Assembly: GCF_013170705.1 (NCBI RefSeq)
Contig: NZ_CP033334.1
Span: 434,001 to 498,000 of the forward strand
Direction of reading: 5' to 3'
Origin: Mesorhizobium loti
GTDB lineage: Bacteria; Pseudomonadota; Alphaproteobacteria; Rhizobiales; Rhizobiaceae
Length of the DNA: 64,000 nucleotides
In this document: positions 1-64,000 of the stretch, in pieces
Layout of the letters: every line of letters starts with the position of its first letter
How positions within the stretch are numbered: position 1 is the first letter of the stretch
Translations under genes and position numbers: made by a program
Notes under the pieces: model-generated
Told to the model about the DNA's origin: nothing
The model's database searches: none
Seen by the model: the letters and a program-made list of their open reading frames with translations, nothing else

Positions 1-491
1 TCGAGATAGGGATAGTCGAAATCGAAGCCTTCGCTGCGGCCGTGGACCAGGTAGGGAATGCCGAGCGTGCTGACCAGCGCCACCCGGCTGTCCCGCGGCC
101 TGGGCGACGAAATATAGACGGCGTCGACCTGCCGGTTGGCGACGATGCGCCGATAAGTGGTTTCCTGGTCGTCGGCATCGGCCGGCGACAGCACAAGGTC
201 AAGCTCATGCGAGCGGGCATAATCGCCGAGGCCGGACAGGAATTCGACGAAATGCGGATCGATGTCGACGGCCGCACCTGTCGGCAGGACATAGCCGATC
301 ATGCCGGACTTGCCGGTCGCCAGCCGGCGCGCGCTCGGATTGGGGCGGTAGCCATGGCGCTTGGCGGCGTCCATCACGCGCCTGCGCGTTTCCTCGTTGA
401 CCTCCGGGTAGCCATTCAGCGCCCGGCTTACCGTGGTCTGCGAAAGCGCCAGCATATGCGCGAGCTGCTTGAGGTTCACAACGGCCTCCAT
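1..491 (-). CDS. aglR: LacI-family transcriptional regulator of the alpha-glucoside operon, 3' part off the left edge
   Basis: About 163 residues are visible, running off the left edge. The N-terminus carries a LacI-type helix-turn-helix with the hinge-preceding pattern 'SQTTVSRALNGYPEVNEETR', followed by 'RPNPSARRLATG', and then the start of the periplasmic-binding-protein-like effector domain. It is divergent from aglEFGAK, the arrangement I know from Sinorhizobium meliloti, where AglR represses alpha-glucoside uptake genes. I chose ATG at 491; a GTG at 479 just before 'NLKQLAHML' is an alternative and would fit typical LacI N-termini. Two palindromes with the core AAAGCGCTTT in the divergent region are likely its operators. 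The sugar specificity is inferred from the neighbouring operon only. Confidence 0.85.
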   Translation of the reverse strand, partial: MEAVVNLKQLAHMLALSQTTVSRALNGYPEVNEETRRRVMDAAKRHGYRPNPSARRLATGKSGMIGYVLPTGAAVDIDPHFVEFLSGLGDYARSHELDLVLSPADADDQETTYRRIVANRQVDAVYISSPRPRDSRVALVSTLGIPYLVHGRSEGFDFDYPYL

Positions 492-497
492 TCCCTC

Positions 498-507
498 AAA
501 GCGCTTT
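498..507. promoter_or_regulatory. Putative AglR operator near the aglR start
   Basis: AAAGCGCTTT is a perfect 10-bp palindrome lying 6 bp upstream of the aglR start codon. The same core recurs at 719-728 in front of aglE. LacI-family proteins bind even-length palindromes with a central CG, so the pair suggests autoregulation as well as operon repression. Assignment to AglR is inference from position. The rest of the 351-bp gap 492-842 shows an A/T-rich patch around 645-670 but no further gene. Confidence 0.55.
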
Positions 508-679
508 TAAATTGAATCGACCCAAGTGCCACAAAGGCGCGAGGGCATCGACACAACCATAAGCGGGGTCGGGACCGGTTTGAAACAGAAAATTGCTGTT
601 GCGCTGCCAAAAAGCATGCTGCGGTGCAATTTCTGATGTCAGAATCAACGAAATTAAATCGATTAGCTAACCGAACCTC

Positions 680-730
680 TTGACTTCCAGTCGATTCAGT
701 GGCGAGATCAGAAAAGCCAAAGCGCTTTGG
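680..730 (+). promoter_or_regulatory. Putative aglE promoter (-35-like TTGACT) with AglR operator
   Basis: TTGACT at 680-685 resembles a sigma-70 -35 hexamer; the -10 region around 703-709 is poor. A 14-bp perfect palindrome, CCAAAGCGCTTTGG, lies at 717-730, about where a repressor would block a start site. The palindrome is seen directly; the promoter hexamers are weak evidence. Confidence 0.5.
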
Positions 731-842
731 AAGACTCTTCGAAAGGTTGCGGTTCCCTTGCGACTGAGTCACAGTCCTGCGGCGTCGGCGGGCGGAATGG
801 AGGTTCCGTCCGGTGTGTGTGACCCACTGGGAGGGAATACCG

Positions 843-2198
843 ATGAAGAAAATGCTTTTGCTGGGTGCTGCGTTTGCCACGCTCGCCCTGAACGCGCCCG
901 CGCATGCCGAACTGAAGTTCAAGCCGGGCGAGGACAAGCGTTTCAATTGGGCAAATTACGAAGACCTGAAGAAAGTCGATCTCAAGGGCGAGACCCTGAC
1001 CATCTTCGGGCCGTGGCGCGGCGAGGACGAGGCGCTTGCCCGTTCGGTGCTCGATTATTTCGCCGAAGCGACCGGCGCCGAGGTGAAGTACTCCTCTTCC
1101 GAGAACTATGAGCAGCAGATCGTCATCGACACCCAAGCCGGCAGTCCGCCAAACATCGCCATCCTGCCACAGCCGGGCCTGATCCAGGATCTTGCTTCCA
1201 AGGGCGTCCTGACCCCGCTGGGCGATGACGTCGCCGCCTGGATCAAGGAGAACTACGCCGCCGGCGACTCCTGGGCCAAGCTCGGCACGTATAATGGCAA
1301 GGACGGCAAGCCGGGCTTCTATGCCTTTCCCTACAAGATCGACGTGAAGGGGCTGGTCTGGTACTCGCCCGACAATTTCAACGAAGCCGGCTACAAGGTT
1401 CCGAAGACGCAAGAGGAACTGGCCGAGCTCGAAAAGAAGATCATAGCCGACGGCGGCAAGCCCTGGTGCATAGGGCTGGGCTCTGGCGGCGCGACCGGAT
1501 GGCCGGCGACCGACTGGGTCGAGGACATCATGCTCAGGACGCAACCGCCGGAGGTCTACGACAAGTGGGTCAAGAACGAGATCCCGTTCACCGATCCGGC
1601 GGTGGTCAACGCCATCGACATCTTCGGCAAGATCGCCACCGACGACAAGATGGTGGATGGCGGCGCCAAGGCAGTGGCCGCGACAGACTTCCGCGACAGT
1701 CCGAAGGGCCTCTTCACCGTGCCGCCGAAGTGCTACATGCACCATCAGGCATCGTTCATCCCCTCCTTCTTCCCGGAGGGTGTAAAGCTCGGCCAGGATG
1801 CGGATTTCTTCAACTATCCGCCTTACGCCTCCAAGCCGGAGCTTGGTACGCCGCTGGAAGTGGCCGGAACATTGGTCATGATCACCAAGGATTCCAAGGC
1901 ATCGCGCGAGTTCATCAAGTTCCTCGAAATGCCGCTCGCGCATGAATTGTGGATGGCGCAGAAGAGCTTCGTCACGCCCTTCAAGGGTGCCAACAAGGAC
2001 GCCTATGGCAGCGATGCGCTGAAAAAGCAGGGCGAGATCCTGGTCGGAGCGACGACGGTTCGCTTCGACGGTTCCGACCTGATGCCCGGCAAGATCGGCG
2101 CCGGCTCATTCTGGACCGGCATGATCGATCTGGTCGGAGGCAAATCCGCCCAGGACGTGGCCGCCGACATCCAGAAGAGCTGGGACGCGATCAAGTGA
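843..2198 (+). CDS. aglE: Alpha-glucoside ABC transporter, periplasmic substrate-binding protein
   Basis: This is a 451-residue extracellular solute-binding protein of the carbohydrate uptake (CUT1) type. The signal peptide 'MKKMLLLGAAFATLALNA' ends at an Ala-His-Ala cleavage site near residue 22, so the protein is exported to the periplasm. The start at 843 follows a GGGAGG-like ribosome-binding site; an in-frame upstream extension from 813 has no signal-peptide logic. It is the first gene of aglEFGAK. It would deliver alpha-glucosides such as sucrose, maltose or trehalose to the AglFG permease, a specificity taken from the known S. meliloti agl system. A strong hairpin after the gene may stabilise its message. 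Confidence 0.92.
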   Translation: MKKMLLLGAAFATLALNAPAHAELKFKPGEDKRFNWANYEDLKKVDLKGETLTIFGPWRGEDEALARSVLDYFAEATGAEVKYSSSENYEQQIVIDTQAGSPPNIAILPQPGLIQDLASKGVLTPLGDDVAAWIKENYAAGDSWAKLGTYNGKDGKPGFYAFPYKIDVKGLVWYSPDNFNEAGYKVPKTQEELAELEKKIIADGGKPWCIGLGSGGATGWPATDWVEDIMLRTQPPEVYDKWVKNEIPFTDPAVVNAIDIFGKIATDDKMVDGGAKAVAATDFRDSPKGLFTVPPKCYMHHQASFIPSFFPEGVKLGQDADFFNYPPYASKPELGTPLEVAGTLVMITKDSKASREFIKFLEMPLAHELWMAQKSFVTPFKGANKDAYGSDALKKQGEILVGATTVRFDGSDLMPGKIGAGSFWTGMIDLVGGKSAQDVAADIQKSWDAIK

Positions 2199-2261
2199 CC
2201 AGCCCGGGCGAGTAGCCAGCCCGGGTTCGGGTGCAATCCAGACTTTCCTGATCCTCATACC

Positions 2262-2286
2262 GAATCCGGGCCTCCGGCCCGGATTC
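2262..2286 (+). terminator. GC-rich hairpin between aglE and aglF
   Basis: GAATCCGGGCC at 2262-2272 pairs perfectly with GGCCCGGATTC at 2276-2286 across a 3-nt loop. No T-run follows, so it is more likely a partial terminator or a 3' mRNA stabiliser than a full stop. Such elements after the binding-protein gene raise its level relative to the permease genes in many ABC operons. It sits in the 196-bp aglE-aglF gap. Confidence 0.6.
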
Positions 2287-2394
2287 ACCGGCAGCACTTG
2301 CCGGAAGCCTTTCGCGTTCGATTGTTGCGAATAACGAAATCGGTGCATCCGATCGCCAGCACTGCCTGGCCGATCATGCGCAGGGAGAGGGACC

Positions 2395-3408
2395 ATGGCG
2401 GCTCAGATTTTCTCGGCCATATTTGTCATCATCATCGGCGTCGGCGGCTGTGTCGCTTATTTCTGGGGCGCCAACAAACTGCTCGACTTGACCTTCCCCT
2501 CGCGCGGAGTTTCCGGCACGGCCGCCGTCAACAATCTGCGCCGGCAGGGCCTGATACGGCCATGGCTGTTCGTCGGCCCGGCGCTGATCATTCTCACCAT
2601 CTACCTGATCTACCCCGTGATCGCGACACTGTGGCTCTCCTTCCGCGACCGCGGCGGCGAGAACTTCGTCGGCTTCGCCAACTACGAGTGGGCGCTTCGC
2701 GATCAGGATCTGCGAAACTCAATCCTGAACAACATCCTGTGGCTGGCGGTGGTGCCCGCCGCCTGCACCTTCCTCGGGCTGATCATTGCCGTGCTCACAG
2801 ACAAGATCTGGTGGGGCACGATTGCCAAGAGCCTGATCTTCCTGCCGCTGGCCATCTCCTTCGTCGGCGCCAGCGTGATCTGGAAGTTCATTTACGAATA
2901 TCGCGGCGAGGGCCAGGTGCAGATCGGCCTGCTCAACGCCATCATCCAGCATTTCGGCGGCCAGCCGCAGGTGTGGATATCGCTGCCGTTCTGGAACAAT
3001 TTCTTCCTGATGATCATCCTGATCTGGATTCAGACCGGGTTTGCCATGGTCATCCTGTCCTCGGCGCTGCGCGGCATCCCGGAGGAGACGCTGGAAGCCG
3101 CCGTCATCGACGGCGCCAACCCGTTCCAGATCTTCTGGAAGATCATGGTGCCGCAGATCTGGGGCACGATCGCTGTTGTCTGGACCACCATCACCATCCT
3201 GGTGCTCAAGGTGTTCGACATCGTGCTGACCATGACCAACGGCCAGTGGAACAGCCAGGTGCTGGCCAATCTGATGTTCGACTGGATGTTCCGCGGCGGC
3301 GGCGATTTCGGCCGTGGCGCGACAATCGCCATCATCATCATGATCGCGGTCATCCCGATCATGGTCTGGAACATCCGCCAGGCGAACAAAGAGACGGGAG
3401 GGCACTGA
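2395..3408 (+). CDS. aglF: Alpha-glucoside ABC transporter permease (MalF-like)
   Basis: A 337-residue inner-membrane protein with several hydrophobic segments, including an N-terminal one at residues 5-25, and the EAA motif region 'EAAVIDGANPFQIFWKI', which contacts the ATPase. It is the first of two CUT1 permeases and would form the translocation channel with AglG, energised by AglK. The start at 2395 is preceded by GGAGAGGG. It is separated by one base from aglG. Confidence 0.92.
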   Translation: MAAQIFSAIFVIIIGVGGCVAYFWGANKLLDLTFPSRGVSGTAAVNNLRRQGLIRPWLFVGPALIILTIYLIYPVIATLWLSFRDRGGENFVGFANYEWALRDQDLRNSILNNILWLAVVPAACTFLGLIIAVLTDKIWWGTIAKSLIFLPLAISFVGASVIWKFIYEYRGEGQVQIGLLNAIIQHFGGQPQVWISLPFWNNFFLMIILIWIQTGFAMVILSSALRGIPEETLEAAVIDGANPFQIFWKIMVPQIWGTIAVVWTTITILVLKVFDIVLTMTNGQWNSQVLANLMFDWMFRGGGDFGRGATIAIIIMIAVIPIMVWNIRQANKETGGH

Positions 3409-3409
3409 A

Positions 3410-4564
3410 ATGGCCGTCGCGACCGGAAATTCCTTCGCCAGCCGTTTCGGCGTCCATATAGCGGTGCTGGTCTTCGTGGCGATCTGGACCATTCCGACAC
3501 TCGGCATCCTGGTCTCCTCGCTGCGCGACAAGGACCAGATCGTTGCCTCGGGCTGGTGGAATTCGTTCGCCAGTTCCAGCCAGACCGAAGCCGGGCGTCT
3601 GCCCGCCGCCTCCGCGCAGACCCAGAAGGACGGCAAGTTCGTCCTCGAGGGCAACATTTTCGGCGACGGCGCCAGGCGCAGCATCAGCGCTTTCGGCGTC
3701 AAGGCGGCGGCACCGACACAGTATCCGGCCGGCACATCGGCGGACCTGGGTGACGGCGTGACCTTGCAGGTCAATGCCGACGGCAGCTTCGTCATGACCT
3801 CGCCCAAGGCGTTCGAAGGCGATCGCGGCCAGCGTGTCTACTATGCCTCGTCGGCACCGCCCAAATTCACCACCGACAACTACCACACCGTGCTGTTTTC
3901 GGAAGGCATCGGCCGCTCGTTCATGAATTCGCTGACCGTCACCATCCCGGCGACCGTCATTCCGATCCTGATCGCCGCCTTTGCCGCCTACGCGCTGGCC
4001 TGGATGCGTTTTCCTGGCCGTGCGCTGCTGATCGCGGTCATCATCGGCCTCCTGGTGGTGCCGCTGCAGATGTCCCTGATTCCGCTGTTGAAACTCTACA
4101 ACGGGGTCGGCGCTTTCTTCGGCGTGCCGTCGAAAACCTATCTCGGCATCTGGCTGGCGCATACCGGCTTCGGCCTGCCCTTCGCCATCTATCTGCTGCG
4201 CAGCTATATTGCCGGCCTGCCGCGCGAGATCATGGAATCGGCCCGCATCGACGGTGCCAGCGATTTCGAGATCTTCGTCAAGATCGTGCTGCCGCTGTCC
4301 TTCCCGGTGCTGGCCTCCTTCGCCATCTTCCAATTCCTGTGGGTATGGAACGATCTGCTGGTGGCGATGGTTTTCCTCGGTACGGCACCCGACCAGATCG
4401 TGTTGACAGCCAAGCTCAACGCGCTGCTCGGCTCTCGCGGCGGCAACTGGGAAATCCTGACGACATCGGCCTTCATCACCATCATCGTGCCGCTGATCGT
4501 CTTCTTCTCGCTGCAGCGCTATTTCGTCCGCGGGCTGCTTGCCGGCTCGGTGAAAGGAGGCTGA
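3410..4564 (+). CDS. aglG: Alpha-glucoside ABC transporter permease (MalG-like) with a large periplasmic insertion
   Basis: A 384-residue permease, about 100 residues longer than a typical MalG-type subunit. The first membrane segment (about residues 15-36) is followed by a hydrophilic, apparently periplasmic region to about residue 168, and then by the remaining membrane segments. The EAA loop 'ESARIDGASDFEIFVKI' is present. The insertion is unusual because in maltose transporters the large periplasmic loop belongs to MalF, not MalG. It partners AglF. The AGGAGG ribosome-binding site for aglA lies inside its last codons. Confidence 0.92.
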   Translation: MAVATGNSFASRFGVHIAVLVFVAIWTIPTLGILVSSLRDKDQIVASGWWNSFASSSQTEAGRLPAASAQTQKDGKFVLEGNIFGDGARRSISAFGVKAAAPTQYPAGTSADLGDGVTLQVNADGSFVMTSPKAFEGDRGQRVYYASSAPPKFTTDNYHTVLFSEGIGRSFMNSLTVTIPATVIPILIAAFAAYALAWMRFPGRALLIAVIIGLLVVPLQMSLIPLLKLYNGVGAFFGVPSKTYLGIWLAHTGFGLPFAIYLLRSYIAGLPREIMESARIDGASDFEIFVKIVLPLSFPVLASFAIFQFLWVWNDLLVAMVFLGTAPDQIVLTAKLNALLGSRGGNWEILTTSAFITIIVPLIVFFSLQRYFVRGLLAGSVKGG

Positions 4565-4568
4565 AACC

Positions 4569-6233
<1,665 letters not shown>

Positions 6234-6264
6234 ATCTTTTTGAGAGATCACTGGGAGGAAACCA

Positions 6265-7377
6265 ATGGCCGATGTCAATTTGAGACAAGTGAAGAAGTCC
6301 TACGGCAATCTCAACATTCTCCACGGCATCGACCTCGATATCAAATCGGGCGAGTTCATCGTCTTCGTCGGCCCGTCGGGCTGCGGGAAGTCGACCTTGC
6401 TGCGCTCGATCGCCGGGCTCGAGGAAATCACTTCGGGTGAGCTCAAGATCGACGGCGAGGTGGTCAACGACGTGCCGCCGTCGAAGCGCGGCATCGCCAT
6501 GGTGTTCCAGTCCTATGCGCTCTATCCGCACATGACCGTCTACGACAACATGGCGTTCTCGATGAAGATCGGCAAGGAGAACAAGGCCGAGATCGACCGC
6601 CGCGTGCGCCAGGCGGCGGAAATCCTGCAGCTGACCAAATATCTCGACCGGCTGCCCAAGGCGATGTCGGGTGGCCAGCGCCAGCGCGTCGCCATCGGCC
6701 GCGCCATCGTGCGCAATCCGAAAGTGTTCCTGTTCGACGAGCCGCTGTCGAACCTTGACGCCGCACTGCGCGTCGCCACGCGCATCGAGATCGCCAAGCT
6801 CAAGGAATCGATGCCCAATACGACCATGATCTACGTCACCCACGACCAGGTCGAAGCGATGACGCTGGCCGATCGCATCGTCGTGCTCAAGGACGGGCAC
6901 ATAGAGCAGGTCGGCACGCCGATGGATCTCTACAAGAAGCCCGGCAATCTGTTCGTCGCCCAGTTCATCGGCTCGCCGGCCATGAACATCCTGCCTGCGA
7001 CGATCGACAAATCAGGCAGCCCGACCGTCGTCAGCCATGTCGGCGGGCGCAAGGCTACGGTGCCGATCACGACGCCGGCCTCGGCGAAGGGTGCGGCTGT
7101 AAGCTTCGGCGTGCGGCCGGAGGACCTGATCATCGCGACCGGCGCGGACTATCTGTTCGAAGGAACGGTCGACTACGTCGAGCAGCTCGGCGAGGTTCAG
7201 TTGGTCTATGTCGATATCGGCCGCGCCGACCTGCCACTGGTGACCAAGCTGCCGGGCAATGTCGAGGTCAAGCGCGGCTCGACGCTGCGGCTGACCGCCA
7301 ATGCCGAGGACTTGCATATCTTCGACACTGATGGGCGATCCTTCGCGCTGCATGAAGCGGAAGCAAAGGCGGCTTAG
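6265..7377 (+). CDS. aglK: Alpha-glucoside ABC transporter ATP-binding protein
   Basis: A 370-residue CUT1-type ATPase. Walker A GPSGCGKST at residues 36-44, Q-loop Gln82, signature SGGQRQ at 135-140 and Walker B FLFDEP at 155-160 are all intact, followed by the switch histidine in 'YVTHDQ'. Residues about 240-370 form the MalK-like regulatory (TOBE/MOP-type) C-terminal domain. It energises AglFG. It is the last gene of the operon, with a bidirectional terminator 20 bp downstream. The start follows GGGAGG. Confidence 0.94.
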   Translation: MADVNLRQVKKSYGNLNILHGIDLDIKSGEFIVFVGPSGCGKSTLLRSIAGLEEITSGELKIDGEVVNDVPPSKRGIAMVFQSYALYPHMTVYDNMAFSMKIGKENKAEIDRRVRQAAEILQLTKYLDRLPKAMSGGQRQRVAIGRAIVRNPKVFLFDEPLSNLDAALRVATRIEIAKLKESMPNTTMIYVTHDQVEAMTLADRIVVLKDGHIEQVGTPMDLYKKPGNLFVAQFIGSPAMNILPATIDKSGSPTVVSHVGGRKATVPITTPASAKGAAVSFGVRPEDLIIATGADYLFEGTVDYVEQLGEVQLVYVDIGRADLPLVTKLPGNVEVKRGSTLRLTANAEDLHIFDTDGRSFALHEAEAKAA

Positions 7378-7397
7378 AAGCCCGTCTCGACAGAAAA

Positions 7398-7424
7398 AAA
7401 GCGGCGGGCAAGGCCCGCCGCTTT
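7398..7424. terminator. Bidirectional rho-independent terminator between aglK and the convergent small gene
   Basis: AAAGCGGCGGGC (7398-7409) pairs perfectly with GCCCGCCGCTTT (7413-7424) across a 3-nt loop. On the + strand it is followed by a T-rich stretch, and on the - strand by TTTTTTT. It can end both aglK and the leftward small-protein array. Confidence 0.85.
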
Positions 7425-7447
7425 CTTTATAGGATCGACTTTGGCTG

Positions 7448-7684
7448 TTAGTGGCCGAAGAGGTTCCGGTCGGCGCCCTGGGGCGCGGACTTCTGCACGT
7501 CGCCCGACGAATTGAGCAGCTTGTAGACGGGCGAATCGCCGTTGCGGATCGAACCCGTGCGCGAGTTGTCGACCGAAGTCGCGGCAGGCTGGTTGGCGCC
7601 ATTGGAGCCGTAGTTGTCGCTGCCGGCGAAAGCGCTGCCGGAGAGAGCCAGAACGGCGGCGGCGGCAATGATGATCTTGTTCAT
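7448..7684 (-). CDS. Small exported protein, DUF680-like, copy 1 of 3
   Basis: A 78-residue protein starting at MNKIIIAAAAVLALSGS after an AGGAGA site. It has a Sec signal peptide ending near AFA, then the conserved 'AGSDNYGSNGANQPAATS' block, a divergent middle, and the terminal motif 'GADRNLFGH'. It contains no cysteine. It is the last of three tandem paralogues on this strand and carries a longer middle ('NGDSPVYKLLNSSGD') than the others. It resembles the small Mesorhizobium family DUF680 as I remember it. Function unknown; a periplasmic or secreted location is inferred from the signal peptide. Confidence 0.75.
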   Translation of the reverse strand: MNKIIIAAAAVLALSGSAFAGSDNYGSNGANQPAATSVDNSRTGSIRNGDSPVYKLLNSSGDVQKSAPQGADRNLFGH

Positions 7685-7713
7685 TTCAAGTCTCCTGAAT
7701 TTCAAGTTTCAGC

Positions 7714-7741
7714 AGGGCGGCAGGCAAACCCGCCGCCCTGG
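7714..7741 (-). terminator. Hairpin between copies 2 and 1 of the small exported genes
   Basis: CAGGGCGGC at 7714-7722 pairs with GCCGCCCTG at 7733-7741. There is no T-run. It lies between the stop of the upstream copy and the ribosome-binding site of the next, so it may attenuate transcription or stabilise the message rather than terminate it. A weaker GC-rich inverted repeat occupies the equivalent place between copies 3 and 2 (about 7986-8016). Confidence 0.5.
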
Positions 7742-7752
7742 AGAATCGGCTG

Positions 7753-7956
7753 TTAGTGGCCGAAGAGATTGCGGTCGGCACCCTGGACAGACGTCTGAGC
7801 AGCCGGTTCCGACTTCCTGATCGACGCGGTGTAAGAGGTGTCGGCCGAAGTGGCAGCGGGCTGGTTGGCGCCGTTGGAGCCGTAGTTGTCGCTGCCGGCG
7901 AAAGCGCTGCCGGAGATAGCCAGAACGGCGGCGGCAGCAAGGATCATCTTCTTCAT
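7753..7956 (-). CDS. Small exported protein, DUF680-like, copy 2 of 3
   Basis: A 67-residue protein beginning MKKMILAAAAVLAISGS. The signal peptide is followed by 'GSDNYGSNGANQPAATS', nearly identical to copy 1 in this block, and the C-terminus 'GADRNLFGH'. Sequence identity continues upstream of the start codon (the AGGAGACTTGAA leader is the same), so the duplication unit includes the ribosome-binding site. The middle 'SYTASIRKSEPAAQ' matches copy 3 better than copy 1. Function unknown. Confidence 0.75.
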   Translation of the reverse strand: MKKMILAAAAVLAISGSAFAGSDNYGSNGANQPAATSADTSYTASIRKSEPAAQTSVQGADRNLFGH

Positions 7957-8027
7957 TTCAAGTCTCCTGAATTCTTCGAGTTCCGCCAAGGCGGCGAGCC
8001 AGTGCCACCGCCTGCGGGAATCGACTG

Positions 8028-8228
8028 TTAGTTGTTGCCGAAGAGGTTGCGATCGGCACCCGTGACAGGCGCCTGGGCAGCCGGTTCCGACTTCTTGGTC
8101 GAAGCGGTGTACGAACCGTCGACGGCAGCAGTGGCTGCAGGCGCATTCGAACCATAGTGATCGCTACCAGCGAAGGCGCTGCCGGAAATGGCCAGAAGGG
8201 CGGCGGCAGTGAGAACAATCTTTTTCAT
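8028..8228 (-). CDS. Small exported protein, DUF680-like, copy 3 of 3 (promoter-proximal)
   Basis: A 66-residue protein with signal peptide 'MKKIVLTAAALLAISGSAFA' and mature part 'GSDHYGSNAPAATAA...' ending 'GADRNLFGNN'. It has diverged most from the other copies at the N-terminal mature block and in its leader (GGAGTACC rather than AGGAGA). It is first in the transcription direction, with the A/T-rich region 8380-8580 upstream as the probable promoter area. No cysteines or known catalytic motif. Function unknown. Confidence 0.75.
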   Translation of the reverse strand: MKKIVLTAAALLAISGSAFAGSDHYGSNAPAATAAVDGSYTASTKKSEPAAQAPVTGADRNLFGNN

Positions 8229-8737
8229 TTTTGGTACTCCAGTATTTTTACGTCCGTCTAGCGGCGTGTCTTGGGATTAAAATCGCGTCGTTCGGACAGC
8301 CCCGATGTGGGAAAGCCTGATGGCCGTTTCCAATCACGAAGTTGTTCCGTGTGGACCAAGAGTCCACCACTTGAAATTGTACCAAAGCCTTCCGGATCAA
8401 AGATTTTTCTTTTTGATATCAATCGATTAGATAAAATCACCACCGCGATCACCTGATGTATCGGAGGCTCAGCGTTCACACCGTGCTGTACGCACCGTCA
8501 ACAGAAACGAACCGTTCGGTTCGATTTTAGAATTTGCTAATAGTCACTTTTCGAAACCATTAACCTTTTCTGCTTCGATTCCGGGCGATTTTCGATAGCC
8601 GGCACCATCGTCACCGAGACGCGTTTCGTGCCCGCTGTTTCCGATCCGATCGCTGCGCAGGCGTGTCGCGCCACATGGATGCAATGTCGCTTTCATGCCG
8701 ATGTCGCATTCGCTGTCGTGATTAGATCATGGCCATC
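8229..8737. other. Gene-free region upstream of the small-gene array and the riboswitch
   Basis: About 510 bp without a convincing coding sequence. A patch at roughly 8380-8580 is much richer in A/T than its surroundings and probably holds the leftward promoter of the small exported genes and the rightward promoter of the riboswitch transcript. Short open frames here lack ribosome-binding sites and alphaproteobacterial codon bias. Confidence 0.5.
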
Positions 8738-8912
8738 TCAGGTGCCGCTTCGTGACGACGGGGCGGAGAATTGGGAAGCCGGTCAAAGTCCGGCGCTGCC
8801 CCCGCAACGGTGGTGGAGTTCAAGTCGCAACGGGAGACCACTGGGCGAAAGCCTGGGAAGGTGTCGCGACCGTCCGAAGGGACACTCCAGAGCCCGGAAA
8901 CCAGCCCGAGAT
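8738..8912 (+). promoter_or_regulatory. Cobalamin (AdoCbl) riboswitch-like aptamer upstream of the Rieske oxygenase gene
   Basis: The segment carries the conserved cobalamin-aptamer elements in order: GGTGCC near 8741, GAATTGGGAAGCCGGT, then AAAGTCCGG, the B12-box-like GCTGCCCCCGCAACGGT around 8795-8811, a variable stem region, and the closing AGCCCGGAAACCAGCC at about 8891-8906. One position of the usual GGTGAAA block is changed (GGTCAAA). The orientation is the same as gbcAB, whose start is 128 bp further on. Cobalamin riboswitches usually repress B12 synthesis, transport or B12-independent isoenzyme genes when the cofactor is abundant; here the target is a Rieske demethylase operon. Confidence 0.85.
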
Positions 8913-8947
8913 TTCTAAACTCGACTGATCGCGGTGGGCGGTCAAGA

Positions 8948-9007
8948 GGTGGATGGTGCATGACCGGCGCTTCGCCGGGACTGCATCCGATCCTTCCTCC
9001 ATCACCA
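8948..9007 (+). promoter_or_regulatory. Expression-platform hairpins between riboswitch and gbcA
   Basis: CCGGCG (8964-8969) and CGCCGG (8973-8978) form a tight stem flanked by TGCA/TGCA and GGA/TCC pairs, and GGTGG before it can pair with the CCATCACC run near 9000. No strong T-run follows, so control could be translational, or through mutually exclusive pairing with the aptamer closing stem. This is structural inference by eye. Confidence 0.45.
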
Positions 9008-9039
9008 CCATAGTCAGTCCTTAAACACGAGGACAGGAC

Positions 9040-10287
9040 ATGGATGCGCGTAACGATATGCTGAGGCTCTTGAACAGCCGCAGAGAGGGTTTCTCGCTGG
9101 AGCAGCCCTTCTACACCGACCCGGACTATTTCAAGCTCGACATGGAGCTGATCTGGTACCGCGACTGGCTTTTCATCGGCCATGATTGCGAATTGCCCAA
9201 GCCCGGCAGCTTCATCACCGTGCAGATCGGCGACTACCCGGTCGTGCTGGTGCGCGATCAGCAGGGCAAGATCAATGCCTTCCACAATTCCTGCCGCCAT
9301 CGCGGCAGCAGGGTCTGCAACACGGACAAGGGCACGGCCGCCAAGCTGGTCTGTCCCTATCACCAGTGGACCTATGAGCTCGACGGTCGCCTGCTGTTTG
9401 CCCGCCAGATGGCCGACGGCTTCGACAAGAGCCAGTTCGGGCTGAAGCCGGTCGCCTGCGAAAGCGTCGCCGGTTACATCTTCATCTGCCTGGCGAAGGA
9501 GCCAGCCGACTTCGCGCCGATGCGGGCGATGATCGAACCCTATCTCAAGCCGCACCGGCTCAGCGAGGCAAAGATCGCCTTCGAGAGCACCATCGTCGAA
9601 AAGGGCAATTGGAAGCTCGTCTGGGAAAACAACCGCGAGTGCTATCACTGCGCGGGCAATCACCCGGAGCTGTGCAAAACCTTCCCGGAGGCACCGACCG
9701 TGACCGGCGTGCAAGGCGCCGACAGCGATCCGGAGATGCTGGCGCACTGGGCCAAATGCGAAGCGGCCGGCCTGCCGAGCAAGTTCCGCATCGACCCGGC
9801 GGGGCAATACCGCGCCACGCGGGCGCCGCTGCTGCGCGATGCGGTCAGCTACACGATGAACGGCAAGCGGGCGGTGAAGAAGAACCTCTCCGACAGCGTC
9901 TCGGCCGACCGTATCGGCACGTTGATGCACTATCACTATCCGACGACATGGAACCATATCCTGATCGACCATGCCGTCACCTTCCGCGTGCTGCCGATCA
10001 GTGCGACCGAAACCGCCGTGACGACCAAATGGCTGGTCCACAAGGACGCGGTCGAGGGCGTCGATTACGATCTTGCCGAACTCACCCATGTGTGGACCGA
10101 GACCAACGACCAGGACCGCCGCATCGTCGAGGAAAACGCCCTTGGCATCCTGTCGCCGGCCTATGAGCCCGGTCCCTATTCCGAGCTGCATGAGGGTGGC
10201 GTGATCCAGTTCGTCGACTGGTACGCCCGCTTCATCGGCCCGCGCCTCGCCGAAGGCGGCCGGCCGGCGCTGCGCAGCGTCGCCTGA
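9040..10287 (+). CDS. gbcA: Rieske non-heme iron oxygenase, glycine betaine demethylase-like alpha subunit
   Basis: A 415-residue ring-hydroxylating-type oxygenase. Rieske [2Fe-2S] ligands are Cys85, His87, Cys105 and His108. The mononuclear iron site is 'ENNRECYHCAGNH' with His203 and His208. The overall pattern matches GbcA, which oxidatively demethylates glycine betaine to dimethylglycine plus formaldehyde; stachydrine or carnitine-type demethylases are related alternatives. Electrons would come from the reductase encoded 11 nt downstream. The start follows GAGGACAGG. A cobalamin riboswitch-like leader precedes it, which is unusual for this family. Confidence 0.8.
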   Translation: MDARNDMLRLLNSRREGFSLEQPFYTDPDYFKLDMELIWYRDWLFIGHDCELPKPGSFITVQIGDYPVVLVRDQQGKINAFHNSCRHRGSRVCNTDKGTAAKLVCPYHQWTYELDGRLLFARQMADGFDKSQFGLKPVACESVAGYIFICLAKEPADFAPMRAMIEPYLKPHRLSEAKIAFESTIVEKGNWKLVWENNRECYHCAGNHPELCKTFPEAPTVTGVQGADSDPEMLAHWAKCEAAGLPSKFRIDPAGQYRATRAPLLRDAVSYTMNGKRAVKKNLSDSVSADRIGTLMHYHYPTTWNHILIDHAVTFRVLPISATETAVTTKWLVHKDAVEGVDYDLAELTHVWTETNDQDRRIVEENALGILSPAYEPGPYSELHEGGVIQFVDWYARFIGPRLAEGGRPALRSVA

Positions 10288-10298
10288 GAGGTTGAGGG

Positions 10299-11408
10299 AT
10301 GAATGCGATGACCGACCTTGGCCTCTATCGCCATCTCGATCAGATGGCGCCCTGGAACGACAGGCTGCAGGTGCTGGAAGTGATCGGCGTCAGCGACGAG
10401 GCGCCTGACGTCAAGACCTTCACGTTCCGATCGGACAACCAGACCTGGTTCCGCTACAAGCCGGGCCAGTTCGTGACGCTGGAGTTGCCTGCGCCGGACG
10501 GGCCGCTGATGCGCACCTATACGCTGTCCTCCTCACCGTCGCGGCCGTTCTCGATCTCGGTCACGGTCAAGGCGCAGGCCGGCAGCATCGGCACGCGATG
10601 GATGTTCGATCACCTGACACCCGGTTCGCACGTCAAGGCTTATGGGCCGAGCGGGGACTTTTCGCTGCACAGCCATCCGGCGGCCAAATACCTGTTCATC
10701 TCGGCCGGTTCCGGCGTGACGCCGATGATGTCGATGCTGCGCTGGCTGAACGACTGCGCGCCATGGACCGATGTCGGCTTCGTCAATTGCGCGCGTCGCG
10801 CCGAAGAGATCATTTTCCGCAAGGAGCTCGAGCTGCTCGGCAGTCATATGCCGGGCTTGTCGCTGGGCTTCATGATCGAGGAGCGGTCAAGCCGCGAGGG
10901 CTGGTATGGCCATATGGGCCGCATAGACGCCATCCGGCTGCCATTGCTGGCGCCCGATTTCCGTGAACGCGAAATCTTCTGCTGTGGTCCGGACCCTTTC
11001 ATGCGCGCCGTGCGCGGCATGCTGGAAGCCGCCGGCTTCGACATGACGAAATACCATCAGGAGAGCTTTGCCGCACCCGCGGTGGAGGAAATCCCGGCGC
11101 CGTTCGCAACGCCGTCGCAGGATGGCGTGGCCGTTCCCGTCGAGGCCGCAACGCCGATCCGCTTCGCGTTTTCGGACGTCGACGCCGAATGCGTCGCCGG
11201 CCAGACCGTGCTGCAGACGGCGCGTGCCTCTGGCGTGCGGATACCCGCGGCCTGCGAATTCGGCCTGTGCGGAACCTGCAAGGTCAAGAAAGTCTCCGGT
11301 GCCGTCGAGATGAGCCACAATGGCGGCATCCTCGATCACGAGATCGACGACGGCTTCATCCTCGCCTGCTGCTCGAAGCCGCTATCGGCTCTCGAAATCG
11401 AGGCGTGA
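10299..11408 (+). CDS. gbcB: Ferredoxin-NAD(P)H reductase component of the Rieske system, GbcB-like
   Basis: A 369-residue flavoprotein reductase. Residues 72-78 (RTYTLSS) form the FAD-binding signature, 'GSGVTPMMSML' the pyridine-nucleotide site, and the C-terminal 75 residues a plant-type [2Fe-2S] ferredoxin domain with Cys319, Cys324, Cys327 and a cysteine at 357 or 358. It passes electrons from NAD(P)H to the GbcA-like oxygenase. It starts 11 nt after gbcA behind GAGGG. The domain order (FAD, NAD, Fe-S) is that of GbcB-type reductases. Confidence 0.82.
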   Translation: MNAMTDLGLYRHLDQMAPWNDRLQVLEVIGVSDEAPDVKTFTFRSDNQTWFRYKPGQFVTLELPAPDGPLMRTYTLSSSPSRPFSISVTVKAQAGSIGTRWMFDHLTPGSHVKAYGPSGDFSLHSHPAAKYLFISAGSGVTPMMSMLRWLNDCAPWTDVGFVNCARRAEEIIFRKELELLGSHMPGLSLGFMIEERSSREGWYGHMGRIDAIRLPLLAPDFREREIFCCGPDPFMRAVRGMLEAAGFDMTKYHQESFAAPAVEEIPAPFATPSQDGVAVPVEAATPIRFAFSDVDAECVAGQTVLQTARASGVRIPAACEFGLCGTCKVKKVSGAVEMSHNGGILDHEIDDGFILACCSKPLSALEIEA

Positions 11409-11551
11409 TCGCCTTGCGCTCCAACTGATCGCCGGAAATGTCGGCGCCCTGCCGGCGCCGGTTGCCTTGCCAAGAAAGAACCGAGCGTTTACAGGCGTTG
11501 TCAGTGGAAGCGATCCCGCTGGCGGGCGGGAATTGTGAAGCGGGGGCAACA

Positions 11552-11983
11552 ATGACGCATGATTGCGGCACCTATGCGGTTGCGAGCAGGGACATCGTCT
11601 TCGAATCCTTCGATGGCGAGGCCGTCGTGCTCAACCTTGCGAATGGCAAGTATTTTGGCTTCTCCGATTCCGGTAGCAGGGTTTGGCAGGCGCTCTCGTC
11701 CGGGGTCAACACCGAAGCCCTGATCGGGCTGACCGTCGGTGGCTCGACACTGGGCGCGGCGGAACTCGAACACTTCATCTCGCAATTGCTCGAAATGGGG
11801 TTGCTGGTGCGTTCAGATCAGGTTGCGCAAGCGCTGCCGGGCGAACTATCCGCCGATCTTGCCGCCACGAACGAACCGCTCAATGTGAGCATTCACGACG
11901 ACCTTGCCGACCTGATCATCGTGGATCCCATCCACGAAGTCGAGGAACCCCTCGGCTGGCCGGCGGTCAAGCAGGCATCCTGA
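11552..11983 (+). CDS. PqqD-like (RRE-fold) protein with C-terminal tail
   Basis: A 143-residue protein. Residues about 5-88 match the PqqD pattern: 'DGEAVVLNLANGKYFGFSD', then 'GSRVWQAL', and a helical end 'ISQLLEMGLLV'. PqqD-like domains (RiPP recognition elements) bind leader peptides for modifying enzymes. Residues about 90-143 form an extra tail containing 'LIIVDPIHEVEEPLGWP', beyond what a PqqD domain needs. The start at 11552 was chosen because the domain begins there; in-frame sequence upstream to 11438 is low quality. It heads a cluster with an HprK-related kinase, two GT2 enzymes and a nucleotidyltransferase; I recall related 'HPr-rel-A system' PqqD proteins. Substrate unknown. Confidence 0.75.
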   Translation: MTHDCGTYAVASRDIVFESFDGEAVVLNLANGKYFGFSDSGSRVWQALSSGVNTEALIGLTVGGSTLGAAELEHFISQLLEMGLLVRSDQVAQALPGELSADLAATNEPLNVSIHDDLADLIIVDPIHEVEEPLGWPAVKQAS

Positions 11984-12015
11984 CGAGCCGGCTGCGTCCG
12001 AGATAGAGGCGCTGG

Positions 12016-13065
12016 ATGCCGCGCGTCACGCTCGAAACCTTGCCGGATTACGCACGGTATCTCATCACCGCCGCGGAAGAAGCCTTTGCACATTATCCGG
12101 GCCCGCTGACGGTCCGCCTGCCCCAACTGGAGCTGACCGCGCATGTCGGTCCCGGTGTGCTCGCGGATGCGCTGGGCCACGCCTTTGTCCAGGCCCATGA
12201 TGGCCTGACCGCACAGTCGGCGTGCCGCATCTTCATCGCCCATCCCGGCATCGGCGGCATCCCTGAGCCGGCAAGGTGGGGCGACGCGCATTTCACCGAA
12301 TACGGCTTTGCCGAACGGCTCGCCGGGGAGGGGTTGCGTGGCCACTATTTTCACGATCTGGATTTCTGGCAGGTCTACGATCCTGAGCGCCGCATTGGCG
12401 TACAGCTGATGGCGTCGGCCGATGCCTTCCCGCCCTGGGAGCCGACAGCGCCGCTGCGGGCCTTCCTGCATTGGGAATATGCGGCGCGCGGCATGCGGCT
12501 GACCCATGCCGGCACGCTCGGTGCCAATGGCAAGGGCGTGCTGCTTGCCGGTGCGGGGGGCGCCGGCAAATCCGGTACCGTCGCCGCCGGTCTGCTCAAC
12601 GGGCTCGACAGCGTCGGCGATGACTATGTGCTGATCGATCTCGCCGGTGGCGTAACCGCGCGGCCTCTGTTTTCGACGCTGAAGCAGGATGCGCGCGGTT
12701 TCGCGCGGCTGGGCCTGAAGCAGCGGCTGGGAGTCGAGAGCCCCTTGAACTGGCAGGGCAAGCACACTTTTCACATTGTCGACATAGCGCCCCGGCCGGT
12801 CCCCCCGGCGCTGGACATCGTTGCGCTGGTGGTGCCACATATCGGCGGTGGCGAGGCGAGTTCGATCGTGCCGGTGTCGCGGCGGGACGCCATGATAGCG
12901 CTGGCACCGTCGGGCATCATGCAAATGCCGGGAGAACGCGAAAGCGGCTTCCGTTTCTTCGGCGATCTCACCCGCCTGCTGCCAAGCTACCGTCTGTCCT
13001 TGGGAACGCATCCCGGGGAGATCGCAGGCACCATTGCGGATTTTCTGACGCGAGTTGCTTCGTGA
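12016..13065 (+). CDS. HprK-related serine kinase-like protein
   Basis: A 349-residue protein. The C-terminal half resembles HPr kinase: Walker A 'GAGGAGKS' at 179-186 and 'SVGDDYVLID' at 199-208. The N-terminal about 150 residues ('PDYARYLITAAEEAFAHYPG...') are not those of bona fide HprK. The window has a separate short HprK at 24402, so this one probably acts on another substrate, possibly one presented by the PqqD-like protein encoded immediately upstream. Related kinases phosphorylate some lasso peptides. It overlaps the next gene by 4 nt (GTGA). Cytoplasmic, no signal peptide. Substrate is inference. Confidence 0.72.
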   Translation: MPRVTLETLPDYARYLITAAEEAFAHYPGPLTVRLPQLELTAHVGPGVLADALGHAFVQAHDGLTAQSACRIFIAHPGIGGIPEPARWGDAHFTEYGFAERLAGEGLRGHYFHDLDFWQVYDPERRIGVQLMASADAFPPWEPTAPLRAFLHWEYAARGMRLTHAGTLGANGKGVLLAGAGGAGKSGTVAAGLLNGLDSVGDDYVLIDLAGGVTARPLFSTLKQDARGFARLGLKQRLGVESPLNWQGKHTFHIVDIAPRPVPPALDIVALVVPHIGGGEASSIVPVSRRDAMIALAPSGIMQMPGERESGFRFFGDLTRLLPSYRLSLGTHPGEIAGTIADFLTRVAS

Positions 13066-13814
13066 AGTTGAGCGTGATCATGCCTGTCTACAACCGCGAG
13101 CGCTATGTCGTTTCGGCATTGCGCTCGCTGGTGCGACAGCGCGACGCCGCCGATCTCGACATCATCGTCATCGATGACGGCTCGACCGACGGCTCGGCGG
13201 AGGCCGTGCGCTCGATGATGGGGGAAAACCCCTGCATCCGCCTGTTTCGGCAGGAGAACATGGGCGTGACCAAGACCCGCAACGCCGGCCTCAAGCTGCT
13301 CAAACCGGAAACGGAGCTCGTGTCGTTCCTCGATTCGGACGATGTCTCGCCGGTCGGGCGATTCAAGGCCGATATTGCGTTCTTTCAGGCCGACCCCGGT
13401 CTTGAGCTCACCTATTCGCTCATGATGCTGGTCGACGGCATCGACGACGACAGGCTGGAACCCGAGCCCGGCAGCCATTTCATGACGGTGCGGGGAATTC
13501 ATCTGTCATCGGGCATTTTCTCGCGCAGGCTCGTCGATCGGATGGGTGGCTTCGATGAGGCCTTCCAGCAGGCGGAGGACACCGACTATCTGCTGCGCAC
13601 CTTTGAAAGTGGACCCAGATTCGTCACGCCGGATACCGTGGCGCTTTATTACAGACGTCACCCCGGCAACATGACGAAGCAGGCCGACACATCCCTTCGG
13701 GAGTTCATGCGAGCCATCCACAAATCGATGCGACGGCGAAAGGCCGACCCCTCCTTGCGCGGCGTCGAAGGCATCTTCGATGTCAAAGAACTCGCCAATT
13801 GGCGGTTCATGTAG
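13062..13814 (+). CDS. Glycosyltransferase family 2
   Basis: A 250-residue GT-A-fold transferase starting at GTG overlapping the kinase stop. 'LSVIMPVYNRERYV', 'IDDGSTDGS' and the DxD-type 'FLDSDD' are characteristic of GT2. It has no membrane segment, so it would act in the cytoplasm on a nucleotide-sugar donor. It is translationally coupled to the HprK-related gene and followed by a second GT2 gene two bases later. Acceptor unknown. Confidence 0.85.
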   Translation: MKLSVIMPVYNRERYVVSALRSLVRQRDAADLDIIVIDDGSTDGSAEAVRSMMGENPCIRLFRQENMGVTKTRNAGLKLLKPETELVSFLDSDDVSPVGRFKADIAFFQADPGLELTYSLMMLVDGIDDDRLEPEPGSHFMTVRGIHLSSGIFSRRLVDRMGGFDEAFQQAEDTDYLLRTFESGPRFVTPDTVALYYRRHPGNMTKQADTSLREFMRAIHKSMRRRKADPSLRGVEGIFDVKELANWRFM

Positions 13815-13815
13815 C

Positions 13816-14493
13816 ATGCGGAACTACGGCGTCGTCATACCGGCCTTCAACGCAAGCGGCACGATTGCCGAGACCCTGCTCTCGGTCGCGGCGCAGACGG
13901 TGCGGCCTGAACTGGTGGTGATCGTCGACGATGGTTCGACCGACGATCTCGCTTCGGCGATCAGCGGAACAGAGTTGCCGATCCACCTGTTGCGCCAGGC
14001 AAATTCAGGGCCCGGCAGCGCCACGACCAGGGGCATCGCGGCGCTGTCGACGCCGTTGATCGCGACGCTTGACGCGGACGACCTCTGGCTGCCGAACAAG
14101 ATGGAGAGGCAGATCGCGCATCTGGAGAGATTTCCCACGACATCGGGGGTTTTCTGTCACTGGCGGAATTTCCGCAACGACCGGCCCGACGCGCCCGAGG
14201 CCGAGGCGGTGCCCGGCTGGTCGCGCACCACCATGATGATCCGCCGAGAGGTCGCCGAGACGGTTGGGCCAATCGTCGATCCGCCGGGCGGCCGGGGCGA
14301 AATGATCGACTGGATCGCCCGGGTACGCGAAGCGGGCCTTGCCCTCGACATGCTGGACGAAGTGCTGGCGCGGCGCCGCATCCGGCCTGGCAGCCTGTCT
14401 TACGGGCGCGATCCGGCACGCGACCGCGGCTATCTCCAGGTCGCGCGGCTCGCCATGCTGCGGCGGGCGCGGGACAAGGCCGGCTCGGGCTGA
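13816..14493 (+). CDS. Glycosyltransferase family 2
   Basis: A 225-residue GT2 enzyme beginning MRNYGVVIPAFNASG, with 'VDDGSTDD' and the metal-binding 'LDADDLWLPNK'. It begins two bases after the preceding GT2 gene, and its stop overlaps the next start (TGATG). The two transferases are different enough that they probably add different sugars or act on different acceptors. Soluble, no membrane segment. Acceptor unknown. Confidence 0.85.
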   Translation: MRNYGVVIPAFNASGTIAETLLSVAAQTVRPELVVIVDDGSTDDLASAISGTELPIHLLRQANSGPGSATTRGIAALSTPLIATLDADDLWLPNKMERQIAHLERFPTTSGVFCHWRNFRNDRPDAPEAEAVPGWSRTTMMIRREVAETVGPIVDPPGGRGEMIDWIARVREAGLALDMLDEVLARRRIRPGSLSYGRDPARDRGYLQVARLAMLRRARDKAGSG

Positions 14494-15962
14494 TGGCTCA
14501 TATCCGCCGTATCGAGCGACGCTTCCCGGACTATGGCTGGTCATGGCCGACGGGTGGGCTCGACCAATTGCTCAAGGCAGCGCTCCTTGCCGACGAGGAC
14601 GCCGCTGCCGCCTGCGCCGCACGCTGGCTGGACGAGAACGATATCGATCTCGTCTCGTTCCGCGAGCACCGGCTGCTGGCCGCGATCTCCGACAGGTTCG
14701 GCAGGAAGCTCGCCGGCCATTCCGCTTATCCGCGCCTCGTCGGCCTGCAGAAGATGCTGTGGACCAAATCGCGCATGGCCATGCGCGAGGCCGAGCCGGC
14801 GCTGAAGGCGATGGCGGATGCGGGATGCCAGGTGATGCTGATCAAGGGCGCCAGCCGCATTGCCCTGAACGCATCGGCACAGCGCGGCAGGGTGGCGCAC
14901 GACATCGACATATTGGTGCGGCCGCGAGACATTCAGACGGCCTTCGACGTGCTGCGCGACGGCGACTGGCAGATCGCCACCGGCGTCAGCCCGCAATATC
15001 TGCGGACAAGACTGGCGTCGCTGCGCTCGATGAATTTCTTCAAGGGCAATCTTGGCGACATCGACCTGCACCAGCTCGCCTATGACGGCTCGCAGCGGAG
15101 CGACGAAGACGACGTGGCCATCTGGCGGCGGGCCGATGGCGCCGAATTCAGCGACGTCGACGTGCTGGTGCCGTCGCCGGCCGACCGCATCGCGCTTGCC
15201 ATCGCGCATGGCGGCCTCGACGCCCACACCCACAGCGACTGGCTGGTCGATTGCGCCGTGGCCATTCGCGGCGGCGACGTCGACTGGGACGTGTTCCTCG
15301 ATGTTGTCGCAAGGCGCGGCCTTGCCGTTGCCGCGGCGGTGGCGCTCTCCTACCTGACGCTCGAAACAGGCGTGACGACGCCGGACCGGGTGCTGGCGCG
15401 TGTGCTTGACATGGCCGACCGCTCCGGCCTCTCGCGCTGGTCGGCCGTGCTGCAGGCCAAGCCGCGGACCGATTTCGGCAGGCTGGCATGGCTGTCGCGC
15501 GGCCTTGCCAAGCAGTTGCGGCTGAGGCGCAAGAGCGGCCGGCTGCGCCAGGAGCCGCCAGCCAAGGCGTGGCGCGGCAGGCCAGCTCGCAACGAGCCGC
15601 CGGAAACGACGACGCCGTCGGTCTTCTCACAGGCCATACCTTGCCCGCCAACGGTAAGCGAGATGATGCTGGACATCACGGTCAGGATCAGTGTTCCACC
15701 GGTCCGGCGCCGCATCGAGATGGAGATCAATGCCGATAACCACCATGTCGCGCGCCTGCGCGCCATGGCCATCAGCCGATCGGGCGGGGAGCGGGTGCTG
15801 CATTTTCGCGGCAAGGTGACGCTTGATGGGCAACGGCATGCCTTGACGCTGGAGGCACGACCCTCCCGGCAATTCCGGCAATGGGACGATGCGGTGGCGG
15901 TCGCGGCCTATGGCGCGCTGCCCTTCCACCTGATCTCGGCGACGTTCTCGCCTATTGGCTGA
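14493..15962 (+). CDS. Nucleotidyltransferase of the NTP_transf_5 type with C-terminal extension
   Basis: A 489-residue protein. Residues about 20-300 fit the uncharacterised nucleotidyltransferase family: 'LIKGAS' at 116-121 and the metal-binding 'HDIDILV' at 136-142 (Asp137, Asp139). The protein continues past an Arg/Pro-rich linker (about 345-385) into a beta-rich segment to residue 489 that I do not recognise. Proteins of this family commonly accompany PqqD-like and HprK-related genes. It could transfer a nucleotide to the cluster's substrate. It is coupled to the preceding GT2 gene by a 1-nt overlap. Confidence 0.72.
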   Translation: MAHIRRIERRFPDYGWSWPTGGLDQLLKAALLADEDAAAACAARWLDENDIDLVSFREHRLLAAISDRFGRKLAGHSAYPRLVGLQKMLWTKSRMAMREAEPALKAMADAGCQVMLIKGASRIALNASAQRGRVAHDIDILVRPRDIQTAFDVLRDGDWQIATGVSPQYLRTRLASLRSMNFFKGNLGDIDLHQLAYDGSQRSDEDDVAIWRRADGAEFSDVDVLVPSPADRIALAIAHGGLDAHTHSDWLVDCAVAIRGGDVDWDVFLDVVARRGLAVAAAVALSYLTLETGVTTPDRVLARVLDMADRSGLSRWSAVLQAKPRTDFGRLAWLSRGLAKQLRLRRKSGRLRQEPPAKAWRGRPARNEPPETTTPSVFSQAIPCPPTVSEMMLDITVRISVPPVRRRIEMEINADNHHVARLRAMAISRSGGERVLHFRGKVTLDGQRHALTLEARPSRQFRQWDDAVAVAAYGALPFHLISATFSPIG

Positions 15963-16181
15963 AATGAAAGCACTCGCCAAGCATTGCTCGGCCTGTTGCA
16001 AGAGTCCTGGACGGACAATCCAGATCTCGACGCGGTGCCAACGAACATCGCAGCCCGGAACGGCGCGATTAACTGCACTTTAGGCAATCCCGGCTAGCTT
16101 GCGGCGTCAGACAGGTGCATCCGTGCACCCGCCCGTGATTTCGTCGTACTGCATAAAAATGATCTTTGTTGGAGCGGTGCG

Positions 16182-17774
16182 ATGAGTATGGGAAGTGTCA
16201 GAAACATCAGCACCGCCACCGGCTTTGCCTCTTCGATTGGAAGCTTGTCGCCGGTCTGGCTTGTCGCGGCCGTGGTGGTGTTTTCTTTTTTCATGCCCTG
16301 GACGGCGGGCGACAATACCGACGTCAGCTGGCTCGTCGTCATCTGCGAAAAAGTCCTTGATGGGCAAAAGCTCTATGTCGACATTCTGGAGACCAATCCG
16401 CCCTTCTCCGTCGCCCTGTATATCGGCCCGGTATGGCTGTCCCACAGGCTTGGCATCTCGGCCGAATCGGCGGTCGAGTGCTTCATCTATCTGGTCTTCT
16501 TCGTTTCAATGGCGCTGTCGGCCGTGGTCATCGAGCGAAGCCGTATCTTCGCCGATCTGAAGACGCAGTGGATCTATCCCGCGCTGGCGGTTCTGCTTCT
16601 CATCATGCCTGGGAATGTTTTCGGCCAGCGCGAACATGTCGGTACGATGTTGTTCATGCCGATGCTGTTGCTGATGATGTGGCGGATTGAACGCCGCCCT
16701 GACGCGCCGGTTCCTCTTGGCCTTGCCGTGGCGGTCGGCCTGGCTGGAAGCGTGCTGCTCCTGGTCAAACCACATTGGGCAACCGGCATCGTCCTGCCTT
16801 ACCTCTTCATCGCCTGGCGCAAACGCTCGCTGATGGCGTGCCTGACTGCTGAAAATGTCGTCATCTTCACGGTCTGCGCCGCCTATCTCGTCAGTGTGTA
16901 TCTGTGGTTTCCCGATTTTCTCGGCGCCTTCCTGCAATTGCTGATGCGCTACTATGTCAGCCTGCGGGCCAACATAAACATGTTGGCCGCGTTGCCGACC
17001 TTTATCGTCTTTGTCGTTTTCACGGTTTTCCAGATGCGCAAATCCGTCTGGCGAGACGACGTCGCACTGGCGATGGCGAGTGCAGCCGGTTTCTTTATCT
17101 CGATGCTTTACCTTGGGAAATACTGGCCCAACCACCAGTATCCCTACCAGACCACGATGGTGTTCGCGATGCTGCTGGCGGTGGCATCCCGGTGGCGAGT
17201 GGCGACTGGCCTCGCAAACGCGGAAGCCGCCTCCGAGGTCGCCAGCGTCAAGCTCCATGCCGCGGCCGCGCTGGCCGTGGTCGCCGCGCTTTCGGTGACG
17301 CACCACCAGTTCTACCAACTGCCCGAGAAAAGCCTGGTCGATGCCATCAAGAGCCGTTATGCCTCGCCATCGATCGTTCAGGTCAGTTCCGACCTTTCCG
17401 TCGGCAATCCGCTGACAAGAATGACCAATGGCCGCTGGCTGTCGGCCTATGCTCATGATTGGGTCGGCACCTACGCGCTCTGGGGCCTGATGCGAGGGAC
17501 ATATCAAGGCGAAGACGAACGCATCGCGCGGCGGGACCTTGACGATTACACCCGCTACCTGAATTCCCTGATCCGCGACAACAAGCCCGATATCATCCTG
17601 ATGGATCGGATGGACAAGAAAAAGTCGGCATGGTCGCTCACAGGGGACTTTCCGCCAATCTGGATTGTGTGGATGCGCCAGAACGCGGATTTCCAAACCC
17701 TGATGGGCGACTACGAGGAAATCGCGAGCGGGGATTATATCGAAGTCTATGCACGGCGCCCGGACGCCCATTAG
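16182..17774 (+). CDS. Polytopic membrane protein, GT-C glycosyltransferase-like
   Basis: A 530-residue protein with about ten hydrophobic segments from residue 25 to 380 and a hydrophilic C-terminal domain (about 395-530). The first loop contains 'ICEKVLDGQKLYVDILETNP', the position where GT-C enzymes carry acidic catalytic residues and a 'G...Y.D..d..PP' signature. It probably uses a lipid-linked sugar at the periplasmic face. It lies 219 bp after the nucleotidyltransferase gene, same strand, so it may be a separate transcript of the same pathway. M3 is a possible alternative start. Confidence 0.6.
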   Translation: MSMGSVRNISTATGFASSIGSLSPVWLVAAVVVFSFFMPWTAGDNTDVSWLVVICEKVLDGQKLYVDILETNPPFSVALYIGPVWLSHRLGISAESAVECFIYLVFFVSMALSAVVIERSRIFADLKTQWIYPALAVLLLIMPGNVFGQREHVGTMLFMPMLLLMMWRIERRPDAPVPLGLAVAVGLAGSVLLLVKPHWATGIVLPYLFIAWRKRSLMACLTAENVVIFTVCAAYLVSVYLWFPDFLGAFLQLLMRYYVSLRANINMLAALPTFIVFVVFTVFQMRKSVWRDDVALAMASAAGFFISMLYLGKYWPNHQYPYQTTMVFAMLLAVASRWRVATGLANAEAASEVASVKLHAAAALAVVAALSVTHHQFYQLPEKSLVDAIKSRYASPSIVQVSSDLSVGNPLTRMTNGRWLSAYAHDWVGTYALWGLMRGTYQGEDERIARRDLDDYTRYLNSLIRDNKPDIILMDRMDKKKSAWSLTGDFPPIWIVWMRQNADFQTLMGDYEEIASGDYIEVYARRPDAH

Positions 17775-17897
17775 AGCAGTTCACCGTTTTACGGAAACGG
17801 CGATCTCCTCTAACGCTTTGTTTTGACGCCATTCCCAAGGGAAAGCGCCACGCGCTTTCCCCGGGAAAACCGTTTTACACCTTCCCTGTAATTGCTC
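17773..17897. repeat. Interspersed palindromic repeat, family A (copy 1, long form)
   Basis: Begins AGAGCAGTTCACCGTTTTAC and ends with GTAATTGCTC. Five copies of this family occur in the window, sharing a core ACGCAATTCCGGACGGAAAA and a closing GGAATTGC arm. This copy lies in the convergent gap between the GT-C-like gene and alkB and has an extra internal GC-rich hairpin (GAAAGCGC/GCGCTTTC). Confidence 0.8.
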
Positions 17898-17906
17898 ATG
17901 GCTCAC

Positions 17907-18524
17907 TCACTCGGCCTTCGTCACCCGCCGCAGCGTCAGATTGATCCTGCCGCCGTTCTTCAGCAACGCCGAGGTCGAGGGATAGATGCGGTCGACGCCG
18001 TGGAAGCAGAGGCGCCCCTCGCCGCCGAGTACGACGACGTCACCGCTTTTCAGCCTGAACGACTTGGTCGCGCCCTCGCGCGTCGTCTGACCGACCCTGA
18101 ACAGGCAATCATCGCCCAGTGAGACGGAGACGACGGGTGCCGAGAAATCGGCCTCGTCGCGGTCCTGGTGCAGGCCCATCTTCGCGTCCGCCATGTAGAA
18201 ATTGATCAGGCAGGCCTCCGGCGGGCCAGGATAGCCCGACACCTGCCGCCAAAGGTCGAGCAGGCCCTCCGGGATCGGCGGCCATGGTTCCCCGGTCAAC
18301 GGATGCGTCGGCTGGTAGCGATAGCCCCGCTCCTTGTCGGTGACCCAGCCGAGCGTGCCGCAATTGGTCATGCGCACGCTCATCTCCTTGCCGGTGCGCG
18401 GCATGGCCGGCACGTACAGCGGGGCCTGCTGGACGATGTTTCTCACCGCCTCGACAAGCGCCTCCTGAACAGTGCGCGGCAGATAGGCCGGCATGTGGCG
18501 GACTCCCTTGGGCAGAACAAGCAT
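17907..18524 (-). CDS. alkB: AlkB-family alkylated-DNA repair dioxygenase
   Basis: A 205-residue Fe(II)/2-oxoglutarate dioxygenase. Iron ligands are His119 and Asp121 in 'LHQDRDE' and His175 in 'CFHGVDR'; the 2-oxoglutarate-binding arginines are in 'GRINLTLR' (193, 199). 'NFYMADAKMGLH' and the preceding 'YQPTHPLTGEPWPPIP' are typical of AlkB. It oxidatively removes methyl groups from 1-methyladenine and 3-methylcytosine. An in-frame GTG 12 nt upstream is an alternative start. It appears monocistronic, with no ada gene nearby. Confidence 0.92.
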   Translation of the reverse strand: MLVLPKGVRHMPAYLPRTVQEALVEAVRNIVQQAPLYVPAMPRTGKEMSVRMTNCGTLGWVTDKERGYRYQPTHPLTGEPWPPIPEGLLDLWRQVSGYPGPPEACLINFYMADAKMGLHQDRDEADFSAPVVSVSLGDDCLFRVGQTTREGATKSFRLKSGDVVVLGGEGRLCFHGVDRIYPSTSALLKNGGRINLTLRRVTKAE

Positions 18525-18681
18525 TGAACAGCGCACCTTGAGATGGTTCGAGTCTGCAAGATGCCACCATCAAGGAAAAACAGCGACCCGAAAGCCGCCG
18601 CCGATCTCGTCGCGGCTGTCGATGCGGTATGGGCGATGAATTCACGAAGGTGTTTCCGCGGAGCGCAACTGGTAAAATCGA

Positions 18682-18715
18682 AAGCGCCGCGCGTCCTTTC
18701 GGATGCGCGGCGCTT
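18682..18715 (-). terminator. Terminator of the kbp-like gene
   Basis: AAGCGCCGCGC (18682-18692) pairs with GCGCGGCGCTT (18705-18715). Read leftward, the stem is followed by a T-rich stretch (TCGATTTT). It lies 40 bp after the stop of the leftward BON/LysM gene. Confidence 0.65.
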
Positions 18716-18754
18716 GACTTTGCCGTATCGAAACGGCGCGACCTGGCTAACAAG

Positions 18755-19219
18755 TCATGGGATGCGCAGCACCTGACCTGGATAGATCTTGTCCGGGTGG
18801 GTCAGCATCGGCCTGTTGGCCTCGAAGATGGCCGTATTCTTGGCGCCCTGGCCCTTGCCGTAGCTTTTCTCGGCGATCTTCCAGAGGTTGTCACCCTTCT
18901 GAACGGTGTAGAAGGTCGGTTCCTTGGCCGGTGCAGCCGCCTTGCCGGCATCCGGCGCGACCTGCAATTCGTCGGCCTGCACCTTGGAGACACCCAGCGT
19001 GTTGCCGACGGCAATCACCGCCTTTTCGAAGATCGACTGGTCCTTGACCACGCCTTTTAGTACCGCCGTGTCACCCTGGACGACGACCTGCACGCCATCG
19101 GTGCCGAGCTTGTGCGAATCGAGCTCCTTCTTGAGCGTGTCGGCAGTGGGTGCGGCTTCCTCGTCGCCGCCGATGCCCAGTTTCTTGCCGACGCTTTTGA
19201 CGAAATCGAACATGCCCAT
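18755..19219 (-). CDS. kbp: BON and LysM domain protein, Kbp/YgaU-like
   Basis: A 154-residue protein, close to E. coli Kbp (about 149). It opens with 'MGMFDFVKSVGKKLG', has a BON domain at about residues 28-85 and a LysM domain at about 107-154 ('FYTVQKGDNLWKIAEKSYG' to 'IYPGQVLRIP'). In E. coli Kbp binds potassium; other family members are annotated as peptidoglycan-binding. It has no signal peptide, in agreement with a cytoplasmic K+-sensing role. The start at 19219 follows GGGAGAC; an upstream ATG at 19243 would add eight unlikely residues. Confidence 0.85.
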   Translation of the reverse strand: MGMFDFVKSVGKKLGIGGDEEAAPTADTLKKELDSHKLGTDGVQVVVQGDTAVLKGVVKDQSIFEKAVIAVGNTLGVSKVQADELQVAPDAGKAAAPAKEPTFYTVQKGDNLWKIAEKSYGKGQGAKNTAIFEANRPMLTHPDKIYPGQVLRIP

Positions 19220-19308
19220 CTTTAGTCTCCCTTGCTGTGGCAATGGCGAAACCTTGCATCTGAGGCGTCAAATGGAAAGCCATTTTATGCACGCGGATGG
19301 TGTGGTGC

Positions 19309-19746
19309 TTAATCGTTCTCCACCCGGCCGCGCAGCTTCTTGATCGTGCCGCGCCCGGCCTTGCTTTTCAGCCGCCGTTCCACCGCGCCTTTCGAGGGGC
19401 GCGTCTTCTTGCGCGGCGGCGGCGGCGGCTCGGCGGCCTTGGCCACCAGTGCCGTCAGCCTCGCCCTTGCATCGGCGCGATTCTGCTCCTGGGTACGGAA
19501 GCGCCCGGCCTCGATGACGATGACGCCGTCCTTGGTGGCGCGCTGGCCGGCAAGCTTGATCGTGCGTGCGCGCACGCGCTCCGAGAGGCCGGCCGCGTTG
19601 GCCGCGTCAAAGCGCAGTTGCACGGCCGTCGCCACCTTGTTGACGTTCTGGCCGCCGGGACCGGACGAGCGGATGAAATCCTCGTGCAGGTCGCCCGGAT
19701 GGATCACGGCTTCGTCTGATATGATGATGTTGTCATCGATCGGCAT
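19309..19746 (-). CDS. arfB: Alternative ribosome-rescue factor ArfB (peptidyl-tRNA hydrolase)
   Basis: A 145-residue class I release-factor-like protein. The catalytic GGQ is at residues 31-33 in 'SSGPGGQNVNK', and the C-terminus is a basic tail ('RRLKSKAGRGTIKKLRGR') that enters the empty mRNA channel. It hydrolyses peptidyl-tRNA on stalled ribosomes. The start at MPIDDNIIIS fits the family; an in-frame extension to 19806 runs through the pckA terminator and is unlikely. A proline-rich linker (PPPPPRKK) sits before the tail. Confidence 0.92.
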   Translation of the reverse strand: MPIDDNIIISDEAVIHPGDLHEDFIRSSGPGGQNVNKVATAVQLRFDAANAAGLSERVRARTIKLAGQRATKDGVIVIEAGRFRTQEQNRADARARLTALVAKAAEPPPPPRKKTRPSKGAVERRLKSKAGRGTIKKLRGRVEND

Positions 19747-19779
19747 GCCGCAGTCATGGCGCGGTGGACCAGAAAAGAA

Positions 19780-19803
19780 AAGGCCCGATCGAAACCGGGC
19801 CTT
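19780..19803 (-). terminator. Terminator of pckA
   Basis: AAGGCCCG (19780-19787) pairs with CGGGCCTT (19796-19803), loop ATCGAAAC. Read leftward it is followed by TTCTTTTCT. It lies 24 bp after the pckA stop. Confidence 0.8.
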
Positions 19804-19827
19804 CAATGGTGCTGAGCGGCGTGACGA

Positions 19828-21438
<1,611 letters not shown>

Positions 21439-21546
21439 TGGTGTCCCTTCTTCGATTTGCCGCGTCTTTGCCGGCGTATTTCCGGCACGCCCGCTATACG
21501 GGCTGAGATGGTCAGAACCAGAAAAGCCAAATGATATCAAATCATT

Positions 21547-21585
21547 AATCGATTTAAATATTTTGAAAGTTGTTTAAATCGTTTA
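21547..21585. promoter_or_regulatory. Inverted repeat in the pckA-chvI intergenic region
   Basis: CGATTTAAA at 21550-21558 and TTTAAATCG at 21573-21581 form a perfect 9-bp inverted repeat with a 14-bp spacer, within a strongly A/T-rich stretch (21520-21600). Each arm also resembles a LacI-type operator with a central CG (AATCGATT; AAATCGTTT). Rhizobial pckA is known to be controlled by the LacI-family regulator PckR; assignment of these sites is inference. The 325-bp gap 21439-21763 has no gene. Confidence 0.5.
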
Positions 21586-21763
21586 TATATGCAAAAAGTT
21601 TCACGGTTGCCCAAAGGATTGGCCGCGTTCGTTCGTCCAATCCATGTCGAGGTAGGATTGTGGCCTGCGGCACCCCGCGCGTGACAGCGGACAAGGCCTA
21701 TGCCACATTTTGTACCTAATTTGTCCTGCAAAAGCCCCTTCTCTACGAAAGAAGGGACAGCTC

Positions 21764-22483
21764 ATGAGGGAGCCGCTTGAAATGGCAACAATCGCGCTTG
21801 TCGATGACGACCGCAACATTCTGACGTCGGTGTCGATCGCCCTTGAATCCGAGGGATATCGTGTCGAGACCTACACGGATGGTGCGTCCGCGCTGGAAGG
21901 CCTGGCGGCGCGTCCGCCGAATCTCGCCATCCTCGACATCAAGATGCCGCGCATGGATGGCATGGAGCTTTTGCGCCGGATGCGCCAGAAGTCCGACCTG
22001 CCGGTGATCTTCCTGACCTCCAAGGACGACGAGATCGATGAGTTGTTCGGCCTCAAGATGGGCGCCGACGATTTCATCCGCAAACCGTTCTCGCAGCGCC
22101 TGCTTGTCGAGCGGGTGCGCGCCGTGCTGCGCCGTGCCAGCGCCCGCGAGGCCGCGGCAAAGGCGCCCAGCCAGCAGGCCCGCTCGCTCGAACGCGGCCA
22201 GCTCGTCATGGACCAGGAACGCCACACCTGCACCTGGAAGGGTGAACCGGTAACGCTTACCGTAACCGAATTCCTGATCCTGCATTCGCTGGCGCAGCGC
22301 CCCGGTGTCGTAAAAAGTCGTGATGCGCTGATGGATTCGGCTTATGATGAGCAGGTCTATGTCGATGACCGCACGATCGACAGCCACATCAAGCGGCTGC
22401 GCAAGAAGTTCAAGGCTGTCGACGACGACTTCGAAATGATCGAAACCCTTTACGGAGTCGGATACCGGTTCCGCGAAGCCTGA
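21764..22483 (+). CDS. chvI: Two-component response regulator ChvI
   Basis: A 239-residue OmpR/PhoB-type regulator. The receiver domain has acidic pocket 'VDDDR' and phospho-acceptor Asp58 in '[13 protein letters not shown]', with the conserved Lys in 'FIRKPFS'; a winged-helix DNA-binding domain occupies about 140-238 ending '[17 protein letters not shown]'. In rhizobia ChvI controls exopolysaccharide, motility and envelope/acid adaptation together with ChvG. ATG at 21764 follows AAGGGAC; ATG 21782 is an alternative. The gene is divergent from pckA and upstream of chvG. Confidence 0.95.
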
Positions 22484-22489
22484 GCTGAT

Positions 22490-22532
22490 GCATGTCGCCC
22501 AAAAGTGATCCCGTATGGGAATAGCGACATGC
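22490..22532. repeat. Palindromic repeat, family B (copy 1)
   Basis: GCATGTCGC (22490-22498) and GCGACATGC (22524-22532) flank a degenerate centre with CCCAAAAGTG. It starts 7 nt after the chvI stop, in the 83-bp chvI-chvG gap. Related copies are at 41325, 42346, 44496 and 49842. Confidence 0.75.
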
Positions 22533-22566
22533 ACCGAACCGAAGACTAAGCAGGGCCTGCTATTCG

Positions 22567-24351
22567 ATGGCAGTGGAAGCACAGCGAACAAGACCGGCGG
22601 GCGCTGCCAGGCGGCCGTCGCGCATCATGCCGTCCTTCGTGTCGAAGATCACCGTGCCGATGCGCCGCTTCCTCGGCCATCACATCTTTTCCAGCCTGAC
22701 GCGACGCATTCTGTTTCTCAACCTTGCCGGCCTGGCCGTCCTGGTCACCGGTATCCTCTATCTCAACACCTTCCGCGACGGGCTGATCGATGCCCGCGTC
22801 GAAAGTCTGATGACGCAGGGCGAAATCATCGCCGGCGCGATCGCGGCATCGGCGACGGTCGAGACCGATTCGATCAGCATCGACCCGGAAAAGCTGCTTG
22901 AGCTGCAGGCCGGCGAAAGCCTGGGGCCGGGCTCCGACCAGCTCGACAATCTGGATTTTCCGATCAATCCCGAACGCGTCGCCCCGGTGCTGCGGCGATT
23001 GATCTCGCCGACCCGGACGCGGGCACGCATCTATGATCGCGACGCCAATCTGCTGCTTGATTCGCGCCATCTCTATTCGCGCGGCCAGATCCTGCGCTAC
23101 GACCTGCCGCCGGTCGACGAGGAAGAGCCCGACCTTGTCGAGCGCATCCAGAAATTCATCTTCGACTTCTTCCGCAACACCGACCTGCCGGTCTATCACG
23201 AACAGCCGGGCGGCAATGGCGCGGCCTTCCCGGAGGTGGTCAAGGCGCTGACCGGCAGCCCGTCGACCATCGTGCGCGTCTCGGAACAGGGCGAGCAGAT
23301 CGTTTCGGTGGCGGTGCCGATCCAGCGCTTCCGCGCCGTTCTCGGCGTGCTGATGCTGTCGACCGAGGGCGGCGACATCGACAAGATCGTCGCCGCCGAG
23401 CGCAAGGCGATCCTGCGCGTCTTCGGCATCGCGGCGCTCGTCACCGCTATCCTGTCGATGCTTTTGGCCTCGACAATCGCCAACCCGCTGCGCCGGCTGT
23501 CGGCGGCGGCCGTGCGGGTCAGGCGCGGCGTCAAGAGCCGCGAGGAGATCCCGGACTTTTCCGACCGGCAGGACGAGATCGGCAATCTGTCGGTCGCGGT
23601 GCGCGACATGACCAACGCGCTCTATGCCCGCATCGAAGCGATCGAAAGCTTCGCCGCCGACGTTTCGCATGAATTGAAGAACCCACTGACGTCACTGCGA
23701 AGCGCGGTTGAAACCCTGCCGCTGGCCAAGAACGACAATTCGCGCAGCCGGCTGATGGAGATCATCCAGCATGACGTCCGGCGGCTGGACCGGCTCATCA
23801 CCGATATTTCCGACGCCTCCCGCCTCGATGCCGAACTCGCGCGCGAAGACGCGGGAACCGTGGACCTGAAGAAATTCGTCACCGATCTGGTGGCCGTGTC
23901 GCGCGAGACCACCCGCAACAAGAAAGCGGTCGAGATCGAACTCAAGGTCGCCAAGTTGCCGCAGGGCGTCAAAGGCTATTTCGTCGTCGGCCACGATCTG
24001 CGTATCGGCCAGGTCATCACCAATTTGATCGAGAATGCGCGCTCCTTCGTTCCCGAGGACCACGGCCATATCAGCCTTTCGCTGGCGCGCGCCGGAAAGT
24101 TCAACATCCTCACCGTCGACGACAACGGCCCCGGCATCCGCGCCGACAACATCGACCGCATCTTCGAGCGTTTCTACACCGACCGGCCGGCCGGCGAGGC
24201 GTTCGGCCAGAATTCGGGCCTTGGCCTGTCGATCTCCAGGCAGATCGTCGAGGCCCATGGCGGCACGCTGACCGCCGAGAACATTCCCGGCACCAAGCCC
24301 GGCGAGATCAAGGGCGCGCGCTTCGTCGTGACGCTGCCGGCCGAAGCATGA
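22567..24351 (+). CDS. chvG: Sensor histidine kinase ChvG (ExoS)
   Basis: A 594-residue membrane kinase. The first membrane segment is at about 45-68 ('ILFLNLAGLAVLVTGILYL'), a long periplasmic sensor domain follows to about 280, then a second membrane segment ('VFGIAALVTAILSMLLAST'), a HAMP region, the dimerisation helix with phospho-acceptor His368 in 'FAADVSHELKNPL', and an ATPase domain with 'DDNGPGI' and 'NSGLGLSI'. It phosphorylates ChvI; in S. meliloti the periplasmic ExoR protein restrains it. The length matches ExoS/ChvG. The stop codon lies inside a palindromic repeat arm. Confidence 0.94.
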   Translation: MAVEAQRTRPAGAARRPSRIMPSFVSKITVPMRRFLGHHIFSSLTRRILFLNLAGLAVLVTGILYLNTFRDGLIDARVESLMTQGEIIAGAIAASATVETDSISIDPEKLLELQAGESLGPGSDQLDNLDFPINPERVAPVLRRLISPTRTRARIYDRDANLLLDSRHLYSRGQILRYDLPPVDEEEPDLVERIQKFIFDFFRNTDLPVYHEQPGGNGAAFPEVVKALTGSPSTIVRVSEQGEQIVSVAVPIQRFRAVLGVLMLSTEGGDIDKIVAAERKAILRVFGIAALVTAILSMLLASTIANPLRRLSAAAVRVRRGVKSREEIPDFSDRQDEIGNLSVAVRDMTNALYARIEAIESFAADVSHELKNPLTSLRSAVETLPLAKNDNSRSRLMEIIQHDVRRLDRLITDISDASRLDAELAREDAGTVDLKKFVTDLVAVSRETTRNKKAVEIELKVAKLPQGVKGYFVVGHDLRIGQVITNLIENARSFVPEDHGHISLSLARAGKFNILTVDDNGPGIRADNIDRIFERFYTDRPAGEAFGQNSGLGLSISRQIVEAHGGTLTAENIPGTKPGEIKGARFVVTLPAEA

Positions 24352-24379
24352 TCCCGAGCCGAAGGGCAGCGGGATCATG
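24347..24379. repeat. Inverted repeat overlapping the chvG stop codon
   Basis: CATGATCCCG (24347-24356) and CGGGATCATG (24370-24379) are a perfect 10-bp inverted repeat, 13-nt spacer. The TGA of chvG is within the left arm. It resembles the mobile palindromic units of rhizobia and could stabilise the upstream message. Confidence 0.65.
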
Positions 24380-24401
24380 TCCGTTGCAAAAGACGTGATC
24401 C

Positions 24402-24848
24402 GTGCGGCCTGAAAACATTCACGCGACGGCGGTGCTGATCGGCGAACGTGGCATTCTGGTCAGCGGAGCATCCGGCTCGGGCAAGACGACGCTGGCGCTG
24501 GCGCTCATCGACCATTGCCATCAGCGCGGATTGTTCTCACGGCTGGTCGGCGACGACCAGCTTTTCATCGAGGCGCGTGCGGGGCGGCTGGTATGCCGCG
24601 CACCCGCTGCCATCGCCGGCCTCGCCGAAGTCCCGGGACTTGGTCCTCGGCCGCTGCCATTCGAACCCGCCTGCGTCGTCGACCTGCATCTACGCCTGCT
24701 GCCGGCCGGCGAAATCGCGCGCTTCCAGGAGGACGCCAGCGACGAGATCGCCGGCTGCGTGGTGCCGCGGATCGATCTGGCCGAACGCAACGTCCAGGCT
24801 GCCCTGCCCGCCGTGATGGCGCGGCTGTCCATCATGCCTTTTCTATGA
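24402..24848 (+). CDS. hprK: HPr kinase/phosphorylase, short alphaproteobacterial form
   Basis: A 148-residue protein with a GTG start. It consists only of the catalytic domain: Walker A 'GASGSGKT' at 22-29, and 'LVGDDQLFIEA' with the aspartates of the HprK active site. The about 130-residue N-terminal domain of Firmicute HprK is absent, as is normal in Rhizobiales. It phosphorylates the regulatory serine of HPr, encoded two genes downstream. The gene order chvG-hprK-EIIA-HPr is typical and links PTS regulation to the ChvG/ChvI system. Confidence 0.9.
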   Translation: MRPENIHATAVLIGERGILVSGASGSGKTTLALALIDHCHQRGLFSRLVGDDQLFIEARAGRLVCRAPAAIAGLAEVPGLGPRPLPFEPACVVDLHLRLLPAGEIARFQEDASDEIAGCVVPRIDLAERNVQAALPAVMARLSIMPFL

Positions 24849-25012
24849 TCCGCCCGGGATTTTTTGCTGCAATGCGTCAAAATGGCATGGGCAGGCGCAA
24901 TTTTGGGCTTGTCAACGGGCCGCGCGTCGACAAGATAGCGCTCCCGCCGCCTGGAATGGCTGGCGAGCATAAAATGCGCCTGTGAAGCGGCGATGACGGG
25001 AGCCACCAAAGA

Positions 25013-25414
25013 ATGATCGGACTCGTGCTTGTAACGCACGGTCAACTGGCCACCGAGTTCCGACATGCCGTCGAACATGTCGTCGGGCCACAAGACAATT
25101 TCGAAACCGTGGCGATCGGTGCCGACGACGATATGGAGCAGCGTCGCCGCGACATCGTCGACGCCGTCGCCCGTGTCGATACCGGAGCCGGCGTCATCGT
25201 GCTGACCGACATGTTCGGCGGCACGCCGTCGAACCTTGCCATCTCGGTGATGGAGTCCGGCCGCACCGAGGTGATCGCCGGCATGAACCTGCCGATGCTG
25301 ATCAAGCTGTCGTCGATCCGCAAGGGCGACAACATGGCGGCCGCGCTCGATGAGGCGCAGGCCGCCGGCCGCAAATACATCAATGTCGCCAGCCAGCTTC
25401 TGAGCAGCAAATGA
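25013..25414 (+). CDS. PTS EIIA component, mannose family
   Basis: A 133-residue EIIA-Man domain protein. The phospho-accepting histidine is His9 in 'LVTHGQLA', and 'LTDMFGGTPSNLA' is the family signature. No sugar-transporting EIIB/C/D is nearby, so it is a regulatory phosphoryl acceptor of the rhizobial PTS-Ntr-like relay (EI-Ntr to HPr to EIIA). It overlaps the HPr gene by 4 nt (ATGA). Often named ptsM or manX in rhizobia. Confidence 0.9.
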   Translation: MIGLVLVTHGQLATEFRHAVEHVVGPQDNFETVAIGADDDMEQRRRDIVDAVARVDTGAGVIVLTDMFGGTPSNLAISVMESGRTEVIAGMNLPMLIKLSSIRKGDNMAAALDEAQAAGRKYINVASQLLSSK

Positions 25415-25707
25415 ACGCGCTATCCTCGGAAAAAGACCAGATTGTCCGGGAGTTTCCGATCGTCAACCAGCGCGGCCTGCATGCACGCGCCTCGGCGAAA
25501 TTCGTCCAGCTCGCCAGCGGCTTCAATGCCGCGGTCCATGTCGAGAAGGACGGCGTCAAGGTCGGCGGCACGTCGATCATGGGCCTGATGATGCTGGCCG
25601 CCAGCCCGGGATACTCGATCCGCGTTACCGCCAGCGGACCCGAGGCGCTCGAGGTCATGGACGCGCTGGAGCAGCTTGTCGCCTCCCGCTTCGGCGAGGA
25701 ATGCTGA
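25411..25707 (+). CDS. Phosphocarrier protein HPr (NPr-like)
   Basis: A 98-residue HPr with the EI-dependent site His24 in 'NQRGLHARAS' and the HprK-target serine Ser55 in 'VGGTSIMGLMML'. It shuttles phosphate from EI-Ntr to the EIIA proteins, and HprK-mediated serine phosphorylation would modulate that. It overlaps the EIIA gene by 4 nt. The N-terminus is about ten residues longer than classical HPr, as in rhizobial homologues. Confidence 0.92.
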   Translation: MNALSSEKDQIVREFPIVNQRGLHARASAKFVQLASGFNAAVHVEKDGVKVGGTSIMGLMMLAASPGYSIRVTASGPEALEVMDALEQLVASRFGEEC

Positions 25708-25888
25708 TCCCCTGCATAGCCAGGGCATGGCTGCGAGACATGCAGGGATAAAGATTTCTTTATATCCCATTGTCGTTTCGACATCGATCTGCTAGTCAGG
25801 CCGGCAATTCGCGCCCTTCGACGCGCCGGCCGGCGCGGGCGCATCCGCAACCAATTCGCAGCATAACAATTCGCATCGGAGCACTGCC

Positions 25889-27289
25889 ATGACGGGTAGC
25901 AAGGATTATGTGGTCGCCGACATCTCGCTTGCCGGCTGGGGCCGCAAGGAACTCGATATCGCCGAAACCGAAATGCCGGGCCTGATGGCCTGCCGCGAGG
26001 AGTTCGGCGCCAAGAAGCCGCTGAAGGGCGCGCGCATCACCGGCTCGCTGCACATGACCATCCAGACCGCGGTGCTGATCGAGACGCTGAAGGCGCTCGG
26101 CGCCGATATCCGCTGGGCATCCTGCAACATCTTCTCGACCCAGGATCATGCCGCCGCGGCAATCGCCGAAGCCGGCATTCCCGTCTTCGCCGTCAAGGGC
26201 GAGAGCCTCGAACAGTACTGGGACTACACCGACCGGATCTTCCAGTGGGCGGACGGCGGCCTTTCCAACATGATCCTCGACGACGGCGGCGACGCCACCA
26301 TGTACATCCTGATCGGCGCCCGCGCCGAGGCCGGGGAGGACGTGCTGTCCAACCCGCAGAGCGAGGAAGAGGAATATTTCTACGCCCAGGTCAAGAAGCG
26401 CCTGAAGGCTTCGCCCGGCTTCTTCACCAAGCAGAAGGCGGCGATCCGCGGCGTCACAGAAGAGACGACCACCGGCGTCAACCGGCTTTACCAGCTGCAG
26501 AAGAAGGGCCTGCTGCCCTTCCCGGCCATCAACGTCAACGACTCGGTCACCAAGTCGAAGTTCGACAACAAGTACGGCTGCAAGGAATCGCTGGTCGACG
26601 GCATCCGCCGCGGCACCGACACGATGATGGCCGGCAAGGTCGCGGTCGTCTGCGGTTATGGCGACGTCGGCAAGGGCTCGTCCGCCTCGCTCAAGGGTGC
26701 CGGCGCCCGCGTCAAGGTCACCGAGGTCGATCCGATCTGCGCCCTGCAGGCGGCGATGGACGGCTTTGAAGTCGTCACGCTGGAAGACGCGGCTCCGACC
26801 GCCGACATCGTCATCACCACCACTGGCAACAAGGACGTCGTCACCCTCGACCACATGCGGTCGATGAAGGACATGGTGATCGTCGGCAATATCGGCCACT
26901 TCGACAACGAGATCCAGGTCGCGTCGCTGCGCAATCTGAAGTGGACCAACGTCAAGCCGCAGGTCGACATGATCACCTTCCCGGACGGCAAGCGGATGAT
27001 CCTTCTGTCGGAAGGCCGCCTGCTCAATCTCGGCAATGCCACCGGCCATCCGAGCTTCGTCATGTCGGCCTCCTTCACCAACCAGGTTCTGGCCCAGATC
27101 GAGCTGTTCACCAAGGGCGAACAGTACCAGAACCAGGTCTATGTCCTGCCCAAGCATCTCGACGAGAAGGTCGCGCGCCTGCACCTCGACAAGCTCGGCG
27201 CCCGCCTGACCGAACTGTCGGGTGAGCAGGCCGCCTATATCGGCGTCACGCCGCAGGGTCCGTTCAAGCCGGAACACTACCGCTATTAA
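25889..27289 (+). CDS. ahcY: Adenosylhomocysteinase
   Basis: A 466-residue cytosolic enzyme that reversibly hydrolyses S-adenosylhomocysteine to adenosine and homocysteine, removing the inhibitor of SAM-dependent methyltransferases. The NAD-binding motif 'GYGDVGKG' and substrate residues in '[13 protein letters not shown]' are present, as is the C-terminal 'FKPEHYRY'. The 181-bp upstream gap has a GC-rich palindrome at about 25829-25842 but no recognisable SAH riboswitch. A rho-independent terminator follows. Confidence 0.97.
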
Positions 27290-27319
27290 CCAAAGCTAAA
27301 TTTACTACCATATATTGAG

Positions 27320-27354
27320 GCCGGGCGATTGACTTTTCGCCCGGCTTTATTTTT
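27320..27354 (+). terminator. Terminator of ahcY
   Basis: GCCGGGCGA (27320-27328) pairs with TCGCCCGGC (27337-27345), followed by TTTATTTTT. It stands 30 bp after the ahcY stop. Confidence 0.9.
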
Positions 27355-27488
27355 GCGCGCGATCAGCCTTCACGGCGATTCGGCGAGGGTTTATTGTCAG
27401 GTGATTCGCGACGCTTCCGGCCCGAGAGGGGATCAGAGAGGCGCGTTTCAGGGCGGTCTTGCATTCAGGCGGCGGAGAGGACCAAGAC

Positions 27489-30044
27489 ATGCCGGGGCAA
27501 AACCCGCACGGAGCGGGATCGGCCGTTTCCGGCGGCCATGACGATTCGGGGACCTTAGGCTCGGCCATCCCGGGCCGACGCCTTTCATGGCGTGCCCGCG
27601 CGGGACTGTTGCTGGCCGGTTCAGCACTGGCCTGGCCGTTGGCCGGTGCCGTGGCGCATGCCGAGACCGCCGCCGTGGCGACCGCCGGCCTGTCGATCAG
27701 CACGGTCGAAGTCATGCAGCTCGCGGTGTTCGTCGGCGTGACGGGCGCGGCGCTGCTGTCGGCCATCGTTCTCATCCGGGAGCGGGCCCGCACCTCGGCG
27801 GAGAATGTCGAACTGAGAAGCCGCGTCGCCGACGTCAACGCTGCATTGCGCCGGTCGGAAGCGTTGCTCAATCTGCGCGACCAGCGCGTCGTCGTCTGGG
27901 CGTCGGAGAACAAGAAACCCGAACTCGTCGGCACATTGCCGGTCGAAAGCGGCGCCCCGGAAGAGCGGGCGGCTTTCCTCGCCTTCGGCCGCTGGCTGAT
28001 GCCGCGCTCGGCGGCGGCACTGGAACATGCGATCGCGGGCTTGCGCGAAAAGGCGAGGCCTTTCGACCTGGTCATCGAATCGCAGGCCGGCGCACCGCTC
28101 GAAGTGCACGGCCGCAAGAGTGCCGCGCATATATTGGTGCGGTTCGTCTCGCTTTCCGAGACGCAGCGCAGCCAGGCCCGGCTGAAGATCGAGAACCAGC
28201 GGCTGGCCGCCGACCATGACACCATGATCGGCCTGCTCGAGGCGCTGAAGATGCCGGCATGGCTGCGTGACGAGCACGGACGCCTGAAATGGGTCAACCG
28301 GGCCTATGCCGACGCGGTCGAAGCCGAAAGCGCGGAAGCCGCCGTCCGCGACGCCAAGGAGTTTCTTGGCGGCCAGGCGCGCGAGGCGATTGCCACCCAA
28401 CACAAATCGCATCCGGTCTTCGAGCAGTCGCTTTCCACCGTGATCGAAGGCGACCGCCGCGTGTTCGCGGTGACCGACGTCGCCGGCGGCGACGGTTCGG
28501 CCGGCCTTGCCTGCGACACCAGCGCGATCGAGACCATCCGCGGCGAATATGAGCGGACGGTCCGCAGCCACGCCGACACACTCGACCAGCTCAACACCGC
28601 GGTCGCCATCTTCGACACCGACGAGAAGCTGCGCTTCTTCAACCAGGCGTTCCAGAAGCTGTGGGGGCTTGACAGCGGCTTCCTGCACAGCGCTCCAGAC
28701 AATGCGCTTTTGCTCGACCGGCTGCGCAGCGAAGGCAAGATCGCCGAACAACCCGAATGGCGCCGCTGGAAGGAAGGCCTGCTCGGCGCCTACCGCGCGG
28801 TCGAATCGCAGGAGCATTGGTGGCATCTGCCGGACGGCAAGACCATTCGCGTCGTTGCCAACCCGCAGCCCAAGGGCGGCGTCACCTGGGTGTTCGAGAA
28901 CCTGACCGAGAAGATGGACCTGGAAAGCCGCTACCGGACCGCGGTGCGGGTCCAGGGCGAAACGCTCGACAATCTCGCCGAGGGCGTGGCGGTGTTCGGC
29001 CCCGATGGCCGGCTGCGGCTGTCGAACCCGGCCTTTGCCACGCTGTGGGGGCTGAGCGCAGACGCCGCCAAGCCCAACGTGCACGTGTCGACGATCCGTG
29101 ATCTTTGCGACCGGCAGGCGGTCGACAGTCCCTGGCCTGGCTTCGTCGCCGCCATCACCGGCTTCGACGATGAGCGCCGCGACCGTCATGGCCAGAGCGA
29201 GCTCCACAACGGCACCGTGCTGCGTTACGCCGTGATTCCACTGCCCAACGGGCAAGTGATGATGACATTCGTCGACGTCACCGACAGCGTGCGTGTCGAA
29301 CGCGCGCTGAAGGACAAGAACGAGGCGCTGGAAAAGTCAGATCAGCTCAAGAACGACTTCGTCCAGCACGTGTCCTACGAGCTGCGCTCGCCGCTGACCA
29401 ACATCATCGGCTTCACCGAACTGCTTTCACTGCCCACGACCGGGCCGCTGAACCAAAAGCAGCGCGAATATGTCGAGCATGTCAGCTCGTCCTCCTCGGT
29501 CCTGCTGACCATCGTCAACGACATACTGGACCTCGCGACCGTCGACGCCGGCATCATGCAGCTCGACATTTCAGAGGTTCATGTCGACCGCACGATCGCG
29601 GCGGCGGCGGAACTGGTTGCCGACCGGCTGCAGGAGCATTCGATCCGACTCGAGGTCGATGCCACCGCCGCGCCGAAGACGTTCCACGGCGATGAAACCC
29701 GCATCCGCCAGATCCTCTACAATCTGCTCAGCAATGCCGCCAATTACGCGCCGGAAGCCAGCAGCATCCGGCTGGCCTGCCGCCAGTTGGCGGACGGGGT
29801 GGAATTCTCGGTTCATGACGACGGCCCCGGCATGCCGCCGGATGTGCTGGATTCGGTGTTCCGCCGCTTCGAACCGCGTACCAACGGCGGCCGCAGGCGC
29901 GGCGCCGGCCTCGGCCTGTCGATCGTCAAGAGCTTCGTTGAACTGCATGGCGGCGGCGTTCGCATCGAAACCGGCAAGGACAAGGGCACGACCGTCATCT
30001 GCACCTTCCCCGACATGCCCGGCATCCGCGCCGCGGCCGAGTAG
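27489..30044 (+). CDS. divL: DivL-type atypical kinase (tyrosine at the phospho-acceptor position)
   Basis: An 851-residue membrane protein. Two hydrophobic segments are at about 38-58 and 75-97; several PAS-like domains occupy about 115-595; a HisKA-type helix and HATPase domain ('NLLSNAANYAP', 'DDGPGMPP', 'GAGLGLSIVKSF') complete it. The acceptor motif reads 'HVSYELRSPL', with Tyr630 where histidine kinases have His. That substitution is the hallmark of DivL, which in Caulobacter and S. meliloti works through CckA in CtrA control rather than as an ordinary kinase. ATG 27489 follows GGAGAGGA; a TTG 30 nt upstream is less likely. It lies 8 nt before tsaE. Confidence 0.88.
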   Translation: MPGQNPHGAGSAVSGGHDDSGTLGSAIPGRRLSWRARAGLLLAGSALAWPLAGAVAHAETAAVATAGLSISTVEVMQLAVFVGVTGAALLSAIVLIRERARTSAENVELRSRVADVNAALRRSEALLNLRDQRVVVWASENKKPELVGTLPVESGAPEERAAFLAFGRWLMPRSAAALEHAIAGLREKARPFDLVIESQAGAPLEVHGRKSAAHILVRFVSLSETQRSQARLKIENQRLAADHDTMIGLLEALKMPAWLRDEHGRLKWVNRAYADAVEAESAEAAVRDAKEFLGGQAREAIATQHKSHPVFEQSLSTVIEGDRRVFAVTDVAGGDGSAGLACDTSAIETIRGEYERTVRSHADTLDQLNTAVAIFDTDEKLRFFNQAFQKLWGLDSGFLHSAPDNALLLDRLRSEGKIAEQPEWRRWKEGLLGAYRAVESQEHWWHLPDGKTIRVVANPQPKGGVTWVFENLTEKMDLESRYRTAVRVQGETLDNLAEGVAVFGPDGRLRLSNPAFATLWGLSADAAKPNVHVSTIRDLCDRQAVDSPWPGFVAAITGFDDERRDRHGQSELHNGTVLRYAVIPLPNGQVMMTFVDVTDSVRVERALKDKNEALEKSDQLKNDFVQHVSYELRSPLTNIIGFTELLSLPTTGPLNQKQREYVEHVSSSSSVLLTIVNDILDLATVDAGIMQLDISEVHVDRTIAAAAELVADRLQEHSIRLEVDATAAPKTFHGDETRIRQILYNLLSNAANYAPEASSIRLACRQLADGVEFSVHDDGPGMPPDVLDSVFRRFEPRTNGGRRRGAGLGLSIVKSFVELHGGGVRIETGKDKGTTVICTFPDMPGIRAAAE

Positions 30045-30052
30045 CGCGCTCG

Positions 30053-31564
30053 ATGACGGGGCTTGTGCTGGAGCGTTTGCTTCCTGACGAGACACAGACC
30101 GCGCGGCTGGGCGAGGATCTGGCGCTGGCGCTGCGTGCCGGCGATGTGCTGGCGCTCAAAGGCGATCTTGGCGCCGGCAAGTCGACACTGGCGCGGGCGC
30201 TGATCCGGACGCTTGCGGACAATGCCGGGCTCGACGTGCCAAGCCCGACCTTCACTTTGGTGCAGAGCTACGACACGCGCATTCCGGTGCATCATTTCGA
30301 CCTCTACCGCCTGTCGTCGTCGAGCGAGCTCGACGAACTCGGCTTCGATGAAGCGCTGGCGCAAGGGGCAGCCCTGGTCGAATGGCCCGAACGGGCGGAG
30401 GGCTATCTGCCGAAGACAGCCCTGTCGATCGAACTCGTCCAGCATGGCGAAGGGCGGCTGGCGCGGTTGTCCGGGCAAGGGGCGGCCTTCGACCGGGCGG
30501 CGCGGTCCCTGGCCATGCGCGATTTTCTCGACGGCGCCGGTTGGGGGACAGCGCGGCGCCGCCATTTCGTCGGCGATGCCTCGGCCCGTTCCTATGAGAT
30601 CGTGACGCATGCTGGCCAAGAACCGCGCGTGCTGATGAACTCGCCGCGGCTGGTGCTCGGCCCGCCGGTGCGCGACGGCAAGCCCTATGCCGTGATCGCG
30701 CACACCGCCCGGTCGGTCTCCGCCTTCGTCGCCATCGACCGCGCCTTGAAGGCCGGCGGCGTCAGCGTTCCGCAAATCCATGCCGAGGACCAGGACCAGG
30801 GGTTTCTGCTGCTCGAACATCTCGGTTCGGAAGGGTTTCTCGGCAAGGACGGCGAGCCGGTGGCCGAGCGTTATGCGGCGGCCGCCGAACTGCTGGCCAT
30901 GATGCATGGCAGGACCTGGCCGCGGCGCCTGCAAGCCGGACCGGGCAGCTTCCACGAGGTGCCCCCTTTCGACCGCGATGCGATGATGATCGAAGCCGAT
31001 CTTCTGGTCGACTGGTATGTGCCGGCGATATCGGGTGCCCCGGCCAGCGAAGATTTGCGCACGGGCTACGCCAGGCAGTGGAACGCGCTTTTCGATCGGC
31101 TCCAGGGAAGCGAATACACGCTGATGCTGCGCGACTTCCATTCGCCCAATATCATCTGGCGCGGCGACCGCTCCGGGCATGACCGGCTGGGCATCGTGGA
31201 CTTCCAGGACGCGCTTATCGGCCCGTCGGCCTATGACGTCGCCTCGCTCGCCATGGATGCCCGTGTCACCCTGTCGCCCGGAATCGAAAAGCGGACACTG
31301 GATGCCTATGCTGCGGCGCGACATGCAGCGGGCGCTTTCAACGAAGCGAGCTTCCTGGAGGCCTATGCAATCATGGCCGCGCAGCGCAATTCGAAGATCC
31401 TCGGCATTTTCGTGCGCCTCGAAAAACGCGACGGCAAACCCTATTATCTCAGACACCTGCCGCGCATCCGTGACTATCTGCGCCGGGCGCTGTCTCATCC
31501 GGCGCTCGCCAGCTTGAAGGATTTCTACGACACGCACGGGCTGCTTGAGGAACGAACGCTGTGA
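30053..31564 (+). CDS. tsaE-amgK: TsaE (tRNA t6A synthesis ATPase) fused to an AmgK-like sugar kinase
   Basis: A 503-residue two-domain protein. Residues 1-150 are TsaE: P-loop 'GDLGAGKS' at 37-44, 'SPTFTLVQSY', and 'HFDLYRL'; TsaE works with TsaB/TsaD in t6A37 formation on tRNA. Residues about 165-503 are an aminoglycoside-phosphotransferase-fold kinase with 'MLRDFHSPNI' (Brenner-type motif) and 'GIVDFQDA', matching AmgK, which phosphorylates MurNAc/GlcNAc at the anomeric position. The next gene is MurU-like, supporting AmgK function in peptidoglycan recycling. It overlaps that gene by 4 nt. Confidence 0.88.
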   Translation: MTGLVLERLLPDETQTARLGEDLALALRAGDVLALKGDLGAGKSTLARALIRTLADNAGLDVPSPTFTLVQSYDTRIPVHHFDLYRLSSSSELDELGFDEALAQGAALVEWPERAEGYLPKTALSIELVQHGEGRLARLSGQGAAFDRAARSLAMRDFLDGAGWGTARRRHFVGDASARSYEIVTHAGQEPRVLMNSPRLVLGPPVRDGKPYAVIAHTARSVSAFVAIDRALKAGGVSVPQIHAEDQDQGFLLLEHLGSEGFLGKDGEPVAERYAAAAELLAMMHGRTWPRRLQAGPGSFHEVPPFDRDAMMIEADLLVDWYVPAISGAPASEDLRTGYARQWNALFDRLQGSEYTLMLRDFHSPNIIWRGDRSGHDRLGIVDFQDALIGPSAYDVASLAMDARVTLSPGIEKRTLDAYAAARHAAGAFNEASFLEAYAIMAAQRNSKILGIFVRLEKRDGKPYYLRHLPRIRDYLRRALSHPALASLKDFYDTHGLLEERTL

Positions 31565-32286
31565 CAAGACCGGATACCGCAATCGTACTCGCCGCCGGGC
31601 TTGGCAAGCGCATGCGGCCGATCACCGACGCCATCCCCAAGCCGCTGGTCAGGGTCGCCGGCAAGACCTTGCTCGACTGGGGCCTCGACAGCCTCGCCGC
31701 CGCCGGCGTCGCCAAGGCCGTCGTCAACGTCCACTATCTTCCCGAGCAGATCGTTGCCCATGTCGCGGCGCGCCATGAGCCCCGCATCATCATTTCCGAC
31801 GAGAGCGACCGGCTGCTCGACTCGGCAGGCGGCATCGTCAAGGCGCTGCAGGAACTGGGCGACCAACCCTTCTACATCCTCAACGCCGACACGTTCTGGA
31901 TCGACCACGGCCCGCTCAATCTCGGCCGCCTCGCCCTTGCATGGGACGGCGCGAAAATGGATATTCTGCTGATGCTGGCGGATCTCCATCAAGCGACCGG
32001 ACACTGCGGCTCAACCGACTTCCTGGTGGCGCCGGATGGCACCCTGCGGCGTTCAAAAGGGGATCCGGCGGGCCTGATCTATGCCGGCGCGGCGATCGTC
32101 CATCCGCGCCTGTTCGCGGCCGCATCCGCCGAACCGCACTCGCTCAACGCCTATTTCGACAAAGCCATCGCCACTGGTCGCCTGTTCGGCATGCCGATGC
32201 ACGGCCACTGGATCACTGTCGGCACGCCCGATGCCATTCCGCTCGCTGAAGCGGCAGTCGCCGGCGCGCTGACCGAGTCGCAATGA
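31561..32286 (+). CDS. murU: Sugar-1-phosphate nucleotidyltransferase, MurU-like
   Basis: A 241-residue nucleotidyltransferase with the signature 'LAAGLGKRMRPIT' near the N-terminus and 'PKPLVRVAGKTLLDW'; 'LNADTFW' supplies the metal-binding aspartate. It begins at GTG overlapping tsaE-amgK. With AmgK it would convert MurNAc-1-P to UDP-MurNAc, by-passing de novo synthesis. A general mannose-1-phosphate guanylyltransferase activity is the alternative, but context favours MurU. Its stop overlaps addB (ATGA). Confidence 0.82.
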   Translation: MTRPDTAIVLAAGLGKRMRPITDAIPKPLVRVAGKTLLDWGLDSLAAAGVAKAVVNVHYLPEQIVAHVAARHEPRIIISDESDRLLDSAGGIVKALQELGDQPFYILNADTFWIDHGPLNLGRLALAWDGAKMDILLMLADLHQATGHCGSTDFLVAPDGTLRRSKGDPAGLIYAGAAIVHPRLFAAASAEPHSLNAYFDKAIATGRLFGMPMHGHWITVGTPDAIPLAEAAVAGALTESQ

Positions 32287-35200
32287 GCGGCCCGGGCCGC
32301 GTTTTCTCTATCCCCCCCGGAGCGCCGTTTCTGCCGACGCTAGCCGAGGCGCTGCTTGCCGGTCGACTGGTTCCCGGATTTCGCTTCGACGGCGATCCGC
32401 TCGCTCTGGCCGATGTCACCATCTATGTGCCGACGCGTCGTGCCGCGCGCGCCTTGCGCGGTGTCTTCGTCGACAGTCTCGCGGCGCGCGGCGGCGGCGG
32501 TTCAGCGATCCTGCCGGTCATCCGCCCGCTCGGCGAGTTCGACGAGGACGAAGCGGCATTCGATGCCGAGCCATCGGCGGCGATCGATCTCGCGCCGCCG
32601 ATCTCGGCGACCGAACGCCTGTTGCTGCTGACGCCGCTGGTACGCGCCTGGAAACGCCGGCTGCCGGAGCATGTGGCGAAGCTTTTCGCGGAAGAGATCG
32701 TCATCCCCGCCTCCACCGCGGACGCGATCTGGCTGGCGCGCGATCTCGCGGCGCTGATGGACGAGATCGAGACGGAAGGTACCGACTGGGCAAAGCTTGA
32801 AGGCCTGGTAACCGGCAACCTCGCCGGCTGGTGGCAGGTAACGCTCGAATTCCTCGGCATCGTCACCGATGCCTGGCCGAAATTCCTCAGCGAGAGCGAC
32901 CGCTCCAACCCGGCCGCGCATCGCAGCGCGCTGATCCGCTCCGAGGCGGCGCGGCTGCGGCGCAATCCGCCGTCCGGACCGGTCATCGCCGCCGGCTCCA
33001 CCGGCTCGATACCGGCCACGGCGGAGCTGCTTGCCGCGATCGCCCGCCTGCCCGGCGGCGCCATCGTGCTGCCCGGGCTCGACCGTACGCTGGACGAAGC
33101 GTCCTTCCAGGCGCTGATCGCTCCCGGAGCGCGGCCCGCGGTGCTTGGCCACCCGCAATATGGCCTCGCCAGGCTGATCGGCAAGATCGGCGTGCCGCGC
33201 TCGGATGTCGAGGAAGTCAGCGCGGCCGAACCGCAACTCGCGCTTCGGGCCGCGCTTGTCGGCGAAGCGCTGCGGCCTGCCGAGACCACCGAATTATGGG
33301 CCGAAACGCGCAATGGATTTTCGGCTCCCGATATTGCAGGCGCCTTCGCCGGCGTGACCCTGCTTGAAGCAGCCAGCGAACGCGACGAAGCCGTCGCCAT
33401 CGCTGTCGCCCTGAAGCAGTCGGTGGAGGAGCCGGGCCAAAGAGCTGCCTTGGTCACCGGCGACCGCGCGCTGGCGCGGCGAGTCTCGGTCGAACTCAAG
33501 CGCTTCGGCGTTGTCGCCGACGATTCCGGCGGCACGCCGCTCGCCAACACGCCCGCGGCCAGCCTGCTTCGGTTGATGCTCGAAGCGGTGTTCCGGCCTG
33601 GCGATCCGATTGGCCTGCTGTCGTTGCTCAAGCATCCTCTGCTCGGCCTCGGTCTCGAACGCGCCGATGTGCGCCATGCGGCGGAACTGGTCGAACTGGT
33701 GGCGCTGCGCGGTGGCACCGGCCGCCCCGACATCGCATCGCTGCCGGAACTGTTCGAAACCCGCCTCATTGGGCTCGGTGATGACAGCCGGCCGCCCTTC
33801 TGGTTCTCCCGGCTGACCGTGCGCGCCATCGAAGGCGCGCGGAATTTGCTCGAAGGTCTGAAGCAAGCTCTGGCACCACTGATGGCCTTTCGCGGCCAGG
33901 CGGATGCAGATCTTGCCGCCTTGGTCAAAGCCAGCGTTGTGGTCCTGGAAAACCTCGGCCGCGCCGCGGATGGCGGCCTAGCCGGCCTCTATGCCGGTGA
34001 CGCCGGCGAAAAGCTTGCCGAACTGCTGCGCGGGCTGGTCGCAGCTTCGGCCCCGCTGTCGTTCGCGGCGAGCGAATGGCCCGATGTGATGGACGCGCTG
34101 ATCGCGCCCGAAACGGTCAAGCCGGCGCAAGGCACCGACCGGAACATCGCCATCTGGGGCGCGCTGGAAGCGCGGCTGCAGGACGTCGACACGCTGGTCA
34201 TTGGCGGGCTCAACGAAGGCGTCTGGCCGCGCAAGCCTGAGAGCGACCGCTTCATGTCGCGGCTGATGAAGACCGGCATCGATCTCGAACCGCCGGAACG
34301 GCGCATCGGCCTTGCCGCGCATGATTTCCAGATGGCCATGGGCGCGAAGAAGGTTTTGCTTGCCCGCTCGGCGCGTTCGGGCGACGCACCCGCCGTGCCA
34401 TCGCGCTGGCTGCAGCGGCTGCTCACATTCATCGGCAACGAGCAGGCGGCAACCCTGCGCGGGCGCGGCGACGAGCTGCTCGCCTGGGCCCGTGCGCTCG
34501 ATACCGGACCAAAGCAGGATTTCGCGCCCCGCCCGCAGCCAAAGCCGCCCCTATCAGTGCGCCCGACGCATTTCTCGGTCACCGAGATCGAGACCTTGCG
34601 CCGGGATCCCTACGCCGTCTACGCAAGACGGATCCTCGGCCTGATGCCCCTCGATCCCGTGATCCGCGACCCCGGCGCGGCCGAGCGCGGCACGCTGTTC
34701 CATGCCATCCTGCATCTGTTCTCGTCCGAGGTGGCCGATCCGCGCGCGCCCGAGGCGCTTGCCGGCCTCATTGCCGCCGGCCGCGCCTGCTTTGCCGAGG
34801 CTGTCCTTCCGGCCGATGTCGAGGCGGTGTGGTGGCCGCGCTTCGAGAAGCTCGCCGCCAACATCATCGAATGGGAGCGCACACGCGCGGATGCGGTGGT
34901 CCAACGGCATGCGGAGGAGAGGGCGGGAAAGACCGTCGTCGGCCAGTCCAGCGTGACGCTGTCCGGCTACGCCGACCGCGTCGACCTGCTGGCCGGCGGA
35001 ATGGCCGATATTCTGGACTACAAGACAGGCTCCTCGCCCTCCAAGGCGCAGGCGCACACGCTGCTGGCGCCGCAACTGGCGCTGGAGGGCGCTCTGCTGA
35101 GGCGCGGCGCCTTCAAGGATCTGGGCGCGCGTGAACCGTCGCAACTGGCCTTCATCAGGCTGAAGCCGAATGGCGAGGTGTTCGAGGAGTCCATCCTCGA

Positions 35201-35417
35201 ACACAACCGCCAGCCTCGAACCGCGGCCGATCTTGCCGAAGAGGCCTGGGCACGGCTGGAAAAGCTGCTGGTCCACTACGCAGATCCGCAAACCGGATAT
35301 CTGTCGCGCGCGCTGCCGTTTCGCGAAGGCGAGACCGACGGCGACTACGACCACCTTGCCCGCGTGCTCGAATGGTCGGCCGGCGGCGATGCCGGCGACG
35401 AGGGAGGGGAGGCATGA
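32283..35417 (+). CDS. addB: Double-strand break repair protein AddB (alphaproteobacterial type)
   Basis: A 1044-residue partner of AddA in the RecBCD-like helicase-nuclease that resects DNA ends for RecA. The C-terminal PDDEXK nuclease region shows 'AERGTLFHAIL', 'GYADRVDLL' and 'ILDYKTG'. The N-terminal part is an inactivated helicase-like fold, without a clear Walker A, as is usual for alphaproteobacterial AddB. It overlaps murU upstream and addA downstream by 4 nt each. Confidence 0.93.
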   Translation: MSGPGRVFSIPPGAPFLPTLAEALLAGRLVPGFRFDGDPLALADVTIYVPTRRAARALRGVFVDSLAARGGGGSAILPVIRPLGEFDEDEAAFDAEPSAAIDLAPPISATERLLLLTPLVRAWKRRLPEHVAKLFAEEIVIPASTADAIWLARDLAALMDEIETEGTDWAKLEGLVTGNLAGWWQVTLEFLGIVTDAWPKFLSESDRSNPAAHRSALIRSEAARLRRNPPSGPVIAAGSTGSIPATAELLAAIARLPGGAIVLPGLDRTLDEASFQALIAPGARPAVLGHPQYGLARLIGKIGVPRSDVEEVSAAEPQLALRAALVGEALRPAETTELWAETRNGFSAPDIAGAFAGVTLLEAASERDEAVAIAVALKQSVEEPGQRAALVTGDRALARRVSVELKRFGVVADDSGGTPLANTPAASLLRLMLEAVFRPGDPIGLLSLLKHPLLGLGLERADVRHAAELVELVALRGGTGRPDIASLPELFETRLIGLGDDSRPPFWFSRLTVRAIEGARNLLEGLKQALAPLMAFRGQADADLAALVKASVVVLENLGRAADGGLAGLYAGDAGEKLAELLRGLVAASAPLSFAASEWPDVMDALIAPETVKPAQGTDRNIAIWGALEARLQDVDTLVIGGLNEGVWPRKPESDRFMSRLMKTGIDLEPPERRIGLAAHDFQMAMGAKKVLLARSARSGDAPAVPSRWLQRLLTFIGNEQAATLRGRGDELLAWARALDTGPKQDFAPRPQPKPPLSVRPTHFSVTEIETLRRDPYAVYARRILGLMPLDPVIRDPGAAERGTLFHAILHLFSSEVADPRAPEALAGLIAAGRACFAEAVLPADVEAVWWPRFEKLAANIIEWERTRADAVVQRHAEERAGKTVVGQSSVTLSGYADRVDLLAGGMADILDYKTGSSPSKAQAHTLLAPQLALEGALLRRGAFKDLGAREPSQLAFIRLKPNGEVFEESILEHNRQPRTAADLAEEAWARLEKLLVHYADPQTGYLSRALPFREGETDGDYDHLARVLEWSAGGDAGDEGGEA

Positions 35418-38400
35418 AGAAGGCCTATCCCATCCCGAGCGACACCGCGACCAGCCAGGCCCGCGCCGCCGATCCCATGAATTCCGCCTGGGTGTCTGCC
35501 AATGCCGGCTCAGGCAAGACCCATGTGCTGGCCCAGCGCGTCATCCGGTTGCTGCTCAACGGCACCGACCCGTCGAAGATCCTGTGCCTGACCTATACGC
35601 GCGCCGCCGCCGCCAACATGTCGAACCGGGTCTTTTCCACGCTGTCGGACTGGACCGTGCTCGGTGATGCCGAGCTGGCCGTGAAGATCGAAGCCCTGGA
35701 AGGGCGCCGGCCGGATCGCGACACCATGCGCCGGGCGCGGCGCCTGTTCGCCGAGGCACTGGAAACGCCGGGCGGGCTGAAGATCCAGACCATCCACGCT
35801 TTCTGCGAGTCCGTCCTCCACCAGTTCCCGCTGGAAGCCAACATTCCCGCCCATTTCGAGATGCTCGACAGCCAGATGGAGGCGTCGCTTTTCGCCGCTG
35901 CGCGCCGCGAAATGATTTCAGCCGCCGGCGACGCGGATTTGACCGAGGCCTTCGCCACTGTGCTGGAGCGCGGCGGTGAAGCCGGCCTCGATGCGTTGCT
36001 CGGCGAGATCGTGCGCAAGCGCGATGGCTTGCGCGAGTTCCTTGATGCGGTCGGGCGTGACGGTTTCCAACCTTTGTTCGACGAATTCCATTTCCGCCCC
36101 GGCCAGACCGCCGAGGGCCTGGCCGCATCGCTGTGGCCATTGCCGGGCTTCGTGCCGGACTATTTCGCCGGCTTTGCCCAGGCCGCCGAATCCACAGACG
36201 CCAGGTCGGTGCTGAACAACATCCTGCCCTATGCGCGTCAGGCCTTCGCAGAGAGCGATCCCACTCGCCGCCTGCAATTGCTCGCCAGAGCATTCCTCAA
36301 GGCCGATGGCGATCCCTATGATCCGGCAAAGGCCTTCAAGAAGGCTCTGACCGACCGCCTGCCGGATCTGGGCGAACGCTACCTCTCGGCGGCGAACGCC
36401 ATCATCGAAACCGTCGACCGCCTGGCGCTGTTCCGGATGCTGGAAGGCACTCGTGCGGCGCTGACCATCGCCGACTGGCTGATCGCCCGCTACGAGGTAC
36501 TGAAGCGCAGTCGCGGCTTTCTCGACTTCAACGATCTGATCACCCGCACGGTCAACCTCCTGGCACGGCCCGATGCCGGCCCATGGGTGCAATACAAGCT
36601 CGACCAAGGCATCGATCACATCCTGCTCGATGAAGCGCAGGACACCAGCCCGGATCAATGGGAGGTGGTGAAGCGGCTGGCGGAGGAATTTTTTGCCGGT
36701 CTCGGCGCGCGCGACAGGGTCCACCGCACGGTCTTTGCCGTCGGCGACGAAAAGCAGTCGATCTATTCCTTCCAGGGCGCTGCGCCCGACTCCTTCGCCG
36801 ACAGCCGGCTGTTGTTCGCCGGCAGGGTGCGCGATGCCGAGGCGTCGTTCGCCGACCTCAAGCTGACCTGGTCGTTCCGCTCGACCGACGATGTGCTCGC
36901 CGCCGTCGACCGCGTCTTTGCCGATCCTGTCGTGCGGCGCGGCATCAGCCACGATCCCGATCCGCTGAGCCACAAGGCGATCCGCACCGATGCGCCAGGC
37001 TATGTCGAGGTCTGGCCGTCGCTCGGCACTGAAGCCGTCGACGAGCCCGACGACTGGACGCAGGCGATCGACCATGCCCATGCACCGGCGGTGCGCGTCG
37101 CCGAGAATGTGGCGGCCACCATTGCCGGCTGGATCGGCAAGGGCGAAATCATCGAGGGCCGCGGCAAGCGGCTTCGGCCCGGCGACGTGCTGGTTCTGGT
37201 GCGCAAGCGCGACAGCTTCGTCCATGCACTGACCCGCGCCTTGAAACGCCGCGACATTCCAGTTGCCGGCGCCGACCGGCTGAGCCTGCCCGGCCATATC
37301 GCGGTCAAGGACCTGATCGCGGTCGGCCATCTGCTGATCCAGCCGCAGGACGATCTGTCGCTCGCCGCCGTGCTGCGCAGCCCGATCTTCGACTTGCCGG
37401 AGGAGACGCTGTTCACACTCGCCGCGCAGAGGGCGCCCGGCCTGTCGCTGGCCGCGTCACTGCGCCAGCATGCCGGAGAAAACGAGCGCCTGGCGAAGAT
37501 TGTCGCGCAACTTGACCTCTGGGCTGACGAGGCCGCCTTCAAGCCGGTGTTCGAATTCTATGCCAGCCTGCTGGCCCGTGACCACGTGCGTAAAAGGATG
37601 ATCGCGCGGCTCGGACCGGAGGCCGGCGATATTCTCGACGAATTCCTGAGTTTCTGCCTTGCCGAGGAGCGGACCGGCCTGCCCGGGCTGGAGGCCTTCC
37701 TGTCGACGCTGGAGAATGCCGGTCCCGAGATCAAGCGCGAGATGGACCAGACCCGTGACGAGGTCCGCGTCATGACCGTGCACGCGGCCAAGGGCTTGGA
37801 GGCGCCGGTCGTTTTTCTGGTCGATGGCGGCTCCGCCCCGTTCAGCGACCAGCATCTGCCGCGCCTGATGCCTTTCATGGGCTCGGGCACATACTGGGAC
37901 GGCAAGGGCTATCTCTGGCGCTCGGCAAGCGATGTCGCCAACGGCTTCTCCAGGGCCGCGGCGGTGCGGGCACGGGAACTCGCCGACGACGAATACCGCC
38001 GCTTGCTCTATGTCGGCATGACCCGTGCCGAGGACCGGCTGATCGTCTGCGGTTACCATGGCAAGCGGGCGCCGAATGCCGGCACCTGGCATTCGATCGT
38101 GAGCCGCGCCTTGATCGGTGCGCCCGAGAGCGAACAGCGTCCGCATCCCGCCGGGGGCGACCCTGTGCATCGTTTCCGCGTGACCAACCTGCCGCCCGTC
38201 GCGGCGGGCGCCAGTGAACAGGCGCGGCAGGCCAGTGCTTTTGACCCGTTGCCGGCGACCCTGTTCCGGCCCTTGCCACCCTTCGAGGACCTGCCGCGGC
38301 CGCTGTCGCCATCCGGCGCCTCGGCGCTGATCGACGAAGGCAAGGAAGCGGTGATCGACAGGGCTTCGCCAGTGCTGGACGCCGATGCCGAGCCCGGCTT

Positions 38401-38920
38401 TGCCGTGCTGCGCGGGCTCGCCTTGCACAAGCTGCTGCAGATGTTGCCCGGCATTTCCGAGGCTGAGCGCCAGGGCGCGGCCGAGCGTTATCTCGCGCGA
38501 ACAGGTGCCGCATGGCCGCCGTCAGAGCGGGAAAAGGCCCTTGCGTCGGTCATCGCCATCCTCGACGACCCACGCCTCGGCCAATTGTTCGCGCCCTCGT
38601 CGCGCGCCGAGGTGGCGATCATGGGCAAGTTGGACGTGAGGGGGAAAAAGCGTTCCATTTCCGGCAAGATCGACCGCTTGGCGGTGACCGCCGACACGGT
38701 TTCGATCGTCGACTACAAGACCAACCGGCCGGCGCCTGCCTCGCTGGCTGAAGTCCCGCCGGCCTATCTGCTGCAGCTCGCGCTCTATCGTGCCCTGCTG
38801 CAGCCGCTTTATCCAGGGCGTGAGGTGAAGGCGGCCCTTTTGTTCACCGAAGCGCCAAGGCTGATCGAACTGCCGGCCCAGGCCATGGATGACGCCCTTG
38901 CCCGACTCACAGGAGCGTGA
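35414..38920 (+). CDS. addA: Double-strand break repair helicase AddA (alphaproteobacterial type)
   Basis: A 1168-residue UvrD/RecB-type helicase-nuclease. Walker A 'ANAGSGKT' is at 29-36, '[13 protein letters not shown]' and '[13 protein letters not shown]' are helicase motifs Ia and II, 'LTWSFRST' and '[15 protein letters not shown]' are motifs IV/V, and '[12 protein letters not shown]' motif VI. The C-terminal nuclease has 'GKIDRLAV' and '[12 protein letters not shown]'. The start [10 protein letters not shown] is set by the ATGA overlap with addB and a GGGAGGGGAGG site. Confidence 0.95.
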
Positions 38921-38997
38921 CACAAGACCTGCTTGAAGAAGGGCGCGACAACCACCACATTTGGTGGGACAAAAAACTCTCGAAAGGAATTTTCCGC

Positions 38998-39324
38998 ATG
39001 GGTGCCACCGTCAAGGTCGACAAGAACAATTTCCAGGCCGACGTGCTCAACGCCAAGGAGCCGGTCGTGGTGGATTTCTGGGCTGAATGGTGCGGCCCGT
39101 GCAAGATGATCGCGCCGGCGCTTGAGGACATCGCCCTCGAACTCGGCAGCAAGGTCAAGATCGCCAAGCTCAACATCGACGAGAATCCCGAGCTTGCCGC
39201 GCAATTCGGCGTGCGCTCGATCCCGACGCTGATGATCTTCAAGGGCGGCGAAGTCGCCGACATGAAGGTTGGCGCCGCTCCGAAGACCGCGCTGTCGCAC
39301 TGGATCAACGGCAGCCTCGCCTGA
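38998..39324 (+). CDS. trxA: Thioredoxin 1
   Basis: A 108-residue thioredoxin with active site 'AEWCGPCKM' (Cys32, Cys35) and the cis-proline in '[12 protein letters not shown]'. It reduces protein disulfides in the cytoplasm. It lies 77 bp after addA on the same strand, as in other rhizobia, and has its own terminator. An in-frame extension upstream to 38917 has no family support; GAAAGGAA precedes the chosen ATG. Confidence 0.97.
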
Positions 39325-39347
39325 TCCAACTGAAATTCCTGACAGCA

Positions 39348-39375
39348 AAAGCCCGGCCATCGTGCCGGGCTTTTT
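39348..39375 (+). terminator. Terminator of trxA
   Basis: AAAGCCCGGC (39348-39357) pairs with GCCGGGCTTT (39364-39373), followed by further Ts. It ends the divL-addA-trxA direction of transcription. Confidence 0.92.
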
Positions 39376-39461
39376 GTTGGCGTCATCGCTGGGTTGCTCT
39401 GGCCCTCACATCAGGTCACGCCATGTCTTCTGTTGGCAGCAACAGAAGCAGGGAGAACGTC

Positions 39462-39743
39462 ATGACCGGATCCGCCAAGGCCACCGTCTTCATCGACAAT
39501 GAGCGTGTCATCGTCACCGAGTACCGCTTCCAGCCGGGCGACAACACCGGCTGGCATCGACATGGGCACGACTATGTCGTGGTGCCGCTGATGGACGGCA
39601 AACTCAAGCTGGAAACCAAGGACGGTGAAACCTTCGCCGAGATGAAGAAAGGCGTGCCTTATTTCCGCAAGGAGGGCGTCGAACACGACGTCATCAGCGC
39701 CAATGAGGGCGAATATGCTTTCATCGAGATCGAGCTGAAGTAA
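39462..39743 (+). CDS. Small single-domain cupin
   Basis: A 93-residue cupin. The metal-binding motif 1 is 'PGDNTGWHRHGHDYVVVPL' with His32, His34 and His36, and His75 in 'EGVEHDV' completes the typical site. There is no other domain or signal peptide. Enzymatic role unknown; small cupins are often isomerases, dioxygenases or binding proteins. ATG 39462 follows AGGGAG; an in-frame ATG at 39423 would add 13 residues. The gene is monocistronic, facing folC. Confidence 0.82.
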   Translation: MTGSAKATVFIDNERVIVTEYRFQPGDNTGWHRHGHDYVVVPLMDGKLKLETKDGETFAEMKKGVPYFRKEGVEHDVISANEGEYAFIEIELK

Positions 39744-39758
39744 GCGGCCGCATTGACT

Positions 39759-39860
39759 AGAGCATTTCACCGTTTCACGGAAACGGCAAACTGCTCTAAC
39801 TCATTGTTTTAACGCAACTCCGGACGGAAAACCGTTTCACACTTTTCCTGGAATTGCTCT
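39759..39860. repeat. Interspersed palindromic repeat, family A (copy 2, long form)
   Basis: Starts AGAGCATTTCACCGTTTCAC and contains AACGCAACTCCGGACGGAAA and CTGGAATTGCTCT. It parallels the 17773 copy over its whole length and again lies between convergent genes (cupin and folC). Confidence 0.82.
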
Positions 39861-39875
39861 GGGCGATGGACGGCC

Positions 39876-41201
39876 TCACGTCGGCGGTGTGCCGTTCTCG
39901 GCCAGTACTGCACCAGCCAGATAGAGCGATCCCCCGATCAGGATGCGGGGCGCTGGGCCGTCCCAGGTGTCGCGCAGCAGCATCAGCGCGCTGGCGACGG
40001 AACTGACCGGCTCGGCGGAAAGCCCGGCTTCCGTGGCGCGGATCGCCAGCTCGTCGTTGGGCACGCCGGCATCGCTCATGCTCACCGGCACGGTATAGAC
40101 ATGCCGGGCCAAGCCCTTGAAGGCGCGGAAATAGCCGCTCTGGTCCTTGGTGTTGATCATGCCCGAAATGAGGAACAGCGGGCGCGGGTTCTTTTCTTCC
40201 TGCTCGGCCAGCGCTTCGGCGACGACCACGCCGGCGCCCGGGTTGTGGCCACCGTCGAGCCAGATGTCGGCACCCTTCGGCGCCAGCTCCGCCAGACGGC
40301 CCTGCACCAGCTTCTGCATGCGACCGGGCCAGGCGACATTGGTCATCGCCTTTTCGGCGGCGCGGTGGCTGACCTCGAAGCCCGCCGCCTTGACCGCGGC
40401 GATCGCAGCCGCCGCATTGGCGAATTGGTGGCGCCCTGGCAGCCGCGGCATCGGCAGGTCCATCAGGCCATCCTCGTCCTGGTAGACCATGCGGCCGTTC
40501 TCCTCGAAGGCCAGGAAGTCCTGGCCATAGACGAAGGTCGGGCACTCCAGCCGCTCGGCGGTCTCGATCAGCACCTGCAGCGCCGTCTCGCTTTCCTGGG
40601 CGCCGATCACCACGGGGCAGCCGCGCTTCATGATGCCAGCCTTTTCAGCAGCGATCAGTTCGACCCGGTCGCCAAGATAGGCCTCATGATCCATCGACAC
40701 AGGCATGATCACCGACACGGCCGGCCTGGCGACGACATTGGTGGCGTCGAAGCGGCCGCCGAGGCCGACCTCGATGATGGCGGCATCGGCCGGATGTTCC
40801 GAAAACAGGATGAAGGTGACGGCGGTGAGGATCTCGAAGACGGTGATCTTCTGGCCGTCATTGGCCTTGGCGACGCGGGCAATGGCCTCGGCGAAGGTCT
40901 CATCGTCGACGAGCTTGCCACCCCCCTCGGCGGCGAGCCTATAGCGCTCGGCCCAGTTCACCAGATGCGGCGAGGTGTGGACATGCACGAGACGGCCGGC
41001 GGCTTCAAGCAGCGCGCGCGAAAAGGCGGCGCAGGAGCCCTTGCCGTTGGTGCCGGCGATGTGGATGACCGGCGGCAGCAAGTCCTGCGGATTGCCAAGC
41101 CGCTCCAGGAGCCGCGTGATGCGGTCGAGCGAAAGGTCGAAACCTTTCGGGTGAAGCGCCATCAGGGCTTCGATTTCGCGGTCGGCGGCAAGCGTTGTCA
41201 T
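39876..41201 (-). CDS. folC: Bifunctional folylpolyglutamate/dihydrofolate synthase
   Basis: A 441-residue Mur-ligase-family enzyme. The ATP-binding loop is 'HIAGTNGKGSCAAF', with 'VHTSPHLV' and 'EVGLGGRFDATN' as further FolC signatures. It adds glutamate to dihydropteroate and to folates. It is the last gene of the leftward trpFBA-accD-folC run, 183 bp after accD with a palindromic repeat between. The start 'MTTLAADREIEAL' was chosen; ATG 41216 is also in frame. Confidence 0.95.
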   Translation of the reverse strand: MTTLAADREIEALMALHPKGFDLSLDRITRLLERLGNPQDLLPPVIHIAGTNGKGSCAAFSRALLEAAGRLVHVHTSPHLVNWAERYRLAAEGGGKLVDDETFAEAIARVAKANDGQKITVFEILTAVTFILFSEHPADAAIIEVGLGGRFDATNVVARPAVSVIMPVSMDHEAYLGDRVELIAAEKAGIMKRGCPVVIGAQESETALQVLIETAERLECPTFVYGQDFLAFEENGRMVYQDEDGLMDLPMPRLPGRHQFANAAAAIAAVKAAGFEVSHRAAEKAMTNVAWPGRMQKLVQGRLAELAPKGADIWLDGGHNPGAGVVVAEALAEQEEKNPRPLFLISGMINTKDQSGYFRAFKGLARHVYTVPVSMSDAGVPNDELAIRATEAGLSAEPVSSVASALMLLRDTWDGPAPRILIGGSLYLAGAVLAENGTPPT

Positions 41202-41324
41202 GACAAAATCCCGGCGCATGGCCCGAGCACCAGAATCAACCCGGAATGGCCATGGCAATCAAAAGGCTACAGCGCGCCATGGACATGGCGCAATCGCTGT
41301 TCGCGGCGGCCCAAGTCGTGTCTT

Positions 41325-41372
41325 GTGCACGTCGTCCTCCCAAAACCGAGGCCACTTTTGGACGACATGCAC
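41325..41372. repeat. Palindromic repeat, family B (between accD and folC)
   Basis: GTGCACGTCGTCC (41325-41337) pairs with GGACGACATGCAC (41360-41372) with one mismatch; CCCAAAACC and CACTTTTGG form an inner part of the hairpin. Same family as 49842. Confidence 0.8.
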
Positions 41373-41384
41373 AGTGTCGCGTCC

Positions 41385-42311
41385 TCAGGCTTGCGGCCGG
41401 GCTTCGGTCGCAACCATCGCCGGCGGCAGGATTTCCGGCTCGAGCGGCTTTTGCTCCTCCGGCATCTTGAGCAGCATCTTCAACAGCCGCGCGATGGTCT
41501 GGCGCAGTTCGAGCCGCGACACCACCATGTCGACCATGCCGTGCTCCATCAGATATTCGGAGCGCTGGAAGCCATCGGGCAGTTTCTCGCGGATGGTCTG
41601 CTCGATGACACGCGGTCCGGCAAAGCCGATCAGCGCGCCCGGCTCGGCGATATGCACGTCGCCCAGCATGGCATAGGAGGCGGTGACGCCGCCTGTGGTC
41701 GGGTTGGTCAGCACGACGATGTAGGGCAGGCCGGCTTCCTTAAGCCGGTCGACGCCGACCGTTGTGCGCGGCAGCTGCATGAGGGACAAGATGCCTTCCT
41801 GCATGCGCGCGCCGCCGGACGCGGCGAACAGGATCAGCGGCCGCTTGCGCTGCAGGGCGACCTCGAATGCGTGTACGATGGCGTCGCCGGCGGCCATGCC
41901 GAGCGAGCCCCCCATGAAGGCGAAATCCTGCACCGTCACCACCACCGGCAGGCCTTCGATGGTGCCCAGCGCGTTGACGATCGCGTCCTCCAGCCCGGTC
42001 TTGGCCTTGGCGTCCTTCAACCGGTCGGTGTAACGCTTCTCATCGCGGAACTTCAGCGGATCCTGCACCACCTTCGGGTTTTCGAGCTGTTCGTATTTCC
42101 CGTCGTCGAGGAAGTACTTCAGCCGCTCCTTGGCCGAAATCTTCATGTGATGGCCGGAAGACGGGATGACGAACTGGTTGGATTCCAGATCCTTGTGGAA
42201 CACCATCTCGCCGGTCTCGGGATCCTTGATCCAGAGATTCTCGGGCATGTCGGTGCGCCGGCCGAGCATCGAATTGATCTTCGGGCGAACGTAATTGGTG
42301 ATCCAGTTCAT
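41385..42311 (-). CDS. accD: Acetyl-CoA carboxylase carboxyltransferase subunit beta, without zinc-finger cysteines
   Basis: A 308-residue carboxyltransferase subunit that works with AccA to make malonyl-CoA for fatty-acid synthesis. The crotonase-fold core is clear ('[15 protein letters not shown]', '[17 protein letters not shown]', '[17 protein letters not shown]'). In E. coli AccD the N-terminal region holds a four-cysteine zinc ribbon; here the aligned segment '[20 protein letters not shown]' has none, and the whole protein has no cysteine. It follows trpA with 96 bp between that contain a palindromic repeat. Confidence 0.95.
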
Positions 42312-42345
42312 CGCTTCGGCTCCTGTCCTGACGAAGAGTTGCTAA

Positions 42346-42388
42346 TGCATGTCGCCCAAAAATGGGAACCGGTTTTGGGCGACATGCA
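42346..42388. repeat. Palindromic repeat, family B (between trpA and accD), perfect 16-bp arms
   Basis: TGCATGTCGCCCAAAA (42346-42361) and TTTTGGGCGACATGCA (42373-42388) pair perfectly around an 11-nt centre. This is the best-preserved copy in the window. Confidence 0.88.
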
Positions 42389-42407
42389 CAAACTTGAGGT
42401 AGGAGAA

Positions 42408-43247
42408 CTATTCGGCGGCAGCAAGGCGGGCCGAGCGCACGCCTTGCGCAAGGCCGCTGACCAGCGTGGCGACGGCCTCGGCCGGGTCGGCGGTCTTTTC
42501 GCCCTTCGGCCCCAGCACATTGGCGACCGCATTGACGATCGCGGTGCCGACGACGACGCCATCGGCATTGGCGCCAATGACACGCGCCTGTTCGGCGGTC
42601 TTGACACCGAAGCCGACGCAGACCGGCAGGTTGGTATGGCCCTTGATGCGCTTGACCGCCGCCGCCACCTTGCCGGTGTCGGCAAGTGCGGCACCGGTGA
42701 TGCCGGTCATTGACACGTAGTAGACGAAGCCAGACGTGTTCTGCAAAACCTTGGGCAGCCGCTTGTCATCCGTGGTCGGCGTCGCCAGCCGGATGAAGTT
42801 GATGCCAGCCTTGAGCGCCGGTATGCAGAGTTCCTCGTCCATTTCCGGCGGCAGATCGACGACGATCAGCCCGTCTATGCCGCTGGCCAGCGCATCCCTG
42901 AGGAAGCGGTCGACGCCGTAGACGTAGATCGGGTTGTAATAGCCCATCAGCACGATCGGGGTTTCATTGTCGCCGGTGCGGAAATCCGACGCCATCTTCA
43001 GTGTCTTCACAAGGGTCTGGCCAGCTTTCAGCGCACGCAGGCCCGCTGCCTGGATCGCCGGTCCATCGGCCATGGGATCGGAAAACGGCATGCCGAGTTC
43101 GATAACATCGCTGCCGGCGCCCGGCAGGGCTTTCATGATCGACAGCGAGGTTTCGTAGTCCGGGTCGCCGGCCATGAAATAGGTGACGAGCGCCGGCCTG
43201 CCTTCGGCCTTGAGTTTCGCCATGCGGCGATCGATTCGGGTGGTCAT
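42408..43247 (-). CDS. trpA: Tryptophan synthase alpha subunit
   Basis: A 279-residue TIM-barrel subunit that cleaves indole-3-glycerol phosphate to indole. Catalytic Glu50 and Asp61 lie in '[15 protein letters not shown]'; the phosphate site '[10 protein letters not shown]' is present. It begins one base after trpB ends, so the two subunits are co-translated. Indole is channelled to TrpB. Confidence 0.97.
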
Positions 43248-43248
43248 T

Positions 43249-44469
43249 CTAAAGCTCCATCCCCAGAATTTTGCCCACAGTGAAAATGTCCTTGTCGCCG
43301 CGGCCGCACAAATTCATGACGATGATCTGGTCCTTGCCCATCTTCGGCGCGCGCTTGATCACCTCGGCCAGCGCATGCGCCGGTTCCAGCGCCGGGATGA
43401 TGCCCTCCAGCCGGGTCAGCAGCTGGAACGCCTCTAGCGCCTCTGAATCCATGATCGGCACGTATTCGACACGGTTGGATTCCTTCAGCCACGAATGTTC
43501 CGGGCCGATGCCCGGATAGTCGAGGCCGGCCGAGATCGAATGGCCTTCCATGATCTGGCCGTCGGAGTTCTGCAGCAGGTAGGTACGGTTGCCGTGCAGA
43601 ACGCCTGGCGAACCGGCGGTAAGCGAGGCACAGTGCTCTTCGCCATCAAGGCCCTTGCCACCGGCTTCGACGCCGACAATCTTCACATCCGTGTCGTCGA
43701 GGAACGGGTGGAACAGGCCGATTGCGTTTGAGCCGCCGCCCACCGCTGCGACAAGCAGGTCCGGCAGCCGGCCTTCCGCCTCCAGCATCTGTTCCCTGGC
43801 CTCGCGGCCGATGACCGACTGCAGCTCCCGCACGATTTCGGGATAGGGGTGCGGACCCGCGGCGGTGCCAATCATGTAGTAGGTGTCATCGACATTCGTC
43901 ACCCAATCGCGAAGCGCCTCGTTCATGGCATCCTTCAATGTGCCGTGACCGGAGGTGACCGGCACAACCTCGGCGCCGAGCAGCTTCATGCGGAAAACGT
44001 TGGGCGCCTGACGCTGCACGTCGGTCGCACCCATGTAAACCACGCAAGGCAAGCCGAAGCGCGCGGCAACCGTCGCCGACGCAACGCCGTGCTGGCCAGC
44101 GCCTGTCTCGGCGATGATGCGCGTCTTGCCCATGCGCTTGGCCAGCAGAATCTGGCCGAGGCAATTGTTGATCTTGTGTGAGCCGGTGTGGTTGAGCTCG
44201 TCGCGCTTGAAATAGATTTTCGCGCCGCCGAGATGCTGGGTCAGCCTTTCGGCGAAATAGAGCGGACTGGGCCGGCCGGTATAGTGCTTGTTGAGATGCT
44301 CGACCTCGGCCTTGAAGGCCGGGTCGGTCTTGGCGAAGGTCCAGTGCTTTTCGAGGTCCAGGATCAGCGGCATCAAGGTTTCGGCGACGAAACGGCCGCC
44401 AAACATGCCGAACATGCCTTGCTCGTCAGGTCCGGTGCGAAAGGAATTGGGTGTCGCCGGCTTGTTCAT
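43249..44469 (-). CDS. trpB: Tryptophan synthase beta subunit
   Basis: A 406-residue PLP enzyme that condenses indole with serine. The Schiff-base lysine is Lys99 in '[10 protein letters not shown]', '[11 protein letters not shown]' is the substrate loop, and '[10 protein letters not shown]' binds the PLP phosphate. It lies between trpF and trpA; the 90-bp gap to trpF holds a palindromic repeat. Confidence 0.97.
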
Positions 44470-44495
44470 CGCCGATCTCCTAACTGCTATGTTTT

Positions 44496-44544
44496 GAGCA
44501 TGTCCTCATCGGAAAACCGGATACCACTTTTCCGGGACATGCTC
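44496..44544. repeat. Palindromic repeat, family B-like (between trpF and trpB)
   Basis: GAGCATGTCC (44496-44505) and GGACATGCTC (44535-44544) are perfect arms with CGGAAAACCGG and CACTTTTCCG within. The outer arms differ from the other copies (GAGCATGTCC instead of GCATGTCGTCC), so this may be a subfamily. Confidence 0.75.
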
Positions 44545-44559
44545 TCATTGGAAACACTT

Positions 44560-45219
44560 TCAGGCGGCGCGGTCGTCGCGTGCTGCCCGGACGGCCCGGA
44601 AAAACTGTTCGATCAGCGCCGGATCCTTGACGCCCGGCGCGCTTTCCACGCCCGACGAAATGTCTATTCCGGGCGGGTTGGCAAGCCGAAGGGCATCGCC
44701 GATGTTGGCGGCGTTGAGCCCACCGGAAAGCATGTAATCGACGCCGGCGTCAAGGCCGGCAAGGATGCGCCAGTCGAAGGCCACGCCATTGCCGCCCGGC
44801 AGCACGGAGCCCTTTGGCGGCTTGGCGTCGAACAGGAAGCGGTCGGCAACGCCGATGAACGGCTCGATCCGGTCGAGATCGGCGGCCTCGCTGAGCGGCA
44901 GCGCCTTCATCACCGGCAGCCCATAGCGGACCTTCAGTTCGGCCACCTGCTCAGGTGTTTCCGACCCGTGCAGCTGCAACATATCGGGCTGCATGGCTGT
45001 GACGATCTGGTCCAGGAAGGCGTCACTGGCGTCGACCGTGACGGCAACCGCCAAGGCCTTGCCGCGCGCCGCTTCGCGCAGACGGCAGGCGTGCGCCGGC
45101 TCGACATAGCGAGGGCTCTTGGCGAAAAAAATGAAGCCGACATGGGTGGCGCCGCCGGCCAGGGCCGCGGCCATTGCGTGGTCGGTCTTCAAGCCGCAGA
45201 TTTTTATATCGAGCGCCAT
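44560..45219 (-). CDS. trpF: Phosphoribosylanthranilate isomerase
   Basis: A 219-residue TIM-barrel enzyme. 'MALDIKICGLKT' carries the catalytic Cys (in KICG), and 'DASDAFLDQIV' and 'LSGGLNAANI' belong to the active-site and phosphate-binding loops. It catalyses the Amadori rearrangement before indole-glycerol phosphate. It heads the leftward trpFBA-accD-folC series. Confidence 0.96.
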   Translation of the reverse strand: MALDIKICGLKTDHAMAAALAGGATHVGFIFFAKSPRYVEPAHACRLREAARGKALAVAVTVDASDAFLDQIVTAMQPDMLQLHGSETPEQVAELKVRYGLPVMKALPLSEAADLDRIEPFIGVADRFLFDAKPPKGSVLPGGNGVAFDWRILAGLDAGVDYMLSGGLNAANIGDALRLANPPGIDISSGVESAPGVKDPALIEQFFRAVRAARDDRAA

Positions 45220-45338
45220 GGCGCGGGAATTGGCACGAAATCGCGACAGAGTCGAGAAAAAGCATGCTGTTTGCCGGCAGCGCCAAAGGCGCTACCTATT
45301 GATGGACGGATAGACAGCATGCCGGGTGGGAGAAGATC

Positions 45339-45557
45339 ATGGCTGACACAACCATTACCGAACTGAAGCAGAAGATCGCTCAGGCACACCAGGTCATCGC
45401 GCATCTGATGGACAAGGCCGCCTTCAACGGCGCCGAAGCGCATCGGGCGCTGGACTATTTCGGTGGCGATACGTTTGACCGGAATTTCCTGCCTTGGCCG
45501 CATCACGGCGATGAGGGGCTGCGGCCGGATGAACTCAATGCCGCCAACGACGATTGA
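45339..45557 (+). CDS. Hypothetical 72-residue protein
   Basis: A small soluble acidic protein. The N-terminal half (residues 3-42) is predicted helical and rich in Ala, Glu and Gln ('ITELKQKIAQAHQVIAHLM'); the C-terminal half has 'FLPWPHHGDEGLRPDEL'. A good GGGAG site precedes the ATG. It has no signal peptide, no cysteine and no family I recognise. Its stop abuts the stop of the convergent metallopeptidase gene. Confidence 0.65.
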   Translation: MADTTITELKQKIAQAHQVIAHLMDKAAFNGAEAHRALDYFGGDTFDRNFLPWPHHGDEGLRPDELNAANDD

Positions 45558-46316
45558 CTACTCGAACACAATCGCCTGCAGCGCGCCGCCATTGCGCTTC
45601 AGCCAGTCCTTGCAGCGGTCGGTGTCGGGGCAGAGTTTTTCGCACAGTTTCCAGAATTTCGGGCCGTGGTTCATCTCCTTGAGATGTGCCACCTCATGCG
45701 CCACGAGGTAGTTTATCACGGGCTGCGGCGCCATCATGATGCGCCAGGAGAAGGAGAGATTGCCCTCCGAGGTGCAGGAGCCCCAGCGGCTGGACGTGTC
45801 CTTGTAACGGATCGCCTTGGCGCGCTTGCCGAGCGCCTCGGTGTGCCTGACCACCAGCTTCTCGATCTCCTTCTTGGCCTCGCGCTTGAGAAAATCGGCG
45901 ATGCGGCGCGGCAGATGTATCCGGTCGCCATGCACGATCAGCAGCGGCCCGCGCTCGTCGCGCGATACCGTGACGGTACCGCGCTTTGACGGCTCATGAA
46001 CGATACGGTGCGGCACGCCCCGGATCGGGATCCTGATGCCCGGCCGCACCTGTGGCCGCGTCGGCACTTTGGCGAGCCGCTGCTCCAGCCAGTCCTGGTG
46101 GCGCTCGAGGAACCTGTCCACCTCGCCGCGGCGCAGGCCCGGCGGCACGGTGATGCGCAGGCCCTGGCCGCCGGAATCGATGCGCAGCGTCAGCCGCCGC
46201 GCTCTGGCGCTCTCGACGATCTTGAGCGGCAGCGTGCGGCCGGCGACGCAATATTCGCGCTCCACGACTGGCGTGGCCTTGGGCTTCGTCAGATTGCGGA
46301 AGAATCCGATGGTCAT
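45558..46316 (-). CDS. YgjP-like M48-type metallopeptidase (DUF45)
   Basis: A 252-residue protein. The zincin motif 'HEVAH' at 207-211 with a third ligand His217 in 'EMNHGPKFW', preceded by 'RWGSCTSEGNLSFSW' (178-192), identifies the YgjP/DUF45 group. It has no membrane segment. The biological substrate of this group is not established; some associate it with DNA repair or stress. Convergent with the 72-residue hypothetical gene. Confidence 0.85.
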   Translation of the reverse strand: MTIGFFRNLTKPKATPVVEREYCVAGRTLPLKIVESARARRLTLRIDSGGQGLRITVPPGLRRGEVDRFLERHQDWLEQRLAKVPTRPQVRPGIRIPIRGVPHRIVHEPSKRGTVTVSRDERGPLLIVHGDRIHLPRRIADFLKREAKKEIEKLVVRHTEALGKRAKAIRYKDTSSRWGSCTSEGNLSFSWRIMMAPQPVINYLVAHEVAHLKEMNHGPKFWKLCEKLCPDTDRCKDWLKRNGGALQAIVFE

Positions 46317-46361
46317 GGCGGGACGATACGCGATTCGAGAAAAACGACTAGAACAAAAAAG

Positions 46362-46389
46362 AAACGGCGCCGCTCGCGCGACGCCGTTT
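46362..46389. terminator. Bidirectional terminator downstream of the DUF2852 gene
   Basis: AAACGGCG (46362-46369) pairs with CGCCGTTT (46382-46389); TTTTTT follows on the + strand and TTCTTTTTTG on the - strand. It separates the leftward DUF2852 and metallopeptidase genes. Confidence 0.82.
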
Positions 46390-46417
46390 TTTTCACGATC
46401 AGGCTTGTCGCAAAGCC

Positions 46418-46900
46418 TCAGTCGTCAAGCAGGTTCGAGTCCTTGCCGCGCTTGGTCGAGGTCGTGCCGGTGCTCGGATCGGTCTTCGCCGGAGCGGTCG
46501 ACTTGTTGCGCTTCGCCATGAAGCGGTCGAACTCGTCCTGATCCTTGGCGCGACGCAATTCGCGGGCATAGTCGTCGAACTCGGTCAGCATGTCGTCGAG
46601 CTTGCGACGTTCCTCGGCGAGACGCTCAAGCTCCTTTTCGCGCCAGTCGTCGAAAGCGACGTTGCCGGTGCGGGCGGAGCCGTTGCCCCAGCGCGCGGCC
46701 TTGTCGGAACCACGACGGCAGCCGGCGAAGATGCCGTCGGTCGCGCGGTTGACGTCACGCTTGAAGCCGTCGAGCCGGTCGCCCCAGATGATGTAGGCGA
46801 GCATGGCGAAGCCGAGCGGCCAGAACACCATGAAGCCGATCACCATCAACGCGATGGTTGCCGGCGTCCAGGCCGGGCGGATCAATGCAGATGTGTTCAT
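46418..46900 (-). CDS. DUF2852 family membrane protein
   Basis: A 160-residue protein with one hydrophobic hairpin or segment at about residues 12-42 ('ATIALMVIGFMVFWPLGFAM'), then a charged, coiled-coil-prone region (about 80-130: 'WREKELERLAEERRKLDDML') and a low-complexity Ser/Thr/Lys-rich tail. This fits DUF2852, a widespread alphaproteobacterial family of unknown function. Likely an inner-membrane protein with a cytoplasmic coiled coil. Monocistronic. Confidence 0.8.
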   Translation of the reverse strand: MNTSALIRPAWTPATIALMVIGFMVFWPLGFAMLAYIIWGDRLDGFKRDVNRATDGIFAGCRRGSDKAARWGNGSARTGNVAFDDWREKELERLAEERRKLDDMLTEFDDYARELRRAKDQDEFDRFMAKRNKSTAPAKTDPSTGTTSTKRGKDSNLLDD

Positions 46901-47017
46901 TTTCTCCCATTCCTTCGGTTGGAGACAGCCAGGACCGGCTGCGTGGAATCGAAATGGGAAGGCAAAAACGGCGATTCAAGACAAGGTCCGCCAAAACCGG
47001 ACAAGCTTCTGAAATGA

Positions 47018-48166
47018 TTATCGCTTTTTGAGCATGTCGAGGAAAAGCACGCCCAAGCCGGCAATCAGCCCCCAGAACGCGGCGCCGACGCCGAACAGTG
47101 TCAGCCCCGAGGCGGTGACGACAAACGTGACGGTGGCGGCCATCCGGTGGGCCTCGTCCTTGAGCGCGATCGCCAGCGCGTTGGCGAGCGAGGCCATCAA
47201 CGCAAGCCCGGCCACCAGCACGATCAGGCTCTGCGGCAGGACGGCGAAGATCGCCACCAGCGAGGCACCGAAGATCGCGAAGACGAGATAGGCGAGCGCA
47301 TAGAACGGCCCGGTCTTCCAGCGCTCGGCGGGGTCGGGATGAACGTCCGGCCCGGTGCAGATTGCCGCCGAGATTGCCGCCAGATTGGTGGTCGAGCCGC
47401 CGAACGGCGCCGACAGCAGAGAAAACAGGCCGGTGACGCCGATCAGCGGGCCGGGCTCCGGGTGGTAGCCGGCGGCGCGCAACACGGCGAGGCCAGACAG
47501 GTTCTGCGACGCCATGGTGACGAGATAGAGCGGTAGCGCCAGGCCAATCATCGCCTTGGCGGTGAAGTCAGGTGCAATCAGCGCCAGTGTCGACAGCTCG
47601 GGTGTCGGCAGGCCGCCGACACGGCCGGAGAGAAACGCGGCGAGACCGCCGCCGATCAGCACCGCCAGTACCGACAGCGCCGGATTGAACAGCCGGATGA
47701 TGAAGAACGCCGCGATCAGGGGCAGGATCAGCCAGGGGTCGACGGGAACGGTCTTGACCGCATTGATGGCGAAGGTGACGACGATGCCCGCCAGCATGCC
47801 TGAGGCGACCGAGGGCGGTATCCTGGAGATCAATTGCGTCAACGGCCGAAACAGGCCAGTGGCGATCAACAGGATGGCGGTGACGACGAAGGCGGCGACG
47901 GCCTCGCCGATCGAAAAGCCGGTCGAGGCAGCCATCAGCGCCAGGCCCGGCGTCGACCAGGCGGTGATGACAGGCATCTTCGTGCGCCAGGACAGCCACA
48001 GGCTTTCGACCGCCATGGCCAGGCAAATCGTCGTCACCCAACTCGCCGTCTGGATTTGCGTCGCACCGACCGCGTGGGCGGCGGCAATGACGATGGCCAG
48101 CGTGCCGCCGAAGCCGACGATGGCCGCGACAAAGGCCGAGATCGGGATGGAAAGGCGCATTCTCAC
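47018..48166 (-). CDS. benE: BenE-family benzoate:H+ symporter-like transporter
   Basis: A 382-residue inner-membrane transporter with about twelve hydrophobic segments. 'MPVITAWSTPGLALM', 'GFSIGEAVAAF' and 'APFGGSTTNLAAISAAICTG' are BenE-type signatures. No benzoate catabolic genes are nearby, so the substrate is uncertain. It overlaps the alpha/beta hydrolase gene upstream by 4 nt (ATGA), implying co-expression, which could mean uptake of an ester or aromatic acid handled by that hydrolase. Confidence 0.85.
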   Translation of the reverse strand: MRMRLSIPISAFVAAIVGFGGTLAIVIAAAHAVGATQIQTASWVTTICLAMAVESLWLSWRTKMPVITAWSTPGLALMAASTGFSIGEAVAAFVVTAILLIATGLFRPLTQLISRIPPSVASGMLAGIVVTFAINAVKTVPVDPWLILPLIAAFFIIRLFNPALSVLAVLIGGGLAAFLSGRVGGLPTPELSTLALIAPDFTAKAMIGLALPLYLVTMASQNLSGLAVLRAAGYHPEPGPLIGVTGLFSLLSAPFGGSTTNLAAISAAICTGPDVHPDPAERWKTGPFYALAYLVFAIFGASLVAIFAVLPQSLIVLVAGLALMASLANALAIALKDEAHRMAATVTFVVTASGLTLFGVGAAFWGLIAGLGVLFLDMLKKR

Positions 48167-48933
48167 TTGCCCCGCCCGGCCATGTCACCGACCGCCCGCA
48201 CCAGCATGTCGAGATCCTGCGGCCGCGACAGGCGATGATCGCCGTCGGGAATGAGCGACAGCGTGACATCGTCGGCCGGCAGCAAGCTGACCAGCTTCAG
48301 CGCATGGCTCGACGGCACGTCCGCATCGGCCAGGCCCTGCAGGATGTGAACCGGGCAATGGGTGTCGATCGGACCGGTCATCACCCGGTTGGCGCGCCCA
48401 TCCTCGATCAATGCGCGCGTGTAGATATAGGGCTCCGTGGAATAGTCGGAGGGCTCGGCGAAGAAGCCCTTTTCGGCGAGGTCGTGCTTCTGCGCGGGGG
48501 TCAGCACCGGTTCGACCAGCTCGGCGGTAAAATCCGGCGCCGGCGCCAGCAGCACCAGGCCGACGACGTTTGCGTCACCCGCCTTGCGCAATTCCTGCAC
48601 CATGCGCAGCGCGATCCAGGCGCCCATGGACGAGCCGACCAGGATCTGGCTGCCGCTGGCGAAATGCCGGAACACGGCGAGGCTTTGCGAAAGCCATTTC
48701 GAAATCGTGCCGTCGGCAAAGGCGCCGTCGGATTCACCGTGGCCTGAATAGTCATGGCGCAGGAAGGCGCGGCCTTCCCTTGCCGCCCAGTCCGACAGCG
48801 TCTGCGCCTTGGTGCCCAGCATGTCCGACTTGTAGCCGCCCAGCCAGACAATGCCGGGCGTCGAACCCGCCATATGGCGCACCGCGATGCGCGATCCATC
48901 GATATCGAGAAAGGTCGGAGGCGTGACGGTCAT
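48163..48933 (-). CDS. Alpha/beta hydrolase
   Basis: A 256-residue esterase-type hydrolase. The nucleophile elbow is 'VGSSMGAW' with Ser102; 'HGESDGAF' forms the oxyanion-side loop, 'GLADADVP' probably supplies the acid, and 'DGDHRLSRP' the histidine. It is cytoplasmic and resembles the ABHD10-like carboxylesterase group. The ATG at 48933 fits the family; open frame further upstream crosses the infC leader. The last codons overlap benE. Confidence 0.85.
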   Translation of the reverse strand: MTVTPPTFLDIDGSRIAVRHMAGSTPGIVWLGGYKSDMLGTKAQTLSDWAAREGRAFLRHDYSGHGESDGAFADGTISKWLSQSLAVFRHFASGSQILVGSSMGAWIALRMVQELRKAGDANVVGLVLLAPAPDFTAELVEPVLTPAQKHDLAEKGFFAEPSDYSTEPYIYTRALIEDGRANRVMTGPIDTHCPVHILQGLADADVPSSHALKLVSLLPADDVTLSLIPDGDHRLSRPQDLDMLVRAVGDMAGRGK

Positions 48934-49153
48934 GGCTTTTCCTCGGGCCCCTCTTTTGGCACGGCGTTCTTGTGGCACGGCCACGGGCGTGGCGAAAAGT
49001 GCTCGCACCGTTTCTTTGTTTGGTGCAGGCCAGCGATCAGGGTGATTTTCTGTCAATGCTGTGCTATTGACTCCGCCCGCGCGCTCACCACATTGGCGCG
49101 TCCACGCATCAGACTGACAAATCCTGAACGAAACGGCCAAGGAGACCACGACC

Positions 49154-49690
49154 ATTCGCAGACCTTTCAAAGCAGCGGCGCCGACCAAGGATGGGCCGCG
49201 CTCCAACCGTGACATCCGGGTTCCCCGGGTCCAGCTTATCGACGCCGAAGGCCAGAACCGCGGCGATGTCTCCATAAACGACGCATTGCTGCTCGCCGAA
49301 GAGGCTGGGCTCGATCTCGTCGAGATATCGCCCAATGCGGTGCCGCCCGTCGTAAAAATTCTCGATCTCGGCAAGTTGAAATACGCCAACCAGAAGAAGG
49401 CGGCCGAGGCGCGCAAGAACCAGAAGGTCATCGAGATCAAGGAGATCAAGATGCGCCCCAACATCGACAGCCATGACTACGAGACCAAGATGAAGGCGGT
49501 TCGCCGCTTCTTCGAGGAAGGCGACAAGGTCAAGCTGACGCTGCGCTTCCGTGGCCGCGAAATGGCGCATATGGAGCTCGGCATGCAGCTCCTGAACAAG
49601 GTTCGCGAGGAAGTGGCTACCATCGCCAAGGTCGAGGCGGAGCCGAAACTCGAAGGCCGCCAGATGATGATGGTGCTGGCGCCGCGCTAG
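49154..49690 (+). CDS. infC: Translation initiation factor IF-3, with an ATT start codon
   Basis: A 178-residue factor that binds the 30S subunit and proofreads start codons. N-domain '[16 protein letters not shown]' and C-domain '[16 protein letters not shown]' plus '[10 protein letters not shown]' are typical. No ATG, GTG or TTG exists between the in-frame stop at 49124 and the conserved N-domain. The ATT at 49154, eight bases after AAGGAG, gives the expected N-terminus '[19 protein letters not shown]'. Use of ATT matches the known autoregulation of infC, where IF-3 rejects its own non-canonical start. Confidence 0.93.
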
Positions 49691-49841
49691 GCGGATATTT
49701 CGCGGAACCTGCCTGGATCACGATAAGGTTAGGCGCCGTCATCACGCTCTAAATCCGCCTGAATTGTGCTACAGGGCGTCCCGACGATCGGCGGGACGCC
49801 TGTTTCTTGGCGAAAGCCGCGATCGCCGGCTTTGTTTTTAT

Positions 49842-49885
49842 GCATGTCGTCCTCCCAAAACCGGGGCCATTTTTGGACGACATGC
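49842..49885. repeat. Palindromic repeat, family B (downstream of infC)
   Basis: GCATGTCGTCC (49842-49852) pairs with GGACGACATGC (49875-49885); CCCAAAACC and CATTTTTGG form the inner arms. It lies in the 224-bp infC to methyltransferase gap. Confidence 0.83.
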
Positions 49886-49914
49886 CATAGGCTCCTCGAC
49901 GATCGGATATCCCC

Positions 49915-50541
49915 TTGGACAATGAAGTGAAATACGGGCTGGGCAACTACCAGCAGATGCGCCGGCTGGTACTTGCCGTGCTTGTGGTGGTGCTGTTTCT
50001 GGCGCTGCTGTTCGGCCAGTCGACCTTCCCGCCCGACACGCCGGTGCATGAAACGATCGAGATGTTCGGCGTGCTCTTGATTTTCCTCGGCATCGTCGGG
50101 CGCCTTTGGGCGACGCTGTATATAGGCGGGCGCAAGTCGTCCGAAGTCGTGACGGGCGGGCCTTATTCGATCACCCGCAATCCGCTCTACGTATTCTCGA
50201 CCGTGGCCGCGGCTGGTGTCGGCGCCCAGATCGGCTCGTTCTCCGGCATTATCCTCTTTGCGCTGCTCTGCGCCGGGGCCTTCCACATCGTCATCCTGCG
50301 CGAGGAGAAGTTCCTCAAGGAAGCGCTTGGCGCGCCGTATGCGGCCTATCTGGCGCGGGTACCGCGCTTCTTCCCGAAGCTTTCCCTATACCAGGAGGGC
50401 GATACGGGCAGCTTCAAGCCGCGCCTGCTGTTGACCACGCTGCTCGACGGCCTGGTGTTCCTGATCGCGCTGCCGGCCTTCGAACTGATCGATGGCGCCC
50501 AGCAGTCGGGCATGCTGCCGGTGTGGTTCACGCTCCCCTGA
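49915..50541 (+). CDS. Membrane isoprenylcysteine-carboxyl-methyltransferase-like protein
   Basis: A 208-residue protein with about five membrane segments. 'GPYSITRNPLYVFS' is the SAM-binding signature shared by ICMT and PEMT-like bacterial methyltransferases, and 'EEKFLKEALGAPYAAYLARVPRF' is the matching C-terminal part. The start is TTG 49915 or GTG 49927. It lies between infC and rpmI, which are adjacent in E. coli. Substrate unknown; phospholipid or small-molecule methylation is possible. Confidence 0.8.
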   Translation: MDNEVKYGLGNYQQMRRLVLAVLVVVLFLALLFGQSTFPPDTPVHETIEMFGVLLIFLGIVGRLWATLYIGGRKSSEVVTGGPYSITRNPLYVFSTVAAAGVGAQIGSFSGIILFALLCAGAFHIVILREEKFLKEALGAPYAAYLARVPRFFPKLSLYQEGDTGSFKPRLLLTTLLDGLVFLIALPAFELIDGAQQSGMLPVWFTLP

Positions 50542-50615
50542 CAGAAGACAGAGCGTCGCACGGCGTCGGGTGTTGCGTACAAGTCGTGTTTGACGTATAG
50601 GACCGCCGTTCAAGA

Positions 50616-50647
50616 AAACCGCCCGGCAGGGCATGCCGTGGCGGTTT
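50616..50647 (+). terminator. Long hairpin in the rpmI leader
   Basis: AAACCGCC (50616-50623) pairs with GGCGGTTT (50640-50647); CGGCA and TGCCG extend the stem internally. A short T-rich stretch follows at 50650-50658. It could terminate the methyltransferase transcript or act as an attenuator or ribosomal-protein binding site before rpmI. Confidence 0.6.
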
Positions 50648-50723
50648 CATTTGCTTTTCGGGCTTTGGTCGGCCCGGAGCGAACAAGAAGCGCGATAGTG
50701 CGCCAACAATACGGAGTAGCAAA

Positions 50724-50927
50724 ATGCCCAAGATGAAGACCAAGTCGGCCGCCAAGAAGCGGTTCAAGATCACAGGTACGGGTAAAGTCCTGTCGGCTGC
50801 GGCCGGCAAGCGTCACGGCATGATCAAGCGTTCCAACAAGTTCATTCGAAATGCCCGCGGCACGATGGTTCTGGCTGAACCGGATGGCAAGAAGGTCATC
50901 AAGAATTTTCTGCCGAACGGCCTCTAA
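50724..50927 (+). CDS. rpmI: 50S ribosomal protein L35
   Basis: A 67-residue basic protein beginning '[17 protein letters not shown]', with the conserved '[10 protein letters not shown]' region. A GGAGTAGC site precedes it. It belongs with rplT, from which it is separated by 92 bp containing a family A repeat. Confidence 0.97.
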
Positions 50928-50951
50928 GGCATTCGGTCCGGACACGCAGTA

Positions 50952-51005
50952 GTTTTACGCAATTCCGAACGGAAAACCGCAAGACACTTTCCTGGAATTG
51001 CTTTT
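50952..51005. repeat. Interspersed palindromic repeat, family A (between rpmI and rplT)
   Basis: Contains TTTTACGCAATTCCGAACGG and CTGGAATTGCTTTT, the short form of the family without the AGAGCA... left part. It sits inside a ribosomal-protein operon and ends just before the rplT ribosome-binding site (AAGGAG). Confidence 0.8.
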
Positions 51006-51019
51006 AAGGAGATCATGAC

Positions 51020-51421
51020 ATGGCACGCGTAAAAAGAGGCGTCACCTCGCACGCCAAGCACAAGAAGGTCCTGAAAGCCGCGAAAGGCTTCTACGGCCGC
51101 CGCAAGAACACCATCCGCATCGCCAAGCAGGCGGTGGAAAAGTCGCTGCAGTACGCCTACCGCGACCGCAAGAACCGCAAGCGCTCGTTCCGCGCGCTGT
51201 GGATCCAGCGCATCAACGCCGCGACCCACGAGCATGGCCTGACCTATGGCCGCTTCATCGACGGCCTCAACAAGGCCGGGATCGAGATCGATCGCAAGAT
51301 CCTGTCCGACATGGCCATCCATGAGCCGCAGGCTTTCGCCGCGCTCGTGGCCAAGGCCAAGGTGGCGCTCGAATATCTGAAGAACACCACGCCGAACGCT
51401 TTTGAAAGCGCTGTCGCCTAA
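51020..51421 (+). CDS. rplT: 50S ribosomal protein L20
   Basis: A 133-residue early-assembly ribosomal protein starting '[19 protein letters not shown]'. The motif '[20 protein letters not shown]' and the globular C-domain are present. The last residues '[15 protein letters not shown]' extend beyond the E. coli protein (118 residues) as in other alphaproteobacteria. L20 represses its own operon in some bacteria. Confidence 0.97.
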
Positions 51422-51459
51422 GACCAGCGCTTCCCAAGCATTCGCAATTCTGATTTGGG

Positions 51460-51490
51460 GAACCCGCGCTGGCACGGCTGGCGCGGGTTC
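51460..51490 (+). terminator. Terminator or attenuator between rplT and pheS
   Basis: GAACCCGCGC (51460-51469) pairs with GCGCGGGTTC (51481-51490), followed by TTTGTT. It lies 38 bp after rplT and 59 bp before pheS. In E. coli pheST is attenuated by a leader peptide; I see no Phe-rich leader peptide here. Confidence 0.75.
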
Positions 51491-51549
51491 TTTGTTCTGC
51501 CTGAACTTTCAACTTAAAAGTGACGACTTCCAACGTAGCGAGTTTGACC

Positions 51550-52647
51550 GTGAACGACGCAACCAGTGGCCTGGATACGCTCGAAAATTCCCTGATGGCC
51601 GATATCGCATCGGCCGCCGACGAGCCGGCCATCGAGGCCGTGCGCATCGCTGCCTTCGGCAAGAAGGGCACCGTGTCCGAGATGCTGAAGACACTTGGCG
51701 CGATGACCGCCGAGGAGCGCCAGATCAAGGGCCCTGTCATCAACGGCCTCAAGAACCGGGTCACCGAGGCGCTGACTGCCCGCAAGGCCGAATTGAAGGA
51801 CGTGGCGATCGCCGCCCGGCTGGCCGCCGAAAAGGTCGATGTGACGCTGCCGGTGCGGCAGTCGCCGGCCGAGCGCGGCCGTATCCATCCGATCAGCCAG
51901 GTGATCGACGAGATCGCCGCGATCTTCGGCGATCTCGGCTTCGCGATCGCCGAAGGTCCCGATATCGAGACCGACTATTACAATTTCACCGCGCTGAATT
52001 TCCCGGAAGGCCATCCGGCGCGCGAGATGCACGACACCTTCTTCTTCCAGCCGGACGAGAGGGGCGAGCGCAAACTTTTGCGCACCCACACCTCGCCGGT
52101 GCAGATCCGCACCATGGAGAAGCAGAAGCCGCCGATCCGCATCGTCATTCCGGGCAAGACCTATCGCCAGGATTCCGACGCCACCCACTCGCCGATGTTC
52201 CACCAGGTCGAGGGGCTGGTGATCGACAAGACGGCCAACGTCGCCAACATGAAGTGGGTTCTCGAAGAGTTCTGCAAGGCGTTCTTCGAGGTGCCTTCGG
52301 TCAAGATGCGCTTCCGCCCGTCCTTCTTCCCGTTCACCGAGCCCAGCCTCGAGGTCGACATCCAGTGCGACCGGTCGCGGCCCGGCGAAGTGCGCTTCGG
52401 CGAAGGCTCCGACTGGATGGAGATCCTCGGCTGCGGCATGGTGCACCCCAATGTGCTGCGCGCCGGCGGGCTCGATCCCGACGAGTACCAGGGCTTTGCC
52501 TGGGGCATGGGCATCGACCGCATCGCCATGCTGAAATACGGCATGCCGGACCTGCGCGCCTTCTTCGACGCGGACGTGCGCTGGCTGTCGCATTACGGTT
52601 TCCGGCCGCTCGACATGCCGACGCTGTTCGGCGGCTTGAGCGCATGA
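51550..52647 (+). CDS. pheS: Phenylalanyl-tRNA synthetase alpha subunit
   Basis: A 365-residue class II synthetase subunit. Motif 2-like '[12 protein letters not shown]', '[21 protein letters not shown]' and motif 3 '[17 protein letters not shown]' are complete, and the N-terminal coiled coil spans about residues 10-80. GTG 51550 gives a length close to other rhizobial PheS (about 360); GTG 51520 would add ten residues. Neither has a clear ribosome-binding site. Its stop overlaps the next gene by 4 nt. Confidence 0.95.
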
Positions 52648-53066
52648 CAGCGCTCCACATCGGGGGCTGCCGCTGCGGCGCCGTGCGGTTCGAGGCTTCG
52701 GCCGAGCCGCACCACGTCAGCTATTGCCATTGCGGCGATTGCCGGCGGGCCAGCGGCGCGCCGGTATCGGCCTTTGTCGGCTTCCCGGCCAGCCAGGTGG
52801 CGTTCACCGGCAAGGCGCTGAAGATGTACGAGAACGGCCCGGTGACGCGCTCGTTCTGCGGCGTCTGCGGCTCGCCCATCGCCTATGTCGACGAGCGGCT
52901 GGAAGACGACATCTACTTCATGCTTGGCGCCATGGACATGCCGGCCGATTTCAGGCCGACGCTGCATGCCTATATCAGCGAGCAGCTTCCCTTCCTGCAT
53001 ATGTCCGACGACTTGCCCAGACATCTGAAAACAAGCGTCAAAAGACCAGACGGAACAGTCCCATGA
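52644..53066 (+). CDS. GFA (CENP-V) family protein between pheS and pheT
   Basis: A 140-residue protein with the zinc-binding pattern of glutathione-dependent formaldehyde-activating enzymes: Cys9 and Cys11, 'YCHCGDC' (28, 30, 33), and 'FCGVCGSP' (71, 74). Many family members do not act on formaldehyde, so the reaction is unknown. It overlaps pheS and pheT by 4 nt each, so its translation is coupled to both synthetase subunits. Confidence 0.88.
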
Positions 53067-55471
53067 AATTCACCCTCTCCTGGCTCAAGGATCATCTCGA
53101 GACCGATGCCTCGCTCAACGAGATCGTCGAGCGGCTGACCTCGATCGGCCTCGAAGTCGAGCATGTCGACGACAAGTCGAGCCTGAAACCCTTCGTCATC
53201 GCCAAGGTGCTGACGGCGGTGCAGCACCCCGATGCCGACCGGCTGCGCGTGCTGACCGTCGATACGGGCGACGGCAAGGCACCTGTCCAGGTGGTGTGCG
53301 GCGCGCCCAATGCCCGCGCGGGCCTGATCGGCGCCTTCGCGGCGCCCGGCACCTATGTGCCCGGCATCGATGTGACGCTGACGGTCGGCAAGATCCGTGG
53401 CGTCGAAAGCCATGGCATGATGTGTTCCGAGCGCGAGCTGGAACTGTCCGACGAGCACAACGGCATCATCGACCTGCCCGAAGATGCGCCTGTCGGCACC
53501 AGCTTTGCGTCCTATGCGCATCTCGACGATCCGGTGATCGAGATCAATCTGACGCCGAACCGGCCCGATGCCACCAGCGTCCACGGCATCGCCAGGGACC
53601 TGGCGGCGAGCGGGCTCGGCACGCTGAAAAGCGCTGCGGTCGAAGCGATCCCCGGCAAGGGCGAGACGCCGGTCAAGGTGGTGATCGAGGCGCCGGAGCT
53701 TTGCCCGGGCTTCGCCTTGCGCCTCGTGCGCGGTGTCAAGAATGGCCCGTCACCGAAATGGCTGCAGCAAAGGCTGATCGCCATCGGTCTCAGGCCGATC
53801 AGCGCGCTGGTCGACATCACCAATTACGTCACCTTCGATCGCGGCCGGCCGCTGCATGTGTTCGATGCCAGGAAGGTCGCCGGCAACCTCGTCGTGCGCC
53901 GCGCGCGCGACGGCGAGAAGGTGATGGCGCTCGATGGCCGCGAATACACGCTGACATCAGAAATGTGCGTCATCGCTGACGACAACGGCGTCGAATCGAT
54001 CGCCGGCGTGATGGGCGGCGAACATTCCGGCTGCGACGAGAGCACGACCGACGTGCTCATCGAATCGGCGCTCTGGGATCCGATCACCACCGCGCGCACC
54101 GGCCGCATGCTCGGCATCATCACCGATGCCCGCTATCGTTTCGAGCGCGGTGTCGACCCGGAATTCATGGTGCCCGGCGTGGAGCTGGCGACCAGGCTGG
54201 TGCTCGATTTCTGCGGCGGAGAGCCGGCCGAGACGGAGGTCGTCGGCTATGCCGGCCACAAGCCCAAGATCGTCTGCTTCCCGTTGTCGGAAGTGACGCG
54301 GTTGACCGGTATCGAAGTGCCCAAGGCGGAAAGCCTCGACATCCTGTCGCGCCTCGGCTTCAAGCCGCAGGGCTCGGGCGATGTCGTCGATGTGGCGGTA
54401 CCGTCCTGGCGTCCCGATGTCGATGGCAAGGCGGACCTGGTCGAAGAGGTGATGCGCATCCACGGCGTCGACAACATCGCGCCGCAGCCGCTCGGCGCGC
54501 ATGACGCGGTCAATTCGAAGATCCTGACCACGCTGCAGGTCCGCACCCGCACCGCCAAGCGGGCGCTTGCCGTGCGCGGCATGATGGAAGCCGTCACCTG
54601 GTCGTTCATCCCGGCCAAGCATGCCGAACTGTTCGGCGGCGGCCAGACGGCGCTGAAACTCGCCAACCCGATCGCCGCCGACATGTCCGACATGCGGCCG
54701 TCGCTGCTGCCGGGGCTGATCGCAGCCGCGCAGCGCAATGCCGACAAGGGTATTGGCGACGTGGCGCTGTTCGAGGTGTCGGGCACCTATGAGGGCGACG
54801 GCGCCGACCAGCAGCGGCGCGTGGCCGCCGGCGTGCGCCGCGGCACCGCCAAGCTCGACGGCTCAGGCCGCAACTGGGCCGGCAATTCAGGCCCGGTCGG
54901 CGTGTTCGACGCCAAGGCGGATGCGATCGCGGCACTGGAAGCCTGCGGCGCGCCGGTCGAGCGGCTGCAGATCGAGGCGGGCGGACCGTCATGGTACCAT
55001 CCCGGCCGCTCCGGCACGATCAAGCTCGGGCCAAAGACCGTGCTCGGCACGTTCGGCGAGTTCCATCCCAAGACAATGGAAGGGCTCGACGTTTCCGGGC
55101 CGCTATGCGGCTTCGAAGTGTTCGTCGATGCCGTGCCGGAGCCAAAGGCCAAGCCAACGAAAACCAAGCCGAAGCTGGAACTCTCCGCCTTCCAGGCGGT
55201 GAAGCGCGACTTCGCCTTTGTCGTCGACAAGGCGATCGAGGCCGGTACTCTGGTGCGCGCAGCGCTTGCCGCCGACAAGAAGCTGATCACTGGCGTTTCG
55301 GTCTTCGACATCTTCGAAGGCGCGTCGCTCGGCGAGGGCAAGAAGTCCATTGCCATCGAAGTGGCGATCCAGCCGGTCGAGAAGACGCTGACCGACGAGG
55401 ATTTCGAGGTGCTGGCCAAGCGCATCGTCGAGAATGTCGGCAAGCAGACGGGTGGCGTTCTGCGCGGGTAG
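53063..55471 (+). CDS. pheT: Phenylalanyl-tRNA synthetase beta subunit
   Basis: An 802-residue subunit. The N-terminal tRNA-binding domain ('[20 protein letters not shown]', about 40-150), the B3/B4 editing domain, the B5 domain and the C-terminal FDX-ACB anticodon-binding domain ('[19 protein letters not shown]' to the end) follow in the normal order. It forms the alpha2beta2 enzyme with PheS. The start overlaps the GFA gene (ATGA). A family A repeat follows the gene. Confidence 0.96.
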
Positions 55472-55481
55472 AACTCTCTGT

Positions 55482-55533
55482 CTTGACGCAATTCCGGACG
55501 GAAAACCGTCTTGCACTTTTCCCGGAATTGCTC
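55482..55533. repeat. Interspersed palindromic repeat, family A (downstream of pheT)
   Basis: TTGACGCAATTCCGGACGGA is followed by AAACCGTCTTGCACTTTTCC and GGAATTGCTC. Short form, 10 bp after the pheT stop. Confidence 0.85.
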
Positions 55534-55574
55534 CGAAACTTGCGGGCAGATGGCGAATCGTCCTCCAAAGGGCG

Positions 55575-56177
55575 ATGGACCATCTGCGCTATTCCGGGCT
55601 GCCGTTCGAAGCACAGCGAGAGGCGTTTCTCGACATCGTGTCGGGGGACCCGCTGGTCGGCGACGCGCTGGCGCGGGCTCGCGCGCTGGCTCTGCCGGAC
55701 TGGCTGATCGTCTCCGGCGCGCTCTACAACAGCGTCTGGAACCATCTGACGGGCAAGTCGTCGGGTTACGGCATCAGGGATGTCGACCTGTTCTATTTCG
55801 ACGACAGCGACCTGTCCTATGAGGCCGAGGACTTGGTCATCCGCCGGGCGGCGCGGCATTTCGAGGGGCTGGCGCTGCCGGTCGAAGTGCGCAACCAGGC
55901 GCGGGTGCATCTGTGGTATCCGCAGAAATTCGGCCAGCCCTGCCCGCGCTATACGAGCGCGAGCGAACCCATCAGCCATTTTGCCTCGAGGACGCATGCG
56001 GTCGGCGTGCGCTACGATGCCGGCGGGCAGCTTGAGCTGGTGGCGCCGTTCGGGCTCGACGATGTCTTTTCGTTCCGTATCACGCCGAACCGGGTGATGG
56101 ACAATCAGCGGACGCATGAGGCGAAGGGGGCGCGGGCGAGGGAATGCTGGCCGGAGATTGGTGTGGTGGCTTGGTAG
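55575..56177 (+). CDS. Nucleotidyltransferase-like protein (DUF925 / NTP_transf_6)
   Basis: A 200-residue protein. 'LIVSGALYNSVWNHLTG', 'GIRDVDLFYFDDSDLSYE' (the metal-binding Asp pair) and 'NQARVHLWYPQKFG' are the hallmarks of this uncharacterised nucleotidyltransferase family. The start 'MDHLRYSGLPFEAQ' is the family N-terminus; open frame upstream runs through a repeat. Cytoplasmic. Substrate unknown. Confidence 0.85.
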   Translation: MDHLRYSGLPFEAQREAFLDIVSGDPLVGDALARARALALPDWLIVSGALYNSVWNHLTGKSSGYGIRDVDLFYFDDSDLSYEAEDLVIRRAARHFEGLALPVEVRNQARVHLWYPQKFGQPCPRYTSASEPISHFASRTHAVGVRYDAGGQLELVAPFGLDDVFSFRITPNRVMDNQRTHEAKGARARECWPEIGVVAW

Positions 56178-56201
56178 GAGTTGCCGGAATGTCGGCGCGA
56201 G

Positions 56202-56236
56202 GCGCCCCCCTCTGCCCTGCAGGACAGAGGGGGCGC
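56202..56236. terminator. Strong hairpin between convergent genes
   Basis: GCGCCCCCCTCTG (56202-56214) pairs with CAGAGGGGGCGC (56225-56236) with one bulged C. No T-run follows on either strand, but it stands between two convergent stops and probably serves both. The sequence resembles a repeated rhizobial intergenic hairpin. Confidence 0.65.
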
Positions 56237-56274
56237 TGTCCCGCCAGCATCTCAAAACAAGCTGATGCTGAAGG

Positions 56275-57270
<996 letters not shown>

Positions 57271-57367
57271 CACGAGATCTCCTTGTTGTGATGCCGCCGA
57301 TGTAGCGTCTTGCGCCATGCTCGATAATCGGTTCATCTATGCACGGGTCGTTCTAAGAAATAGATCA

Positions 57368-58258
57368 ATGAACCGAGCGCATCTTTCACAGCTGGCGGTG
57401 CTGGCAACCGTCGCCCAATGCGGCAGTTTTCGCGGCGCGGCCAGGGAATTGGCTATCGCGCCGTCGGCGGTCAGCCATGCGGTGTCCAGCCTGGAAGCGC
57501 GACTTGGCGTGCGGCTGCTGGCGCGCAGCACGCGCAGCGTGGCGCCGACCGAAGAGGGGGCGCAATTGCTGGAGCGTTTGCGCCCGGCCCTTTCCGAGAT
57601 CGACCTGGCGCTGGAGACGGCGGTCGAGGCGCGCGACCGGCCGGCCGGGAATCTGAGGCTCAGCGTGCCGCGCACGGCAGCGCATCTGGTGCTGACGCCC
57701 AAGCTGGGCGCCTTTGCATCGGCCTATCCCGACATCGTGCTGGAGATCGTCATCGAGGATCGCTTCACCGATGTTGTCGAAGGTGGCTTCGACGCCGGTG
57801 TGCGGCTCGGCGAGAGCCTGCAGCGCGACATGATCGCGGTGCGCATCGGGCCGCACATGCGCGGCGCGGTGGTCGGCGCGCCATCCTATTTCGCGGCCAT
57901 GCCGAGACCGCATCACCCGCACGACCTTGCCGACCATCGCTGCATCCGCTTCCGCTTCTCCAGCGGCATCCTCTACCGCTGGGAATTCGAAAAGGGCGGC
58001 GAGGGAATCGAGATTGCCGCGCAAGGGCCGCTGATCCTCGACGAGGACCATCTGATCGCGCAAGCCGCAGTCGACGGCGCCGGCCTCGCCTTCGTCTTCG
58101 AGGACTATGTTCGCGCCCCGCTCGCCGATGGCAGGCTGATCCGCGTACTGGACGACTGGTGTCCACCTTTCGACGGGTTCTTCGTCTATTATCCCAGCCG
58201 CCGGCAGATGCGCCCGGCGCTGCGGGCTTTCGTTGATTTCTTCAAGGTGAGTGGGTAG
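57368..58258 (+). CDS. LysR-family transcriptional regulator
   Basis: A 296-residue regulator. The N-terminal winged helix-turn-helix is 'GSFRGAARELAIAPSAVSHA' (about 17-36), and the effector-binding domain extends from about 90. The start ATG 57368 fits the LysR N-terminus 'MNRAHLSQLAVL'. It is divergent from the aldo/keto reductase gene, the usual arrangement for a LysR regulator and its target. Inducer unknown. Confidence 0.92.
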   Translation: MNRAHLSQLAVLATVAQCGSFRGAARELAIAPSAVSHAVSSLEARLGVRLLARSTRSVAPTEEGAQLLERLRPALSEIDLALETAVEARDRPAGNLRLSVPRTAAHLVLTPKLGAFASAYPDIVLEIVIEDRFTDVVEGGFDAGVRLGESLQRDMIAVRIGPHMRGAVVGAPSYFAAMPRPHHPHDLADHRCIRFRFSSGILYRWEFEKGGEGIEIAAQGPLILDEDHLIAQAAVDGAGLAFVFEDYVRAPLADGRLIRVLDDWCPPFDGFFVYYPSRRQMRPALRAFVDFFKVSG

Positions 58259-58311
58259 AACGACGGTGCAGAGCAATCGCTGCAATCGGGTGCATTCCTT
58301 ATCAAGGCTAG

Positions 58312-58482
58312 TGCTGCCCCTCACCTGCCCGTCGGCATCCTCTCTCCGTAAACGGGGCGAGGGACGCTCTCATCGATGATTTCGCCAATCACCAAGGTTG
58401 GGGAAAGAGCACTGCGGGCGCCACTGCCCCCTTTCGCCCCGTTTACAGGGAGAAATGCCCGGCGGGCAATGAGGGGCAGCGC
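58312..58482. repeat. Large imperfect inverted repeat
   Basis: A left arm at 58312-58363 (TGCTGCCCCTCACCTGCCCG ... GGGGCGAGGG) is matched by a right arm at about 58429-58482 (CTTTCGCCCCGTTTACAGGG ... GAGGGGCAGC). The arms are about 50 bp with several mismatches and can form a long hairpin. Gap 58259-58524 holds no gene. Confidence 0.75.
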
Positions 58483-58524
58483 TGCCGTCGGGAAGAAAGC
58501 GTAGTTCGACGGCGTTCGCCTTCC

Positions 58525-59097
58525 ATGCAAACCTCCATCACCAACACGCCAACCCGCTACGGCTGGGCGACGATCCTTCTTCACTGGCTGATCGGGATCA
58601 TCTTCATCGGCCAGTTCGTGCTCGGTTTCATCATGGTGCGGCTGACCAGCCAACGCACCGCCTTCGAGCTGATCCAGTTGCACAAGTCCCTCGGCTTTCT
58701 GCTGCTTGGCCTCATCATACTGCGCATCGCCTGGCGGCTCGGCAACGCGGCGCCACCCTTGCCGCCATCGGTTGGCGCGCTGGAGCGGCGTACGGCCCCG
58801 CTCGCGCATCTGGCGCTCTATGCCTTCCAGCTCGCCTTGCCCTTGTCAGGCTGGGCGCTGGTTTCGGTGTCGACACTGGAAATTCCTACCATGCCGTTCA
58901 ACCTGTTCGTAATGCCCAACCTGCCTTTGGCGGAATCCGATAGCGCGGAAAGCTTCTGGGCGGCGGCGCACTGGTATCTCGCCTATGCCGGCATCGCGCT
59001 TGTCGCGCTGCATGCCGCCGCCGCCTTGCGCCACCACTTCCTGCTGCGCGACAGCGTGCTCACGCGCATGATCACGCCTTCGTCAGGCAGGGAATAG
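58525..59097 (+). CDS. Cytochrome b561 family protein
   Basis: A 190-residue four-helix membrane protein. 'ATILLHWLIGIIFI', 'LIQLHKSLGFLLLGLI' and 'WYLAYAGIALVALHAAAALRHH' carry the histidines (including His20 and His53) that bind two b-type hemes. It probably transfers electrons from the quinone pool. It lies 68 bp before a YceI gene, a recurrent pairing in proteobacteria. Confidence 0.9.
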   Translation: MQTSITNTPTRYGWATILLHWLIGIIFIGQFVLGFIMVRLTSQRTAFELIQLHKSLGFLLLGLIILRIAWRLGNAAPPLPPSVGALERRTAPLAHLALYAFQLALPLSGWALVSVSTLEIPTMPFNLFVMPNLPLAESDSAESFWAAAHWYLAYAGIALVALHAAAALRHHFLLRDSVLTRMITPSSGRE

Positions 59098-59165
59098 AGC
59101 GGGCGGTTCGCTCGTTTGTGGGGTGAGGACGCTAAACGCGTTGCCTCCAGGAAAGGATCGATCCC

Positions 59166-59741
59166 ATGCATGCGCGCATCCTTGGATTCGCGGCTCTTGC
59201 CGCATGCCTGGCCGTGCCCGCCACTGCTGCGGTGGCGCTGAGTGACGCCGCCGGCAGCTACACGATCAGCCCGGCAGGCTCCAGCATCCGTTTCACCATA
59301 GGCAAGGCCGGCGGCGGCGGCTTCGATGGCGCCTTCGCCCGCTTCAAAGGCACGATCCGCATCGACAACGGAGATATCGGCCATTCGAAAGTCGATCTGA
59401 CCATCTATCCGGAAAGCGTCGGTACCGGCCAGAGCCGTATCGATGCCTTCCTGCGCTCCGACGCGGTGTTCGACGCGGCCAACAGCCCGGAGATCCAGTT
59501 CCGCTCGACCAGCGTGACCCGTACCGGTGATACATCAGCCCTGGTCACCGGCAGGCTGACGGCACGCGGCAAGACGTTTCCGGAAAAATTCACTGCCGAA
59601 CTCGCTGGGTTGAAGGCTGGCACGATAAAATTCCATGTCACCGGCAAGGTGCTGAGGTCACGCTACGGTATGGATGTCGGTACGCCGCTCTATTCCAACA
59701 TCGTCGATTTCAACATGACGCTGACGGGGAAGCGGAGCTGA
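59166..59741 (+). CDS. YceI-family periplasmic lipid-binding protein
   Basis: A 191-residue protein with a signal peptide ending near residue 24 ('CLAVPATAAVA'), followed by the YceI beta-barrel starting 'YTISPAGSSIRFTIGKAGGG'. YceI proteins bind isoprenoid chains in the periplasm. The neighbouring cytochrome b561 suggests a joint role with quinones, which is inference. GAAAGGATCG precedes the start. Confidence 0.9.
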   Translation: MHARILGFAALAACLAVPATAAVALSDAAGSYTISPAGSSIRFTIGKAGGGGFDGAFARFKGTIRIDNGDIGHSKVDLTIYPESVGTGQSRIDAFLRSDAVFDAANSPEIQFRSTSVTRTGDTSALVTGRLTARGKTFPEKFTAELAGLKAGTIKFHVTGKVLRSRYGMDVGTPLYSNIVDFNMTLTGKRS

Positions 59742-59767
59742 GTCTCCACTTCGCGCATCCCTGGAGG

Positions 59768-59925
59768 TTCGTCATCCAGGGCGAAGCAGGGGCGAAGCTC
59801 CGTCGCGGAGACTCTGGAATCCATGCCGTGGCGAGCAAGCGTTGCAACGCTCCAGAATTCTGCACCATTGCATCCTTCGGCCGAGGTCACGGCATGGATC
59901 CTCGGGTCAAGTCCGAGGATGACGA
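59768..59925. repeat. Inverted-repeat element in the YceI to oxidoreductase gap
   Basis: CGTCATCC near 59770 is matched by GGATGACG near 59918, and ATCCATGCCGTG (59820-59831) by CACGGCATGGAT (59888-59899). Elements of this kind, reading 'CATCCTCGG...ACCCGAGGATCC', are widespread in rhizobial genomes. The 270-bp gap 59742-60011 has no gene. Confidence 0.75.
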
Positions 59926-60011
59926 AGGCGCTTTGTGATCCGCGTCCGCGATTGGCTTTTCTCCGAAATTGGGGCACACCTCCATCGATATAGTCGAGAT
60001 GGAGAAGCGTC

Positions 60012-60998
60012 ATGTTCCGATGGGGTGTGTTGTCGACGGCCAAGATCGGCCGCGAGCAGTTGTTGCCGGCAATCGTCGAGGCGGAGAACGGCGTGCTTTC
60101 GGCGATTGCCAGCCGCGACCTGTCGAAGGCCAAGGCCCTGGCCGAGCGTTTCGGCGCCCGCCATGCCTTCGGCTCCTATGAGGAACTGCTCGCCTCCAAG
60201 GATGTTGACGGCGTCTACATTCCGCTGCCGACATCGCAGCATGTCGAATGGACGGCCAAGGCGATCGAGGCGGGAAAACATGTGCTGGTCGAAAAGCCGC
60301 TGGCGCTCGACGCCAAGGACATCCTCCCACTGATCAAGCTGCGCGACCAAAAGAAGGTGCTGGTCTGCGAGGCCTTCATGGTCATCTATCACCCGCAATG
60401 GATCAAGGTGCGCGACCTTATCGCCAGCGGCGCCATCGGCCGGCTGCGCCATGTGCAGGGCGCGTTCTCCTACTACAATGTCGACCCCCACAACATGCGC
60501 AACCAGCTTGATCTCGGCGGCGGCGCGCTGCCCGATATCGGCGTTTACCCGACAGTGTCGACGCGGTTTTCGACCGGCAAGGAGCCTAGCCGTGTCCAGG
60601 CGACGATCGAGCGCGACAAGACATTCGGCACCGACATCTATTCCTCGATCCGCGCAGATTTCGGCGATTTCGAGCTGTCCTTCTATTTGTCGACGCAGAT
60701 GGCGGCGCGCCAGGTAATGGTGTTCCACGGCGAGAAGGGTTTCATCGAGGTCTTTTCCCCGTTCAATGCCGGGCTCTATGACCATCACCGCGTCGAATTG
60801 CACAACCAGAACCACACCGAAGCGCAAGTGTTCCGCTTCCCCGGCACGCAGCAGTACCGGCTGGAGGTCGAAACATTCGCGCGGGCGGCGCAGGGCGGCA
60901 AGGAACGTGTTTTCACGCTGGAGGAGTCCGTGCTCAACCAGAAGGTCATCGATGCCATCTTCCGCGCCGGCGGCAAGGACGGCTGGGAGGCCGTCTAG
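60012..60998 (+). CDS. Gfo/Idh/MocA-family oxidoreductase
   Basis: A 328-residue NAD(P)-dependent dehydrogenase. The N-terminal Rossmann domain begins '[12 protein letters not shown]', and the family motif 'EKPLALD' is at residues 94-100 with Lys95. '[12 protein letters not shown]' lies in the C-terminal domain. Substrates in this family are sugars, inositols or related polyols; the exact one is not evident. A family A repeat separates it from the next gene. Confidence 0.9.
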
Positions 60999-61003
60999 CT
61001 CTT

Positions 61004-61051
61004 GCTTGACGCAATTCCGGACGGAAAACCCCTTGCGCCTAGAATTGCGTT
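61004..61051. repeat. Interspersed palindromic repeat, family A (copy 5)
   Basis: TTGACGCAATTCCGGACGGA is followed by AAACCCCTTGCGCC and AGAATTGCG. The right arm has decayed compared with the 55482 copy. Confidence 0.8.
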
Positions 61052-61075
61052 GACCGGCTAATTCCTGGAGGAGAG

Positions 61076-62734
<1,659 letters not shown>

Positions 62735-62936
62735 ACGGCGCCAACGTGGCCTTTTTTTCCAGCTTGGGCTTCTTATACGCCCGAGTGATAAACATATGAC
62801 TTTTTTATATTTTTCAGATTTCGTCCGCCTCGAATACAAATGCCGATGCTTTTATCTTTCCGAGTGCAGCCGGTGCTGAGCCGCTGCAGGCGGCCGTCAC
62901 CTTGTGGCGGCGGTACCAGAAAGAAGGAAGTCTTCG

Positions 62937-63128
62937 ATGTTCCTCTCAGACGGGCTCTATCTGCCCACTCATCGTCCGCTGCCGGCGTCGCAGGTCGAAC
63001 AGATCAGGCGTGTGGCGAACACCAATCGCCGGCCGGTCAGCCTGATCGCGCCGTTCACACCGACATGGTGGCTCCTGGTCGTCGGCGCCTTGCTGGCCGC
63101 CGCCGCGATCGCTGCCCAGCTTTCCTGA
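62937..63128 (+). CDS. Small single-pass membrane protein, hypothetical
   Basis: A 63-residue protein. Residues 1-38 are hydrophilic ('MFLSDGLYLPTHRPLPASQ'), and 40-60 form one membrane segment ('WWLLVVGALLAAAAIAA'). A clear AAGGAAG site precedes ATG 62937. No known family. It is the first of a set of three small genes leading to dapA. Confidence 0.6.
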   Translation: MFLSDGLYLPTHRPLPASQVEQIRRVANTNRRPVSLIAPFTPTWWLLVVGALLAAAAIAAQLS

Positions 63129-63144
63129 AAGGCAGGAGATGACC

Positions 63145-63366
63145 ATGCAAAGCTCCCCTATTCCCCCCGACGGAAACGCCCTTCACCGCTTCATCGTCGG
63201 GCGCGATGGCGAAGGCCACTGGATCGCGCGTGACGAAGAAGGCCAGACCGGCGGCGTTTTTGCCGACAAGAATTCCGCTGTCCGTTTCGCCACCATGGAA
63301 AGCGGCCATCGGGCCGGCGCGATACGCTTCGCACCGGCGAGTGTGCGGCTTTCCCTGTTCAACTGA
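63145..63366 (+). CDS. Hypothetical 73-residue protein
   Basis: A soluble protein starting 'MQSSPIPPDGNALHRF', with 'IVGRDGEGHWIARDEEGQTGGVFADKN' behaving like a small beta-sheet domain. The start is set by CAGGAG at the right spacing; an ATG six bases upstream overlaps that site. It may be co-transcribed with the preceding membrane protein (16 bp). No family recognised. Confidence 0.6.
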   Translation: MQSSPIPPDGNALHRFIVGRDGEGHWIARDEEGQTGGVFADKNSAVRFATMESGHRAGAIRFAPASVRLSLFN

Positions 63367-63404
63367 GCCGCGCCTTGTTCCGAACTGATCGGAACGATCT
63401 GGCC

Positions 63405-63974
63405 ATGGACAATTCCAACACCATTGCTGGCGCCAACAGCGCCGACCTCGCCGGATTGCTCGATCGCCTGCCGCATGTCGGCAGGCTGCTCGAACACCAG
63501 CTTTGGGAGGCGGCACGCGCCCTGTCGCTCGACAGATCATCCCGCCAAGGGCGGCGATTTGCCGGCCTGATGGACGCTGGCGCCACGCTCGACGCCGTCC
63601 TCCTGCTGATCGCCGTGTCGAAGCCGGAACGTTCGGTATCGGCCATCGGCAAGATCGGCGAGCGTTGGTTTTGCTCCATTCAGATCACGTCCGCGGGAAC
63701 AACGGCCGGGGCGGACCAAATCGATCTGGCTGCCGCGCTGCTGTCGGCCCTGCTGTCCTCGCATCTCGAAAAGACGGTGCCTTCAGAAACTCATCCAGGA
63801 GACTTTGACTGCCATGACACCAGAACAAGCCCGAATGCGCCTGACCGGAGCGATGACCGCGCCGGTAACGCCGTTCACCCGCGGCGAGGTCGACCTGAAG
63901 CAGCTGACCGCGCTGTTGCGCTGGCAGATCGAACAAGGGATCAATGGGCTGGTCCCATGCGGCACCACAGGTGA
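63405..63974 (+). CDS. Hypothetical protein overlapping dapA
   Basis: A 189-residue open frame. Residues 1 to about 135 look protein-like ('[20 protein letters not shown]', '[12 protein letters not shown]'), with hydrophobic helices and normal codon use. After 63814 the frame overlaps dapA by 161 nt, and the Arg/Asp-rich C-terminus there is likely just a by-product of dapA coding. A frameshift near 63780-63800 or an overlap artefact is possible. Function unknown. Confidence 0.45.
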
Positions 63975-64000
63975 GGCCCCCACCCTGTCGTGGGAGGAGC
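63814..64000 (+). CDS. dapA: 4-hydroxy-tetrahydrodipicolinate synthase family protein, 5' part
   Basis: The first 62 residues are visible before the right edge. '[20 protein letters not shown]', '[23 protein letters not shown]' are characteristic of the DapA aldolase family, in which the 'GTTGE' threonines bind pyruvate. The true substrate cannot be set without the C-terminus; DapA makes a lysine/peptidoglycan precursor, and relatives are other aldolases. An AGGAGA site precedes ATG 63814. Confidence 0.88.

Follow-up and report, generated by a model that had tools for sequence, protein, structure and literature searches.

The five genes occurring at positions 11552-15962 of the window (the whole stretch of Mesorhizobium loti DNA that was analysed, 64,000 nucleotides in length) encode, in this order, a PqqD-like RRE protein, an HprK-like kinase, two GT2 glycosyltransferases and an NTP_transf_5 protein, and the RRE protein ends in a C-terminal tail that is more strongly conserved than the RRE domain itself. 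It is tentatively proposed, with a confidence slightly below even, that this RRE protein, equipped with a built-in leader and core, replaces the diffusible precursor in a self-contained phospho-/glyco-tailoring system. The tail of this protein appears as the likelier substrate or carrier of the system, and we infer that it is the modified site. The computed support consists of the co-conservation of the genes, the conservation of the tail, the missing lasso-cyclase homologue and the co-segregation of RRE and kinase.

Organization of the Cassette

The five genes are nearly contiguous, as stated in the initial annotation (Table 1). A 32-nt gap separates the PqqD-like and kinase genes, the kinase and GT2a genes overlap by 4 nt, GT2a and GT2b are separated by 1 nt (or overlap by 35 nt when GT2b is read from its alternative start), and GT2b and the NTP_transf_5 gene overlap by 1 nt. 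For the PqqD-like gene, an alternative longer in-frame start occurs at 11438. The Pfam scores amount to 23.6 bits for the PqqD-like protein (PqqD PF05402, cut-off 23.4), 81.1 and 83.0 bits for the two GT2 proteins (Glycos_transf_2) and 72.8 bits for the NTP_transf_5 protein (cut-off 31.2).

All five genes keep the same order and strand in 59/59 related loci and, since order and strand recur in this way, their arrangement is not due to chance; the lack of co-conservation which the initial annotation had envisaged as a counter-argument was not found, and the five genes form a co-conserved unit. These loci, mostly from Mesorhizobium, were retrieved with two kinase peptide patterns, which gave 118 stretches, 59 of them confirmed. 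Some locus labels overlap, designating the same genomes (L052/G073, L046/G155, L066/G186, L070/G131, L075/G038 and L037/G316). The polytopic GT-C-like gene, originally counted as part of the cluster, has a homologue in 3/59 loci only and is ruled out as a cassette member. A PMT_2-like membrane gene near the tail-bearing locus L102 gave no sign of relationship to it in BLASTP.

Table 1. Coordinates of the cassette genes, of the domains of the RRE protein and of the adjacent GT-C-like gene in the window.
Feature	Position	Strand	Description
PqqD-like protein	11552..11983	+	143 aa; lasso-B1-type RRE domain, variable linker, conserved tail
RRE domain	11570..11815	+	residues 7-88
C-terminal tail	11873..11971	+	residues 108-140: leader-like strand 112-115, short helix 119-124, end motif
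End motif DPIHEVEEPLGWP	11924..11962	+	residues 125-137; consensus DPIH[DE]V..GWP
HprK-like P-loop kinase	12016..13065	+	349 aa
GT2 glycosyltransferase a	13062..13814	+	250 aa; PF00535 1.1e-22
GT2 glycosyltransferase b	13816..14493	+	225 aa; alternative start 13780; PF00535 3e-23 (read from 13780)
NTP_transf_5 protein	14493..15962	+	489 aa; PF14907 4.2e-20, residues 91-287
Polytopic GT-C-like gene	16182-17774		no match in the Pfam scan

The RRE Protein and Its C-Terminal Tail

The PqqD-like protein is a winged-helix RRE of the lasso B1 type matching TbiB1, with a VIA-align range of 6-89 against 5v1v and AlphaFold pLDDT block means of 92-97 over residues 11-90. Following a disordered linker, AlphaFold confidently places the segment FxxPxL, and the end motif shows low pLDDT values (about 50) in both models; in the window protein, pLDDT drops to about 52-60 past residue 120. 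Since most VIA-align rows cover the RRE only, no claim is made on the fold of the end motif. A fairer test comprised 59 RRE places, 6 of them extending to the tail.

The mean column entropy of the tail (1.02 bits) is lower than that of the RRE (1.64) and of the linker (2.35), and the D, P, I, H and G, W, P residues of the end motif are identical in 26/26 non-redundant orthologues. The best 120 of 1370 database relatives, many of them from cyanobacteria, all have the tail, and in these 120 the end motif is preceded by FxxPxL, which agrees with the [Y/W]xxPx[L/V] leader motif of lasso and LPP peptides. In the subfamily of the window this segment is degenerate and has lost its aromatic residue, which counts against the reading as a built-in leader.

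No Ser, Thr or Tyr is invariant in the tail, either in the subfamily of the window or among the 120 best of 1370 relatives. Position -9 is occupied by [TS] in 119/120 members of the wide family, where it may be a helix cap only, and by Asp in 25/26 members of the window's subfamily; only 29/60 orthologues share the Ser with which the window protein ends. A phospho-Ser in the tail is thus unsupported. Where the peptide product of an HprK-like kinase is known, the phosphorylated residue is Ser, which counts against the tail as a substrate. Searching 398 and 385 genomes with the tail profile recovered no convincing stand-alone tail; among the weak rows, L088 corresponds to DNA polymerase I and L094-L096 have no ORF containing DP[IVL]H. 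Three short database entries containing the tail (48, 48 and 73 aa) could represent fragments or wrongly started versions of the RRE gene. Among the literature matches listed, no title or abstract concerned the DPIH..GWP tail, the motif strings giving one unrelated paper.

The Associated Enzymes

The kinase misses the cut-offs of Hpr_kinase_C PF07475 (14.1 vs 33.3 bits) and HPr(Ser) kinase TIGR00679 (18.0 vs 240) and, with only a weak P-loop similarity, remains far under the 200-bit cut-offs of the NCBIfam HprK-related kinases A (HprK_rel_A, TIGR04352; 24.4 bits) and B (HprK_rel_B, TIGR04355; 20.2 bits). Its P-loop region matches the HPr kinase 1jb1 (E 9e-4), and all 27 non-redundant sequences out of 60 orthologues keep H164, the P-loop residues G184-K185-S186 and D202-D203.

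GT2a occurs in two copies in 31/59 relatives, and D86, D88 and D89 of GT2b are invariant (residue 1 at 13816). GT2a reaches 68.4 bits against the mycofactocin glycosyltransferase MftF (cut-off 280), other GT2 families matching as well or better. The NTP_transf_5 protein possesses a C-terminal region beyond its Pfam match. D137 and D139 are invariant in 19 non-redundant of 57 sequences; D191 is invariant in 7 aligned sequences but missing from the invariant list of the 19-sequence alignment. Compared by sequence with solved structures, this protein gives a chance-level match only (E 0.28).

Loci With and Without the Tail

GT2 genes occur within 6 kb in 14/14 loci with the tail, compared with 12/53 loci devoid of it, whereas a lasso-cyclase homologue occurs within 6 kb in 0/37 and 34/53 loci, respectively. 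Similarly, no macrolactam cyclase of the Asn-synthase type was found in 5501-18000 of the window. Counting within 6 kb repeated the result of the earlier stretches of unequal length, except for NTP_transf_5, found in 23/53 instead of 24/53 tail-less loci. The kinase profile scores below 1e-30 in 12/14 tail-bearing vs 0/53 tail-less loci, a contrast that is partly circular since the loci used to build the kinase, NTP_transf_5 and GT2 profiles were mainly tail-bearing. Four of the 14 loci (the window, L013, L021 and L108) are closely related to one another, and three (L013, L021 and L109) were retrieved through the kinase. The nine loci found by the tail profile alone (L099-L107) contain the kinase in 7, NTP_transf_5 in 5 and GT2 in 9 cases. 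A few loci count against the cassette model, namely L102, where the GT2 genes are accompanied by neither a kinase nor NTP_transf_5 over 18 kb, L101 (a 3.7-kb contig), which lacks the kinase, and L099, L103 and L104, in which NTP_transf_5 is absent from the stretches read.

In the kinase tree, the tail-bearing loci group on one branch (SH-aLRT 99). A first tree held 17/63 rows and needed two changes; the present one, built by a quick method without bootstrap, holds 52/63, the tail-bearing L100, nine tail-less rows and, by subtraction, the L020 kinase having been dropped because the P-loop pattern failed on them. The likely housekeeping HPr kinase of the window sits on a long branch on the tail-bearing side, so that the split is unrooted. 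The RREs of tail-bearing loci likewise separate from the others on one branch, in a tree of few columns for which 22 of the tail-bearing loci and 5 database proteins were chosen by hand. Small ORFs with a [YW]xxPx[L] leader are absent from 5501-18000 of the window and occur in 7/37 tail-bearing and 18/53 tail-less loci, the pattern being insensitive since it is matched in only 18/53 of the latter.

Relation to Known Systems

As the initial annotation suggested, the cassette resembles a peptide phospho-/glyco-tailoring set. Its statement that related sets are known as computational families only holds in part, and is outdated insofar as the trio of RRE, HprK-like kinase and NTP transferase has experimental relatives in paeninodin and pseudomycoidin (PMC9266682, partial text) and in LPP, the linear polyphosphorylated peptides described from Bacillota (Popov et al. 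2026, PMC13381572, partial text). According to the available text of the latter source, LPP clusters also combine a discrete RRE with an HprK-like kinase and an NTP transferase, and likewise dispense with a macrolactam cyclase; the LPP leader motif [Y/W]xxPx[V/L] is bound by the RRE, whose sheet it extends. They differ from the Mesorhizobium cassette, whose RRE carries the leader-like peptide on the same chain and whose two kinds of GT2 gene are constant, by their separate precursor, SpI-like peptidase and MsbA-like exporter (PMC13381572, partial text). No such peptidase or exporter was detected by Pfam in the five genes or in eight scanned flanking genes, except for an ABC ATPase of the MalK type at 6265-7377. 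The absence of a peptidase or exporter from the five genes counts against the proposed function, as does the deletion of lppN, reported to cause no change in LPP (PMC13381572, partial text).

Paeninodin and pseudomycoidin clusters share with the cassette the RRE (B1), the HprK-like kinase (PadeK/PsmK) and the nucleotidyltransferase homologue (PsmN); PsmN is needed for the addition of hexoses to phospho-Ser, a host glycosyltransferase not being excluded by that review (PMC9266682, partial text). The tail-bearing loci differ from the paeninodin type by the missing lasso-cyclase homologue and by kinases located on a separate branch. A Pfam scan of the five genes and of eight flanking ones, among them gbcA and gbcB, showed no leader peptidase B2, which is also absent from the 25 commonest Pfam families in the flanks of the relatives. 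In borosins, a RiPP core is joined to one component of its machinery, a methyltransferase and not an RRE, which sets a precedent for the proposed fusion.

Proposed Function and Alternatives

RREs are known to bind precursors that are separate molecules or that they present to an enzyme fused to them. The PqqD-like protein would carry in cis, on a lasso-B1-type RRE, the precursor peptide that is usually separate. The leader-like segment, a confident segment with a strand in the AlphaFold model, would dock in the leader site of its own RRE as an extra strand, from which the end motif DPIH[DE]V..GWP would hang free as a fixed 'core'. The kinase, both GT2 enzymes and the NTP_transf_5 protein would work on, or assemble around, the tail thus presented; if they act there, the RRE protein, instead of a diffusible peptide, would receive the modifying group, possibly a small phosphate- or sugar-containing one. 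Such a system would offer a fixed, testable substrate for the poorly known chemistry of HprK-like kinases and NTP_transf_5 proteins, and would suggest a conserved physiological role rather than antagonism. A built-in leader-like peptide with a near-invariant 'core' could also explain some of the PF05402 proteins above discrete-RRE size and without any other Pfam domain, which represent 21% of the PF05402 proteins (PMC12710340, partial text); the tail-bearing proteins belong to this oversized class, and their tail is unmentioned in the available part of that source. A broader and rather improbable reading is that a widespread class of RREs has both leader and invariant core in cis, the 'precursor peptide' staying attached to the domain that recognizes it, and that this tethered phospho- or glycopeptide, made by the HprK-like kinase, NTP_transf_5 and GT2 enzymes on an unusual acceptor (His, Asp, Trp or Lys), serves as a carrier or cofactor; the class spans Cyanobacteria to Proteobacteria, as read from the best 120 of 1370 relatives.

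A possible alternative, somewhat less probable than the tailoring of the tail, is that the tail serves as a docking or autoinhibitory element and not as a substrate. It could plug the RRE cleft until displaced by the real substrate, encoded elsewhere, or recruit the kinase or glycosyltransferase, DPIH..GWP bringing the enzymes to another protein or to a small-molecule acceptor. The lack of an invariant hydroxyl acceptor fits such a role; a leader mimic would bind in cis too, a protein-protein contact could keep the end motif equally invariant, and one protein (P0125) has two RREs with the end motif on the second only. Against it, neither the flank clustering nor the 25 commonest families revealed a co-conserved candidate substrate gene beside the cassette, the 398 and 385 genomes provided no convincing stand-alone tail, and a plug alone needs no end motif.

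Two further alternatives are improbable, the last one slightly more so. The cassette could be part of a conventional capsule, EPS or LPS pathway regulated or assisted by the PqqD/HprK pair, as the GT2 genes, the GT8, GT4-like or rhamnosyltransferase-like neighbours of some loci and the frequent location of LPP and paeninodin clusters in capsule loci (PMC13381572, partial text) would suggest. However, Pfam detected no polymerase, flippase or exporter in the five genes, no polysaccharide polymerase or export family is common to the flanks of 18 loci among the 25 commonest of 127 families, and the scan of the window's own flanks showed betaine, amylase, transporter, AlkB-like, LysM, RF-1 and PEPCK genes. 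Alternatively, the fused tail could give rise to a conserved small molecule of peptide origin, freed later by a housekeeping protease. Cofactor-like parallels are known in PQQ, which derives from PqqA, and mycofactocin, which derives from MftA, and a core near-invariant from Cyanobacteria to Proteobacteria would suit such a product, in contrast to lasso cores, which are not known to be near-invariant. The similarity of GT2a to MftF points the same way but stays below the cut-off and is equalled or exceeded by other GT2 families, and the five genes contain neither a radical-SAM enzyme nor a peptidase.

Genomic Surroundings

Small neighbouring genes as candidate substrates, suggested in the initial annotation, are not supported: BLAST clustering of the flanks of 20 loci (E 1e-5, ORFs of at least 30 aa, a weak test for very short peptides) gave no common small gene in the 12 largest groups. 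Some cassette genes were taken on the wrong strand in this ORF calling. The largest groups correspond to ABC transporters (11 loci) and a GT4-like gene (4 loci). In the Pfam scan, 109 of 130 listed flank proteins from the 18 loci, including L080, a divergent copy in Mesorhizobium neociceri, matched the 127 families, with ABC_tran in 7/109.

A role in anti-phage defence was discarded, the six genes giving no PADLOC match at E 0.01, and so was a mobile element, the phage search giving no match and the viral contigs no relative. The plasmid search with the kinase gave one match, in Crinalium, and a search with the Crinalium RRE protein gave the same plasmid and a weak Tistrella match limited to residues 3-92.

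Organization and Conservation of the Cassette

The five cassette genes form one unit on the computed evidence of their co-conservation, and are tightly packed on the 3' side of glycine-betaine (gbcAB-like) genes. The window covers positions 434001-498000 of a 6.87-Mb single-contig genome. With family models, the GT2 and NTP_transf_5 genes score clearly and PqqD marginally; the HprK-like kinase falls below the curated cut-offs, yet retains its nucleotide-binding residues. A one-genome-per-species collection, scanned with two kinase peptide patterns, yielded 59 loci distributed in genera such as Mesorhizobium, Aminobacter, Nitratireductor, Roseovarius, Fuscovulum and Solimonas, and the succession PqqD-HprK-GT2a-GT2b-NTP5 occurs with identical order and strand in all 59. 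The nearest named loci are those of Mesorhizobium (90% kinase identity). The kinase is present in 8 of 199 genomes of the family, including the source genome, and in each of the seven relatives the five genes recur with identical order. In genome G073, the unit is broken around 10035 of locus L021, where the kinase gene lacks its end and the first GT2 gene its start.

Depending on the locus, GT2a is duplicated (31/59), gbcB lies immediately upstream (28/59), the GT-C-like gene of the window finds a match (3/59), or an additional GT8, GT4-like or rhamnosyltransferase-like gene occurs. For 18 loci that do not belong to the main Mesorhizobium group, 130 flanking proteins were listed, of which 109 match 127 Pfam families, the commonest being ABC_tran (7 of the 109).

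A cobalamin riboswitch precedes by 116 nt the glycine-betaine-monooxygenase-like gene, which is followed by a reductase gene; betaine demethylation under B12 control would, if true, be of interest. The PqqD-like gene, 143 nt 3' of gbcB, could be reached by read-through transcription. A small secreted-looking protein is encoded upstream of gbcA.

Coordinates of the cassette and of other features
Feature	Location	Strand	Remark
PqqD-like gene	window 11552-11983	+	
HprK-like kinase gene	window 12016-13065	+	
GT2 gene a	window 13062-13814	+	
GT2 gene b	window 13816-14493	+	
NTP_transf_5 gene	window 14493-15962	+	
Small secreted-looking protein	window 7448-7705	-	GSDNYGSNG
Cobalamin riboswitch	window 8723-8923	+	103.5 bits
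Glycine-betaine-monooxygenase-like gene	window 9040-10287		
Hpr_kinase_C match	window 24399-24845	+	40.7 bits, above cut-off
Three consecutive ORFs, GSDNYGSNG small-protein type	L021 4533-5312	-	
Lasso-type cluster (L167; also L019)	source genome 263293-275532		
Precursor-like ORF	L167 5590-5820		YETPSL; core ends in Ser
Locus L020	source genome 229000-248000		
Third NTP_transf_5 gene	L020 9076-10101		
Divergent HprK-like ORF	L020 10119-11108		no Pfam match
Nearby ORF	L020 5516-5818		HPr-like by eye

The C-Terminal Tail of the PqqD-Like Protein

The PqqD-like protein, a RiPP recognition element (RRE), ends in a tail (residues 108-140) that also occurs beyond the window's own group. A profile built from twelve divergent relatives retrieved 1370 database proteins at E<=1e-10; the tail is present in all of the best 120, among which 18 proteins carry an organism name, cyanobacterial in 17 cases. 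This conservation is a computed result, with the wide-family consensus F-E-x-P-x-L-x-K-[FY]-[TS]-D-M-x-[DE]-L-L-L-L-D-P-I-H-[DE]-V-D-x-x-G-W-P. FxxPxL is spaced like [Y/W]xxPx[L/V/I/F/A], the leader motif that binds RREs (PMC13381572), and also like YETPSL in a lasso-type precursor-like ORF elsewhere in the source genome. In the window subfamily, the aromatic residue is gone, Pro occupies the P position in 12/26 and Val the L position in 14/26. Searches of open-access texts found no description of the tail, an absence which is no proof. P0125, a 283-aa database protein, contains two tandem RRE domains, the first followed by a leader-like FDPPML devoid of the DPIH..GWP end, the second by the whole tail.

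Both AlphaFold runs place a strand in the tail. The window protein has a predicted strand 112-115 and helix 119-124; in the cyanobacterial P0127, a linker (94-107, pLDDT < 50) leads to the FEKPML block (111-120, mean pLDDT 88) and a strand L120-F123, before pLDDT drops to about 50 in the end motif. In the PbaB1-leader structure, the residues directly after the motif Leu extend the RRE sheet (PMC13381572). The predicted tail strand fits the same register. In structure alignments, the NisB-NisA leader complex is the sole match with 105 aligned residues (rmsd 5.4). Its alignment runs as far as residue 127 of the model and residue 1020 of the chain, which, given the length of NisB, would lie in the NisA leader. 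Docking of the tail in cis is a prediction, and its contact with the RRE an inference.

Tail-Bearing and Tail-Less Systems

A search of 398 genomes from the phylum gave 59 RRE places (E<=1e-4). Six of them extend into the tail, and none of the others goes past position 103 of the 141-position profile. Within 6 kb, an Asn-synthase-type cyclase occurs in 34/53 tail-less loci versus 0/37 tail-bearing ones (14 plus L058-L080), and GT2 in 12/53 versus 14/14, kinase in 43/53 versus 12/14 and NTP_transf_5 in 23/53 versus 10/14. Kinase and NTP_transf_5 are thus shared with lasso-type loci, and GT2 together with the lack of cyclase distinguishes the tail-bearing loci. In the nine loci that were retrieved through the tail only (L099-L107), GT2 is present nine times, kinase seven times and NTP_transf_5 five times. 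The separation from lasso-type RREs, likewise computed, appears in the kinase tree, where 19 tail-bearing and 32 tail-less rows part on one branch (SH-aLRT 99), and in the tree of RRE domains deprived of their tails (27 versus 53 rows, SH-aLRT 95, few columns). A Crinalium plasmid of the tail-bearing group carries PqqD, nucleotidyltransferase, HPr kinase, FkbM methyltransferase and glycosyltransferase genes. Locus L102 associates a tail-bearing RRE with two adjacent GT2 genes, with neither kinase nor NTP_transf_5 in 18 kb, which hints at GT2 as the closest partner; its genome has a second tail-bearing locus, L103, with a kinase.

Proposed Role of the Tail

In lasso and linear polyphosphorylated peptide systems, a discrete RRE binds the leader of a separate precursor, a Ser of which is phosphorylated by the kinase (PMC9266682, PMC13381572), and the hexoses linked to phosphate in pseudomycoidin require PsmN (PMC9266682). 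Here, in contrast, no separate precursor was seen, and the RRE itself bears both a leader-like stretch and an end of fixed sequence. The simplest account is a built-in precursor presented to the kinase, NTP_transf_5 and GT2 enzymes, and the tail would be modified by the cassette enzymes. The acceptor is the weak point of this account, because the tail has no invariant Ser, Thr or Tyr among 26 orthologues; its invariant residues include D125, H128 and W136, and position 140 holds Lys or Arg in 23/26. Alternatively, though with lower probability, the tail may recruit the enzymes to another acceptor.

Related Loci of the Source Genome

The lasso-type cluster L167, with a tail-less RRE and Asn-synthase-like, HprK-like and NTP_transf_5 matches, offers an in-cell comparison for the tail-bearing system. 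At L020, the divergent HprK-like ORF stands beside the third NTP_transf_5 gene. The Hpr_kinase_C gene of the window, about 11 kb from the cassette kinase, is probably the housekeeping HPr kinase and adjoins apparent response regulator and sensor kinase genes.
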